A stretch of 64,000 bases of DNA, taken from Acephala macrosclerotiorum (Eukaryota > Ascomycota > Leotiomycetes > Helotiales > Mollisiaceae). The stretch lies in contig MU119209.1 of assembly GCA_014904845.1 (NCBI GenBank), positions 387,380 through 451,379 on the forward strand, in the 5' to 3' direction. Every line of letters starts with the position of its first letter. Positions within the stretch are counted from its first letter, which is position 1. Positions 1-64,000 of the stretch are shown here, in pieces. Both the position numbers and the translations under genes were made by a program. The notes under the pieces were generated by a model. It did no database searches. It saw only the letters and a program-made list of their open reading frames with translations, and was not told where the DNA came from.

Positions 1-33
1 AGTCTTTGTCTGTTTCCACAAGGGGTCGCCATC

Positions 34-1347
34 ATGCCGTCCGCCAATGTTCCGACAGCGCCCGCCCACATTCCAGCTTGGAAAAGGTTGGGCCTCAAGC
101 TCAAATCTGCCCAAGAAACTTCAGAGCCTGCCGGTGAACCTTCGACAGAGCCTGACACGTTAAAGAGGAAAAGGACAGATGCGACCACAGATGACACGCT
201 CGCTAAGAAATCCAGGACGAGCCTCAATCTCTTGAGACAATTAGAATCGCAGGGCCCAGTCACTCCACAACTTGCGAGGAAGAAGTCTGTTACGTTCACC
301 CCAGAAACGAAAGTTGAGGACGGCGATAGCATAAAACAATTATTCAATAGCTGGGTCGCAGAGCAAAAATCCACCAACCCTTCATTCGAATTTAGCAATT
401 CAGCACCAGTCTTCAAGACACCAGGAGCCCCTCGCGTCGAAGAAGAAGTGGACGCCAACCTCGACGAGAAAGAACGCAGAGTCAAACGAGTCAAGACTCC
501 TAAGCCAGAGAAGCCCCAGAAGTCAAAACAACCAAAAAAGCCGACGAAAGCTACCAAGCCCTCAGCTCCATCTTCGAGACCGTTTCTTGCGTATTTGAAG
601 GAGTACTGCGAGTCCAGAAGCACTTGGAAATTCAACAAAAACCATCAAAACCACCTTCTACGGAACGCCTTCGACCTCGAGGTCATTCCTTCAGACAACA
701 CCCACTATCTCTTCGAATACGTAAGAGGATTGCAAGGAGGAGTGAGGACAAGGTTACGGGACACGGCGCTAGCAATTAAGGTCAAGGATCAAGAAGACGG
801 TACAGCAGTAATTGAGTCGACAATGGCGGACAGATTTCAGAGAGACTACGATATGGCGATGAAGGAGCATGTTGCAGAGATGACCGCACTCAATGCACCC
901 TCCAGTATGGGCTATGAGGAAGGAGTTCTTCTTGGACTTTCCGATAGGGCAATGGCAAAGAGAGTCGCCAAGAGATTGCGGGCAGAGAGAATCTTGGAGG
1001 AATTGGCTTCATCTCCCGATGGAATTGGTGCTGCGGTTGCCAATGGCGACGACGATGAAGGCGATCAGAAGCGACTCCGATACAGCGATGACATCCCGCA
1101 GCTGAAGGCTCCAAGAAAGCGAAAACAGAGAACTGCGGTGGACAATGATAGCAGCAGCTCTTCGGATGATTCTAGCAACTCTGACGAAGAGAGCTCGGAT
1201 GCTTCCGCCGAACAGGATGACCAAGGTGAAGATGGGGACGATGATACTTCATCAAGCTCGTCTAGCAGTTCGTCCGAGTCCGATTCTGAGGAGGGAGACA
1301 GCGGTGACAGTTCGGAGGAGTCGAGTGAGGAGAGCGATAGCGAGTGA
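34..1347 (+). CDS. WKF-domain nucleolar-type protein (C7orf50-like)
   Basis: Single-exon gene of 437 residues starting at an ATG. The middle carries a WKFNKNHQNHLL motif near residue 197, followed by a helical segment to about residue 330; this is the signature of the WKF (DUF2373) domain found in human C7orf50 and fungal relatives, which are associated with nucleoli and ribosome biogenesis. The N-terminal half is basic and lysine-rich with nuclear-localisation-like KKR clusters; the last 70 residues are a serine/aspartate/glutamate-rich acidic tail typical of nucleolar proteins. Exact function is inferred from the family only. The serine-rich tail creates long spurious open frames on the other strand. 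Domain call is firm, process less so. Confidence 0.85.
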   Translation: MPSANVPTAPAHIPAWKRLGLKLKSAQETSEPAGEPSTEPDTLKRKRTDATTDDTLAKKSRTSLNLLRQLESQGPVTPQLARKKSVTFTPETKVEDGDSIKQLFNSWVAEQKSTNPSFEFSNSAPVFKTPGAPRVEEEVDANLDEKERRVKRVKTPKPEKPQKSKQPKKPTKATKPSAPSSRPFLAYLKEYCESRSTWKFNKNHQNHLLRNAFDLEVIPSDNTHYLFEYVRGLQGGVRTRLRDTALAIKVKDQEDGTAVIESTMADRFQRDYDMAMKEHVAEMTALNAPSSMGYEEGVLLGLSDRAMAKRVAKRLRAERILEELASSPDGIGAAVANGDDDEGDQKRLRYSDDIPQLKAPRKRKQRTAVDNDSSSSSDDSSNSDEESSDASAEQDDQGEDGDDDTSSSSSSSSSESDSEEGDSGDSSEESSEESDSE

Positions 1348-2129
1348 TTGTCCATGGAAAGCTTGGAGCTTGGGAGGGGAAACGATGGACAGCTACGGAG
1401 TACATGGTGGGAAAAGTTACGGATGCGTTACGAATATCCTAGATGCGTGAGACTCTGCCTCGCGCTCAGGTAGAGAGCCAGGGTTTGCGATGATTTGCAC
1501 TGGTGAAGGAACTTGAGCCAGGATAGACTTGAGGATATGATACCCATAGAGCTCATTTTAGAGCCTCAAATGCAAATTAAACGATGATCTCAAAACCTTG
1601 TTCTCAATTGTCCGTATCTAAGACATAACTTTTCTATTTCGAAAAGTCATAGCCCGGAAACCGACATTTCATCAATACAAGACCAATAAGAACTCCCAAT
1701 GCAAGATCTGATATGCTTATCAAAAAGTGTGTCTCGTGAACAAAAGTCATGCATTCTCGCATGCAGTAGCTTCCCAAAGTCGAGCTGCTACTACGTCAGG
1801 GCACCGCCAAATTTCCAGCCACAGCAACCAATGACCGAAACCACCACCTGCACTTCTCAAATCCCATGTTCGAGTGAGATTTCCCCACGCACCCATAGGC
1901 CTGTCCTTATCAATTTCCCTCAAGCACTTCTAGGTATTTTCTTGCACACCGCAACTTGCGCCGACGCTCGAGAGCTTAGGATCTGCGCGAATTAAGTTAT
2001 ATTAGGCAGCCACATCTCAGGACAAAACCTCTGGTCCTTCATATTTCCACGATCTGCTGCTCGCAGAATCTTTTCATTTTGAATTAAGGGCAATATAGGG
2101 AACAGTGAAGGGGAGGAAGTATAGGTATC
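1348..2129. other. Intergenic region without supported gene
   Basis: 3' flank of the WKF-domain gene and promoter of the tetraspan gene. A 98-codon open frame lies inside (1699-1995), but it has no recognisable domain and no convincing coding bias. No RNA gene was seen. Confidence 0.5.
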
Positions 2130-2823
2130 ATGACGAGAGCTGCAATTTATGGCGTTGCGCTGGTCGCCTTTGTGGGAGGTATGCAGCGTCCCTCCTCTTG
2201 CCACAATTTGTAAACTAATAATTTCTGTTGTAGCGACCGCGATGACCTTCGCCTCAATCTTCATCCCAGACTGGATCACCTGGAGAGTCGAGACCGATGA
2301 TGGTGGCTTCAGAAAAACGATTGGACTACATCAAAGCTGTTCGAGCACGAATACTCAATGTCAATATTTCCCACAATACGAAGATTGTCATGGCACAGAC
2401 CGATATTTCTGCTCGATGTGGCGGTCGGTGGGATTCATGATGTCGTTTGCGGCTGTGTTGGAACTGGTTACAATAATGGCGTATGTGGTGGTTCTTGCGG
2501 GCGGAAAGCAGAAGAGGGAGAATAGTTGGAAGGTGTTGAGTTTCTTGTTGGTGGTTGTGGGACTTTTGCAGTGTGCTAGTATGGCTATTGTGGTATGTCT
2601 CGTTCCTAGAAGATGTCTGAATGTTGCTGACTCGAAGTAGGCCTATTTGTTCGACAACGATGATCGATTTTTCGTTGGATGGCAGTTGGACAAATCTTGG
2701 ATCCTGTGTACAGTGTCTTGGAGCATTGCGATTGTTTCCGCTGCTCTGATATCGCTCTCAGCATTTGTCATCCCATCAGAGGGCGACTATGAGCTTATTC
2801 CAAGCGAAAGATATGGAGGATAG
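2130..2823 (+). CDS. Claudin/PMP22-like tetraspan membrane protein
   Basis: Three exons: 2130-2178, 2234-2592 and 2641-2823, all joined by GT-AG introns in consistent phase, giving 196 residues. Four hydrophobic segments are visible at about residues 6-27, 82-105, 116-137 and 156-178. The first extracellular loop (28-80) carries four cysteines and a GLHQSC motif that resembles the GLW...C signature of the claudin/PMP22/EMP superfamily. Fungal members are plasma-membrane proteins linked to the cell cortex or wall, but the role of this one is unknown. The track start at 2149 is intronic-frame noise; the ATG at 2130 puts TM1 at the N terminus. Fold class is likely, function open. Confidence 0.75.
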
Positions 2824-3227
2824 ATGAAGATAGTGCATTACATTGGGCCTTATGAATCTCTCTCTCCTTTTGGAGCTTTGCTCTGGATATGATTAATGTT
2901 TGATTTCTGGTTCACGAGCTATGTTAATACTGCATCATAATGGGCGTTGGGAAGGTTGTATAATCATCATCATGGCGTATTCTCGTTTTATATACCATCT
3001 CTGCAAGTAGAAACGAAGCATTGTAGACAAAGTAATAATGATGTTCTGGATAACTTCGGAGTGGACACGAAAATAGCAGTAATAGTCAACCTCTTAAAAA
3101 TTCATAAGATAATTTGAAGGCGTTTAAAGTTCTTGCACCATCCCCCTAAATGACGCCTATAAGAAGCGGTCATCATTGGACACTAGTCGATTCAGAGGTA
3201 CAGAAAGTGGGGCTTTTTGCTATTGTC
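2824..3227. other. Intergenic region
   Basis: AT-rich spacer between the tetraspan gene and the tRNA-Leu(UAA) promoter. Nothing recognisable was seen. Confidence 0.5.
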
Positions 3228-3243
3228 TATATATATTAAAATA
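3228..3243 (+). promoter_or_regulatory. TATA-like Pol III upstream element of tRNA-Leu(UAA)
   Basis: TATATATATTAAAATA lies 33-48 nt upstream of the mature tRNA 5' end. The other tRNA and tRNA-like loci of this window carry a similar AT-rich element at the same distance, so it is probably a TFIIIB-binding upstream box. Confidence 0.6.
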
Positions 3244-3275
3244 GGTAAAATTTTGCTTACCAACGTGCAATAACA

Positions 3276-3430
3276 GCCGATTTGGCCGAGTGGTCTAAGG
3301 CGATGGTTTTAAGAGGGCTAACCCCCTTAAAAACACCATTATCGAAAGATGCGTGAGGTACGTGAAACCGTTCTTTGTTATACCAATACTTAAGTTAATC
3401 CTAAATCTAGTTCGAACCTCACAGTCGGCA
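3276..3430 (+). tRNA. tRNA-Leu(UAA) with two introns, one GT-AG type in the T arm
   Basis: Acceptor stem GCCGATT pairs with AGTCGGC (3423-3429), discriminator A3430. The D arm has TGGCCGAGTGG (A box). Anticodon stem is ATGGT/ACCAT; anticodon TAA is at 3310-3312. A 20-nt canonical intron (3314-3333) follows G37 and pairs with the anticodon. The type II variable arm has an ATC/GAT stem. The T stem GTGAG (3353-3357) is separated from TTCGAACCTCAC (3411-3422) by a 53-nt insert, 3358-3410, that starts GTACGT and ends CTAG. Excising it gives a perfect T arm, GTGAG-TTCGAAC-CTCAC, very like yeast tRNA-Leu(UAA). The B box is interrupted in the DNA, but the terminal AG of the insert recreates AGTTCGAACCT. 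A pseudogene is the main alternative. Confidence 0.85.
3358..3410 (+). other. Putative spliceosomal-type (GT-AG) intron in the T arm of tRNA-Leu
   Basis: 53 nt, donor GTACGT, acceptor CTAG, with TTAAT and CTAAA as possible branch sites, the latter very near the 3' end. It sits exactly between tRNA positions 53 and 54. Size and donor match introns of adjacent protein genes. Confidence 0.7.
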
Positions 3431-3444
3431 GCACAACATTTCTA

Positions 3445-3451
3445 TTTTTTT
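3445..3451 (+). terminator. Pol III terminator of tRNA-Leu(UAA)
   Basis: Run of seven T on the coding strand, 15 nt after the discriminator base. Confidence 0.7.
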
Positions 3452-3781
3452 GCACTTTTTGTTGATTTCGGGGCTCTGATTTGAAGCGAGGGGTAGCGGG
3501 GTTCTCTTTGACTGGGCCTGAGCCGGGGCACAAATGTCCCTCCTACTCGGGAACATTCAAAGACTATTCATGGTTGTAATCTTCCCTAACAAGAAAGAAA
3601 CAGTACAAATCTGGCAGCGAACTCCGAGCCTTGTCATTCTTTTGGAGCAAACTAAATCTCGTTCTCACCTTCCACTCAGGCCATCCTTATCAGAGGAGGG
3701 GTTGCTGATAAGCGTCCCTTTCCTTAAATCCGGCCTCCTCCTGCTCTCCTGCAATATTTCTGAACCTCCAGGACAATCACA
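3452..3781. other. Intergenic region, promoter side of the PhyH gene
   Basis: An 83-codon open frame (3534-3785) lies here without recognisable features; it ends at the start of the dioxygenase gene and is treated as noise. Confidence 0.45.
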
Positions 3782-4784
3782 ATGACGCCTTCACGCACAT
3801 CACCAGAGCCTACAACAACAACAAAAGACCAGGGCCTCACCAAAGAACAATTAGCAACCTTCAATCGAGATGGCTACCTCATCATCCCTGCCGCCCTCTC
3901 GCCCTCCACCATCTCATCCCTCCTCACAGAAACCCACTCCCTCCTCGACAAATTTTCTCTCGACGATCATCCAATGACCAAGTTCTCCACTGGAGAAAGC
4001 AGCGAACACGTAGGAGACGACTACTTCCTCACCTCCGGCAACAAAATCCGTTTCTTTTTCGAAGAAGGTACATTCACTTCTTCTCAGTGTCCCACCTCTC
4101 CACAATCACTAACCCAGATATCCAGATGCATTCGACTCACAAGGAAACCTAACGAAACCAAAATCTCTGGCAATAAACAAAATAGGCCACTATCTCCACG
4201 CCCTCTCACCCCCCTTCGCCTCCCTCCTCAGCCCCTCATCAACACACTCCCCGTCCGCCATCGCCCGTTCCCTGGGGTTTCGACAACCACAATGTCTACA
4301 AAGCATGGTGATCTGCAAACAGCCCGAGATAGGCGGAGCTGTCCCTCCACACCAAGACTCCACGTTCTTATACACAGATCCTCCATCTGCGGTGGGATTC
4401 TGGTACGCGCTTGAAGATGCTACGGTTGAGAATGGTTGTTTGAGTTTCTTGCCTGGGAGTCATAAGACGGCCGAGGTGGGGAAGAGATTTGTTCGTAAAG
4501 CTGGGGGAGGAGGAACGGAGTTTATTGATAATGCCGGAGCGAGATTTCCTCCGGGAAAGGAATATGGAAAGACGGAGGAAGGAGAAGAGGGGCAGTATGT
4601 GTTGGGGGAGGTGAAGGCTGGGGCATTGGTGTTGATTCATGGGAATCTATTGCATAAGAGTGAGAAGAACACGTCTCAGAAAGGGAGGATCATTTATACG
4701 TTCCATTGCATTGAGGGCGAGGGCTCGGTTTATGATGAGAGGAATTGGTTGCAACCACCCGAGGGAGGGTTTACGAAGTTATGA
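3782..4784 (+). CDS. Phytanoyl-CoA dioxygenase family protein (PHYHD1-like)
   Basis: Two exons, 3782-4067 and 4126-4784, split by a 58-nt GT-AG intron in phase 1; 314 residues. This is a cytosolic-type Fe(II)/2-oxoglutarate dioxygenase of the PhyH family. The HxD iron motif is PPHQDS (His171, Asp173); the distal histidine lies in LLHKSEKN (His272), followed by KGRIIY, whose arginine is the expected 2-oxoglutarate ligand. The N terminus has the family motif TFNRDGYLIIP. There is no peroxisomal PTS1 at the C terminus (ends TKL, which is not a standard signal) and no signal peptide. Closest family type is PHYHD1, whose physiological substrate is not settled. All catalytic residues are present, so it should be active. 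Confidence 0.9.
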
Positions 4785-5109
4785 GTGTAGAATTAGAAAA
4801 CGAATCTCACGATGACATTCTTGAGTCGTGGTTGTTGTATTGAGATGACTATGGCCAAAGCTGGCCCCCATCCCAAAGCCCGTACCTAGGCCATGCGTAA
4901 CGAAATGTGTGTGGAAACAGGTATCACCCGACTAACTTTTGCATACCTCCAAGCCGTATTGAGTCTCCATATGCAGGAGAAGACTTGAAAATATCTACCA
5001 CCAGCCACCACCCTGCAAGAAACCAGCCCGTCAAAACCCAAGTACCCCCAGGAAATATGCGCCAGTCGAATCAGATTCCAGAGATGCCCTCCCAGTACCC
5101 AAAGCCAAA
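4785..5109. other. Convergent intergenic region
   Basis: 3' ends of the PhyH gene and HRP1 meet here; it is presumably UTR. No other feature seen. Confidence 0.5.
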
Positions 5110-8059
5110 TCAACGAGCATATGGATGAAAACCCCTATTACCACCTCTACCACCACCACGATAGTTTGCACCCGGCTTACCAGCATTCTTCGGACCAGTT
5201 GGTGCATTAGCAGGTGGAGCACTGGCTGGCGTTTGTGGTGGTTGAGAACCTCTGCTACCACCACGTCCACCACGGCTACCTCCTCCATTGCTAGTTGGAA
5301 CCGCCGGTTGAGGAACATCATCATACATTCCTTCCCAAGAAGTTGGTCCTCCTCCACCCATACCATAACCACCTCCACCGTACTGAGATTGATCGCGTTG
5401 AGAACGGCGAGCTTGTTGTTGCTCGTACTTTTGCTGCTCGAACATCTGCTGCTCATAGGCGTTGTATCCAGGCGTGCCCATGCGTCCACCAGGATTGCTT
5501 CCTCCACCATTGCCGCCAAATCCAGCTGCTCCCATAGCACCAGCACCACCGCCCATTCCTTGCATCTGCATTTGCTGCATCTGTTGCATTTGTGCCATCA
5601 TAGCAGGATTCATGCCTTGCATACCAGCCATAGCTGCACCGGGACTCTGAGGACTCTGGCTTCGATTTCCTTGGCCCATCTGTTGTTGCATAGCTTGCAT
5701 TTGTTGCATTTGCATCATCATAGCTGGATTCATACCACCCATTGGCATGCCTCGTCCACCACCCATGGCCATTTGTTGTTGCATCATGGCGAAGTATTGT
5801 TGCATGCGTTGCCAGTACTGGGCCATTAGCTGAGGAGTCATACCGCCGGGCGCCATTTGACCACTACCACCACCTCCTTGCTGAACCTGGTTGGCGTTTT
5901 GGCTGTCGTCGTTGCCTCGTCGAAATTTACCTCCTCGAGCGCCACCGCGAGGTTCCTCTTCTTCTCGCATGTTGCCGCGTGGTTGAGCCTTCTTGACTTC
6001 GATTGGCTTACCGAGGATCTCAAGTGGTTGAGCTAGACACTGGTCGACGGCTGCTTCGCTGTCGAATGTGACAAAGCCAAAGCCTCTTGGTCGGCCGGTG
6101 TCTTTGTCCATCATGAGAGTAGCATCTACAACTCGGCCGAATTGCATGAAGTACTCTTTGAAGTCTTGTTCAGTGGCCTCTTGAGAGACACCACCAACGA
6201 AGATCTTGCTGGTCTTTTCTTGCTCATCTCGAGGAATTGCCCGCTTAGGGTCGATCTTTTTGAAAAATGAGCCATTGTGTTTGGGAGGGGTAAGGAGTTC
6301 AGAAGTAGAGGGGTGATGACGAAGAGAATTATCATGAGTCTGAAAGTCGGGTCTTACAATTTTACCATCAAGATAGTGCTCCTTAACCATGACTATGTTG
6401 ACGGTACGAGCATCCTTAAATGTCAGGAAACCAAAACCGCGAGAACGACCTGAGGCGCCATCTCGCATGACAGTACACTCCAGTACCTCACCGAACTGAG
6501 AGAAGTATTCTTTCAGTGATTCTGAAAATAGTAATATTAGATATGACCCAGATGAAGTCAGAATGGCCTTTCACTTACGATCGGTAGTCTCCCAATTCAA
6601 TCCACCAATGAACATCTTCCTGTTGAAACATAACTGATTAGCAATTGCACCTCAGTGGGAGAGAAGCAAAAAAATATGTCATGGATAGGAAAAGATATAG
6701 GAAATCCGAAAGAGGCATAGGCGGAATGGTAGGTAGTGTTTCGCATTTGAATCCCGGTTCTCGGTCTCGATTTGGAAACGGGGAATGCTTCGCTTGATAT
6801 TGTCCTGGTCGTCCACCATCAAATCTCAATAATATCCCCATCCAACACGACGTCCGTGGAGAAAGTACAGCTCAGCAGAACTCGAGGGGAAGAACATGCC
6901 GAGACCGGCCATAGCTGTTCATGGTGCAGCAGTTCCGTCAAGGGTCGTTCCCATACCACGGACAGCATTCCACAGACCAACACATCCTCGATGGCTTGCG
7001 ATGCCAAACGAACCGAAGGGAGTCATGCAACGAAGAATGACACCAAGATATATCCAAGAACAATGGTGTCTTTTGCTATCGTCATGCTAGGTACTGGCGT
7101 CGAGCGCTATGCGCTGCCTGATCTGTCTAGCCTATCTGTGGCCTCCTCTGATGCTCTATGAAGATTATCTCGACAATAGGCTATGTAGTAGTAGGCTTGA
7201 CTATGGCCGCTGTCGTTGGTGATTGCATGAGGCGTATTCAGTTCCCATCCATTCCTCCAACGATGCCTGCTTGTCCTCATATGTGTTCGCTCAAGTTCTC
7301 ATCTGGTCCGTAACGCTCACGTGTCTCTGGCTGCCACCCAATCAAGCTGCTCTGGAATCCTTTGCATCGCTGCAGGTTGAGCAAAGTCCTTAAGCTCAGC
7401 CAAAGCCATTTATTTGCTGCCAGAAAGCCAGCCCCCCTTCTCTCAAAGCCCAGTCTCACACCTGCATCCCTCCCATATAAAGATGTGGCCACCCGAATTC
7501 CTCCAATACATTCTCCTGAGTATTGTTGCTGTCTTCTGGCTGCGGTCTGTCGTCTAGGAGCTTACGCAAAGCTCGTATGATTAAGATCATGTGCTGAATC
7601 TGTATATAAGAACGAAAAGAAATGACAACTGTAATCTTACCCGTCTTCCTTGATGCCTGGCCCATGTTGTTCATGCGAGCTTGGTGTATCATAGCTATTG
7701 CCGTTGCCCAGGTTGAAATCAATCTCATCCTCCATGTCCTGTTCACCATTGTACATCTCCTCATCGGCACCGCCATTTTCCATAGCATGCTCATTTGTTT
7801 CCTCTACCTTCACCTCGGTGGCACCTGTGACCTCAGCTTTGACTTCGGGTTCGGGCGCAGCAGCCTTTTGTGCGGCATCGTCAGTGTACCTGGATATTTA
7901 TTAGCAAAATTGTCCGTACAGGTCGGGATTCTGTTCTGGTATGCGAAGCCCACAGATCGGGAGCTCGGGTTGTACGACGGCTGGTAAGCAGGCAGGCCCA
8001 GGACAGACAACTTACAGATCAGCGAAGAGATCCTCTTCGAAATTATCGGTCTCTGTCAT
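5110..8059 (-). CDS. HRP1: Hrp1-like RNA-binding protein (cleavage factor IB / hnRNP)
   Basis: Five coding exons read on the minus strand: 8016-8059, 7641-7889, 6579-6619, 6358-6521 and 5110-6255; 547 residues. Two RRMs follow an acidic N terminus: RRM1 starts KMFIGGLNW near residue 99 with RNP1 RGFGFLTF, RRM2 starts KIFVGGV near 183 with RNP1 RGFGFVTF. The linker DPKRAIPRDEQEK is the hallmark of yeast Hrp1/Nab4, which binds UA-rich efficiency elements in mRNA 3' processing and shuttles to the cytoplasm. The C-terminal half is Met/Gln/Gly-rich, with RGG-like ends suited to arginine methylation. Intron 7640-6620 is about 1 kb, far longer than its neighbours. Intron 6357-6256 is 102 nt without stop and could be retained in frame. 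Start chosen because MTETDNFEEDLFADLYTDD is the usual N terminus. Confidence 0.88.
6256..6357 (-). other. In-frame, stop-free intron of HRP1 (exitron-like)
   Basis: GTAAGA at the 5' end and AAAAAG at the 3' end on the minus strand; 102 nt, 34 codons without stop. Removing it joins DGKI to IDPKRAIPRDEQEK, the arrangement conserved in Hrp1. Retaining it adds 34 residues in the RRM1-RRM2 linker. Confidence 0.75.
6620..7640 (-). other. Long (1021 nt) intron of HRP1
   Basis: The donor GTAAGA follows KEDG and the acceptor CAACAG precedes KMFIGGLNW in matching phase. Open frames inside (for example 6772-7161 plus strand) show no domain. No RNA gene was recognised inside. Length suggests a regulatory role, for example alternative splicing. 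Confidence 0.7.
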
Positions 8060-8452
8060 ATTGAAGATGGTCGTAAGGTGACAAGCCTAGTTAGTGATCA
8101 ATTAGGAGAGCTGAAGATCTGTGATCGAATGTGGTCGTAAATCGTAAGGTACGAGGAAGTCGTAGATCAAGGCGCAAGAAAATCACTTTCTGTATCCAAG
8201 GCGATCTTGAAAGAGAACGAATGCGCCAGAAGACTCCATACGCTATGGGAGGCTGGCGAAAGAAAAGTGTTGTTGTGAAAGGTGGTGGGGAGGATGAGGT
8301 TGCTTGAAGGCTGAAGCTGTTGCTCGAGTTGGTTCAGAAACCTTTGACAACGCCGCTAGCCGAATCTAGGGAGGGGACTGAGATCAGCGCCTCGAAGACG
8401 ACACGCACTTCAGGAATGGAGTAAAGCTACCCGGAGTTCGGGTCTGCAAAAG
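8060..8452. other. Divergent promoter between HRP1 and GYP1
   Basis: About 390 bp shared by two divergent genes; 5' UTR and promoter. No specific box is claimed. Confidence 0.5.
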
Positions 8453-10586
8453 ATGTTTTCTTCTTCGAATGGAAGTAAGAAGCCTGTGCAGCAGGTGAGT
8501 CCGAAATATTTGGCTTTGAAGGAAGATAGGCTGATTGTGACCGCTTGTAGGAAATGGTTCAGGTCGGTCAGTTCACTCCCCCCTCGTTAGATACTGGAAG
8601 CCATGGAATGCCGACTATTTGTTTGTCTGGTTTGAAAGTTGCTGACATGCTCTTCAATTTCCAGAGAGATCAGAGTACGTCACGAATCCAATATGATACC
8701 ACAATCGAAAGTGCGGGGCAGAGGATGGACTTGAAATAGGGAATGCGCTGACTAGGAGCGTTCAGATCTGCGTCTCCTTTCTGGAAAAGCAGGACCTCTG
8801 AGGGGCGTAGAGACTCCTCTCCTATGAAGCCAAATCGGGATCCTGGATTAGTCGTGGGAGCTTCATATTCTCACGCGGATATGCTAAAGTTCGATAGCCT
8901 GTAAGTAAGAGTGGTTGGAGCATTGAACATTGCTCATTCGATGCAAGATCTATATCCTCCTCAGGTCGACCAAGGACACCTCCTTCATCATCCTCACAGA
9001 AAAATCGAAGTGATACCCCGCCTTTGCATAGAGGTTCGTCTGGTTTAGCATCCCCACCCAGAAGGACATACACAGAGTTCTTATCGACAACAAACAATGA
9101 TTGGAATGTGGAGGACGAGGGTGAGGACGATGATGATTATGGCTACGAAAACGACGATGGGGATGATTTTGGGTTACCTAGCATCTCGAGCATGAAGCGG
9201 AAAACGAAGAAAATACCTGAAGCGCGAAGTGCAGATTCTGAAGGCAACTTATCGCCATTTGGACACGGATTACAAGGCGGATTTGGTGGATTTGGTCCTC
9301 GAAGATTATCGAACAGTGCAGACATTGCGATAGAACGTCCTGCGCCGAGCTACCCTGTGGCGAAGAAGAGTGAGGGGAAGATATTACGTCCACAATATAA
9401 GGAAATCTTACGAGACCCTGCAAACTCGCTACACCTCATTAACCATCCTCCTATCCCACAAAATGCGTCATCAAAAGAGATTGATATTCACAATGCACGG
9501 ATAGGCAGGATCAATAAGTTCAAGAAGATACTTCAAGCCACTTCCGTTAATCTTGGGGATCTGAGAACTTTGGCATGGTCTGGAATACCAGAAGAAGTAC
9601 GGGCAATGACATGGCAACTGCTCCTGGGATATTTACCTACAAGCAGTGAGCGGAGAGTCTCCACACTTGAACGGAAGAGGAAAGAGTATTTGGATGGCGT
9701 GCGGCAGGCTTTCGAAAGAAGTGCAACCAGCACGGCACCTACTGGGAAAGTCAGAGGGCTTGATGAAGCGATTTGGCATCAAATCAGTATCGATGTCCCC
9801 AGGACGAACCCACATCTAGAGCTCTATAGCTACGAAGCTACGCAAAGATCATTGGAAAGAATCCTATATGTCTGGGCCGTACGGCATCCAGCAAGTGGCT
9901 ACGTACAAGGAATCAACGATCTTGTAACCCCGTTCTGGCAGGTATTCCTCGCCAGCTATATTACGGACTCGGACGTCGAAAGTGGGATGGACCCTGGACA
10001 ATTACCAAAAGCAGTCTTGGATGCTGTGGAAGCAGACTCGTTCTGGTGTCTAACGAAATTGCTAGATGGGATCCAAGACAATTATATCTTCGCCCAACCA
10101 GGAATCTTACGGCAAGTTGCTGCTCTCCACGACCTTACTGCAAGGATAGACGAGCCCCTTGCGAAGCATCTTGAACAAGAAGGCGTCGAGTTCATCCAAT
10201 TCAGCTTCCGGTGGATGAATTGTCTCCTCATGCGGGAGATCAGTGTCATGAACACTATTAGGATGTGGGACACTTACATGGTATGTTTTGAGTTTTTGAG
10301 TTTCTAAAATCAGAACTAACATATTCTATAGGCCGAGGAGCAAGGCTTCTCAGAATTCCACCTCTACGTCTGCGTGGCCTTTCTGGTAAAATGGTCAGAC
10401 AAATTACGAAAAATGGACTTCCAAGAAGTTATGATGTTCCTCCAAGCTCTGCCAACAAGAGACTGGACAGAGAAAGATATTGAGCTCCTCCTTAGCGAAG
10501 CTTTCATCTGGCAATCACTGTTCAAGGGATCTTCATCTCATCTCAAAGGAGGGTCGAGCCACACCCCCTCGAATGCTGGTTCATGA
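8453..10586 (+). CDS. GYP1: TBC-domain Rab GTPase-activating protein, Gyp1-like
   Basis: Firm exons: 8766-8900, 8948-10280 and 10332-10586. Proposed first exons: 8453-8494, 8551-8566 and 8665-8674, which join in phase with standard introns but are less certain; total 596 residues. The TBC domain spans roughly residues 270-560: IPEEVRAMTWQLLLGYLP, the arginine-finger motif ISIDVPRTN near 346-352 and the glutamine-finger motif GYVQGIND near 385-390, so the dual-finger catalytic site is intact. Gyp1 acts on Ypt1 at the Golgi. The N terminus is serine-rich and acidic. No ATG exists at 9024, where the open frame begins with TTG; coding clearly continues upstream. Family certain, exact paralogue likely. 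Confidence 0.85.
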
Positions 10587-11210
10587 GGGGCATGACAGCA
10601 TACACATCTGTATAGGACGACAGCCCTGGGTTTAGGATCGACACACACCAAAACAGCTTACTGAAGCATACCAGACTCGCAGGGAGGGAGGATTGGACAC
10701 CAGCTCGACATCCTTTACCATATGAACATTTGTCAAGCAAGCGAGTACACGGAAGGATAGTCAAGAGGATATTCCTCTCTTTGACTGACTGACAATACAC
10801 CAGCAAAATCAAGGCGATCTAGTGTTGTAGAATATCGAGACTTAGAAGATTAATCGCAAGGATTCAGACGGACCGTAATTGGTTCAGACAACTCATAAAT
10901 TGGAAAGCAAATGCATCATGTGCATTATGCAACAGAGCAGACCCCCGTGAAGACCCAGCATATACTGTAAGCACTATACTCCCTTGGTATCCTAGTTGTC
11001 AACGCCTCCCAAATTTTTGCCCGCCGCCGCCGCCCATTACCATTATCCAGCCATGAAAAGAAGCCAAAGTCCTCGGACAATACCAGTCCCATTGTTCAAT
11101 GTCCCAAACGGACAAAAAACATCCAGACCGTGACATTGTCCAAAGTTACTCATCAGCAGCATCTTCCATCTTCGCTTTCTTGTTGTCGCTCTCTTCTGCA
11201 TCATCCAAAG
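10587..11210. other. Convergent intergenic region, 3' flanks of GYP1 and NASP
   Basis: Contains the outer copy of a 65-bp tandem duplication (11139-11203). No gene is supported. Confidence 0.5.
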
Positions 11211-11268
11211 TTACTCATCAGCAGCATCTTCCATCTTCGCCTTCTTGTTGTCGCTCTCTTCTGCATCA
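11139..11268. repeat. 65-bp tandem duplication covering the NASP stop codon
   Basis: Copies 11139-11203 and 11204-11268 differ at a single T/C position. The inner copy supplies the last codons and stop of the NASP gene; the outer copy lies in its 3' UTR. Confidence 0.9.
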
Positions 11269-12723
11269 TCTTCTGCCTTGCGCTTTCCATTGGTGCCATT
11301 GGTGCTCACCGTTGGCTCAGGGGTAGCAGCATCATGCTTCTTCTCCTTCTTACGAACAAGACCTGTAAGATCAGTTGCTGTCTTCTTAGCCTCCTCGATC
11401 CTAGCAGCTTGTTCAGTAGGCGACTCTCCAAGTGTGGCGCCTAGAATGCCACCCGATTCTGAACCAGCGGGACCACTCAGAAGCTCCTTGACATCAAGAG
11501 CAGGGCCTTGCAGCTCCTTGAGGCGATTCTCCATATCAGCAACAATCTCCTTGACCTCAGCAATCTGTGATCGCGTAATGTCGTTGTCATCAGGAGAATG
11601 AGAAGTCGCCAACTCGACCTCCTTCTTGTTCAACTTGAGCTTTGTGCTCTTGATCGCCAGCTCAAGTTCCTTGACGGCCTCATCTCTCATGCCTTGGTCG
11701 ACGTGTGCCTCCTCCTCTGTCGCAGCCTCCTTGCCCTCCTCTTCATCATCCTTTGTTCTTGTGATCGATGCGAACTCTAGCGCAAGGGATAGCTTGAAGT
11801 GAGCTTCAGCGATGATCTCTGATTCTTCGGGATACAAATCGGTCTTGTAAGCCAAGGCAGATCTGAAATCTTCAACGGCACCAGGAAATCTAGCAGAAGT
11901 CAGTGATGCATTGTAACGATAACTCCGTGCAATTGCTTACCTCTCATTTTCGAGGGAAATCTCAGCGAGAAGGTCGTGGGTGTCCGCTAATCGCTCCTTG
12001 ATGTGTTTCATCATAGACGAGTCTTCGGTCGACTTTCCCTTGCCTTCAACAGCGTCCGGTTCCTCCATCTTTTTTGTGTAAAGCACTCGTGCCAGATCCA
12101 GTACCTCAAAGGCCACTGCAAGATCGTCGTCCTCCTCCTCCTCTTCACCCTCAGCACCTTCTGCCTGGCTTTCGCATTAGCAGAGGAAACGAACCAGATT
12201 GTAGGTAACAAACCTGGTCTTCCTCATCCGAATCATCCTCAAAATTCTCATCGCCGGTGAACTGAAACAATGGCTTCTTCTCATCTTCCTCACCCTTCGC
12301 AGCAGTTCCATTCTGACCCGTGATGATCGCTACACCCTCCTGAGTAATCTTCTCGCTTTCAGTCTTAGGCTGCTCCTTCTGCGCCTCAGCTTGCTTTAGC
12401 TTCGTGGAACCGTTAGCTTTCTTCTTTTCACCACCAGCTTTGCCTCCTAGAACGTCACTCTTGCCCTGACCAACTTTGAAAAGTGATCGACCATAGAGGA
12501 ACAGGATCTCCGCATTCTCTGGGGACATCTCTCCATTGAGCTCAGCTTGCAGCTCCGAAGCTCGAGCATACAGATCCGCTGCCTCCTCGTAGAGCTTGCG
12601 CGCATACTTGGCAGTGCCCTGCGCAGATAGATCTGCTAGAGATACCTTCGCTGAATTGAAGGCTTCCATAGCCGCAGCTGATTGTTCGGACAGAGTGGTT
12701 GGCGGTTCAATTGGTTCTGCCAT
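11211..12723 (-). CDS. NASP/Sim3/Hif1-family histone H3-H4 chaperone
   Basis: Exons on the minus strand: 12214-12723, 11941-12164 and 11211-11889; 470 residues. The N terminus has a TPR-like pair (AKYARKLYEEAADLYARA; ENAEILFLYGRSLFKVG) interrupted by an acidic insert (FEDDSDEEDQ and an EEEEEDDD run), then LEFAS-type TPR helices (AVEDFRSALAYKTDLYPEES), a coiled coil around MENRLKEL, and a lysine-rich nuclear-localisation-like C terminus. This is the SHNi-TPR architecture of NASP, S. pombe Sim3 and yeast Hif1, which bind histone H3 and H3-H4 in the nucleus and deliver them for assembly, including CENP-A in fission yeast. It shares a 311-bp promoter with DPB2. The stop codon lies in a tandem duplication. 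Confidence 0.88.
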
Positions 12724-13034
12724 TGTTGACTTTGGGGATGAAGCTCGATTGCGTGTGTGATTGTCCTTCGTAGTTGAGATTGTAAAGTTGGATGTTCGTG
12801 AGATAGTATCAATTTAAAAAGGAAAGTGACCTCTTAATGGGAAAATTGGATGAAATGGGCAGAAGTGAAGGCGCTTTGCGACATGTGAGCAAGTGGTCAG
12901 TTCCAGGAACAAGGATCTCGCGACTCCCTCGCGAAAAAGCACTCCAACGCGTCGGATCGCGTCTCCCATGCTCCTTCCACAACCAAAGTTGGCAACATAG
13001 CAATGCGAATACTGTGCACAGCACGATCACAATA
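12724..13034. promoter_or_regulatory. Bidirectional NASP-DPB2 promoter with MCB- and SCB-like sites
   Basis: ACGCGT at 12947-12952 is a full MluI cell-cycle box and CGCGAAA at 12930-12936 fits the SCB consensus CRCGAAA. TCGCGA occurs just upstream. Both flanking genes act in S phase, which fits MBF/SBF control; binding itself is inferred. Confidence 0.6.
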
Positions 13035-15470
13035 ATGTCTCGACCAAATCAAGGGGAGAAGGCTCGAGCAGCCCCTATATTCAGAGCTCCTAAAACACCG
13101 GCCCCTTTCAACCCAATTCCATCGTCGTCGCCAGCTTTTGGAACGCCAGCATATCCCATTAAACCTTTTCAACCCGCTGCAGCACCAGCAAAAGCCAGCA
13201 TACTCCCTATTATTCTTCCTCCAGCTACTTTGCGGCCATTGGCATTTCGGACATTCACGAAGAAACATAGTTTGACCCTCACGTCCTCCGCTCTACAAGT
13301 ATTGGCCACATTCATTGGCAGACATTGTGGGACAGAATGGCGAGAAGAAGGGTTGGCAGAACGCGTTCTGGAAGAGGTAGCAAAAAGCTGGAAGAATAGA
13401 AACGGGGGAGTTATTGTCGATGGAGAAGCTAATGACCTAAAGGATGTATTGAAGAATCTGGAAGGGAGCATGAGTTGTGGAAGGATAGTTACCAGTAGAG
13501 AATTGAGTCGTCAGAATAGTCTAGTGCTTGGGTCTTCACAGAATGGGGAAGTGTCTCAAACAAGACTTGGATTTCGACCAAGTGCATTGGGAAGGGAGGA
13601 CAGTCAGACAAGTCTTGGGATGTCTTCATTGGAGGTCGACGAGGAAGATGAAGACGACGGTTTAAGGGACCCCAGGAAATGGCTAAAGGTCATTGATGCA
13701 TTTGACCAACCTCGATTGGTATATAATGTTGGCAAGAAACACTTTGACAGGTCAGTCTGGTAGACTTCACTAAAAGTCGTGCTAATACCCCTCAGAGACA
13801 CATCAAAACCGTCTCTTCTTCCGTCGGCATCTCACAAGACCCAAGTATTCCGCAATCGCTATAATCTCATCCATCAACGACTGCTTAGAAATGAGTCTTT
13901 CCAGACATCAACACTTGAAGCGAAGGCGCCTCTCAAAAGATCTTCCTCTACCCTGGCCACGACGCAACAATCTTACAAATTGACGCCAATAGCAAATCTA
14001 CTAGGGAGGAACGGCACCAACCATATGATATTAGGTCTCCTGACTATTTCACCAACCGGAACGTTAGCAATCAATGACCTGACAGGTAGTATCGCTTTGG
14101 ATCTCACGCATGCAAAGCCAATTCCAGAGGATGGTGCTTGGTTTGCACCTGGCATGATTGTGTTAGTTGACGGAACTTATGAAGAGGACGATGATGGTGG
14201 AGGAGCGCTTGGGGGGAGCGGTGGTATTGGTGGGACCATTGGTGGTAAATTCGTCGGCTTCTTCGTTGGTGGCCCTCCATGTGAGCGACGGAAGGTGACT
14301 CTCGGGCTCACTGGCGATGGTGAAGGCGGGGTCACTGCTGGAGGTGGGTTTGGCTGGGTCGACTTTCTCGGAGTTGGCAGTGAGCGCGCTGTAGGCTCCA
14401 AAATGAGGAAACTTGAGCAGCGGTTACTGCTGCCAGGAACAGTCGAGGACGACATAGGCGGCAAAGGCCGCATGATTATTATAGGAGAACTGAGCCTTGA
14501 CCAACCTAGGACCCTGCAGGCATTGAAGAAGTTACTGGGCTTGTATGCTGCCGAGCCAGAAGAAGACACTCCAATGACGTTTGTCTTGATGGGAAACTTC
14601 GTCCAGCATGCAGTCATGGCTCGAGGTGGTAGTGGTGGCAGCATTGAGTACAAGGAGTACTTTGATGGTTTGGCTCTGACATTGTCAGATTATCCAACAC
14701 TACTACAGTCTGCGACTTTCATTTTTGTACCGGGTGACAATGATGGCTGGGCATCCTCTTTCTCGGCTGGCGCAGCGACTCCGCTTCCAAGAAAGAGCGT
14801 ACCAGAGATGTTTACCTCACGAATCAAGAGAGCCTTTGCAACGGCGAACGTAGACGCAGAGAAGGAAAGAGGAAAGAAGACGGACGGAGAAGCGATCTGG
14901 ACAAGCAATCCCTCACGACTTTCCCTGTTCGGGCCGACTCACGAGATCATACTTCTTCGAGACAACATGACAAGTCGTCTGAGGAGGACAGCCATCAAGT
15001 TCTCATCTTCGAAGCCAGAAGAAGAGGACGTTGAAATGGCAGGTACACCAGTTGCAACGCCGGAGGCCACGCCTGAGCCCGAGACCGAGTTTGTAGCTCC
15101 CGAAATGGACGTGGATACAGACGTGCAGGCAGCAGAGTCTCACATTCCCGATCCTGCTGCAGAAGATGCATCCGATTTGCACGTTGCAAGGAAATTGGTT
15201 AAAACGATCTTGGATCAAGGCTATTTATCACCTTTCGGGATGGCAATTCGACCTGTGCTGTGGGACTATGCCAGCTCTTTGCAAGTCTACCCCTTGCCTA
15301 CTGCAATGATCTTAGCAGATACGGAGGCACCAGCTTTCTGTGTGACTTATGAGGGATGCCATGTCATGAATCCAGGGGGTATTGTAGCACCTGGGCGTCG
15401 AGGTGTCGCTAAATGGGTAGAATATGATATCCGGAAAAAGGTTGGAAAGGTGCGGGAAGCGTTGTTCTGA
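13035..15470 (+). CDS. DPB2: DNA polymerase epsilon subunit B
   Basis: Exons 13035-13750 and 13796-15470, split by a 45-nt intron with a CTAAT branch site; 796 residues. This is the essential non-catalytic second subunit of the leading-strand polymerase, which links Pol epsilon to the CMG helicase through GINS. The N terminus (residues about 55-130) has the small helical domain with RTFTKKHSLTLTSSALQVLATFIG. The OB-fold/inactive calcineurin-like phosphoesterase part follows, with LTISPTGTLAINDLTGSI, FVLMGNF and FVPGDNDGW, and the conserved end NPGGIVAPGR. The open frame extends upstream to 12837, but the ATG at 13035 matches the usual start (MSRPNQ) and leaves room for the shared promoter. 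The glycine-rich loop near 14200-14350 is species-specific. Confidence 0.92.
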
Positions 15471-15923
15471 GCTATGCCATTGGGTCTGAGGCGTCTGGGT
15501 ATAAATCATGCTGGATGAATGATGAACTTGTATGTACGAATGGAATGGGACATGAGGGTGATGTACTAGGCAATAATAGGCTTCGATACAGTGGTTGTCC
15601 AAACTCGTTATGGTCTCCGTGAAGAGGGTCGTAGTCCTGCAACCATTCGCCAAATCTCCAGCATTGGAAATATTCCAAAAGTCTGATAAATCGAAGATGA
15701 TTCTAGCCTCGAAACCGGAACAGAAGAGCTCGCGAACCGCTGGACTTTTGAGGGGGTTCCGTCACGTGCACTAGCTGGGACCCACTTTCAGCGATAAAGC
15801 TTTAATCTAATCGATAGCGAAAAATATATTTCCCAAAACTCTCAAAATTTATCAGCCCACTTCACCAGTCAATATTTCTGGCGACTTTCTCAAGAACCTT
15901 CCTTTCTTTGACTCGAGAGCAAG
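15471..15923. other. Intergenic region, DIM1 promoter
   Basis: Contains a TCACGTG E-box near 15763 and TATA-like AT-rich sequence near 15825. No gene seen. Confidence 0.5.
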
Positions 15924-17282
<1,359 letters not shown>

Positions 17283-17606
17283 TGGAGAGCTGATACCCCG
17301 GGTTTTGGCTTTAGCATGGCGTTGGTGGGGTTCTGTGGTAGAAAAATCTGCTTGAGAAAATTTGACTCGCTTGCTTCGGTTAAGCGTTCAGGGGAAATGA
17401 AAAGCCACAATAGGCGCATTTGCAAAAATTAATGCTTTACACGAGAAAAGGCTTTACTTGTGTGATTCATCTTGAACAATAGTGGGATTGTTATAGGTTT
17501 CCGACTCTTCGGGATAGGGTGGCTGTGAATTCCGGGGCAAAAAGGAATAACCTCCCCGAGACTCAACCACCATCACTAAAAAAACGCAAAAAAGAATGAA
17601 ATAAGC
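17283..17606. other. Intergenic region between DIM1 and tRNA-Leu(AAG)
   Basis: 3' flank of DIM1 and Pol III terminator region of the tRNA (T6 on the minus strand at 17588-17593). Nothing else seen. Confidence 0.5.
17588..17593 (-). terminator. Pol III terminator of tRNA-Leu(AAG)
   Basis: Six T on the minus strand, 13 nt past the tRNA 3' end; a second T7 follows at 17578-17584. Confidence 0.65.
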
Positions 17607-17705
17607 TGAACAGAGTGGGACTCGAACCCACGCCCCTTTCGAGACCAGAAAATGTTATTAAGGTTAACCTTAATCTGGCGCCATAACCAACTCGGCCATC
17701 TGTCC
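17607..17705 (-). tRNA. tRNA-Leu(AAG) with canonical intron
   Basis: Minus strand. Acceptor GGACAGA pairs with TCTGTTC (one G-U), discriminator A. A box TGGCCGAGTTGG, anticodon stem CCAGA/TCTGG, anticodon AAG (reads CUU). A 17-nt intron (17651-17667) follows G37. The long variable arm and an uninterrupted T arm GTGGG-TTCGAGT-CCCAC are present, so this gene is the normal contrast to the two tRNA genes with T-arm inserts. Confidence 0.93.
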
Positions 17706-17735
17706 TTCCTGCTTGTGATTGGTTGATGTCTTGAT

Positions 17736-17752
17736 TATTTAATTATATATAG
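17736..17752 (-). promoter_or_regulatory. TATA-like Pol III upstream element of tRNA-Leu(AAG)
   Basis: TATATATAATTAAATA on the minus strand, 31-47 nt upstream of the tRNA, followed by CAACCAATCAC nearer the gene. Confidence 0.55.
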
Positions 17753-17975
17753 GTATTTTTCTATCCCAAACGCTTCGAATACTTGCCGAAATTAGGCGAG
17801 ACCGGCAATCCGTAGTGGAATTTCTTAGGTATGTAAAGCAAAAAGACGTTTTTCGGCTTTGCGTTCAAAAAGCTAGTCCACGCAACACAACCGCAGCTTG
17901 ATATGAGCGTTTTTAGATCTACCTACGTGTTACCGACTACCTTTGAATACAAAAGCCAAAAAAAAAAAAACTGTC

Positions 17976-17982
17976 AAAAAAA
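17976..17982 (-). terminator. Probable Pol III terminator of tRNA-Asp(GUC)
   Basis: Only three T follow the tRNA directly; the first strong run is T7 here, then T13 at 17958-17970, about 40-65 nt downstream. Confidence 0.45.
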
Positions 17983-18023
17983 TAGGCTCCAAGATAAACT
18001 CGGGGACATGAACTCTAGAGAAA

Positions 18024-18156
18024 CTCTCTGACGGGGAGTCTATTTTATATTAGTTTATGCTCATGAGTTTCGATTCAGAAGTGCTTACCGAACCCCGATC
18101 TCCCGCGTTTTATCTGTTATGACAAGCGGAAATCATGACCGTTAGACCATCAAAGA
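18024..18156 (-). tRNA. tRNA-Asp(GUC) with two introns, one GT-AG type in the T loop
   Basis: Minus strand. Acceptor TCTTTGA pairs fully with TCAGAGA (one T-G), discriminator G as in other Asp tRNAs. D arm TGGTCTAACGG, anticodon stem TCCGC/GCGGG, anticodon GTC. A 12-nt canonical intron (18108-18119) follows A37. The T stem CGGGG and TTCG (18089-18097) are separated from ACTCCCCG (18032-18039) by a 49-nt insert, 18040-18088, that starts GTAAGC and ends AAATAG with CTAAT 14 nt before its end. Excision gives CGGGG-TTCGACT-CCCCG, a perfect T arm with A58. AGATCGGGGTTC and CCCCGTC match yeast tRNA-Asp. The B box is split in the DNA, so expression needs to be shown. Confidence 0.85.
18040..18088 (-). 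other. Putative spliceosomal-type (GT-AG) intron in the T loop of tRNA-Asp
   Basis: 49 nt, donor GTAAGC, branch-like ACTAATA, acceptor ATAG, between tRNA positions 57 and 58. By motif content it is indistinguishable from the protein-gene introns of this window. Confidence 0.75.
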
Positions 18157-18185
18157 TATGTGCTAGTTATTGTTAGGCTTTTGTG

Positions 18186-18199
18186 TATTTAAATCTATA
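18186..18199 (-). promoter_or_regulatory. TATA-like Pol III upstream element of tRNA-Asp
   Basis: TATAGATTTAAATA on the minus strand, 30-43 nt upstream of the tRNA 5' end; the identical 14-mer precedes both tRNA-like copies near 48.4 and 48.7 kb. Confidence 0.65.
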
Positions 18200-18493
18200 T
18201 AGTACGGTAGTAGGTGAGTCAAGAGCAAGAGCAGGTGGGGTCTCGGTTGACTCGTTTGTAGGCAAATGCACGGTTATGACTAACTGCTTTCTAGACCTCA
18301 CGTCCAAGGTCCATGAATAAGTTGAAAACGAACTCTGGTATTGATCAATTGATGATACGAGTACACGATAGTGAGCTTCATATTGTCACAAGGATCCAGA
18401 CGATGTCAAAATTAGAGTGTCATATCTCATCATTCCCATTATTCATTGCTACCAACGCCGATATTCTCCCATGCCAGTATCTACATTATGGTA

Positions 18494-21239
18494 TCATGCT
18501 CTAGTCGAACTCCGGCCCTGCTCTCGTCCCGCTGATCTGCTCGACTTCTTCCTGACAGGCTGGTACACATCATTAAAGTTCATAACAACACCCAAGAATC
18601 TCATGTCCACATCTGGCTGGTATGCCAAATCACCTAACAGCAAACATACTCTCGACCTGAAATGTGCTCCCAAGGCCTGTAGTCTTTCTTGCAGAACAGG
18701 AAACTCGTCTACGATGGAATCATCGATGCCCAACGCCGGCGTCGAATCTGGTAGACGTGGCCCACGACGAGTCGTAGCAGGTGTGTTGATCAAGACCTCG
18801 TCGTCTTCCCGTCTATTTTGCGCATCGTTGCGAACATCAGCGCCTTGACGCTTCGTGAAATCAGACACCGACCAACTGTACAGTCCATCTACCGCATCCC
18901 GATAGCTAAGCATTAGCCGTAAAATCTCGCCAAGCTGGACCATGAAGGTATTCTCGTCCACTTCGCCGTGATGCTTCTTCTTCGCACCAAGGAGACCTTT
19001 GTGAGTGATAGCATTTAGATACTTGGTATGTGCCTTAATGAGGTCGTCCAAGGTACAGCCTTCCTTGTGTATGGCGGTCTGGAGCTCATCCCACGAACTT
19101 TCAATGACCTCAAACAAGATATAGTATTGCAGCTGTCCAATGAAATGAATCATCTCGGCCAAAACACCTCTCGTAAGCTTCCAAGCCTTGGTGACATTCT
19201 CATCCTCTCCTTGGAGCACACCACGTGAACCAGTCATGCACTTCCGCCATGTCGAAGCTAGAGCAAACTCAACACGCTTGATTCGCCACAAGAAGTTAAA
19301 GACTTTGAGATATTGTCGGTTGCCCCACTCTGTCACCACGACATCCACGGGAGCATCAATTTTGTACTCTAGTGTGAAGCAGTCCCAACCGATGTCACCG
19401 TGCGACAACTGGAGCATCCTAGCATCCAGCCTGCGAAGAACCTCTGGAGAATCGTATTGTGCATTCGAACCTCGAATGGCATGCTCAAGTTGGGCTGTGA
19501 GGGTGTGGCGGTATTGTGCGCCCGCTGGCCGATCGAGGTTGGAGGACAACGATTCCATGAGAAGTGCAATGAAATCGCCTTGTCCGAGAAGAATATAATT
19601 CTTGAGCGCTTTTAGATGGTCGAACAATTGGAATTTTTCGGCCATCAGATAAATGAGACGAGCCATGGTCGTCTTGTACGCCTCGTCGATCCAGGTCTCG
19701 AGTGTAGCTGTGTCTCCATATCTCAATTCTTTCGATGCAGCTTTTGAGTATTCTTCAACCCACTGAGAATCGCCGCATCCGTATCGAATAAAGTTGAGAG
19801 ACTTTCCAATCAAAAAGACCTTTTGTGCAAAATCCTGTGTGATGATGCTGGGTACCATGTCCTCATTCAGCTTGTATTTGTCTTCCCAGACACTACTCGC
19901 TCCTCCACGATTTCTGCCATCTGAAGTATCGTTGATTGTGTTAGGATCTTGCTCCGAGACGAAGAATTCGTGATAGGGGTCAGATAGTTCTCCATCGTAA
20001 ATCCACTGTCGGAGCATGTCATAGAAAGGCCGTGTGACATGGACTAGAAGTCTCTCAGCAAAGGCTCCTACCATAGGGTCACCATGAGATGATGAGAACC
20101 CATGTATCAGGGATATCAGCTGTCCCCCTTTCTTGCTCTTGGATTCCTCGCTGATCAAGCTCATCAGCCGAAGGCCCATCGTGGCTTCCCGGGTCCACAC
20201 GACACATCTCTTGAGAGTCACTCCTGCTTTCCCGATGCCGCCTCTTGGCTCTCCCTCATCAAGTGAGGCTAACGCTCGGCGAATTTGACCTTCCAAAGTG
20301 GCTACCAGACCAAGATATGACCTCAATTTGCCCCCAATAGCCGCTCTTAAGCTCTGCCCCAGAAGTCCACCACCGGGGGACTGAATGAAGGATGCCAAGC
20401 CTCTGTATAGAAGAGATGGCTCAGCTAGTGTGTGAAGAATAGAAATGATCGGTACAGGTAGGGTCGAAGGTAGTTTCAAGGTCGATTCTGAGGAGAAAGG
20501 AAGATGGCTTGAGGATAATCCTTGTAGCGTAAAAGGTAGATCTCTGAGGAGAGCTGTCTCAGGAGGATTAATCTCGATATAATTCTCTGCCAGAAGAGCC
20601 GTCTTGAGTGCGACTCCCTCGCGCTGAGTTGCAGCAGACTTTGCAAATGCCTGTTCTTCCTCTTTCCTATCCTGTTGCCCACCCTCTCGTTCAGGGAGCT
20701 TCTTCAGTCCTTCGGGTGCGAATGCCTCAGCCGGATTCTCGTCTTTTCTTTTCGATCCATAATTCGGTGAGCCAGGTATTACATCCTCAATATTCCTTCT
20801 TCTTTTGACCGGACTCTTGAAAGGACTTGTGAGAATAGGCGGTGATCTCTGCTGTTGATCGCTAAGCTGGTAGAGGAAGTAAAGAACAGCCCATTTCTGT
20901 GTGATGACTGGTATGGAAAGAAGTCGACTGTAAAGGTTCGTGAATCGCAGAGCTTTCTCAGGACTTGGGTTTGTTTGTATTAATCGTTTCTTGATGAGGT
21001 CTGAAGCTTGATTGACATCTGCGACAACTGCTGGGCTATTCGAACTATGTACATATGAATCAGCCTATGTATTGACGGCCGAAAAACGAACCAAACCTTT
21101 CCAAGATCTCTCTCACAAAATCCACAGCACTGTTTTTCCTCTCTTCTGCCGAAGCAGGATCCTCTCCCGGAATCTTAACTAGAAGCCGTCGCACTAGGGA
21201 ATTGATACCGGTATTGACACGTTGACTGCGTGAAGACAT
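18494..21239 (-). CDS. Gamma-tubulin complex component 3 (Spc98/Alp6/GCP3)
   Basis: Exons 21097-21239 and 18494-21044 on the minus strand; 897 residues. The ATG at 21239 gives MSSRSQRVNTGINSL and the usual GCP3 N-terminal helical segment. The GRIP1 part includes LSRLLSIP-type helices and the block HVTRPFYDMLRQWIYDGELSDPYHEFFV near residue 380, which is diagnostic for GCP2/GCP3. GRIP2, which binds gamma-tubulin, covers the C-terminal half (FTLEYKIDAPVDVV, VFNFLWRIKRVEFAL, MIHFIGQLQYYILFEVIESSW). The protein nucleates microtubules at the spindle pole body. GCP3 is preferred over GCP2 from overall motif impression, not from alignment. It diverges from ADA1 over 322 bp. Confidence 0.85.
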
Positions 21240-21561
21240 ATTATCATTGTCGCAAACGGTCAAGTAGATTGAAGATTTTATTTGGGCGGAGAAGCATTCT
21301 GTTTTTGTTGTCGCGTCATTGTGTCGTTGTGTCGCGCCTTCCGCCTAACCCAATCGAGATCAGGCAAAGAGGGAACGTTCGTTGAACATCAATCGTCACG
21401 GAGGCGCAAAGCGGTCGATTTCCATCAACCACAACGCTAAATTATCTTCAATCATCGCCAAACTCCGTCGCTAGCTTTGGCTGGAGCTGATAATCATATG
21501 GCCTTGCTGGGAATAATCCATCTCGCGATGTGAAGACCGCCTCAGGCGCGACGAAATAACC
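21240..21561. promoter_or_regulatory. Divergent GCP3-ADA1 promoter region
   Basis: 322 bp between two divergent start codons; 5' UTR and promoters of both. No specific site claimed. Confidence 0.45.
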
Positions 21562-23090
21562 ATGCCCGATATCGAGCCATCGCTGTTGAGCCGCCCTGCC
21601 ATCTCGACAACACCTATTTTACCTCCAAAGACCATAAGCTCATCTGCACCGAGTGTGCCGAAAGTTTCTAAGTCCTACAATGTGCCTGCGCGGATTGATC
21701 TCGAGCCGCTGTATACGGCGCTCAAAAATGCGATAGGCGAGCACTGGGCAACATACAAAGAGTCTATCAGTCTCTTTGTTATGGGTTCGTACATATTCCA
21801 GTCGTGGCGCATACAATCCGAGTTGAATTTTTGCTTTTCTATGAGATATCAATTGCTGACCAGAACCCCTTCATCAGGCCAGTTGAACCAAGCCGAGTTA
21901 TCAGCCAAAATCGACCCCTTTCTCATAACTCCGACCGGGGAAATAGAACATCTGCATAACCAATTGATCGCTGGAATATATGGCAATGTCACTCGAGAGA
22001 TGCCCGAGTTGGGTGCAATAGCCCCTTGGGTGAGCGCAAATGATAAGCCGACGACAGGGGCTGGCAGCAAACCTGTCAGTGGAGATGCTGCAGAACAAAG
22101 ACTCAAGACAGAAGTGATGCAACTTCCAAGCCGTGATCGAAGGCGGTTAAAAGACTTGAGTTTAAATGATGTAAGAATACTTGGATGTTTTGGCGTTTCA
22201 ATTACTCATATTACTAGTTTGATCCCATGCACCCATTCGATACTTTATGGGGAGAACGCCGCCACACCACAAAGACAAAGCTTGTAGATGCTGTTCCTGC
22301 AAGTGCTGGCGGTCTAAATAAAACGAGTAGGTTCCCCTATCCGAATGTTGAAGCCTAATGCTAAACGAACCTAGACTGGGATCTTGAGATCCGGAAACGT
22401 TACGCTCAACCTCTAGCTTCAGAATCTGGAGAGTTCCCTGACACCTCTACTATAGAGTCTCGGATGTTGCCTATATGCTATGAGACTGGGCTAGTCTCTG
22501 GCCATGCGCCAGATGCAGCTCATTTTATGTCCGTGGCTACAGAAACGTTCATCAAGGAAGTACTGTCTTCAATCTTCAGTAAGACGCGCAGCAATGGCCC
22601 TGGTACAAGTGGAACTGCTGGGACTGGTGGTGGGGCTAGCTGGGTTCAAACACACAAGTACCGGACACAGCTCGAGAGAGAAGAAGAGGCTTCATTACGA
22701 GGCGAAGTCCACAGGGACAAGAGTGGACTGCTGCCTATTGAAGCGAAGGCTGCAAGTGAACGCGGTCCACTTGGCATGGCTGACGTCCGAACTGCTCTGG
22801 AATTGGGCGATTGTGGTCTTGGTCAGATGCCAATTATGGTTCAACAAATCATGCTCGGTTACCGAGAAGGCGAGGTTGAGGCTTGGGACGACTACTCCTG
22901 GCCTGCATCACATGTAAGAATCGTTGGCGAGGATGCCGACGGTGACATCGAAATGGGAGGCGTTAATGGCATGAACGGCGTCAATGGTCACGCCCATGAT
23001 GGTGATGACGACGATTGGGGCTGGGAAGGCGCCGAAAAGAACGATAAATTTGCTTTGGACGATCTCCTGGATTCTTGTTTGGCGGTCTGA
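21562..23090 (+). CDS. ADA1: SAGA complex subunit Ada1/Hfi1
   Basis: Exons 21562-21784, 21878-22170, 22218-22326 and 22375-23090; 446 residues. The N-terminal block [39 protein letters not shown] (in part shown by its key pieces ALKNAIG and GQLNQAELS) is the SAGA-Tad1/Ada1 motif, formed only after intron removal. The second half contains the histone-fold-like region with [10 protein letters not shown] and [10 protein letters not shown], by which Ada1 pairs with Taf12 in SAGA. The end is acidic and Gly/Asp-rich ([11 protein letters not shown]). Role: structural adaptor of the SAGA acetyltransferase/coactivator complex in the nucleus. The intron at 21785 has a weaker donor (GTTCGT). Confidence 0.85.
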
Positions 23091-23550
23091 TCACTCGAAG
23101 AGGTTTTGGTCGATACTGGATCGTTCCAGAGCATGGATGGCGTTTGCATTGCTATTTCTTGCATATGAGGCTTGCATGGAGTAACTAGGGCCTTTGTACA
23201 GTGCTGTTCGTTGTAAAAAAGAGCTGGCGGGCAAGGCGTTCGGCGGAGAGGGGCTTCTGTACTTGGACGATACCCCATTACTGATACCACGAAAACGTAA
23301 ATACGTACATTGAAACTGCAGAGAAATGTCCAACTTGCTATGCTTCAAATCGGTCCCTAGTACCTTTCCGCATTAGGCAAGGGGCGCCAAGAAACGGCCG
23401 CAGCCTCGTGCGTCAGCCTGCCCCTCCAACGTTTTATCCAATCCTCAGCCTTCGGGACAATCCACGTCACAATAGATCGCACCTTCCTTCAACCTTAACT
23501 CTCCTTCTTTTCTTTAGTCCTTCACAAGTTCTACAATAGTTCTGCCCAAT
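23091..23550. other. Intergenic region, AIP1 promoter
   Basis: 3' flank of ADA1 and promoter of AIP1; pyrimidine-rich just before the start. Nothing else seen. Confidence 0.5.
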
Positions 23551-25432
23551 ATGTCAATCGTCATTAACAAAATTCTCGCGGCATCTCCCAATACTGAGCG
23601 CGGTAGGCCAACACAGCTCTCCGCAGACTCGAAAGGAGAGCGCCTGGCTTATGCGGTACGTACTATTGTACCAAACTCTAGAGGATATTCTAATGGTCAC
23701 ATAGTCTGGCAAATCCATATTCGTCCGATCCATTGACGACCCCTCAATCAGCAAGCAATACACCGGCCACACAGCCCAAACTTCAGTCGCCCGATTCTCC
23801 CCCTCAGGATTCTACGTCGCGTCCGGAGATGTTTCCGGTGCCGTGAAAGTGTGGGACTCGATCGAAGCTGTCAATACAAAGGGCGAGTACCACATTATCT
23901 CCGGTCGAATCAATGATATTGCCTGGGATGGAGATTCTCAACGCATCATTGCAGTCGGAGATGGACGAGAACGATTTGGACATTGCATAACGGCAGATAG
24001 CGGGAATTCGGTGGGAGAAATCAGTGGGCATTCTTCGATTATCAACTCAGTTTCTATACGTCAGCAGAGGCCTTTACGGGCTGCGACGGGGGCGGATGAT
24101 AATTCGGTGGTGTTTCTGCATGGTGCGCCGTTCAAGTTCAATGATAAGATTGCGGGGTTGCATAAGGGATATGCGAACGGAGTGGCTTTCTCGCCGGATG
24201 GGAGCCAGCTGGTTAGTGTAGGTGCTGATAGACGCATTCAGCTTTATGATGGGAAGACGGGAGAGGCTACGAAGCAGATTGGAGAGGGTGAACACAAGGG
24301 ATCCATATTTGGAGTATCTTGGGCGCAGGACTCGAAGCGATTTGTTACTTGCAGTGCTGACCAGACGGTCAAGGTATGGGATGTGGATGCTGGAAAAGCT
24401 GTTCAGACCTGGAGGTTTGGTGACGAAGGTGTTGTCAGTGTTCCTGATCACCAAGTAGGAGTTGTATGGCCGGCTGGACGAAGTGATGGTTTGATCATCA
24501 GCTTGAACTTAGCTGGCGATCTGAGCTACCTCATTGAGGGAAATCAGACACCAACGAAGGTCGTCCAAGGACACAACAAGAGTGTAACTGCTTTGGGATC
24601 AAGTTCCGGAAATAAGGGCCAGACATTCTGGACTGGAAGCTTCGATGGTAGGGTCTGTGCTTGGGATGCTGCAACGGGCGTTGGACATGCAGTAGAGGGA
24701 GAAAGCCATAAGAACCAGGTTACGGCATTTCAGACTACTCAAGAAAGAGCATATTCCGTAGGATGGGACGACACACTTCGAATTTCCGATGTATCGCAAA
24801 AGACTTTCCTTGGAGATACCGTCAAGCTGTCGGCACAGCCTAAAGGACTTGCTTCTGCAGAAGGTCGGCTCTTCGCTGCGACAGTCTCAGGAATCGACAT
24901 CTTCTTGAAGGATGACCTCGTGGGCACATTCCCGACGAAGAACTTCACACCCACAGCTATTGCAGCCTATGGCTCAACCCTCGCTGTCGGTACTGACTCC
25001 AATATCGTGCAGATCTATACTGTCGATAGCAGTCACAAGTTGACTCCTAAGGAGAAGCTTACAAAATCTACTTCACAAATTACGGCCCTCTCTTTCTCTC
25101 CCGATGGGTCGCTACTCGCTGTTGGTAACTCTTCGGGCAAGATTGTTGCGTACGAAACCAGCTCCTGGGAAGTCAAGACTGATAGATGGTCGGCACACAC
25201 AGCTCGTGTCACATCCATAGCTTGGAATGAGGACGGTACCTTGGCTGCGAGTGGTGCTCTCGATACCAACGTCCATGTCTGGAGTCTGAAGTCACCTGGA
25301 AAGAGAATAAAGGCGCCGAACGCGCATAAGGATGGTGTCAATGGAGTCTCATGGGTTAATGGCGGAAAGCAGGTCGCTAGCACAGGTGGAGATGCTGCTC
25401 TGAAGCTCTGGGATGTTTCGGGGATTGAGTGA
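23551..25432 (+). CDS. AIP1: Actin-interacting protein 1, WD40 protein
   Basis: Exons 23551-23655 and 23705-25432 with a 49-nt intron (CTAAT branch site); 610 residues, the usual size for Aip1. At least ten WD40-type repeats are visible, for example VARFSPSGFYVASGDVSGAVKVWD, GVAFSPDGSQLVSVGADRRIQLYD and SWAQDSKRFVTCSADQTVKVWD segments, forming the two seven-bladed propellers of the family. The N terminus (LAASPNTERGRPTQLS) is the conserved Aip1 start. It works with cofilin to disassemble actin filaments at cortical patches. Nothing unusual. Confidence 0.93.
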
Positions 25433-25803
25433 ATAGAATAGCAAAAATACCTCATTTTGGTGTATGACTTCAAGTCGTACAACTTGACATATCACAGAAA
25501 CGGTCCCTTGTCCCCTTGTTTCTTCTGTGATCCCACACTGCATGGCATCCACTCAACAGCCAGTGCTTTCAACCCCTCTACGTGCGGCTAGAAACGGGAG
25601 CTACAATTTGACAGGGATTATCATCGCCAAGCGAAACCTGGGGAAGGCGCGCGGCCGCTCAAGGAAGCAAATAAGCGTTGGAAGCCGCTAAGCCAAAAGC
25701 CCAAGCTTCTAGGGACATTTCAAGACATCCACACCTCAGCTTCCTGCAAGTCTCATCAGCAGGTCTATGATTACGAGTCAGCTCAATCACAAACCATGAC
25801 ACA
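25433..25803. other. Intergenic region, promoter of the FUSC transporter gene
   Basis: 371 bp; a NotI-like GCGGCCGC lies near 25651. No gene seen. Confidence 0.5.
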
Positions 25804-28800
25804 ATGAGCACTCCCTCGGCTGCAGATGGTCCAACATCAAGTCGAAGATTTTTAGGAGTCTCAAAACGCAGCGTAAGCTCCATCTCAGATCCCCCAATGT
25901 CCGAACTCGACAAGCTAATCGAGACTCTTCACCAGAGGCTCAGAAATGGAACCTTCATTATCCCTGGCACGGGTGAACGTGTTCGTCGACAGATTACCCT
26001 AAGAGGACCCTCGAGCTTCGATGGGGCGTCGAGGTCAAATTCCTTTGATTCCGAGAGTCCGATATTACCGCTGAGAAGGACATACTCGCAGGCTGGGACA
26101 TTCAGGATGGCGGTTGATAATACTTGGGATTCTTTGAAGGACTTGGCACAATGGCTGAAGACGCCTACTGCTAAGGGCATCTTGAAATGCTCTCTGGCGT
26201 ATCTGCTGGGGAGCATGGCGACCTTTTTGCCCCCGCTGGCCAACTTTCTGGGACATCAGGATGGGAAGCATGTTGTTGCCACTATAACAGTGTATTTCCA
26301 TCCCTCGAGATCTGCAGGTTCGATGGCAGAGGCTGCTATGTTGGGATTCGCTGCATTCTTGTACGCGACTTTCATCGGCATCTCGAGCATGGCTACATCG
26401 ACCTTCTTTGAGACACAACTGCACCTGATCGAGCTTGGTTATGCTATGGTTCTGATAGTCTTCTGTGGTGGGGGTCTGGGATTCATAGGCTGGTTCAAGC
26501 AAAGATTCAGTGCTCCGCTTGTCAACGTGGCATGCAGTCTGGCTTCCCTAGCCATCATCACAATCATTACGAAGGAAAATGCTGTCCAGGTCGGGGTATT
26601 CGAGAATGACAAGATTGTGCAGGTGATGAAGATGGTTATAATGGGTATCATGGCTACTTCTGCCGTCAGTCTGCTGGTCTGGCCCATCTCTGCCCGAAGG
26701 CAGCTTCGAGAAACGATGATCAAAGCCACGGATGGGTTTGGAGACATGCTCACGATGATTACTCGAAGTTTTCTCAGTGGTTCAGAGACCGACTTGCGGT
26801 CAACCTCCTTCAACAATACTCAGAGCAAGTACAAGTCAGTGTTCACACAACTTACGAACAATCTAAAGGAGGCAAAGTTCGAGCACTACCTGCTTGGAAG
26901 AGAGGAAGAGTATAGGCTTGAAGCTAGTCTAGTGAATTGTATGCAGAGACTCGCTCAATCAATCGGTGGATTGAGGAGTGCAGCAACAACGCAATTCTCA
27001 CTCTTGAGAGAAGGTGCAGCTACTGGCAGCGCGACGCCTATCACGGGAGCACGTCTCTTCCCGCAACCAGTCAGTCCCGGTATGTCGATGAGGCAGGACA
27101 GATTCGCGGTTTTGACAGCCATAGAAGAGGCATCCGAAGAAGGCAGTGGAGCCGAAGATCAAGGGCAGGAGGAAGAGACCGACCAAGACTTGTCTAGGAA
27201 GCCTTTGAAACGGGAGAGCACTGTTGCCAGCTTTGTCAGCACTAATATGCCAACAGTTAGGACTCCATCTGAAATTTTCTCGCGATTCATCATGCACCTA
27301 GGCCCGTCGATGAAATCGTTGGCATACACACTTTCTCAGATTTTGCAAGAGTTGCCCTTTGGCGAAGGACCAAAGTACGAAATTATGATTAATGACCATT
27401 TCAAAACAAGTCTCACGGAGGCTTTGTAAGTCTCACGCCCACTTTGTACTTTGACTTTGACCTAACATTACTTCAGAAAACTATACAGTAATGCACGGGC
27501 GGATGCACTGGAGCAATTATACAAAAGCAAAGAGCTAGACAAAGATAGACCCGAGAATGTGGAAGCAGACTTCGAAGAAGTCGCTGCGAGTTGTGGTCAT
27601 TTCAGTTTTTCACTCCAGACTTTTGCAAATGAGATGCAAAATTTCCTATCGATCCTAGAAGAACTGAAGGAAGCCACAGAGTATCGAGATCAACGCTCTT
27701 GGTCGTGGCTGAAATTTTGGCAGAAGACGAAGGCTAAGAAGACACAACGGCCGAATGATGATCCTGAGCAGGAAGCTTTAATGGATCAGAATCAGGAGAC
27801 GGAAGTGCCCAAAGACCTTCCAGACCTCGTTTTGGAGCGACGGGACACCAGAAGAAATGTGCAAGCAGAACCAGAATTTGATCCTATGAAGAGCCTTTAC
27901 AATAAGGCTTTCCAGGTCATCAGGTTTCTTGAGAGGGATGATGGTAAGCTATTCAAACTTTTGGCTGTGTTTCTACTTACATGACACAGTGCGGTTTGCA
28001 TTCAAAGTCGGCATTGGAGCGTCTCTATACGCGCTGTTCGCTTTCATCCCTCTGACAAGGCCATTCTACCAGCACTGGCGAGGAGAATGGGGTCTTTTGT
28101 CCTACATGCTCGTCTGCGCCATGACAATCGGCGCATCCAACACCACCGGTTGGTCTCGATTCATCGGGACTGTCATTGGAGCCGTGGTCGCCGTCATCAT
28201 CTGGGCCATCTGCCAAGGGAATCCCTTCAGCCTAGCATTCTGTGGATGGCTCGTCAGCCTACCCTGCTTCTACATCATCATCGCCAAAGGAAACGGCCCC
28301 TTCGGTCGATTCATCATGCTGACGTACAATCTTTCCTGCTTGTACGCTTACAGTTTGTCCGTCAAAGACAGCGAGAATGATGACGATGAAGGTGGTGTTA
28401 CGCCTATTATTGGCGAGATTGCTTTGCATAGAGTGGTTGCTGTTTTGGCGGGTTGTGTATGGGGTCTCATCATCACCCGAGTCATCTGGCCCATTTCCGC
28501 CAGGCATAAGTTCAAAGATGGCTTGTCGTTACTATGGCTCAGAATGGGATTAATATGGAAACGAGACCCATTGGCAACACTTCTTGAAGGCGAATCTCAG
28601 CACTCATACATGAACCTTCGAGAAGAATTCGCCCTCCAACGTTACGGTACCTTCCTCCTCCCTTGCTTCCTCCCCCACTTTCACTAATCTGTTTCCCGCA
28701 GTCCTCCGCCTAGACAGCCTGCGCAGCGCCGCAACACACGAATTCGAACTCTCTGGCCCCTTCCCCTCCCCCGCCTTCTCCCGCATAATGGACTCCACCA

Positions 28801-29270
28801 ATAAAATGCTTGACGCCTTCCACGCCATGAACGTCGTCGTGCAAAAGAACCTCCAACCCACTCCCGGCGAAATAGCCCTCTTAAAACACACAGCAGACGA
28901 AAGAGCCCAGTTGTGCGCGAGGATTAGTCATTTATTCCAAGTCCTAGCTAGTAGCTTGAAATTAGAATATCCGTTGAGTGATGCGGTGCCGAGTACGGGG
29001 AATGCGAGGGATAGGTTGCTTGCTAAGATCTTTGCTTATCGAAGAAGTGTGAGGGGTTTGGATAGTGGAGAGGGGGAGGATGGGGTGGGGATTGATAGTG
29101 CGGTTGAGGGGGAGGGGGAGGGCATGGTGGTTGCTAAGGATGAGGATTATGAGATGTTGTATGCTTATATATTGGTCACTGGGCAACTCAGTGAGGAGAT
29201 AAGTAAGGTGGAGAGGATTATTGAGGAGTTGTTCGGCGTTATGGATGAGGATATGATTAGGTTGCAGTGA
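25804..29270 (+). CDS. Bre4-like FUSC-family membrane transporter (DUF2421/DUF2422)
   Basis: Exons 25804-27425, 27477-27943, 27990-28646 and 28702-29270; 1104 residues. Two clusters of about six membrane helices flank a long cytoplasmic middle part: the N-terminal cluster about residues 120-300 (VATITVYFHPSRSAGSMAEA, VSLLVWPISARRQL), the second about 700-870 (FKVGIGASLYALFAF, SYMLVCAMTIGASNTTGW, TRVIWPISARHKFKD). The repeated VWPISAR ending of each cluster is characteristic of this family, related to yeast Bre4 (brefeldin A sensitivity) and to plant ALMT/bacterial FUSC proteins. Location is likely the ER or another endomembrane; substrate unknown. Intron phases all agree. Confidence 0.87.
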
Positions 29271-30420
29271 GCTGCACGGCGGTGGCCGTCGGGAAATTTG
29301 CTCGAGGAAGATACCAGATGAGTTGAGGGTGGAGATGGTTGAAAGGGAGTGTAAAATATTGCTACCTATTGGAGTTGCTTGAGGGGATCAACTGGAGGGA
29401 GTTCTTGTGCTCAAGTGTATATAAATGGATTGGGTGGCGGAGCAACGGTTTGCAAGATGATCTGTACAGGGAGGGGTTGAGACATTCGTTGTGTACAGAA
29501 GCAATACCAACCAATATGACAACACTTCAAAACAAATGCCTGGATCCAACCTGCGTTACTCTATTTGCTCATGCTGACGTTCATGCCCATCTTCTCAAAT
29601 TGTAAGATCTCCTCACCAAGCCATGTAAGATTATACGTCCAGTAAGTCAAGTTACACGCGATTCACACTCCAGGCAGAGAAAGCAGTTTAACTTTATTCT
29701 TTTTGTTCATTCATCTGTCTAAAAAGACAAACAGCCTCCATCATAATAATTGACAGAGAGCAGACATGCACCATGTCCATCTACTTAGTACCTGCAGCAT
29801 ATCTACAGTAATCTTTTCATTCCTCTCACAACCCATTCATCCACCCAAACAACCATCCATACAACCAGAGTGAGCAACCACACAAGCAAAGTAATTTTTC
29901 GCCCATATCCCATACACAAACTCAATAACCCCAAATTAAGATCATGCTTTCTTCGGTGTAAAGCTCTCTAAAATGCTGAAGTATCCCATCTCTGACCATG
30001 CCAAGTAACTCTTACAAACACAACACAACTTTTCACTCCAACACAAAGCAATGTCCAGCCATAGCAATCATCATAATCTGCACTCAAGAACAGAATAACT
30101 CGCCCAAAGGGTGATGATTCGACCCAAGGTCTATCATTTCCATGTCATATCGTTAACTCGTAGAATCGTAAAAAGGTGTGACCATCGCGCGCGCCGAGGA
30201 ATATTATGTATAAGTAAACATGTAAGCATAAAGGCTTTCAAAGGTGGTACTCTAACGGTGTTTTGGTGTTGGTGATGTTGACCTGGTCGTTGAGGCCGGT
30301 GAGGTCGACCGCCATATCCATCTGGGGGCCGACGAAGTGATCTTGAAATCGGGAGGAAATCCAACCCTCGTCAGTCCTATCCAGGAATGCTTGAAATTTC
30401 TGAGCAAATTCTCAGGGAGA
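29271..30420. other. Convergent intergenic region between the FUSC transporter and Wee1 genes
   Basis: 1.15 kb of 3' flanks. Short open frames only, none with a recognisable domain. No tRNA or other RNA seen. Confidence 0.55.
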
Positions 30421-33400
30421 TCAGACATCCATCATCTCAGCATCGTCAGCCAGGAGCTCATCAGCTGGTCCCCAGTCGCCTTCGAAGACGGTCGCACCCG
30501 CACGGCGTCGAGGCTCAACCCATTGCAGACCTCCAGCTGAAAGAACTTGGTTGATGTCTGGCCGCATTTCAGGATCCGGATTCATCATAGCCCGAACTAG
30601 ATGGTCCAAAGACCACTCATGCTCGCTGTTCTTCATGAACGGTGGTGCCTTATGAAGCTCGCCTCTTCTCAATGTACCAAAGAGGTTTCCAGCATCATGG
30701 GAGAGAGATTTCCCAGAACCGCCAGCATTTCTCTTCCGGCTACCCAGGGTTGGTGAACCAAAGCCGGCTTCGAAATCGTCACCGGAGAAGGCGGTGTCCA
30801 TGGCAGTATCACTGTCTTCATCAATGACCATGCCAGTGGCATCTCTTGGCAAAACGCTTTCGCTGCTCCAGGTAAGGCTGGGAACATCGCTAGGGTCGCC
30901 AGAGCGGAGTTTCATCCAGGAAATGCCATTTTCAGGAAGTCTTACATTGGCTGCAATCTCGAGCATGATGATGCCAAAGGAGAAGATGTCTGCTGGTCTA
31001 TCGAAATGGCCTTTGAGGATTTCTGGAGCAATATACTCGCGGTCGCCCTCTCCATCGATTCCAGGCGGAGCAGGACAATTGCTGGCGAGGCCAAAGTCGG
31101 CAATCTTGAGCACGCCTTCAAATGTGATAAGAAGATTCGCAGGCTTCAAGTCCAGATGAATAAAACCCATGTCATGGATGTGCTTCAGACCCTATGATAC
31201 ATGTTAGTTGTGATAATAAGCTAAGAATAGAACTAACTAACCTTGCCCAATTCAAGTGCAATTTTCCAGATGCGGAAGTCATCCAAACGTCCCTTATTAC
31301 CGGCAATCTTGAGGAAGATGTCCAGACTACCTTCATCACAGTATTCGGTTTGGATGTACAAATGGTTGTTGTGCTCCCAGCTCTCAAAGAAAGTCACGAC
31401 GTGATCAGATTTTCCAAGTGCTTTAAGCACACGGACTTCCTGCAGTTTCCGATTACGGTCCCTGTGCCCGATATAAGGCTGTCGTGACTTTTTGACTGCG
31501 AAGACACGCTCCAAAGTGGATGACGGTGATTGCGATTTAGGGGTGAAGCTAGATGTGTTGAAGAACAGCTGGGCTGCATTGGAGCTCGGCGTAGTCTTGG
31601 TAACTCGATAGACTTGAGAGAATTCTCCGCTACCAATAATCTCAGCTTTGTCAAACCGAGCAGTGAGAGAATCATCGACCTCGACCACTGCGAAGTTGCT
31701 GATTGGTGTTGTACTGAGACGTCGATCTCCGTTTTTTGGGAAGTAGTCTCGGCCTGCTGTTGGTGTCGCTGGCGGGGGCATTGAAGCTCGAGTCCTCGCA
31801 GCTGGACCATCTCGGGGGTTGGAGATAGAGAGGCCACTAGGATCAGGAGGCAACATGCTGTCTTGAGGTGTATGCGGAGACAGTCTCTCGATGAAATCTA
31901 TGCGGTCCAACGGGCTGGCTGGAGCCACGTGACTAACTTTAGCAAATCCGGGCTTGGTTGAAGGAGTAGTAAAGGGTGGAGCAGTCAGAGGCTTTGGCAT
32001 CATCGGTACTGGTGACTGCATGGCTTTGGCACGCTCACTCCGAGTTCTGCCAAATGACACTGTCGGATCTGAAGACTTCTGAAGGCCTCGAACATGTGCC
32101 ACGGTAGGAGAGTCGTTAAGATCGCCAGACCCATCGCTCTCCCCCTCGTTTTCTGCAATTGGACTTGTGAAGGGGTTCAACTTACTGCTCGTTCTTTGGT
32201 GCTTTTTCGTCAACCCATATCCAACAGCTGACACGGAAGCCGGGAAATTTCGATGGCTGCTGGGGCTTCCATTGTACAGCTCATGCGCCAGAGCTTGCTT
32301 TGTTGGAGTTGGTGGAAGGTCAAAGTCACCGCTCGATTGACTACCAGCTTTGGCATCTGGTGATCCTCCAGCATCATCTCCATCGATACTCAAAAAGCTA
32401 CCACGTCTGACCAGACCACGACCTGGAAATCCACCGCCGAACACGCTGCCTCCATTACCGAAAGTTCCCTGAGCTGGTGTGGTTCCGTGCAAGTTGAATG
32501 GCGTTGATGGTGTACCGAATGAATGTCGAACATGTCGAGCCTTCAAAATTGCACTGCCTGGAATTGGTGCTGGGTACGTGGCGAAGACATTGCTTTGCTT
32601 CTTGCAAGGGGTATCTGGAACAGCTTTGCCACGATGCATTTGAGGCTCCTCAGGGTTCTTATTCATCTTTGATATCAAGCCCGTAGTCGCAAATGCTTCA
32701 GGAAGTGGCTTAACAGATTTGTAGTTTTGGGGTGTTGCAAAGCCCTCATCGCCACCAGAGCTCAGATTTGCTGTGAACGGTCTCAATGCACCAACAGGCA
32801 ACGACTTGGAGAAGTCCAATTTTGCTCTCGGCTTTTCCCCAAAGTGGACAGGAACGTGCGTCGGTGAATCATCCACAATGCTACCATTTGACGATGAAGT
32901 CGTCATTGTCCGTGAAAGTGGATGAGGTTGGTGCGGTGGTGGATTCATGAGATGGTTGGAAGGATTTGGGAGACTTCCTTGGTTGGAGAAAGGACTGTCT
33001 CTCGGCATTGGTGGCATAAATTGGTCCAACGACAATCGTGGCCGATTCTTCGATTGAACAGGTGTTGACACATCGGAGGCTGCATGAGACGAATTAGCCA
33101 ATTGCTGAGCTGCAAGAGCCTGAGCAGCAGCTCTTCGTCCCCACGAGGTTTTCTCGCCATGTCTTTGCTGTAATGTTGACTTTCTCAAAGAGGATGATCT
33201 GCGTGGCATTGATGACGTAAAGGCTAACGGGTTGTCGGATGTAACAGATGCAGTTGATAATTCGTACTCGTGATTTGTATCATCATGGATTTCGAAATGC
33301 GATGAGGTTGGTCCATGGTCGAAAACATTGAAGTCCTGGCCAAAGCTGGCCGATCCGTGGAGACTTCTTCTCTTCGCAACTGGGCTTCCCAAGCTTGCTT

Positions 33401-34022
33401 GGTCCAAATTCATGATTGCGTCGCTGCGCTTGAGAGGACTCGAGGTAGAACTGAGTGGAGTGTCGTTTGCACCGTCACCTCCCAATCTTGAAAGAGCATA
33501 GTTCACCGGTGCCGAGGCATCCAAGGTCCTGGTTGTTCGTTCCAAACTCTTTCGCTCAGCTGGACTGGTGCTTCTGCTATTTTCCTGACCACCTGCAGAA
33601 CCCTGTGACGAGCTTGGCATGGTGTTGCCAGCATCCGAGGTATGGCTCAGTGCCCGTTTCATTGGGCTCTTTGGCGACGTCCGAGTTCGAGAGGAGGATC
33701 GTGGAGGAACCTTTCGAGAAGATGATCGAAGTGCTAACTTTGCGCTGGGAGGAAATGGCACAGCCAGAGGAGATGGAGTATGAGGAGCGTTGCTTGGCGT
33801 GCTTGCTGACAGAGATGATTGAGAGGAATGGCGCTTCGGTGGTGATGGCGACAGAGGGGACTTCGGTGAGGAGCTTGGAGATTTCGTAACTAGCTTGAAT
33901 TTCGAGGGTGATCTTGAGAGTGACCGCCTAATCGTTCTCACGGCGGCTGTGACATCGACGTGGTGCACATGTGTTGGAGAGGGCAAGGTGAGAGTGCCTC
34001 CGCCACCGTTGGAGTACGACAT
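30421..34022 (-). CDS. WEE1: Wee1-type mitosis inhibitor protein kinase
   Basis: Exons 31242-34022 and 30421-31191 on the minus strand, intron 50 nt; 1183 residues. The first 780 residues are low-complexity, Ser/Pro-rich with many SP/TP sites, as in Swe1/Wee1 regulatory regions. The kinase domain follows: glycine loop IGSGEFSQVY near 795, VAIK-type lysine FAVKKS near 840, catalytic HLDLKPANLLI with Asp near 941, ADFGLAS near 959, and YIAPEIL. HLDLKPAN in place of HRDLKP is typical for Wee1 kinases, which phosphorylate the inhibitory tyrosine of Cdk1 and delay mitosis in the nucleus. All catalytic residues are present. The upstream 3.1 kb has no supported gene. Confidence 0.92.
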
Positions 34023-37000
34023 GATATAGGTTGGAATGCGGGCAGCGCTCGCCTATAGTAAAGCAGAGTCAAGGCTCTCTTGAAAGAATCGAGGGTTTAT
34101 CTATCTTGCAGCATAGATAGTGATGTGATGCAACAGAAAGATGGTCGAGGTATAGGTAAATCGCCACTGGTGGTATATGCTGTTGCCTGCAGGTTTGGAT
34201 GCTCGAGGGAGCGAATCGTCCTTGTATGTACTCTTTTTCTGGCGCCGATCGAGGTGCCGTTGGAGTGGAAAGCGTTTGATGACGACTCAGTCGCGTATGG
34301 TGTCAGAGGAGACGCGGTGGGAATGTTGGAATATCGAAGTCGAGGAATGCTGGGTGTCGATGACTGAACGAACGAGTGGCGGTGACTCGATAGTGAAGTC
34401 GAAATCGAAGTCACGCGATGGAGTATCGATGGCAATCGTAAAGCTGTTCCGTCGCGCAGTCCCACACCTGCAATCGCACCCAACTCCAAACGAGCGCGCA
34501 ACAGATAGATGCGAGGTGATGTGGTGCTCTTTCGTCGTGCCAGAATGTCGAGTCGAGTCGAGCCCGGAGGAGATGCGGATGATTGGGGGTTGAAGAACTT
34601 TAGGTGCACTACCACTGTGGAGAAAACGCGTCGTGTCTAGCGTTCTTTCCTGTTCCGGGTCGTCTTTGTTGATGTCTTCGCTTCGGACGCGCGTGCTGGA
34701 CGTGGTCTCGCGGCGTGGAAAGGGGGAACAATTGAGGGCGGATTGAAGATAAAGATGCTACAATGATCCAAATGATCCAAATGATGAAGGACAATTACAG
34801 AACCGTTGGAGTGGTCGATAGTTGGTTGTGGAAATGTGTTCGTCCAAAGTCTGCCGTTTCAACGGCTCGATTCTTTCATGCGGCTTTTGTGTATGTTTAC
34901 TTCGCGCAGCCAATCAACACGCGTCCTTGCCCCTGCGCCACGCCTCTGCAGTGGCTTCGGAAGCTCCCAGCAGACTTCTCCTCGTACCGTATTTTCAAGG
35001 GTCCGCAGATCTCTCTGCCCAATTGCCAAGAGTTGAACGCACTGCCACGTCTGCTTTCTTTTGCAATGGATGACCTGGTCGCAAGAGGGGCACAGTCTGG
35101 AGATCTGTCGAGACCTGGTGCGCATCCTTTTTGCTTTGTTGACATGGAGTGACATACTATTGACTTCCGCAAACCGCACCTCAAAACAATAACAATAACA
35201 AAGCGCATTTATCGACTCGTTCGTATTCTGTTTTCCATCATCCCAGCTCCCGGGATCTAATAATGCGAGTGGGGAAGTTCTCCCCTGTGGACAATCTTAC
35301 GGCTTCTCGCAAAAGGGGTATTTTTATAATTCACGCATGACTTCATTTCTCCAGGAGAGCATGCAATTTCGAGCCCTCATTGGAACAATCCCCCCCTTTT
35401 GAACCCCCCGAGTCTGCCGAGCCATCAGGGTCTTGCAGAAGCAGTGAGACACCAGATCATCTGTGTCACGCAGGTAGAGCCGATATCGATATGACCGGGA
35501 GCGGACAGCTATCAGAAACATTTGGAGGAGATATCGAGGGTCAAGAATGCAATATGACGGCTGTTATCATCGCTTGCGAAAGCTTCTTCGCAATCCTTTG
35601 CGCAGTCAGTCAGACGTGACTCGGGTACCAAAATAGCCGAGTCCGGCGCGATTTTCTTACAACTCTCGGTCTGTTTATTTTGATGCCACGACAACCATCT
35701 CACGATAGAAAGGTTGAAGGATCATAGTCAGCAAATAGTTAAGTGCAAGCGCGTTCTATGCTCGACTCAATTGATCCTTCGAGCCTCGTCTGAATTCCTT
35801 ACACAAGACAACAACACGCTGATGTTCCTCAAATTTGGAAGGACTATCATATTCTAAGCTATGGAGATCGATTCTCCGATTCTTTTTTATTCTCGTTGAT
35901 GTACTAGTGCTTGATATTCGAAATTCTTTGACCCTTTTGTTGTCCATCTCGTACCCGAACCCCACGTCATATGTCCAAATCTCAATTCCTCAAATTATGT
36001 GAGCTTCCGTAACTGAATCATCACGAGCATTTGTCCCTTAGCTGAGGTCTCAGGGGAGATAAGAGGACGTGCCATCAGGATGTTGACCTTCTCCTTGATC
36101 ACGTGACAAAACATAACACCCATGACACCTTACTTCTGACCTCAAGCTACCCATCGCATCCTACTTCATCAATGCTTTTGCTCTTGAATCGCGTGAATTT
36201 CCCTATCACGTCCCCGCTTCAAGTTTCCGACTTCAAACATATCTCAATCACGTGTCTCATACTTCATTCTTTCAGAAAAAGATATGCAATGAGATGTCTC
36301 TCACTGCAACATCAATTCTTTCACGGTTTCAAATATCATAATCTGTCTTGTATCACATAGCTTCAGGGTGAAGTCATTCCAAGAAGTAGTCGATTCCCCT
36401 TTTAATCATTCTTGCACGCGTCAATATTGAATGCTTGAGCTCTTTCTGATTAGGTCAACCCCGATCAATAAAGTAGAACAATGAAGTCGTTGCGCCGATT
36501 TTGTTTCAGCTTTAGCACTTGCTGTGACCCAGCCATAGTTGGTCTTTCAGAAAGCTGCCCAGCTGTGGTGTTCGACTACAAGCCAACTTCCAACTGGACC
36601 TTAACGTCACCTCCAAAAGTTTCAAATACTTGAACATAGCGGGTCAATCTCAATCCGTTCTCATACCTCATCCCAAGTTTTCCAAAATAACAGTTTATTC
36701 ACACTTTTCTCCTCTCCTTCTCCGGCGTAAGTGGGGACATTTCACAAATGATGACGGAAGGTTGTGAGGTTGAAGGAGAGCTGACATGTTATTCTACTTG
36801 ATTATTGCTTTGGATCGTGCGCTGGACTTAAATTTGAGTCGAGAAGAGAAGTAATTGTTGCTCGAGATACCAAGAAACGCAAGTTTTCTCCATGGCTTCT
36901 ACTTCTAGTCAAGTAGCTTGAAGAGTTGGTCTCATCGAAAAGAGTTTCAAATCGCAATGAAGTCTGGTCTCAGTCTGGCCATTCTAGAACTTTAAACCTC

Positions 37001-37151
37001 TGGGCTCATTGACTTCAAATGTCGGATAATGAGATCAATGCATTTCAATCTTCACTGCTGATGTAATGTAATGGGTACGACGATGCTTATAGCTTGATTC
37101 AAGGAAGTGATTAAGCTTTCCGTCTACTCACATTAACTTGCCTTCGAGATC
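34023..37151. other. Long gene-poor region upstream of WEE1
   Basis: 3.1 kb without a supported gene. Several overlapping open frames of 60-170 codons exist near 34.1-35.2 kb but show no domain, and both strands are open at once. CACGTG E-boxes occur near 36097 (TGATCACGTGAC) and 36247 (ATCACGTGTC). Part may be a long WEE1 leader. Confidence 0.45.
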
Positions 37152-37162
37152 ATGTTTGGGGC

Positions 37163-37696
37163 TTGTCGTGGCCGTTATCATTCCTTGCGTGCCTCATCTC
37201 ATTCTTGCTCATCACTAACACCTCCACCGCTCCGCTTGCACCTTCAAGCCCACTCACAGCAACAAATCTCACCCCACGCACAAACACCGACTACTACGGT
37301 TTCCCCCCTCAAATCCAGCTCTGCAAATGGAACCCCACCAACCCACACATGTGCTTCTTTACCTACGTCGACTACACCACCGCCGTAAACCCCATCCTCT
37401 ACGCCTTCGACTCCCACTGCAACGTTATCGGCTACAATCCCTCTGCTCCTCGAAACGAGTTGGAATCATCAAGTGGCTACTCATTCTCGTCCGAATTACC
37501 AGACTACATCGTCATACAGACAGGTACGGAATTATGGAAATACCAGTCTCAAATGAGTTTTTGGTACAACTCGACCGAATTCCTGCCTCAGACGAATGCC
37601 TTTCAAGATCCAGAACAGTGGACGGAGATTGGGATCAGTAGTTATGGGGCGTTGGAGTATTTGTGGTTTCGGGCGGCGTTTTGCTGTGGGTGTTGA
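37163..37696 (+). CDS. Small secreted cysteine-containing protein, start uncertain
   Basis: The frame 37163-37696 encodes a hydrophobic leader (LSFLACLISFLLIT), then TNTDYYGFPPQIQLC, a second Cys (HMCFF), YAFDSHC and a C-terminal CCGC; about 177 residues. It resembles the minus-strand gene at 38054-38644 and the dead copy at 39052-39378 in the spacing of leader, C...C and YxxDxxC. Nearest ATG (37152) is in another frame; the frame itself starts at TTG and is closed upstream by TAA at 37112. Either a first exon was missed or a 2-nt shift in the GGGG run after the ATG broke the start. No function is known; effector-like by size and secretion only. Confidence 0.55.
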   Translation: MSWPLSFLACLISFLLITNTSTAPLAPSSPLTATNLTPRTNTDYYGFPPQIQLCKWNPTNPHMCFFTYVDYTTAVNPILYAFDSHCNVIGYNPSAPRNELESSSGYSFSSELPDYIVIQTGTELWKYQSQMSFWYNSTEFLPQTNAFQDPEQWTEIGISSYGALEYLWFRAAFCCGC

Positions 37697-38053
37697 GGGT
37701 GAGGTTGCATTGGGTGAGAAAGGGAGGAGTTTTATTGATCATCTTAGACTGGTTGGATGAGGTTGTAGTATTACTGTCTGGGGCGCCTGAAACTTAGTGC
37801 AAGGTATTATTGCGAGTCTTCTAGAAAGCGATGTTATATCACGATGATATTTGCAAGGCCAATGCTTGATAACCTGATACAGCAATGAACACCCCTCATT
37901 TCCCTCCTCCCAGCCCAGTCCAGCTTGCCACAAATCCCAAGCCAAGATTGGAAGATCAAAAACACCGAGGGCACCAACGTTTATCATCCACCCAGCCCAT
38001 ATGCAAACCAACGACCCCCAAAACCACCAGACCAATCCCACATTTCACTCTTG

Positions 38054-38644
38054 TTAACAATCAAAAGGTATCAAACAACTCACCCTCCCCGGATCTCCCG
38101 TATCAACACAAATCGCATTCCCCAACGAAGCCCCCGAACTTCCAGCCGCATACTTCAACAACGGCATCTCATTCCAATTTCCACTAGTATAATACAATTC
38201 AACCGAATATCTCAGTTCCGAGAACGTACTGAAATGCGCTGTTTGTATGCACCAACACATTAGCCCTCCTCAAATCAAACCCAAAGTCAAAGTCAAAGTT
38301 GGGAAGAAAGGCAAGACTGAAATTTGATACTTACCATTAGGATGTATCATTCCAGTCAAATCCGGCAAGCTGAGTGACTTGCAGTCGTGGTCGTAGACGG
38401 TAAAGAATGCGTTGCCGGCTACGAGTTGGGTTGTTCGGAGCATGCATTTGTTGGGGATGCCGGTGATCATACAGACTATCTCCTGGGTGGTTTTGTCGTA
38501 TTGAGCTACGTGGACTTGTCCGTTTTGACGAGAAGCAAGTTGGGTGATTCCGTAGCTTGGGTTGGTGGTTGGAAGTGCGAAGGTGGTGAAAGGGATGAGG
38601 AGGAGGGCGATGAGGAAGGTGGGCTTGAGATGAGAAGAGATCAT
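38054..38644 (-). CDS. Small secreted cysteine-containing protein
   Basis: Exons 38335-38644 and 38054-38238 on the minus strand, intron 96 nt; 164 residues. A clear signal peptide (FLIALLLIPFTTFALP) is followed by VCMITGIPNKCML, FFTVYDHDC, a FSELRYSVELYY block and a C-terminal pair of cysteines (AICVD, VSCLI). It shares layout with the neighbours at 37.2 and 39.2 kb, so the three form a local family. No known domain was recognised. The second exon could be longer if GTGAGT at about 38090 is used as a donor. Secretion is well supported, function unknown. Confidence 0.7.
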
Positions 38645-39051
38645 GGTGAGTGATTGTTGGTGAAGGGGGTGATGATGCTGTGATGGTGATTTGGAACCTT
38701 GGGAAAGGATATTATTAACTGGATAGATGAGGGTGCGGTAAGGATAGATTGGAGGATGTGAGAGTCTCGAGAGCAACGACTCGATGATTTTATATATGAT
38801 TTGAACTTACACCGATCCGATGAGTGTAATTAGGAATGACTGTTCTCCTTGAAAACATTCACGGATATGAAAGTTCCAATAGCCTGCCGAACATCGTTAA
38901 TCAAAAGACCATAGTGTTTTCCAGAGATGATTCCCATCCTTCTCGCTCACGATGAACACGAGGGGGTCTCGTAGAACGTTAGAAACACCATAATTCAAAC
39001 ATCAACTGACAATGATTGATCCAAAGAGCCGGTTGTGCATGCACCATGATA

Positions 39052-39378
39052 TTATTCTTCAGACAGTGATGGATGTAATGAGAATCTGTATGGAGAGGCT
39101 AGTTCGGAGCTAGAAGCGGTGGAGCTGTAGGCTAGGAATGCGCAATTGTTGTCGTAGGCGTAGATTTCGGGGTTGCTGGCGCCGGTTTGGTCGACTTAGC
39201 TGAATCAGCATAGATTGAAGAATCCGAGCTGGGGTTTGCAGAGGGTGATGTCTACAGGGAAGCCATCATGATAGGGGTTGTCTTTTTGGCGGGTAGTGAG
39301 CCCCTTTGAAGTTGGAGATGAAAGTGTAGAAGTGTTGATGCTGGTGATTAATAGACTTGAGATGAGGAGGGCGTGATG
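39052..39378 (-). pseudogene. Dead copy of the local secreted-protein family
   Basis: One continuous minus-strand frame reads HALLISSLLITSINTS as a leader remnant, then GFPVDITLC, NPEIYAYDNNC and SSSELASPYRFS, aligning with the protein at 37163-37696 (GFPPQIQLC, NPILYAFDSHC). It has in-frame stops TGA at 39205-39207 and TAA at 39196-39198, no ATG before the leader, and a stop just upstream. These breaks make it a pseudogene. Confidence 0.75.
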
Positions 39379-40085
39379 TCTGGTCAGGTATGGAGGTCAA
39401 GAGGTGGGGTAGTTCAATGTATTTGCTATTTAGATACTGTTAGATAACTTCTGCACATAATATCGTCTCCGAGTCCTTGCTGGGAGATATGTGGACGTCT
39501 AGTCTTCTGATAGTGCTTGATGCTTGGACAATTATTGTTATGGAGGAGACTAAATTATCGGGTAAGGACAATTAAGTGGTATTTGATACTTCTGATATGG
39601 AACGTTACTGGGGTAGTTCCATCAATCATGATATTCGATGTCATTTATCAAGGCTCGTTAATCGTCAAGTATCTTGATTGGAATGATACCACAACAAGAC
39701 CAAACTGCATCAGAATTCAAGAAATGCCCAGCTAAACCCCAAAGCAGAATCGGTGTGTAGATCGAGGCTTGTGATTGCGATCGAGATGAGACGCATCAGC
39801 AGGTTTGAGCAGGAAGGATGAGCAGGTTTTAATTGCAGGAAAATGGAAATTCGTTCAAAGCTTCGATTTTCGGAGTCCATACAAAGTATATAGAGCACAA
39901 AGAGCGAATCACTTAATTACACCAAAAGCCTTTCTACTTCATCAATTCTTATACTCTCGCACTGAAACAAAGCAATAAGGACGAGGGCTCGCCATTCAAC
40001 GACGAACATTGCTATGAGGCTCCGTGACTTGGAGATATTGCTCGAAATTAGTGCATCTGCCTTCAACGGTAGCCTCTGTGGGGGG

Positions 40086-40136
<51 letters not shown>

Positions 40137-41752
40137 GGAGTGCTGCTAGCCAAATATCCCTCACAACTCTGCGGAGATGACGATGGAGCAATCTAGCCAG
40201 AACAACCTTCTAGGACACTACAGAAAACTAGCACCAGACTCTCAGCCTCACTTGTGCTCAGTATCTGTAACCAACTGGTACTTCAGAATTGCAAAAAGCC
40301 AGATACTAGATCAGCTGAAGCCCATGCTTTCAAGTAAAATGCAGCACACCAAAAGCAGAAAAAAAGACAATGCAGTAAGACCCCAAAACAGGCATGACGG
40401 AGACCAATATCCTCTTTTCTCCACAACGCAAGACAAAATCCCTCATCGCCCCTCAAAATGACGCAAGCCCCCCTCCCACACAAAAACACCCCGTAAATGC
40501 AACAAGCAGAAAACGGCGGCCCGCATACCTACCCGTCCGGCCAAACGGCCAACGGCTTCGGGACCACCCCCTCTCAGGGATAAAAACAAGAGGGTGTGAT
40601 GCCGGTAACACATGCCGTTCACATGTTTTGCTCTGTGGTGCAGGTTGAGCCGCAGTGGCCCGTCCCCCCCGTCCCCGATCGTGCCGAAGATAGCGCCGGG
40701 TGCGACCCGGGTACAATCCAAGGAAAGGAAATCTGGATTTTGAGGAATGATGACTGAAGAAGTGGTGAGGTGGGTGGATGTAATGAGACATTGTAGACCT
40801 TGATTTAGGAAAAGGGTGATGGTCGAGGGAGGTGTGGGGAGTGAGACTTTGGGGGTTGAAAGAAAGAAGTTAGTGATACTGAGGCCTCACTTGAGGGTGG
40901 TTTTTGTTTCTGTTCCTGAGTCAAGATTAGCTTCAATAGTTCGAGGTCAAGGCTACACGGGATATGTGGGATTTTGAATGACAGTCATCTAGGCAGGTTT
41001 GGAAATTGGGGCACATCTTCAATGCAATTCATTCAGCTCTTCAGCTCTGCGACAGAGCTATATATCTCTTCGTCACTCATGTACCACCACACCACCCCCT
41101 CACACCAGTCCGCTCTCTCCATCTCAACGAAAACCATCTCGGTATCAACCATCCATTCATTCCCATTTGTACAAATTCCTCCTCTGCCCATCTCAGCAAT
41201 ACTCTACACAACATCATATTGTTTCGGCCGTAAAAGGTATCCCTATCCCCATGCTTCCATGAATGCAATAACCCCTTAAAAAAACCTCCTGAAAAGCTGC
41301 TGTGATGATATCTGTTGAATGTCGACGACTTGCTCGTCTCCCACCACCCTGTCTTTAATATGAAGTTCTGCCCATCTATATTGGTTTGTTCGCCTTGTGA
41401 CCCATACCTATAACCCCATAAAAAAACATAAAAAGTGACAAAACACTATCCTTAAATTTCCCAGAAAAACATGATGATCGAAACTCAACGACTGCAACGC
41501 TCAATAACAAGACTTTTGAAAATGGTGTGTCTTTTTCGTGACTGTGTCCAAATGATGTCAGCCCATCCAGTAGCACTTTTATGCATGCAGTAGTGATTTT
41601 TGATCTTGCGCCTCTTTGTCGCTCCCACGCTCGAATAACGGAACGGAAAAATCCATGATGACTCGCTCAATGTACATGACTAAAGCAAGGTGATGAAACA
41701 AAAAGAAAGGTTGTGGTGGCGACCACGCGTGTGCCAGCAGAGTAGAGACCCG
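39379..41752. other. Gene-poor region with a poly-G tract
   Basis: Spacer between the secreted family and Vac7. No gene supported; the only long low-complexity frame is poly-proline read opposite the poly-G tract. The part after 41.2 kb may be VAC7 3' UTR. Confidence 0.5.
40087..40135 (+). repeat. 49-nt poly-G homopolymer
   Basis: An uninterrupted G run preceded by GGGGGC and followed by AGGAG. It may be a real G-tract or an assembly/sequencing artefact. Confidence 0.85.
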
Positions 41753-44554
41753 TCAGATTATATGCACAGCGTCATCTGGGTCTTGATCTGCGGCGTTCGG
41801 CTCGACGGTGACTCGGCCTTCAATGATGATGCTTCGAGTTTTCTGGCTCAGAGGCAGCGTATATTTGAGGGAGCCGCGGACGATGAGGTCGAATTCGTGC
41901 TGTAAAACTCGGCCCCAACGTGCGCTGCCTGCAGGCATCGTATGGTTGCCTGGATGGACGATTCGAATTTGACCTAACGACGTGGATGGTTCGTTGCGAA
42001 ATGGAGAGCCTTCGAAAGTCAAAGGACTATCAAATCTGCAGACGCGCCCAATCTCCAAGTTCGGATTCGCACTGGGATCGTCGCCCACAGGGGGATCGAG
42101 GGGATCATCGTCCCGTTTCCTCAGACCTCGTCGAAGAATCGACTCTCCTGGACTTGGCTTCCTCCACCATTCCGTGTCGGTGCCAGCATATTTGGATTTC
42201 GCAAAGATGACCAGGTCGGTATAATCGACCGTGACAACCACAAGATTCGGATTCCTCGCTCGCACCTGCATATCAAAGATAATATCTTGCTCACTCGCCA
42301 GAACATTCTTCAGTGCCATGACCTTGACATCCGTAAGAGGCTGAGTTGTTGCAAACATGAATGTGATAGCACCAGAAACTACCAGAACTATCATAACACT
42401 CAGAACCAGGCAACCGGCAAATCGAGCCAGAAATGATCTATCGTGTGGTGATGATTGTCGCTCTAAGTGATGCCTCGAGAAATTCTGTCGTCGTCCACGA
42501 GCGGATCTATTCGACCGTATGGTACTGATGATCAAGGGTGTACGCTCGTCGTCAGCGCCGTCATCGAGATCGTAACCAGAAGACATTGGTGAAGACTTCC
42601 TGCCATTACCCGCCATTCTTATATTAGCAACCCTTGGGCTCGTGGGCCGAGATGAATGTCTCGGATTATTGCCCGCCATTTTCGACTTTGCAGCATTTGG
42701 AAAAGGAGATTCGTTATCAAAGAGAGATGGGTGACCGTTGCCACCATTATTGCGACTCCATCGACCGCCAATGTGATGATGATGCGTAGTACCTCTACCT
42801 GTGCCAATATTACTCCGTGCTGTACCCTTGCCGTCATCGTCGCCAGCGGCTGATTCTGGCGCATTGCTATTGTAAGCATTCGCAAACTTCATGCTCTTTT
42901 TCATGGCCACACTGTGGTGACCATCCAATATGGAGCGCATCCCATTTCGTTGGTCAACTTGGCTGGCCATCGACGTCGCACTTGGAGTCCTCGAATGAAA
43001 GCGTCGAGGTCGTTCGCTCACATCGGGTGGATTCGACTCGTAGACGAAAGTTTCTTCAGAATCGGAAGAATTCGCTTCGTCGACCGCGCTGGCAACTTTG
43101 GCCTCAAAAATATCTGCTTTTGATGAAGCTGGACGTGCTCTTGTTAGCATATGACCTACACCTTGAAAATTCAAGCTCGGTTTGCGTGACGCTGAGGGAT
43201 GCTCGGGGCTTGTTGCGCGACTACCACTTGAGATAGACCACGGGCCTTGACCGTAGAAATCCATTTCTGGGGAACAGACGGCACTGTTCCAATCTGATAC
43301 GCCCTCTCGAGTATAATAATGATGATGATGCTGTCTGTTTCTTGATGGATGTAACTGCTCACCAGTATTCGAAGTGACCGATGGGGCTTTGCGAGCCGTT
43401 TTCTTCTTCTCTTTCTTTGGTCGGATGGTTTCCGTGCTGGGCTTTGTGCGAATACTTCCATTGTTTCCTCCCCCACCGATCGGACCGACAGCAACCTGAG
43501 GTATTGAACTGACTGTTTCCGTCTCAACTGTCATATTCTTGGTCGATCCCTCGCCTGAAGGCTTTCCTCTCCCAACTCCTGCAGCGCTGAAAGACTTGCT
43601 AGCAGCGGGAGCATTCGCACGTAGAGTCGACGGCGGCGCCAGCGAGGTTGATCGCATCTTAATCTCGCCCTTCCCACCACTCTCACTGCCACTCTCATTG
43701 GCAATGCTGGACTTTGCCTTGATCGTCTTGTTGGAGGCATTGTCGGCAGAATTGTCTGACTCTCCATTCATTCGCGGGGACCCATTCTCCACCTTCTCAA
43801 GAGCGCCATCAATGCTGCTCAAGCCAGGGGTATTCGGCTGGCTGATCTCCTGTACAGTCTCAAGTGTTGAGCTTGCCCCGCTGACCCCTCTAGCCGGTGT
43901 TCTCATGCCCGTAGCTGATAATGAATCGTCCACCTCGGTATCCTGTGCACCCTGCTTTCCTTCCTGTTGTTCCGCGGAATGTAATGACCGGTGAACATGG
44001 ATCGCTGGGAACTCTTGCTCGGATTTACGTGGCGAGAGGATAGAGGCAGGCTTGTTGAGTGGTGGAGGGGATCGTAGTCTTGGAGATATCGGCCAGCGAA
44101 GAGTCTCTCGAATTTCGGGATTGGTGGAGGGCTTTTGGGGTATTGGTGCTTTTATTGTCGAGTCTGAGGCGGTAGGGTGTAGGGGAGGGATAGATGTGGC
44201 TGATAATGCTCGTTGGGTAGCAGCAGCAGAGGGAGGGTTTGGTGTTGAAGTGGTCGAGCGTGCTGGGCTGACGTCTTGAGAACTATTCTTCCTCGACCGG
44301 CCTGGAACATTCGATGGACGGCCCGAGGTTGTCGATTTCAGGGTTGGTCTGTTTGGTGATGCCTCTCGTGAAGCAGCAGGCGAATTTGCTGCCGATGTGC
44401 CTTGTTTTGGTTGCAGTTTCTTTGTCGCCGGTAATGAGGATGTTGATGAGTTGCGTGTTGGCTTGGATGCCTTTGAGGTTTGCTCGGTGGTGTTAGCGGG
44501 TTCCGCCGTCTCATTCGCAGTCCCGGAGAACGAGTTGAAAGATCTGTCGTCCAT
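41753..44554 (-). CDS. VAC7: Vac7-like vacuolar segregation protein
   Basis: Single exon, 933 residues. The first 700 residues are Ser/Thr/Pro/Asn-rich and disordered; a single membrane segment FAGCLVLSVMIVLVVSGAITF lies near 708-733, followed by a lumenal domain (SEQDIIFDMQVRARNPNLVVVTVDYTDL, with a LEA-like beta fold) near 745-930. This order is the Vac7 family pattern. Vac7 activates Fab1 at the vacuole membrane and so promotes PI(3,5)P2 synthesis and vacuole fission during stress. The signature ARNPN with the TDLVIFAKS block is intact. Orientation N-in/C-lumen is inferred from the yeast protein. Confidence 0.85.
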   Translation of the reverse strand: MDDRSFNSFSGTANETAEPANTTEQTSKASKPTRNSSTSSLPATKKLQPKQGTSAANSPAASREASPNRPTLKSTTSGRPSNVPGRSRKNSSQDVSPARSTTSTPNPPSAAATQRALSATSIPPLHPTASDSTIKAPIPQKPSTNPEIRETLRWPISPRLRSPPPLNKPASILSPRKSEQEFPAIHVHRSLHSAEQQEGKQGAQDTEVDDSLSATGMRTPARGVSGASSTLETVQEISQPNTPGLSSIDGALEKVENGSPRMNGESDNSADNASNKTIKAKSSIANESGSESGGKGEIKMRSTSLAPPSTLRANAPAASKSFSAAGVGRGKPSGEGSTKNMTVETETVSSIPQVAVGPIGGGGNNGSIRTKPSTETIRPKKEKKKTARKAPSVTSNTGEQLHPSRNRQHHHHYYTREGVSDWNSAVCSPEMDFYGQGPWSISSGSRATSPEHPSASRKPSLNFQGVGHMLTRARPASSKADIFEAKVASAVDEANSSDSEETFVYESNPPDVSERPRRFHSRTPSATSMASQVDQRNGMRSILDGHHSVAMKKSMKFANAYNSNAPESAAGDDDGKGTARSNIGTGRGTTHHHHIGGRWSRNNGGNGHPSLFDNESPFPNAAKSKMAGNNPRHSSRPTSPRVANIRMAGNGRKSSPMSSGYDLDDGADDERTPLIISTIRSNRSARGRRQNFSRHHLERQSSPHDRSFLARFAGCLVLSVMIVLVVSGAITFMFATTQPLTDVKVMALKNVLASEQDIIFDMQVRARNPNLVVVTVDYTDLVIFAKSKYAGTDTEWWRKPSPGESILRRGLRKRDDDPLDPPVGDDPSANPNLEIGRVCRFDSPLTFEGSPFRNEPSTSLGQIRIVHPGNHTMPAGSARWGRVLQHEFDLIVRGSLKYTLPLSQKTRSIIIEGRVTVEPNAADQDPDDAVHII

Positions 44555-46629
44555 GGTCGTGACTTCCTTCTTTGGTTTTGGAGAAAGTACAAGTCGGGGT
44601 GAACTCTAATCGCGCAGCCAACGCTGCACCACGCGAATTGGGAGGACTCCCCGTCCTTGCTTAGGTTCCCCAGTCTTTCTCGTCGTATGAATAATTAGCG
44701 CGTGAACGGTTGAGACATCGAACGAAGGGAGGGAAGAATGGTATGCATCAAGTCAGGCGTTTCGGGGAGGTCGAGTCGAGGCGAGAGGAGGTGACGATGG
44801 TCGTGGGAGGTAGTGGTTGAGTGGTGGTAACTGGTAGTGTGATTCTGGGCGTTGGGTCGTTTGGACGGCGGTTTTCAAGCGTTGTCACATCTGATCCGGA
44901 ACCTATGGAGTGGGTCGAATAGCCGGCAGTGGTCGGGCTGGCGAGAAAGAGGGCTGGCTGGCTTGGGCTTGCACAAGTACAAGGGGCGTTTTATTTTCTG
45001 GTGCGGACCGAAGCGACTTTTTTTTCCCTTTGCTCTCACAGTCAGTCCGTCAGTCACAGAATTCCGCAACCACCCAAACTCTGTGTTCTCAACAAAACAG
45101 TCAAGGCACCACGACCACGACCATGCCATGCGGTCCGTGAATCAACGCGAAGCAGCGGTGAACCTGTCTCTGCTGCTCCACTCTGGATATTGTATGCACG
45201 ATCCCTCGTTATTCGGCTGATTTCACATTTCATCATTATGTATCTGTGTTATGTACTGTACTATGTACCTTGTACCAGGAGTCTTCAAGGCGGAACTGCG
45301 CTGTACGTGCTGCTGGCGAACTGGCTTGGAATCACGGCCAGACCACGCGTGGCGTGAATCGCACTGTGCCCCTTGGAGAAGTGCGATGAAGGCAAGCGAC
45401 GGCTTCACTTCTGGTACCGATGTTTACTGGCTATGGGCCCTAGAAGCACCAGAAGCATCCCAATCGGGGACCATGGACGGTGCGAGCTCTCCTGCAATGC
45501 AATTATTTCTCTCTAGCAAGGCCGCTTCTCCCGAGCATCCTCCCCTGGTCTACTTTAGCACCGACAAGGAACAAACAGGCAGCCCTCGAGCCCTGTCATC
45601 GCTGGCCTATAAAGTGGTGACGAAATGTGGTAAAGGTGCGGGAGGAAGGGAGAGGCCGAGGCGTGGGTAAGACGAGAGGTGAAGGAAGATCAGCGTCAAC
45701 TGTGGCTTGATCGATCGAATCGTAAAATGAGGCACAGTCATAAAAAGGGTCACTTGATACTCCTCCAACCAACTTTATGCAGCCTTCTTCCCAGAAGACT
45801 GGACGGCGTGCATCAAGTTGGCGATCATACAATGTTAATTTTGAAGATGAGATTCTGGACCGTCGAAGGGAATCCCATGATGACCGCATCGGGCAATATA
45901 TAGGGGCCATCTTGAATTCTGCCCGCGCGCCAAGGGGTCGAAGGCCTGACATCATTCGATCAAGCACTTGGGAATTGGTGGCTGGAACTAGTTTAGGGGA
46001 GACAAGACGTTCAGGAGTATTTTCTCCGCATGTGCGAGTAAGAGGATGAGCGCACTGGAACTGGCGGGTACTAGAAAGGCAAACGATGACAGTCACCCAC
46101 TCTTCATCCTCGCCCTCCAATTACTCGAGCACCGGTCCAAGTATCCAATACAATACCTATGAGTATCGAGAACTTGTCACCATGCGCAGTCATCCCTTTC
46201 CAGACCGTCAGTCATCACTTCATTTGCAATGATCGATTGCATCGAGTCGTGCGCACAAAAGTACCTCATACCACCCCATCACGCATCCCACACCCCCTCA
46301 AAATCTCGAATCGGTGACTCGTCCACGTTTCATTCCAGAAGTCCACCCGTCCTGCCACCCTGCCGTTCCCCTCCGTCCCACGCTTCCGGGTCCAATAACG
46401 GGGACGGGTTCCTGCCGACATCTAGGCTGATGTGAGAGCCACACCACACCAACCTCGGTCTCGCGCTCCTCTCCCACGCACTCGATGAACAAACCCAACT
46501 CCCCTTGATGCGACCCCCACAACAGTGCTTCCACCCAACCGTAGGCAACTGTTTGCTACGTTGCTCACGTGGATCGATATTGCAGCCGCACAATTAACAA
46601 CGCATCGGTATCCTCATCATCTGCTCATC
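44555..46629. other. Gene-poor region upstream of VAC7
   Basis: 2.1 kb; VAC7 leader and promoter at the left. Many short overlapping frames, none with a domain or clear coding bias. No RNA gene seen. Confidence 0.45.
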
Positions 46630-47432
46630 ATGAGCCTCTCATCGCGTTCCTCAGCTCTGCACAAAATATGCAACACCTGCGGACAACAAAAGAAATGGGA
46701 GGTTAGTCCGTCCGTATACATTCATATTCCCCATTTGGAATTTCGCTGCACAACGTATAATGTCTTAAAGAATGTGCGTGGGATTTCAGATCTAGACGGA
46801 CCTAAGGATTCAAGTGAGACCTCGACCTCAGATATTTGACGGGCCGAGAAGAGGGCTGTACGCCTTTGATGCAAGGTCTCCTTGGAGAAAGGAGAATGTC
46901 TCACGGATACATCCCTTAAATCCATATTTACTTTTCCCAAATTCGCTATGTCATCCCTCGTTTCATTCATCCCTTGCCATCACCACTCATTCAAACTGAC
47001 AACATCATCTTCAGAAAAACTGGGAAGCGATTTCTTATTGCTCAGACTCCTGTCGCAAACACAAAATCAAACCAAATTCCTTAGATCCAACTTTCGAGTC
47101 TAAGATTATGACTCTTCTCCGCCAGCGGCGGCTTACTCAAGGAGTTGGGCAATCGTGACGTGTGAGGAGGCTGAGAGTGAAGTGTTAACTGAGCTGGAAG
47201 TTTCCGAGCTGAGCAACCAACAAGATTCAAGCCTCATCACGACAACAACTTCTGGCAGAACGGAGGCGGCAAAAACGAATGAAGCAAATTTCAAAACGAG
47301 AGATAGAGAGCCTTATGTCGGCAGGCTGCGAGACGCTTGGCGGCGAGAGGCGACGTGGTGATTACGCAAGATGGGAAAGTTGTAGATCCGAGTTTTGCGA
47401 AGGGGGCTATGGAATTGAAATTACCTACTTAA
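46630..47432 (+). pseudogene. DUF2256/DUF3253-type protein gene, frameshifted
   Basis: Exon 46630-46701 encodes ICNTCGQQKKWE and joins exon 47015 onward (KNWEAISYCSDSCRKHK), a DUF2256-like four-Cys zinc motif. A DUF3253-like helical domain follows (SLDPTFESKIMTLL; VTCEEAESEV; RRLAARGDVVITQ; VVDPSFAKGAMELKLPT), ending at TAA 47430-47432. These pieces lie in three different frames: the first changes near the GGG at 47147-47149 just before a TGA, the second near 47320-47335. The shifts fit a 1-nt loss and a roughly 10-nt loss between short direct repeats. The intron 46702-47014 is long (313 nt). Sequencing errors or an unrecognised intron are alternatives to a pseudogene. Function of intact homologues is unknown. 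Confidence 0.6.
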
Positions 47433-48337
47433 TTTCAAAGTGTTTATCTTTGATGTGTCTTGGTTTGCTGCTGTTCAAGTTTTTTGTGCATTCGAGTAAC
47501 ACGTGACTGTATCGTTTTTCATATTTGGCTTGATAGATATCTTATCATGTCTCAGTAGTCTCTTGGATCAATCTTAGACTGTCTCAGAAGTGTCTGATAC
47601 ATCTCAACGGCCTTCTACCACCGTCTTGCCTAGGTCGCATCACGTGCTCCGCCTCCTTCCATCGAGCCCGCTCCCCTCCCCTCTGACCCTTCTACCCAAA
47701 ATACAGCTCAGCTAAGACACTCCAAATATCGATCCTCCAGCAAGGCTGACTAGACGCCGTCATGATCAGCCAAAAATACGTGTCAGCGCACATGAGGCTA
47801 CGGCTATGATACCTAAGCACAGCCTCACCAACTTACTTCAGCCCCCAACGTATGCGCCTCTAAGATGCTGAAGTTGACCTCGTGGTTGAGGTTTTGGATG
47901 AGACTGGGGCTGGGGCTTTGCGCAAAGGAGAAATGTGACGCTGCGAAGATAGGCGCTGAAGGGAAGAGAAGTCGCCGAGTCGTCTCTCTCGTCGATGCGA
48001 GACTCGAGAGGATGCAGCGGTCAGGAGAGTTACAGCAGGCTTAGAGGGTAGATGTCTAAACTAGGGGCAGTGCTTTCGGAACGTCCTAGAGATCAATACT
48101 AGTTAGGACATCTAAATCAAGCAGACGATTTGACTCCGTCTTCGGTTTCAACCCAAATCCCGCCCTCGCTTAATGCTGCGAGACCAAATAGCTTCCAAAA
48201 ATCCAAACCCAACTTTGCCAGTGAACCAAGACAAAGGATCAGAACAAGTAAAAGAAAACAAAAAGTGCCCTATCTCCGCTGAAGCACGCTTCCAGAAAGT
48301 ACGAATACCTCTGAAGGCGTCCTGCAGCGCAGGGACA
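47433..48337. other. Gene-poor region
   Basis: No gene supported. CACGTG occurs near 47501 and 47643. Pyrimidine-rich stretch around 47660-47700. Confidence 0.45.
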
Positions 48338-48392
48338 AACCTCTCTAGGAATCGTGTTAACACCGATTATGCTACCATTGCACCAAGAGATC
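48338..48392 (-). pseudogene. Truncated tRNA-like sequence, copy 1
   Basis: Minus strand. Begins GATCTCTTGGTGCAATGG (acceptor and A-box-like D arm) and ends CCTAGAGAGGTT, but the variable region and 5' half of the T arm are missing (16 nt fewer than copy 2). It retains TATAGATTTAAATA 34-47 nt upstream (48426-48439). Confidence 0.6.
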
Positions 48393-48638
48393 TTTGTATT
48401 TGTGATTGGTTGACGAGGATTTGTTTATTTAAATCTATACTCTTGTTTAAATTTGTGAACTTTATGAAATTATACATACCGCGCGCGACAAAAGACATCG
48501 GTCAAATCAAAGGCCAGCAGCCTTAATCAAAACAAAAAGCTGATTTTAGTAATAAACGCTAGAGCAAAAAAAAAAAGTGTCCCATGTTCGGGAAATGTAA
48601 ACTACTTGTTACCAAGCGGCCAGCATTTCCCTAGGACG

Positions 48639-48709
48639 AACCTCTCTAGGAATCGAACCTAGGTCTGGGGGTATTGATACCGACTATGCTACCACTGCAC
48701 CAAGAGATC
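48639..48709 (-). pseudogene. Decayed tRNA-like sequence, copy 2
   Basis: Minus strand, 71 nt. Acceptor GATCTCT pairs with AGAGGTT with two G-U pairs; D arm TGGTGCAGTGGTAGCA; T arm CTAGG-TTCGATT-CCTAG is perfect, but the anticodon stem does not pair (GTCGG against ACCCC) and position 33 is not T. The upstream element (48743-48756) and CAACCAATCA are kept. It resembles elongator tRNA-Met in its D arm; identity cannot be assigned. Confidence 0.6.
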
Positions 48710-48756
48710 TTTGTTCTTTTGATTGGTTGACGAGAAAGCGCTTATTTAAATCTATA

Positions 48757-50270
48757 TGGATCTTTGTTTTGATAGGATTTTGTCTACCGACATGAAAGAC
48801 ATTGATTGGTCGCTTGCGGTGCCGGTGGGGTTAGATGCGGGGATACAAAGGTACTCTTTTGGTTTGAGGAGTTGTGGACTGAGAGTCCTGAGTGTATAAC
48901 ATTGGTGACTCTGTTCTGTCTGCTGCTGCATGAAAAGCTTGCAACGTTTGTAGAGTAAGCTGCACGGTTCTCCTTTTGTGTTGTCTCAAGATCATTGATA
49001 CAATGAGCTTCTCTTAACTTACAACCTACTAGAAAGATAACCCTTTCTCTGCTCCAAACTGCAAGCCAGAACAAGCGTCATAGAACACATGGGTAGCATT
49101 GCATGAAAGTCAAGTCACAAGGTAGCAGTTCCAGAGCAATCTCCTTGCGTATTCGTCGATCTGCGATTGATTTCCCGCACGAAGCTATGCTTTATAGTTA
49201 CCATCAAAGGAGAAGTACTCCCTCCCACTGGGACTCATTCGAGATCGACCGTCGCACGAGGGCAGTTCGGTCAAGCGCTCTAGTCGATTTCGGTCCAGAC
49301 TATATCGAAAAGAAGCTCGAGCTGCATGCTTGCTATTATGCGTGCCTCGAGGAGAGGACCGTAAAGTCATCGTTTCTTAGTTGGAGCGTATCTCAGTGAC
49401 CCGAAATCGCCATCATCTGGATCGTTGAATTCCGTGGCTTCCCTGTCGCTAACTAGCCCCCCTGCCCTTGCGATGGTGGTCCTTATGAACCTGAACCACA
49501 TCACTGTTCTCGTGTCGCTCAGCATCTTGCCCTTCTCCTCTCCTACCGTTGGCTCTCTCTTTACGCTTCACACGACTGCGGACGTAATTTCATTATCTTC
49601 ATCCTGGCCGTCGTCCCGTTCGGAAGCGTCTCGTACTCTTTGTTTCTCTGCATCGCGCCTGCTTTTGCTCTCAGACCCGGCTTCCTGAGCTTCTACACTT
49701 TTATGATTCCCTGATTCTGCTCTCTCGGTATCCTCCCTTTTCCCCTCGTTGCCGACAAGCTCTAGGTTGTTCTGAGCGCAAGCTCTGACCTTGATGAATT
49801 CAACATCTTCATCGTCATTGTCATCCTCTTGCCTCAAGAAAGGCAAAATTGCTCAGAAGACTCAAAAATAAAGGTATCCTCGTAGTCGACAAAGCTTATG
49901 ATGGTGTCGTTGCATCTCACTCTCGATTTCTGGTCAAGGCATATTACAGTACAGTGCACCTCAGCTTAAAATAGCTAACCTCCATTCGAAGCGAAAAAGA
50001 AGTGCCGATACATTTTACGTCTTGAAAAAGTCTACATACTTGTATATTCTGCGTTTCTTCAAGCATTGTTGTCAATGTCTACACTTTCAAAATCTACCAC
50101 TGCCTCAATAACTCAGCAGAAACTCTACGTACACAGAGTAGTATCGAGAGCAGTCATCTTTCCTATCCTAATTTGGTGCCTCGCACCTAGGATCCCTATT
50201 CCATTTCAAAGCAAACTCCCCCCCAAAACCTAAACTCCTCAACGATTCAAGACTACTTATCCCTCTCCAA
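48757..50270. other. Gene-poor region
   Basis: 1.5 kb with short frames only. A 92-codon Glu/Asp-rich frame (49568-49846, minus) lacks a proper ATG and is not supported. Confidence 0.45.
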
Positions 50271-50861
50271 CTAAAAATTTCCAAAAACAAGAGGTCTCTC
50301 CCTCCTCAATCCCTCAAGTACCAAGTCAAGAACAAATTTGACGACGAGCAGCGCTCCCATCCTACTCATCATCCACCAAAATGCAGACTGGTGTTGAACC
50401 CAGAAGGACGAATTCTCTAGGTACCATTGTATGGAGTCTTTGACCGCGGGTGCGTGGTTCCAGAGGAAGCGGGTGATTGGTAGTCCGTATGCCCGGATGA
50501 AGAGGGAGAGGACGAGGACGGTGACGGTGGTGAGCGTGATGATGAGCATTGTTCTCAGCTGGTCTGAGTCTACACCGATGGTGATTATGACTTTGTCGTC
50601 ATCGTTGGGGCTGAGGTTCTGATTGTTGTCGACGAAGGTGGTATCGGTGTTGGTTGTAGGTGGTGGGTATGTTTCTAGGAGAACTTCATATTGAAGCTCT
50701 TCAGCATCTGGTTCGTACATTAGAAGTGGAAGAAAGAGATCTGGAATCTTTTCTCTTTCCATTTGGTTCTGAGGTGGAATCGCTATCGAGGGGTGATTTT
50801 GAGCAAACGCGCTGTAGTGGCGAGTCTCTGGACTTTCTTCCACTTCTATTTGGCTTGACAT
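50271..50861 (-). CDS. Hypothetical membrane protein with two or three TM segments
   Basis: 196 residues from an ATG. The N-terminal half is acidic, Pro/Asn-rich and soluble (VEESPETRHYSAF; PPPTTNTDTTF); the second half has a strong membrane segment LRTMLIITLTTVTVLVLSLFI (about 102-122) and an amphipathic/hydrophobic end (WWMMSRMGALLVVKFVLDLVL, about 163-183). No domain recognised. A single clean frame, ATG start and coherent topology support a real gene. It lies near another small membrane protein gene on the same strand. Confidence 0.55.
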   Translation of the reverse strand: MSSQIEVEESPETRHYSAFAQNHPSIAIPPQNQMEREKIPDLFLPLLMYEPDAEELQYEVLLETYPPPTTNTDTTFVDNNQNLSPNDDDKVIITIGVDSDQLRTMLIITLTTVTVLVLSLFIRAYGLPITRFLWNHAPAVKDSIQWYLENSSFWVQHQSAFWWMMSRMGALLVVKFVLDLVLEGLRRERPLVFGNF

Positions 50862-51437
50862 TTTGACGAGATTCGATCTGAAAATTCTGATGCTAGGAAA
50901 AATTCATGTTGAGATCGTCAAAGGAAATTAGGTCTTATAGTAGTTGTTTGTGTGGCGCATTTTGATTTGGGCTGCCTACCGACAAAGTGTGAGGAGTTGG
51001 GATGGGTCATACATCATCAAAGTCCCCAGCTTTCCCTCTTTGACATTTCACGCGATCTAGAAGCGGCGTAGAATGGAGTCGTAAATATGTTTTTTTCGTG
51101 GTGTTTTTTTCAGTTGGGCTGCATCTCCAAGTAGTACTGTCATGTGGTCCAATCCCCCCCACAACCTCCCAGCCAGATTGCCCATTTCAGCCGAACTCTA
51201 GCATTCGGAGTATCTCGCCTTTGTCATTTGTTCCAATTGACCTCTCTTATCATTTCCTTAGCCCCAGTCAGGATGGAAGTATCTAAAGAACTCGCAGAAG
51301 AGGATGAGATGCGAGTCCTCCCAAGCAATGGATTCGACATCTCCAAAGTATCAAAACAGAATCCTGCACTACTTCAAAAGATCTGCCTCGACTTCATCCC
51401 AGAGGTCTTCCCACAGCTCCTCCTGCCGTTCTTCCTC
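50862..51437. other. Intergenic region
   Basis: Promoter of the 50.3 kb gene and 3' flank of the next. A plus-strand frame of 99 codons overlaps but shows nothing recognisable. Confidence 0.45.
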
Positions 51438-51761
51438 TTATAGCTCTTGCTCTTCTCGCATCCTTTGTGCCTCCTCTTCCCACTCCTTGTCTTCTCTCTT
51501 GACTTTCTTGATTGTCTCCCAAACATTGATCATGCCCAAACCGATCGCCGTCACAATAAGAATTCCGCAGCTCATAAAAACCAGAAGGAACTTGATAGAG
51601 AAAAGTATTGGACTCTCGTAAACAATCCGAGCAAGAGCGATGAGTGATGTGTAGAAATTGACCAGCGCAAGGTCCAGAGCCCTCCAGAGAATCGGACCCA
51701 AGAGGTAGGCTCCACAAAGGAGAGATGTGATGAGAAACAGGTACAGGATGAGGTAGTACAT
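51438..51761 (-). CDS. Small hypothetical two-TM protein
   Basis: 107 residues beginning MYYLILYLFLITSLLCGAYLL, a membrane segment or uncleaved signal anchor at about 3-24, a second at about 56-78 (FSIKFLLVFMSCGILIVTAIG), and a charged helical tail rich in Lys/Glu (VKREDKEWEEEAQRMREEQ). Not recognised. The amphipathic charged tail after two hydrophobic segments looks protein-like, but small size and lack of a known relative leave doubt. Confidence 0.5.
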   Translation of the reverse strand: MYYLILYLFLITSLLCGAYLLGPILWRALDLALVNFYTSLIALARIVYESPILFSIKFLLVFMSCGILIVTAIGLGMINVWETIKKVKREDKEWEEEAQRMREEQEL

Positions 51762-54700
51762 ATTATATTGTCCTGAATGACTTGTACTGAAGCCCTCGGT
51801 TTCGTATCGTGTGATGAAAGTGGCGTGGCGATTAGCTTTTGTTGAAATTCAATATCAATTAGAGATCAAACGCAGGCTTCTGTGATTAGTCTTTCATAAT
51901 GATCCGAAAGTGAAGTAGAATCCATGTAGTTGAGCTAGATCGAATATACTTTCGCGAACAAACAACAAAACTGGGGAATCAGGGTCTTGACAAAGAACCT
52001 CCCATGTTAGACAAATGGAAAGTCCCGGTCGAATCTCGATCTTTCCGTCTTGATTGAGTGTTTCCAAGTTAGACCAGATCAAGATGACAAGCTAGTCTGG
52101 CTTGCTCACGTCACCTTGATGTTGCTAGATCCTCAATACTGAATGGAAACACGACTTCTCAAAATATGTGCAAACTGCAAGCGAAAATGAGGAGTGAGAC
52201 AAAGTTTCTTTAGAATATCGTCGTATATCTGTCATCTCATTCCATACTCCGCTAAAGTGAAGCGTCAAAAAGAGTCTCGCTAATATTCGCTTAGACCCGG
52301 AAAAGAAAGGGGCGGGCCGTCCCATGCCAAGGCACCTCCCATCCCCCTTCAGCCCATGCAGTCTGGATAGAAATGACCAAGAATACAAAAAGCCCAATGC
52401 TCTCATATACTCACCTTGTTTCAAGAACCTTTCTTCCAACACGATGCCCACGAGACAAAACGAGCTTAAAAACAACCACATTTGCGGTTCCCAACACTAA
52501 ACAATACGGCAGGAACCCAGCAACGTATACAACAATGCCTATAGTCAAAACAACAACCATGGACTCTCGCAAAACAAAAACCTAGGCCTCTAAGCTGAAA
52601 TCGCAATCTCATCTCTACAAATCAGGAAAACACACTCTTCGCCAACTCGACTTTCTCTTGACATTGTCACGCCTCGTCTGCCTTCGCTCTCACATCTGGA
52701 GCCTACTCTAAAACTTCGTTATGAGCTTGAGACCGGCATTATCCTCTAAATATACATGCCCCTGGCAGAAGGGACTTGAATATTGCACCCCAATTCTCAT
52801 CCTAGTGAGTATAGGAACTGGCTCTGCCCACGAGATCTGAAACGCAAGTATGTATCTTGTTGGGAAAAGACTTAGAAAGGTGAGATGGTAAGGAAGTGGA
52901 CTTGCATAGGGCAATGGGTTGATGGGGAAAGAGGACTCCCCCATCAAATATTTGGGTCCGTTTCATGGAGTGAGGATTGAGAATCTTGCTGATATGAGGG
53001 GGTGGCTACCTGTGACTATATGAGTATTGGTATTTGGACAGATGGTTACATTGATCTATTGAGCTGGGATGAAGGATGGCACAATAACAGGACTTGTGAG
53101 TACAGGATCTGAGCAAGACGCAAGGCGACAATGAATAGGCGAAGCAGAAAATAGCTGGGAAGAATGCAGATGAGGTCATCATGAGGGAACCGAACGACCA
53201 CAATCTAATAACGTCCATATTCTCCAAACGCGTGACTTAAATCAACACTCATCCCCCTCACCCCAATAAATCCCATATCTCAACCTCGCTTTGTCCAATA
53301 TCTTCCTTGTCTACTCCTCAAACCTCATAACTCCAACCTCTCCAACAACTCTTCTTCCTCCAACATCATCCCATACAACTCCTCCTATATGCTATTTCTT
53401 TTCTGCAGCCTCGATATCGGTCTTGGCTTGTTTCATATCTGCATGACATAGATGTACGATGAGTGTGTATTTGATCCAGTCTGAATCAGCCGAGACCTGT
53501 TGTGGAAGGTTGCCTTGCGGCCATGGCGAAGCTCGGAGACGTTCATCGTATTGTATTTTTTGGAATTGGTAAGCTATGGCCGAGACTGATAGATTTGTCG
53601 AGTTCGAGCCGTGAGCGGGATTTTAGGTATTGGGAAAGCTTAGCAATGGCTCTATTTGAGTGTCGAGGAATAATTCGATTTGAAATTCGAGCGTCCTGGA
53701 GAGAGGATTTGGATCGCGAATATAGGGACGCCGAGGAGATCGTGCTCTCTAGTGAAGATTGCCACCGAATCTCCTGGATTGCACTTTCTTGGTTGGGAGA
53801 TTAAAATCATTTCACAAAGAGAATCGAGATTCTCAAATACAAAGATATCACACTAAAAATGCAAGCCTCCGTACTTTGTCTGATTGAAGTTCTGATTGAA
53901 ACACATTTGCTAGCGAACACACTAATAAACACGAGTATACTGTCTCCTTTTTCCGAGAAGACAAACATGCGAATGAAAACATCGACTTTTCTTTCCCAAT
54001 AATCACAGGCCATATTCGTAGCTATATCCAGAAAGCAGGAGGCAAAGAACATCTTTGGAATAGTGACTCTGAAGCAGTGAGAACCTGCTCAAAAATGACT
54101 CAGAGCCTCGACGCTTTGCGAAGAATCATAAATGGCACCGGTGAAGCACTGAAGCCTCTCAAGGTGAAAAACGACCTGCACATCTTTGCTGCCGTCACAC
54201 TACCACAACTACATCAAATATTGCAACCGCTTGTTTTCGATCTCGTTGAGTGCTGTGCCTGGCACTTGCTAAGCTACATTCGCTCTGCTCTTTGGTATCT
54301 CTGTCCAGCCTCTCCTGCCAAGCCTCGCTTAAACTGCCGATGGAAAAGGGGGCGGGGCTGGCTTCCAGTGAACAGCGCTTCTAAACTCAGGTGTCCCTCA
54401 TTGGAAGTACTTCAAAACTCATCATTCAGTATGGATGCAAGAAATTCAATTGTAAGTTACTTCTTCGCAGCTCCTAGCTTTTTATAACAGTGAGAAAGTC
54501 TAGGTGTCTGCGCTAAGGGTATTCTGAAGCTAGCAAGTCGCGCTATGACTCCACGACGACAATTCCACAACGACAACAGAAATACTTGTTTAAGCAGCCA
54601 CACCGAGAGCTCTTCGAGATGAATTTCTAAATGCTATCGCACATGATCTAGCCCGCCCTTGTTTCTTCTTAAATCTCGCTGTTATGTTCAATCCTACAGC

Positions 54701-56270
54701 AACATCTCGGCAACATCACTCATATCGCGCATGGTACCGAACACTACTCCAGGCTGATTCCGTTGGTGTCTCCGCATACCATTTCTGCAATGGAGTTTCT
54801 TCCTCTTTGATTTCCTGCTTCCCGGTCGTTTCGACGTTCGTCCATGCTCCAATCTCAAGGAGGGAAGTTGCATCCTTAGTTTTTGATCTGTGTTCACTTT
54901 ATCAGAATATACTCGTAATCATATGCATGGGCAGAGATATTGCCGTGCCTAGTATCGCTCTTTTGCTGTTCATTGGACTTAATTACCCCACCTCGGGCTA
55001 CAAACTTGCTCTTTCCAGACCGAATTTCTAGATCTGCGGGCTTGTCAGGAACAAAAGACAGCTCATTTGAGCGGGTGTCAAACTCACTCCTAGTCAACGC
55101 CTTGTTCTTCGTCATGTTGAACGCTGGAGCCTAAATTATGGAAGAAATGGACTGGTATCGTGGTGTCTAGACGATCGTGGAGGTTACGTAAGTGCACAAG
55201 GGCACTTGTCTTGCGGACCTTTAGTTGGACTGAAGCGACTTTGAAGAATCTCATTAAAATCTCAGAATGTGCGAGCGAGAGCATTGCTTTATATCCAGCT
55301 TACTAATTTTCTTTGGGAACCCGTAGATCTGGCAAGGCCTCCGTAAAGTGATCTGTTTGTTGGGTTCCCGCATTGTCTTGGAGAGCCATTCCACAGATTC
55401 GGGCCTATGCCATAAGACTCCCAAAAGTGCATTCGAAATAAACATCAAATGGCAGACTGTGAATGAACGAGACGTCCTGAGAAAAGTGTATCTGGGCTAG
55501 GATAGATCGGTGGCAATCTGACAAGGCGGATTGTTTTGATCCTGGAGCATCTTAAACAACCCCGTATCTCTATTGCACTTCTGGCCGAATTCTTTGATTG
55601 GTGCCAGGTTGTTAGTATGAACCGCAAAATGCGAAGATTGCGGTGTAGTTGTTGTTTCTTCGTCAGGGGTGTGCAGCTTGAGGATGAATTGACGAGGTTC
55701 ATCGCATTGCACTTTTGACCTCGAGGTGTGATTCGTCACCGTCATGCAGCTCGTCCCAAGAAACGGAACGCCTCATATGCACCACAGAATATTCCGCGCA
55801 ATGCACTTTTGAGTGCTGTCATTTATTGGTAGCCTCACCTTTCCTTCAGCGGTGGGCTGTCGGGTGGTTGTGTCGGTGAGTACCACTCTTGCATGTTCTG
55901 GAAAGAAAATAGGTGGTCTATTGCACTTTGGGGGATAAGTTTTCGTTGGTTGGGTTCCTGGGATATACTTATGTGAAGGTCCCAGCCACCGGTCCCCAGG
56001 CATCCAGCGACACCTTCGTGGCTCGATTGGGAGGCGTGTTCACGATTGTACTTCCGTGCCGAGGCGTGCCAAGACGGCAGGAGACAGTACAGTTCTCGGA
56101 ACGAAGTCTGCCTTGTTCGGCGCAGCAACGAGATCCTTTTATTTCGGATCATATCATCGACAGTCAACTCAGTACTCTTTTTCCTACCATACTTTTCGAG
56201 AAGTGTTCCGACTCTAATATCTTTCAACTCGAACCCAGTCTTGCCACCATCCGGACAGTATATCCTCGAG
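51762..56270. other. Long gene-poor region
   Basis: 4.5 kb without a supported gene. It contains one copy of a diverged dispersed repeat (about 52300-53120). Short frames near 54.0-55.1 kb show no domain. The motif TTGCACTT or a near match recurs near 55573, 55706, 55803 and 55921. Confidence 0.45.
52300..53120 (+). repeat. Diverged dispersed repeat, copy A
   Basis: Shares ordered blocks with 61281-62110 in the same orientation: AAAGGGGCGGGCCG, CAGTCTGGAT(A/T)GAAATG, GTAT..ATCTTG.TGG, GATGG.GAAAG and GGGT(C/G)TTCCGTTTCA-like. Boundaries are approximate; no transposase or terminal repeat was found. Confidence 0.5.
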
Positions 56271-58133
56271 ATGTACCGATCATTTGTTCCCTTGGTATCG
56301 GCTGAAACCACCTTTTCAACAACTCCAAGCATTGAATCTATCCCCAATGGACTACAGATGCAACCACCGCCTTTACCGGCAAAACAGCGTCGGCACCACC
56401 ACAGCGACGAGGAGTGGGAAGAGCACAAGGATGTCATCACACTGCTCTTTCATGAGAACACAACTGAAGAAGTGATGATGATAATGCGACGCGACTACAA
56501 TTTCCATGCCGGGTAACCTAGATATCTTATCTGCCTCGTTGAAATCTCAGAACCTAACAATGACCTAGTCTGCGCCAGTACAAGACCAAAACCAAGGCGT
56601 GGGGATTGGGAAAGAACATCAAGACCGCGGATGCCAAGATTATGCTCACGAAACAATCCAAGAGAAAACTTGAAAGCGATGCCGAGACGATGTTTGTCTT
56701 TGGAGGGGCACAGGTTGAAGAGAGGAAACTCGAACGGATCAAAAAGAGGGCGGCAGTGAAGGCTGCTGAGGAACCATCTCCTTCTGCTTGTATGTTTTCG
56801 AGAACAATTAAACTAGAGGATGGATGTTCTAACAGACCCAGCTACTCCTGGAGGTGTAATGTATTACACTCCCTCTTCAGAAATCGTCGGCTATCCTTCT
56901 CCGGAGATCTCAAGGACCTTTGCCAGCAGTCCTAGCGCTAATACCTTTCTCTCTGGTATCCTAGTATATGACGAAGAACCCCAAGAAGTTACCATCATTC
57001 GCGTCTATACGGAGGCATTGACTACACCTCGCGACCACAAGCCGCTCGAAGGATCACCTGGTTATCTCCATCAAGGGGGCGCAAGGGGGCTACTCTCTCG
57101 AGGTCGATTCAGAGGAACAACTAGAGCGGCGCACTTTCTCTCAGAGGCACATAGTCTGACAGCAGTACTTGTCGATGCTCTGCATGGCCCTCAAAGCCCG
57201 AACAACCCTAAAATAAAGATTCACACAAATTCGACAGCCTCTGCTAAAGGAAGATCGCCCCCTGAATTTTTCTACGGTCTACAAAATTACACAAAAGACC
57301 ACAAATCAGCGATGGATGCCTTCATGACTACAGTGAAGCATCATAGACTTTGCGCCGAGGTTCTTGGTCTAAATAGAAAAGACCGGTCACTCTGGCTTCG
57401 GGAGTGGACTCCTTTCGAGGAAGCAGACGCGGACCAAGTCGGAGCCCGTGCAAACACCTTGCTGGGCGATCTTCTACATCTCTATCCTAGCATGAGCATT
57501 CTCAGCTTATTTGTACGATTTTACCTTGCCGCTTCATCCAAGAGACCAGTTTTGCTTCGGGTGGCGGTTGCCGTCGATCCTCGTCGGGAGACCCAAGAGT
57601 GTGATTTCTGTGATTATGGTTTCTTTAGGCTGGACTATCTAGGCCCGGAAGGTGCTGTGAGGATAAACAATGCCTTTTCTAAGCGCAATCTCTACCAGGA
57701 GTTCCTGACGGAACACCTTTTGACAACATCTCAGAAACTGAGATGGAGCGAGACAGCTCCAATTCAGCAGGGCTGGAGTCATATGCCGGTACTCATGGGC
57801 TGTCAGCACGATTGCGGCATCCTCCTTCATCGTACAGGCCAGCATGGACGACAGGAGTGGAACACGACGACAGACTCTGACCACACATCTTTTCAGCCAT
57901 TCCCGCTTGACGACCCTGTGCATATTTGTACTGTAGCCCATCGTGGTCGGAAAGCGATCCGTGCTGTTTTTGATACCCACAGAGCTGACTTCAAGGATTA
58001 TGATGGTGGTGGGGTCAAGACCGGAGAGGAAGACAAGTTTGACGCAATGCCGGCCGAAAAAACTGGATTTGAGAACTTTCCCGAAGATGATGTTTTCTCA
58101 GAAGGTGAATTCTGCTTCAAGGCTCGGGTGTGA
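56271..58133 (+). CDS. Clr5-domain protein
   Basis: Exons 56271-56512, 56569-56789 and 56842-58133; 584 residues from the ATG at 56271 (an alternative in-frame ATG is at 56358). The N-terminal Clr5 domain (about residues 45-105) is shown by SDEEWEEHKDVITLLFHEN, EEVMMIMRRDYNFHAG and, after the intron, LRQYKTKTKAWGLGKNIK. The rest has no recognised domain apart from a Cys/His-containing segment (ECDFCDYGFF, GCQHDCGILLH). Clr5 in fission yeast takes part in heterochromatic silencing; most filamentous-fungal members are uncharacterised. The third-exon acceptor was chosen so that a CTAAC branch site lies 10 nt upstream. It converges with the AAA+ ATPase, 110 bp apart. Confidence 0.8.
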
Positions 58134-58243
58134 AGGCACGAAACGCAATCAAAAACTCAAGAAATTTCTGTATATGTTGCTCCAGAAAGACAATCAGAGC
58201 TCTAATCAACCTAGTAAACAGGAATTTTCCCATCATATGAACG

Positions 58244-60952
58244 TCAAACATCCATTAATTCTTCCTCAGAATCTACAGAGTCTAAATCTAGGTCTCGCCG
58301 ACTCCGCTTCCTGGATTTCCCCTCATCTTCTTCCCCCGAAGAGCGCATTCTCTTGGCAAAAGGCGCGGTCACTTTGATAGTAGCTTCCAATCTGGCTAGC
58401 GTTAATGGGAAGCCATTGTATGAACACCACAGAGAAGCATTTGTGGTTGCATGACCGATTTCTCGGCCATTTAGCTTCCACTCCGCAAGTGAAGCCAAAT
58501 CTTGAGGCGAGAGATGTTCTTGTCCATGATTATGTTGTTCAGTCGTCCCAGAAGCACCGGATGCACGGAAAAGAAACTTTTCCCACAGTTTCTGGCGATA
58601 CTCGAATGACAACGGTGGGTAACAGAGATGGATCTGAATACGTGACCGGAACGCTTCGTCGATGTTGTTCAAGAGATTGGTCGTAAGGAATATGATACCG
58701 CGATAGTACTCTATTTGGCGAAGGAAGACTACTGCCATCAGCAATTGTGTTATTCAAGCAGGAGAGCGTCTTCACCAGCTACTAGATCATTGCGACCAGT
58801 ACTGCGGAGAGTTCGTTTCGCGAGGAATGTATCGGCTTCTGCTGCAAGGTTAACAAACTTCTTCAACGCTCTCAGCGTATTCTACATACCGTCCAGAAGG
58901 AGTATCGCATTCCATTCCTCAGCAAGTTCAAGGGTTTTAGCCAAATGCCTGCCGATTGTGGACACATTTGTCCCCAGCTCTTCAGCACAAAGCTGGTATA
59001 GTGGCCGTTGCAACTTATCCGCGACTGTCAAGATGTCAGCCAGTCAGACTTTAGTAAGACGGGAACAGTTTAAACATACCTGACTCTGCGGTTAAGGTCT
59101 TCCCGGTACCGGGAGGTCCACTCAAGAGTATCGTGAGCCCTTGGCCTGACCTACGTGTTAGCTCATCCTTCGTATATGTGACTCCTGAGTATCGTACCTT
59201 TTCCAGCGATGACATCGTCACCGCTCCGATCGGTCTCGTGGTGCTTTTGCACGAAAGTCAAGATCAAACTCTTCTGGTCTTCAGGAATGACAAGGTGGTC
59301 GAAAGCCTCTCCAGTCGCAGGTATCTGTTTGAGGTTCTGAACATACAGCCAGACTTCCGAATATCGTTAGCCATATGCTCCTTAGGTATTCGTGCAACAT
59401 ACGCCATTTATTGAGATTGAGAGAGTATCCAGGTAGCATGGGCGTCATTAGAAGTAGGAACTGGCGTCGCTCTCGAACTCGTGCACGATTCAATGCTTGA
59501 GTCTCCAGAGATGGACGAATATCGACCAATTCCATTGCTTCAGCCTGTTCAAGATCTCGCTTTCTCTGCATCTCGCTCGATAGTACAACCTGTAGCTCCA
59601 ACGGGTCGACCTCGATGAATTCGTCGGGATTGTATTTGAAATAAGAGAAGGGGTCAATCACTACTCTTCCCCCAACCTACATCAAGCAATTATGTTAGCC
59701 CAAAGCTAGGGAATAGACAGAGAGCGCTCACATGAAACCCTTTCCGGGCCGTACGCTCTTCAGGCTCGTAGTCGGGAACGGCATCCACGCAGTTGAGACC
59801 AACACCTTCATATTCCCAATGAGACATATCTTGAAATGCCAACATACGCTCTCCTCTCTCGAGAAGCTTCTGTTCAAGCGTGGCATCTGAATGATAACCA
59901 AGCGGATACACCGGCAGGCTGGAGATATTTTTGACTCCTTTGAACGCAGGAATCTTCAGCGTCGTTGTGGCCATGCCAAACCTTGTTCCGTCGAAAATCA
60001 CATACCGACATGTTATTTCCCACCTTGCGACCAACACTTCCTTCTTATCAACAGTAGTTAGGATATCTGAGCTGGTATCAATGACTTGGTAGATTCTGTC
60101 GTGCCCTCTGACACGAGAGTAAACCAGGATACCCTTGGGGAAAATGGTCCAGATCAAGGGGCAAGAAATCATCCTCTTCTCACGAAGATCTTTGACCTCC
60201 GATGAAGTTTCGGAGAACAGCTTATCCATGAGTTCCATCAGCTTCTCAAGGTGGGCACTCTCGTCTGTACCTTCGGCGTACTGTTGTTGAATCTCCTTGA
60301 TTTTCGGTTGCGCAAAATAGAGCTCGTTGAACGGTGGTGAGAACTGTATTTTCCCTTTCTTGGGAAGCACCATTCCAATCTCAATCTATTCAGTCTCAAC
60401 GTTAGGTTTGTCTGCGTAATCGCAAAGAAATGCCATCAGACCCCAAAGGTTCCGAGGAAGGGGTGAGTCTTTGCGAACTCAAACTTACCAGAACTGGCGT
60501 TATCAAATCCGATATGATCTGGCTTTGTATTTCAATTGACTTGTACCTTGTTGCCATTACTCCCCCAAACGTTGTTGAACTCGATTTGTGGTCTTTGGCT
60601 TTGTAGACATGAATCGCAGCATTCTCATACTGCTGTTTTGAGGCTTCTGGTACCTGGATCGGTTCTTTCTCGACCCAGTTGATGCAACAATCACACTTCT
60701 TTGGGCCTTCATAGAAGTATTGAACAAGAGCATGCTTTCCTAAGACTTTTTGTTCAGGCTCAACAGTAGGGATTTGCGGCATGCTGAAGATATCATCAAA
60801 GTTGTAGTCGATCGGAAAGCGTAGATCTACTAAGGACACCGGATCCTGTAGCTGGGGAGAGAACCCGAAATATGGAATATTCTGATCTGATTTGAAAGTT
60901 GTTAGGTCACTGAAGAAGGAGCTTTGTGGTGAAATGGAGGAGACTTACCCAT
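58244..60952 (-). CDS. AAA+ ATPase of the fungal DUF7025-AAA type
   Basis: Nine coding exons on the minus strand: 60949-60952, 60489-60886, 59732-60385, 59403-59676, 59198-59353, 59080-59145, 58890-59024, 58776-58838 and 58244-58731; 745 residues. All introns are GT-AG and all phases agree, although in raw sequence it looks fragmented. The N-terminal half is the large non-ATPase region found in these proteins. The ATPase core has Walker A GPPGTGKT near 505-512, Walker B ILLLDEAD near 559-565, sensor-1-like FLTTN, an arginine-finger-like FRSRI and a C-terminal lid, then a basic/acidic tail (RKRSRRDLDLDSVDSEEELMDV). The first coding exon is only ATG plus one base. Substrate unknown; some fungal relatives sit next to secondary-metabolite or incompatibility genes. 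Confidence 0.82.
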
Positions 60953-62403
60953 CGTATTCTGACGCCGTGATGAGAACAGTATGAGATTCTGTTGTATTTG
61001 CCTCGTGTATTTCAACAAAGAAAGTAATTATGAACGGAGCCGTCAGTTAATATAGAGAATCAAAAAAATAAGGCTGCGAAATACTGATGTTGTTGGCAAG
61101 CCACAACCGTACGGCTAGCTGGCGGGCGACTTTACTGTACCCTCGTTACTTCACTAACTGCATGCGCACACCGAAACCGCGACAGGCTTTCATGCTGCAG
61201 CGGGGCAACGCCACAGTCGCGCTGGGGCGGAGAGGGGCAATTCAGATCGCGGGTATCGTGGAGAGGCGCTCGACGAGCAGTCGAAGAAAAAGGGGCGGGC
61301 CGGCCCGTGACAGCCTCAGTCTGGATTGAAATGGAGTAACAAGACTTGCTTCTCCATTCATCTGTCATATTCCCCAAAACTTTCCTAGCAATACCTATTT
61401 GCGTGAATTTGAGCCGCAAAGGAAAAGATAAGTCTTCAAAACAAGGACCGACAATCCGCACAAATTCGGTTTCCTGCTGGCCACAAATGAAATCGTGATG
61501 GATATCCAGCTGAAAACGACAATGTTTGGAATCAAACGGATAACGAACCCATTAAATACCCTAGCACTGAGACTTTTGTACTTGGACTTGAATGGAATCA
61601 CTGGAAGAAGAGCGACCTCACCTTTCATAGACTCGACTTTTGACCCACCCTCCTCATGTTCATTGTCACGCACTCTCGCATCTGGACAAATATCGACTTG
61701 TTAACCATCAACGACAAGAGACGACATTCTTTTCCAGATATAAAAATAATAGCTTGATAACTGTGTTCCTCGCCGCCTTGGGCACCTGGCTTTGTCTGGA
61801 TGACCTCCGAAGGAGGTATAAATCTTGCTGGTTAGGACCGAGATTGATAGAGTAGCGAGGAAATTGACTTGTTTAGGATGATGGATTGATGGAGAAAGGG
61901 ATATTCTAGATTAGCTGCTGGGTGTTCCGTTTCAAGGGAGGCCGATGAGGGAGTGGGGTGCTGGTGAGGTGGGACTACCTCTTGCCGACTATTTCCGAGT
62001 GGAATATGAGTGACAGTGAGAGGCACAAGAAGAAATAAAGCAAAGGAAGAGATATAGTGCAACGACGGTGAATCAATGAATAGAAGGATAGACGTGACGC
62101 AAGCGCATAGCAAAACAACTCAAATGCCATTATCTCAATAATTACAAAACATACCAAACACACCAACAAGCGCGAATGCGCTCATGCTGTACAATGTGTA
62201 TCCCACCCATGCCATCATTTCGCTCATGAAACCTGACTCATATACTATAATACATATTATACAAACCCAACAATCAATCATCATCTACTGCGCCAATACC
62301 CTTCTAGAACCCGTCTTAGATTCAAAAACCTCGTCTTGAATATTCGTTGGTATCACCGCTTACGCATCCTAAGTAATCAGATAAAACGCCATCCACCAAA
62401 TCA
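60953..62403. other. Intergenic region with repeat copy B
   Basis: Promoter of the AAA+ ATPase gene at the left and the second copy of the diverged repeat. No gene supported. Confidence 0.45.
61281..62110 (+). repeat. Diverged dispersed repeat, copy B
   Basis: Counterpart of 52300-53120; blocks occur in the same order and strand with many substitutions. Possibly a transposon relic degraded by point mutation; the class is unknown. Confidence 0.5.
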
Positions 62404-64000
62404 TTACTGCGTAACAGCTCTTAAGCCTTGCAATAATAGTCCAAACATTAAACCTCTTGCGACTTCTTCGACTTGTAAGCAGTCGAAGATTCGTCCCATT
62501 GCTTCGCCTGTTGCGGCTTGTCCCATGACGCCAGTTAGTGCGGCAGGTACGCCTCGCTCGACAAGCAACTTTCTAGCTTTGATTCGCAACCGCTCCTTTT
62601 CTTCGCTGCTCATCTCGGCGGGCCAAGCTTTGAGCTCTGCTTCTGTGGGCAAAGTGTTCTCTCTGAGCTTCTTCAGATGGGCAGCGATACCAGTGTCTGT
62701 TGTATTGGCTGCGATGACGGAGTCTTGAATAAGAGTCTGGATAGATGAGAGAGAAGGATTGCCCGGTCGGAGGAGGAAGGTCTTGGCGGCCGTCAGGAGA
62801 GTGCGACGAATGTTCCAAGCTGACGAGAGTGTATACATTTCGTTGATGACCGCGAAAAGAAGTTCAACTGCTACACGAGTTTCAGCTTCGCTGAGAGGAG
62901 TGGCTTCTTTCCGAGGTCGGCGAGGTAGTGCTGGGGCTTGTGGGACAGAACTCGAGACCGGGATTGATGGTCGCCTAACTGATGACATCGATGGGCGAGT
63001 AGGAGATTGTTGTGATGGAGCAGTGCTGGTCGATGTCCGAGAAGGAGGTATAGTGCTTTCTGCGCGAGACTGTGCTGCAGTTGATGCATCTGTTTGCGAC
63101 CCACCTTCTTCGGGCATCTCGCTTGGAAGTGGGAGCTTCATTTCACCGATTATTCCTTGAGTAGGGGATGAAAGAGGTGTGCCTTTTCTCGATGGAGCTC
63201 TACTGGCGTCTCGGCTTTGAGTCGTGCTTCGTCGTCCGCTCATTGATGACCTGGCCGATGTAGGTGGGCGAGGTTCTCGTTCACCTTCCTCTTCCGCAAT
63301 TGAGTTGTAGCTTGGTCTTCGTTCCATGGCAGGAAGCGTAGATGGCTGAGTACTGACAATGGGTGCAGCGCGGAGGCTCTCTTCGCTGACCCGACTTGCC
63401 CGAGGCGCCGAAATGGAGCTCATGCTGTCCATTCTTGGCAAGGTGGAAGTCGAAGACCGATTGGGAGTATGCATTCCTAGATTATTAGAGCTGCCGTTCG
63501 TCTTCTGGCTGAGGCTGCCAATGTTATTGAACACTCCTGTCAATCCACCTCCTATCGCTTTCCCACCCTGTGCGACGCCTTTTGGTGCACTTGCAAGAAC
63601 GTCTAGCATGCCCTTACCCATCGATTCAAATGCAGATGGGGTTGGCCACCCGATGCCTGGGAAAGCGTTCTTGCCTCCTCCCATGGAATTGCCTTGATCT
63701 TTCTCAAGAAATCTTTTCATAGCATCGCTCTCTGCTAGCTCTTTGTACCAACAAGCATCGCGTAGGTAGCGTTCAAGTTCTCCCCTGAGAGATGATTTCG
63801 TGTGTTCTTTCCAGCCTGGCAGTGTCTGGTGCTGCTCAGTGAAAGCTGTGACGCCCGATATCTGTGCGATTCGTCGAAGAATCTCATGCAAAGGCTCAAA
63901 ATCAGGATATCTCCGAATAGTCATCCAGCCAGGGTGGTCTGATGATGCTGGCTCGACTTGGATCAGGAGCTCTGCGTTCGGTTTGCTTCGTAGCCTGCCC
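62404..64000 (-). CDS. PX/Nexin_C sorting nexin, Mdm1/Snx13-like (partial, 5' end outside window)
   Basis: One long exon covering the last 532 codons; the frame stays open to the window edge, so the N terminus is missing. The visible start (KPNAELLIQVEP, RRYPDFEPLHEILRRI) is the second half of a PX domain with the PDF-type core that binds phosphoinositides. A Ser/Pro-rich linker of about 250 residues follows, and the C-terminal 140 residues (AVELLFAVINEMYTLSSAWNIRRTLL; LIQDSVIA; RGVPAALTGVMG) form the Nexin_C domain. This order fits Mdm1 and the SNX13/14/25 group, which tether ER to vacuole/lysosome or lipid droplets. The PXA and RGS domains expected upstream cannot be checked here. Confidence 0.8.
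   Translation of the reverse strand, partial: GRLRSKPNAELLIQVEPASSDHPGWMTIRRYPDFEPLHEILRRIAQISGVTAFTEQHQTLPGWKEHTKSSLRGELERYLRDACWYKELAESDAMKRFLEKDQGNSMGGGKNAFPGIGWPTPSAFESMGKGMLDVLASAPKGVAQGGKAIGGGLTGVFNNIGSLSQKTNGSSNNLGMHTPNRSSTSTLPRMDSMSSISAPRASRVSEESLRAAPIVSTQPSTLPAMERRPSYNSIAEEEGEREPRPPTSARSSMSGRRSTTQSRDASRAPSRKGTPLSSPTQGIIGEMKLPLPSEMPEEGGSQTDASTAAQSRAESTIPPSRTSTSTAPSQQSPTRPSMSSVRRPSIPVSSSVPQAPALPRRPRKEATPLSEAETRVAVELLFAVINEMYTLSSAWNIRRTLLTAAKTFLLRPGNPSLSSIQTLIQDSVIAANTTDTGIAAHLKKLRENTLPTEAELKAWPAEMSSEEKERLRIKARKLLVERGVPAALTGVMGQAATGEAMGRIFDCLQVEEVARGLMFGLLLQGLRAVTQ

Follow-up and report, generated by a model that had tools for sequence, protein, structure and literature searches.

The 49-nt insert that interrupts the T-loop sequence of a tRNA-Asp(GUC) gene from the fungus Acephala macrosclerotiorum is very probably a U2-type spliceosomal intron in a working nuclear tRNA gene, and about one-third of the apparently intact tRNA genes examined appear to carry such introns. 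This explanation is drawn from a single fungal genome (69.66 Mb, 778 contigs), in which the gene lies within an analyzed stretch of 64,000 nucleotides, hereafter the window. The protein of the AIP1 gene in the window (23705-25432) is 91% identical to that of Phialocephala subalpina and 88% identical to that of Mollisia scopiformis, which places the host near Mollisiaceae, Helotiales.

The tRNA-Asp(GUC) gene occupies positions 18156-18024 of the minus strand and, as read from its sequence, holds two inserts, a 12-nt canonical intron and the 49-nt GT-AG insert. Exon 1 (tRNA positions 1-37; 18156-18120) is followed by the canonical intron at 37/38 (18119-18108), exon 2 (positions 38-57; 18107-18089) with the 3' end CGGGGTTCG, the 49-nt insert (18088-18040), which separates G57 from A58 in the T loop, and exon 3 (positions 58-73; 18039-18024), which reads ACTCCCCGTCAGAGAG. 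The insert has a GTAAGC donor, a CTAAT element whose branch A is located 10 nt from the 3' end, and an ATAG acceptor. Excision yields an acceptor stem of 7/7 pairs, a T stem of 5/5 pairs, the loop TTCGACT and G as the last base. The first-pass annotation had claimed an insert of this kind at 57/58, a separate canonical intron and the restoration of both stems with a G discriminator, and all of these are present as claimed; its span of 18032-18097 does contain the insert but sets the boundaries a few bases too wide. The insert had also been likened to the introns of protein genes in the window, and three of these indeed share its length and signals: a 49-nt intron of the AIP1 orthologue (23656-23704, plus strand; GTACGT...CTAAT...ATAG), a 51-nt intron in a gene that we take to encode a TBC-domain protein (10281-10331, plus strand; GTATGT...CTAAC...ATAG) and a 50-nt intron in a presumed Wee1-like kinase gene (31192-31241, minus strand; GTTAGT...CTAAC...ATAG), with frame continuity in the latter two. 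Neither ARAGORN nor the Rfam tRNA model reported either of the two split tRNA genes of the window, Asp and Leu(UAA). The tRNA-Leu(AAG) gene of the window (17607-17705) is ordinary.

A DNA search of the genome returned, besides the window gene, three complete tRNA-Asp genes and a degenerate fragment. The exon bases are identical across all four full genes (72/72), and the T loop is split in two of them and uninterrupted in the other two (L005 and L006, on contigs C207 and C720). In the second split gene (L004, contig C5), a 50-nt insert occupies the same base and reads GCAAGT...CTAAT...ATAG; its GC-AG donor matches the consensus in all other respects and is a minor form of U2-type introns. Aligned over 47 bases, the two inserts match at 36, and the alignment has 5 gap columns. 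Canonical-site introns of 16, 14 and 19 nt are found in L004, L005 and L006, respectively. Because a second gene is cut at the same base and two genes with identical exons lack the insert, the insert is not a product of chance. The sister genes without it also support the spliceosome-type reading proposed in the first-pass annotation, which is likewise consistent with splice signals kept despite insert divergence, the GC-AG variant, a boundary without a bulge-helix-bulge (BHB) and 24 similar introns elsewhere.

The Asp insert is one case among many and not a lone oddity. We modelled 25 mRNA-type inserts, at most two per gene, in 19 tRNA genes for ten amino acids, including both Met types, which we distinguished by presumed resemblance to initiator and elongator forms. 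The split genes were recovered from weak or broken tRNA matches in the same genome; their exons were read by eye before being checked, and the position numbers were assigned by hand. The inserts represent 14 tRNA/site combinations at 13 different positions, none of them in the anticodon arm. Single inserts are found at 57/58 in two Asp genes, 52/53 in Glu(UUC), 9/10 in Lys(UUU), 19/20 in two Gln(UUG) genes, 13/14 in Thr(AGU), 47/48 in Trp, 23/24 in initiator Met, about 16/17 in elongator Met (L109), 52/53 in Arg(UCG) and 53/54 in Leu(UAA). Three Ser(GCU) genes are all split at 6/7, and two of the three are split again at 49/50. Each of four Lys(CUU) genes has three introns: one insert at 55/56, another at 64/65 and a canonical intron. 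Nine of the 19 split genes also have a canonical 37/38 intron, among them the tRNA-Leu(UAA) gene of the window (3276-3430, plus strand), in which a 20-nt canonical intron (3314-3333) is accompanied by a 53-nt GT-AG intron (3358-3410; GTACGT...TTAAT...CTAG) between T-stem position 53 and T-loop position 54. For the split Trp gene (L046), an alternative insert beginning GTGTATG was discarded because it would take two exon bases; the reading GTATGT...ATAG yields the sequence of the unsplit Trp gene L029 exactly.

Which machinery would remove these inserts? All 25 are 47-59 nt long; 24 have GT-AG ends, and one has GC-AG ends (GCAAGT). A CTRAY element whose A lies 9-16 nt from the insert's 3' end occurs in 23 of the 25, compared with a mean of 1.3 and a maximum of 6 over 2000 rounds of shuffled insert interiors. 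The exceptions in the tested interval are Leu(UAA), which has TTAAT, and the second intron of one Lys gene (L106), which has no such element. In length and signals, the inserts match the protein-gene introns of the window, a small reference set (n=3). One alternative is that the tRNA endonuclease removes them as ectopic introns, as it does in red algae, nucleomorphs and Archaea, where non-canonical sites and several introns per tRNA are described (PMC4090602 and PMC8450103). Canonical introns in some of the same genes are consistent with this alternative, as is the ability of the eukaryotic enzyme to act in the absence of a BHB, with the body of the tRNA as its point of reference (PMC4090602, section 5). 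However, none of the 25 inserts has the 4-bp central helix of a BHB at its boundary, although the chance expectation for that helix is 0.02 per insert and some shifted registers give four pairs. Moreover, endonuclease removal would leave the narrow lengths, the GT/GC-AG ends and the CTRAY site unexplained; we know of no role for any of them in the endonuclease pathway. We therefore regard ectopic endonuclease cleavage as extremely unlikely. Another alternative is that the inserts belong to a mobile introner-like family that arrived recently in tRNA genes. Introner families are known in some fungi, and the inserts occupy many sites within one genome. However, a search with the 25 joined inserts returned only their own 21 places, which indicates no repeat family at that sensitivity, and the same-site inserts of paralogues are strongly diverged. 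We give this scenario almost no weight. Self-splicing group I and group II introns are far longer than the inserts, which at 47-59 nt are too short for a group I/II ribozyme core. U2-type spliceosomal introns thus seem to be the best explanation of the inserts.

Are the split genes working genes? After excision, the acceptor stem pairs at 7/7 in 19 of 19 split genes, and the T stem pairs at 5/5 in 18; the exception is Thr (4/5), whose mature sequence equals that of its unsplit sister. ARAGORN assigned the expected amino acid and anticodon to all 21 modelled mature sequences, which comprise the 19 split genes and the two unsplit Asp genes. Unsplit sisters match the spliced sequence exactly for Asp (72/72), Trp (L046 versus L029) and Thr (L071 versus L016), and the second Ser(GCU) intron is cleanly missing, at the predicted joint, from one of three paralogues (L101). 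The exons are identical at 72-73 of 73 bases within the Asp copies and within the Lys(CUU) copies. Eighteen paralogous pairs (Asp 1, Lys 12, Ser 4, Gln 1) share an insert site; within them, 0.62-0.91 of the aligned insert bases agree, with 0-19 gap columns. In 16 of the 18 pairs, no more than one of 300 shuffles equals or exceeds the full-length insert alignment, and the alignment of the insert interior (minus the first 6 and last 20 bases) beats shuffles at the 5% level in 8 pairs. These scores do not fit the notion that the inserts are saturated; they are instead strongly diverged. Because they are diverged yet unsaturated, their age is uncertain.

The exon differences between copies are compensated. 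The three Ser(GCU) copies show 4, 6 and 2 differences in 81 bases, all within the pairs 28-42, 29-41 and 30-40, and each pair is altered on both sides and thereby compensated. The split initiator Met gene (L077) differs from its unsplit counterpart (L030) at only two bases, which form pair 6-67 (U-A for G-C). The split Gln copies have three differing bases, two in pair 7-66 (A-U/G-C) and one in the T stem, where pairing is kept (C-G/U-G). Exon identity could partly result from gene conversion, but the compensated stems argue against gene conversion as the whole story. Judged from these patterns, the split genes look alive rather than decayed.

It could nevertheless be argued that the split genes are dead copies and that the tRNAs are made from uninterrupted genes. 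The genome does offer unsplit counterparts with the same anticodon for Asp, Trp, Thr, initiator Met and Arg(UCG), as well as decayed or partial copies (L007, L049, L075 and L118). However, the exons of the split genes are identical or compensated despite the divergence of the inserts, whose splice signals are kept, and for seven anticodons, both of those for Lys among them, we found no intact unsplit copy. In our incomplete census, all 13 apparently intact copies found for these seven are split: Glu(UUC) 1, Lys(UUU) 1, Lys(CUU) 4, Gln(UUG) 2, Ser(GCU) 3, elongator Met 1 and Leu(UAA) 1. The expression of only other genes is therefore not a general escape, and we consider it very unlikely that the split genes are dead. 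Overall, 39 further loci are apparently intact and unsplit, so 19 of 58 genes are split in this incomplete census, which does not place Phe, Tyr, Cys, Gly(GCC), Val(AAC) and other tRNAs. The Rfam search covered the best-scoring 63 of 2302 candidates and performs best on unsplit tRNAs without a canonical intron; divergent unsplit copies, or unsplit copies with a canonical intron, may escape it. A search with query fungal tRNAs for the remaining isotypes gave only four matches and missed known split genes.

Several loci were left out of the intron counts, namely L102, L118, L075, L007, L049 and a Glu 3' fragment (C96:184909). L102 (C17:201500-201790, minus strand) is a decaying Met-like sequence with a mismatched acceptor and no T8; it keeps a GT...CTAAC...TAG insert near 6/7. 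L118 is a truncated Ser(GCU)-like sequence that lacks the 5' half and the second intron. L075 (C13:103628-103684, minus strand) is an inverted partial copy of the split tRNA-Thr gene, comprising the intron end and exon 2, and is located about 240 bp from that gene. A further locus (L045), to which ARAGORN assigned the anticodon CTA, was rejected as a suppressor because it reads as Gln with a canonical intron.

The flanking sequences bear on the polymerase. The tRNA-Asp(GUC) gene of the window is preceded by the TATA element TATAGATTTAAATACAC (18183-18199, minus strand), a type of element found before most of the tRNA genes examined. Matches of at least 13/17 to TATAGATTTAAATAAGC, a consensus drawn by eye from the same tRNA genes, precede 43 of 46 tRNA genes, compared with 3 of 920 shuffles. 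Of the 16 split genes whose upstream sequence extends to at least 60 nt, 14 are preceded by such a match; this count omits both Gln genes and elongator Met, whose upstream sequences are short; weak elements are found for one Lys gene (L103, 11/17) and Glu (12/17). Downstream, a run of five or more T residues lies within 5-43 nt of the 3' end in 19 of 19 split genes, and no such run occurs inside their mRNA-type introns. The TATA element and the T-runs point to Pol III. Alternatively, the introns could be spliceosomal in genes that Pol II transcribes as small spliced non-coding RNAs, which would later be processed to tRNA. The action of the spliceosome is usually coupled to Pol II, and the internal B box is cut by the intron in the two Asp and four Lys(CUU) genes, both of which favor this route. 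However, split and unsplit genes have the same TATA element at similar distances, followed by T-runs, and in the Glu, Arg and Leu genes the B box is regained in the DNA at the 3' splice junction, where the 3' splice site supplies its first base or bases. Furthermore, U6 of fission yeast is a Pol III transcript with an mRNA-type intron (PMC10484740). We consider transcription by Pol II unlikely.

How would Pol III recognize genes whose internal B box is cut? In all four Lys(CUU) genes, GGCTCAATTCC overlaps the 3' end with a B-box score of 9.8. All four tRNA-Asp genes are followed by CTCTAGAGTTCATG, which has only these four exact sites genome-wide, and by a small hairpin before the T-run. Their common 3' trailer includes a B-box-like element, AGTTCATGTCC in the window gene (18004-18014, minus strand). 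This box, AGTTCATG(T/C)CC, is present in split and unsplit Asp genes alike and scores 7.3 in three of them; the version in L004, AGTTCAACTCG, scores 9.8. A candidate B box within the Asp intron, GAATCGAAACTC, was rejected because it does not exceed the broken internal box (2.7 by the B-box matrix) and because the second Asp intron lacks it. By the same scan, downstream B boxes with scores of 13.3-15.7 were found in 4 of 31 unsplit genes (two Trp and two His) and in the split Trp gene. The two tRNA-His genes (L034 and L037) have a strong B box (GGTTTGATTCC or GGTTCAATTCC) 29-30 nt downstream, and the tRNA-Trp genes (L028, L029 and L046) have one that overlaps the 3' end. The unsplit examples contradict a restriction of downstream B boxes to genes with a cut B box, and the sequence patterns suggest at most a weak link between the downstream box and B-box interruption.

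Other sequences in this genome resemble these Pol III signals. The window contains a tandem pair of tRNA-like elements (48423-48756, minus strand) whose anticodon arms are degenerate. Each follows a TATA element, in one case exactly TATAGATTTAAATAAGC, and has a long 3' tail ending in a T-run; the pair may represent a small family of Pol III RNAs or a tRNA-derived repeat. The 17-mer TATAGATTTAAATAAGC has 82 exact sites genome-wide and 318 sites at two or fewer mismatches, compared with 233 for a reversed-pattern control. Most of the exact sites lie outside the tRNA genes recognized in this analysis and possibly mark dispersed 5S or other Pol III genes.

We propose the following pathway for the split genes. 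Pol III would transcribe each gene from the upstream TATA element and the internal boxes to the T-run; in the Asp and Lys(CUU) genes, the B-box-like element just downstream may substitute for the cut B box. The spliceosome would then excise the 47-59-nt GT-AG intron or introns as lariats, with exact joining of the exons. The restored pre-tRNA would fold and be trimmed by RNase P and tRNase Z. Finally, the tRNA endonuclease would remove the canonical 37/38 intron where one is present; we place this step after the spliceosome because the eukaryotic enzyme uses a ruler mechanism, outlined in section 5 of PMC4090602, that takes the body of the folded tRNA as its reference. On this basis, the making of essential tRNAs in A. 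macrosclerotiorum probably needs the mRNA-splicing machine. To our knowledge, the spliceosome is not known to act on tRNAs.

We also consider it likely that all Lys, Glu(UUC), Gln(UUG), Ser(GCU), Leu(UAA) and elongator Met tRNAs of this fungus have no source other than Pol III genes interrupted by one or two mRNA-type introns and that some of them need two unrelated splicing machines. The introns would have entered many times and been kept while diverging, cut B boxes would be backed by downstream boxes, and translation would depend obligately on the spliceosome beyond mRNA. The trait may be shared by a whole clade within Helotiales.

Spliceosomal introns are usually considered to belong to Pol II genes, apart from rare exceptions such as U6 and rDNA, and eukaryotic tRNA introns are usually ascribed to the tRNA endonuclease alone; here, both kinds of intron are found, together in nine genes. 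Does the spliceosome routinely work on uncapped Pol III transcripts? How did introns repeatedly enter a 73-nt RNA of known structure? The avoidance of the anticodon arm hints at a structural rule, for example reverse splicing. Do such genes in other genomes escape standard tRNA finders? Among the matches listed in our literature search, which extended to few subscription papers and little of bioRxiv, none described tRNA genes with spliceosomal introns. As far as we found, the intron type is known, and its repeated home in essential tRNA genes, sometimes beside canonical introns, is new.

The inserts can be compared with several known systems. Spliceosomal introns occur in the nuclear rDNA of ascomycetes, which thus also provides mRNA-type introns in a non-coding RNA gene, but these are Pol I genes and not tRNA genes. 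Canonical tRNA introns, which are located at 37/38 and removed by the tRNA endonuclease, differ from the inserts, none of which lies at 37/38, in place and signals and presumably also in the enzyme. The non-canonical introns of nucleomorphs, Cyanidioschyzon and Crenarchaeota likewise lie in the D and T arms (PMC4090602). According to section 5 of that review, the Guillardia nucleomorph has up to three introns per tRNA gene, with inserts of 3-24 nt, and BHB motifs direct intron removal in C. merolae and Archaea. The same section (Yoshihisa 2014) regards genes with D- or T-arm inserts as likely pseudogenes in eukaryotes other than nucleomorphs and one red alga. Nowhere does the review use the word spliceosome. 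The available part of a paper on intron borders (PMC11782384) does not mention introns of the present kind. The tRNAscan-SE 2.0 paper (PMC8450103) states that a eukaryotic tRNA gene has no more than one intron, a limit exceeded by the Lys(CUU) genes with three introns each. A further likeness is the intron of U6 snRNA genes of fission yeast (PMC10484740) and others, which is likewise an mRNA-type intron in a short fungal RNA gene transcribed by Pol III. U6 itself is uninterrupted in the present genome, in which four matches above the cut-off (contigs C37, C261, C379 and C8) cover the whole model within 99-104 bases. Moreover, U6 is a part of the spliceosome, whereas in A. macrosclerotiorum the introns reside in 19 tRNA genes for ten amino acids at 13 positions.
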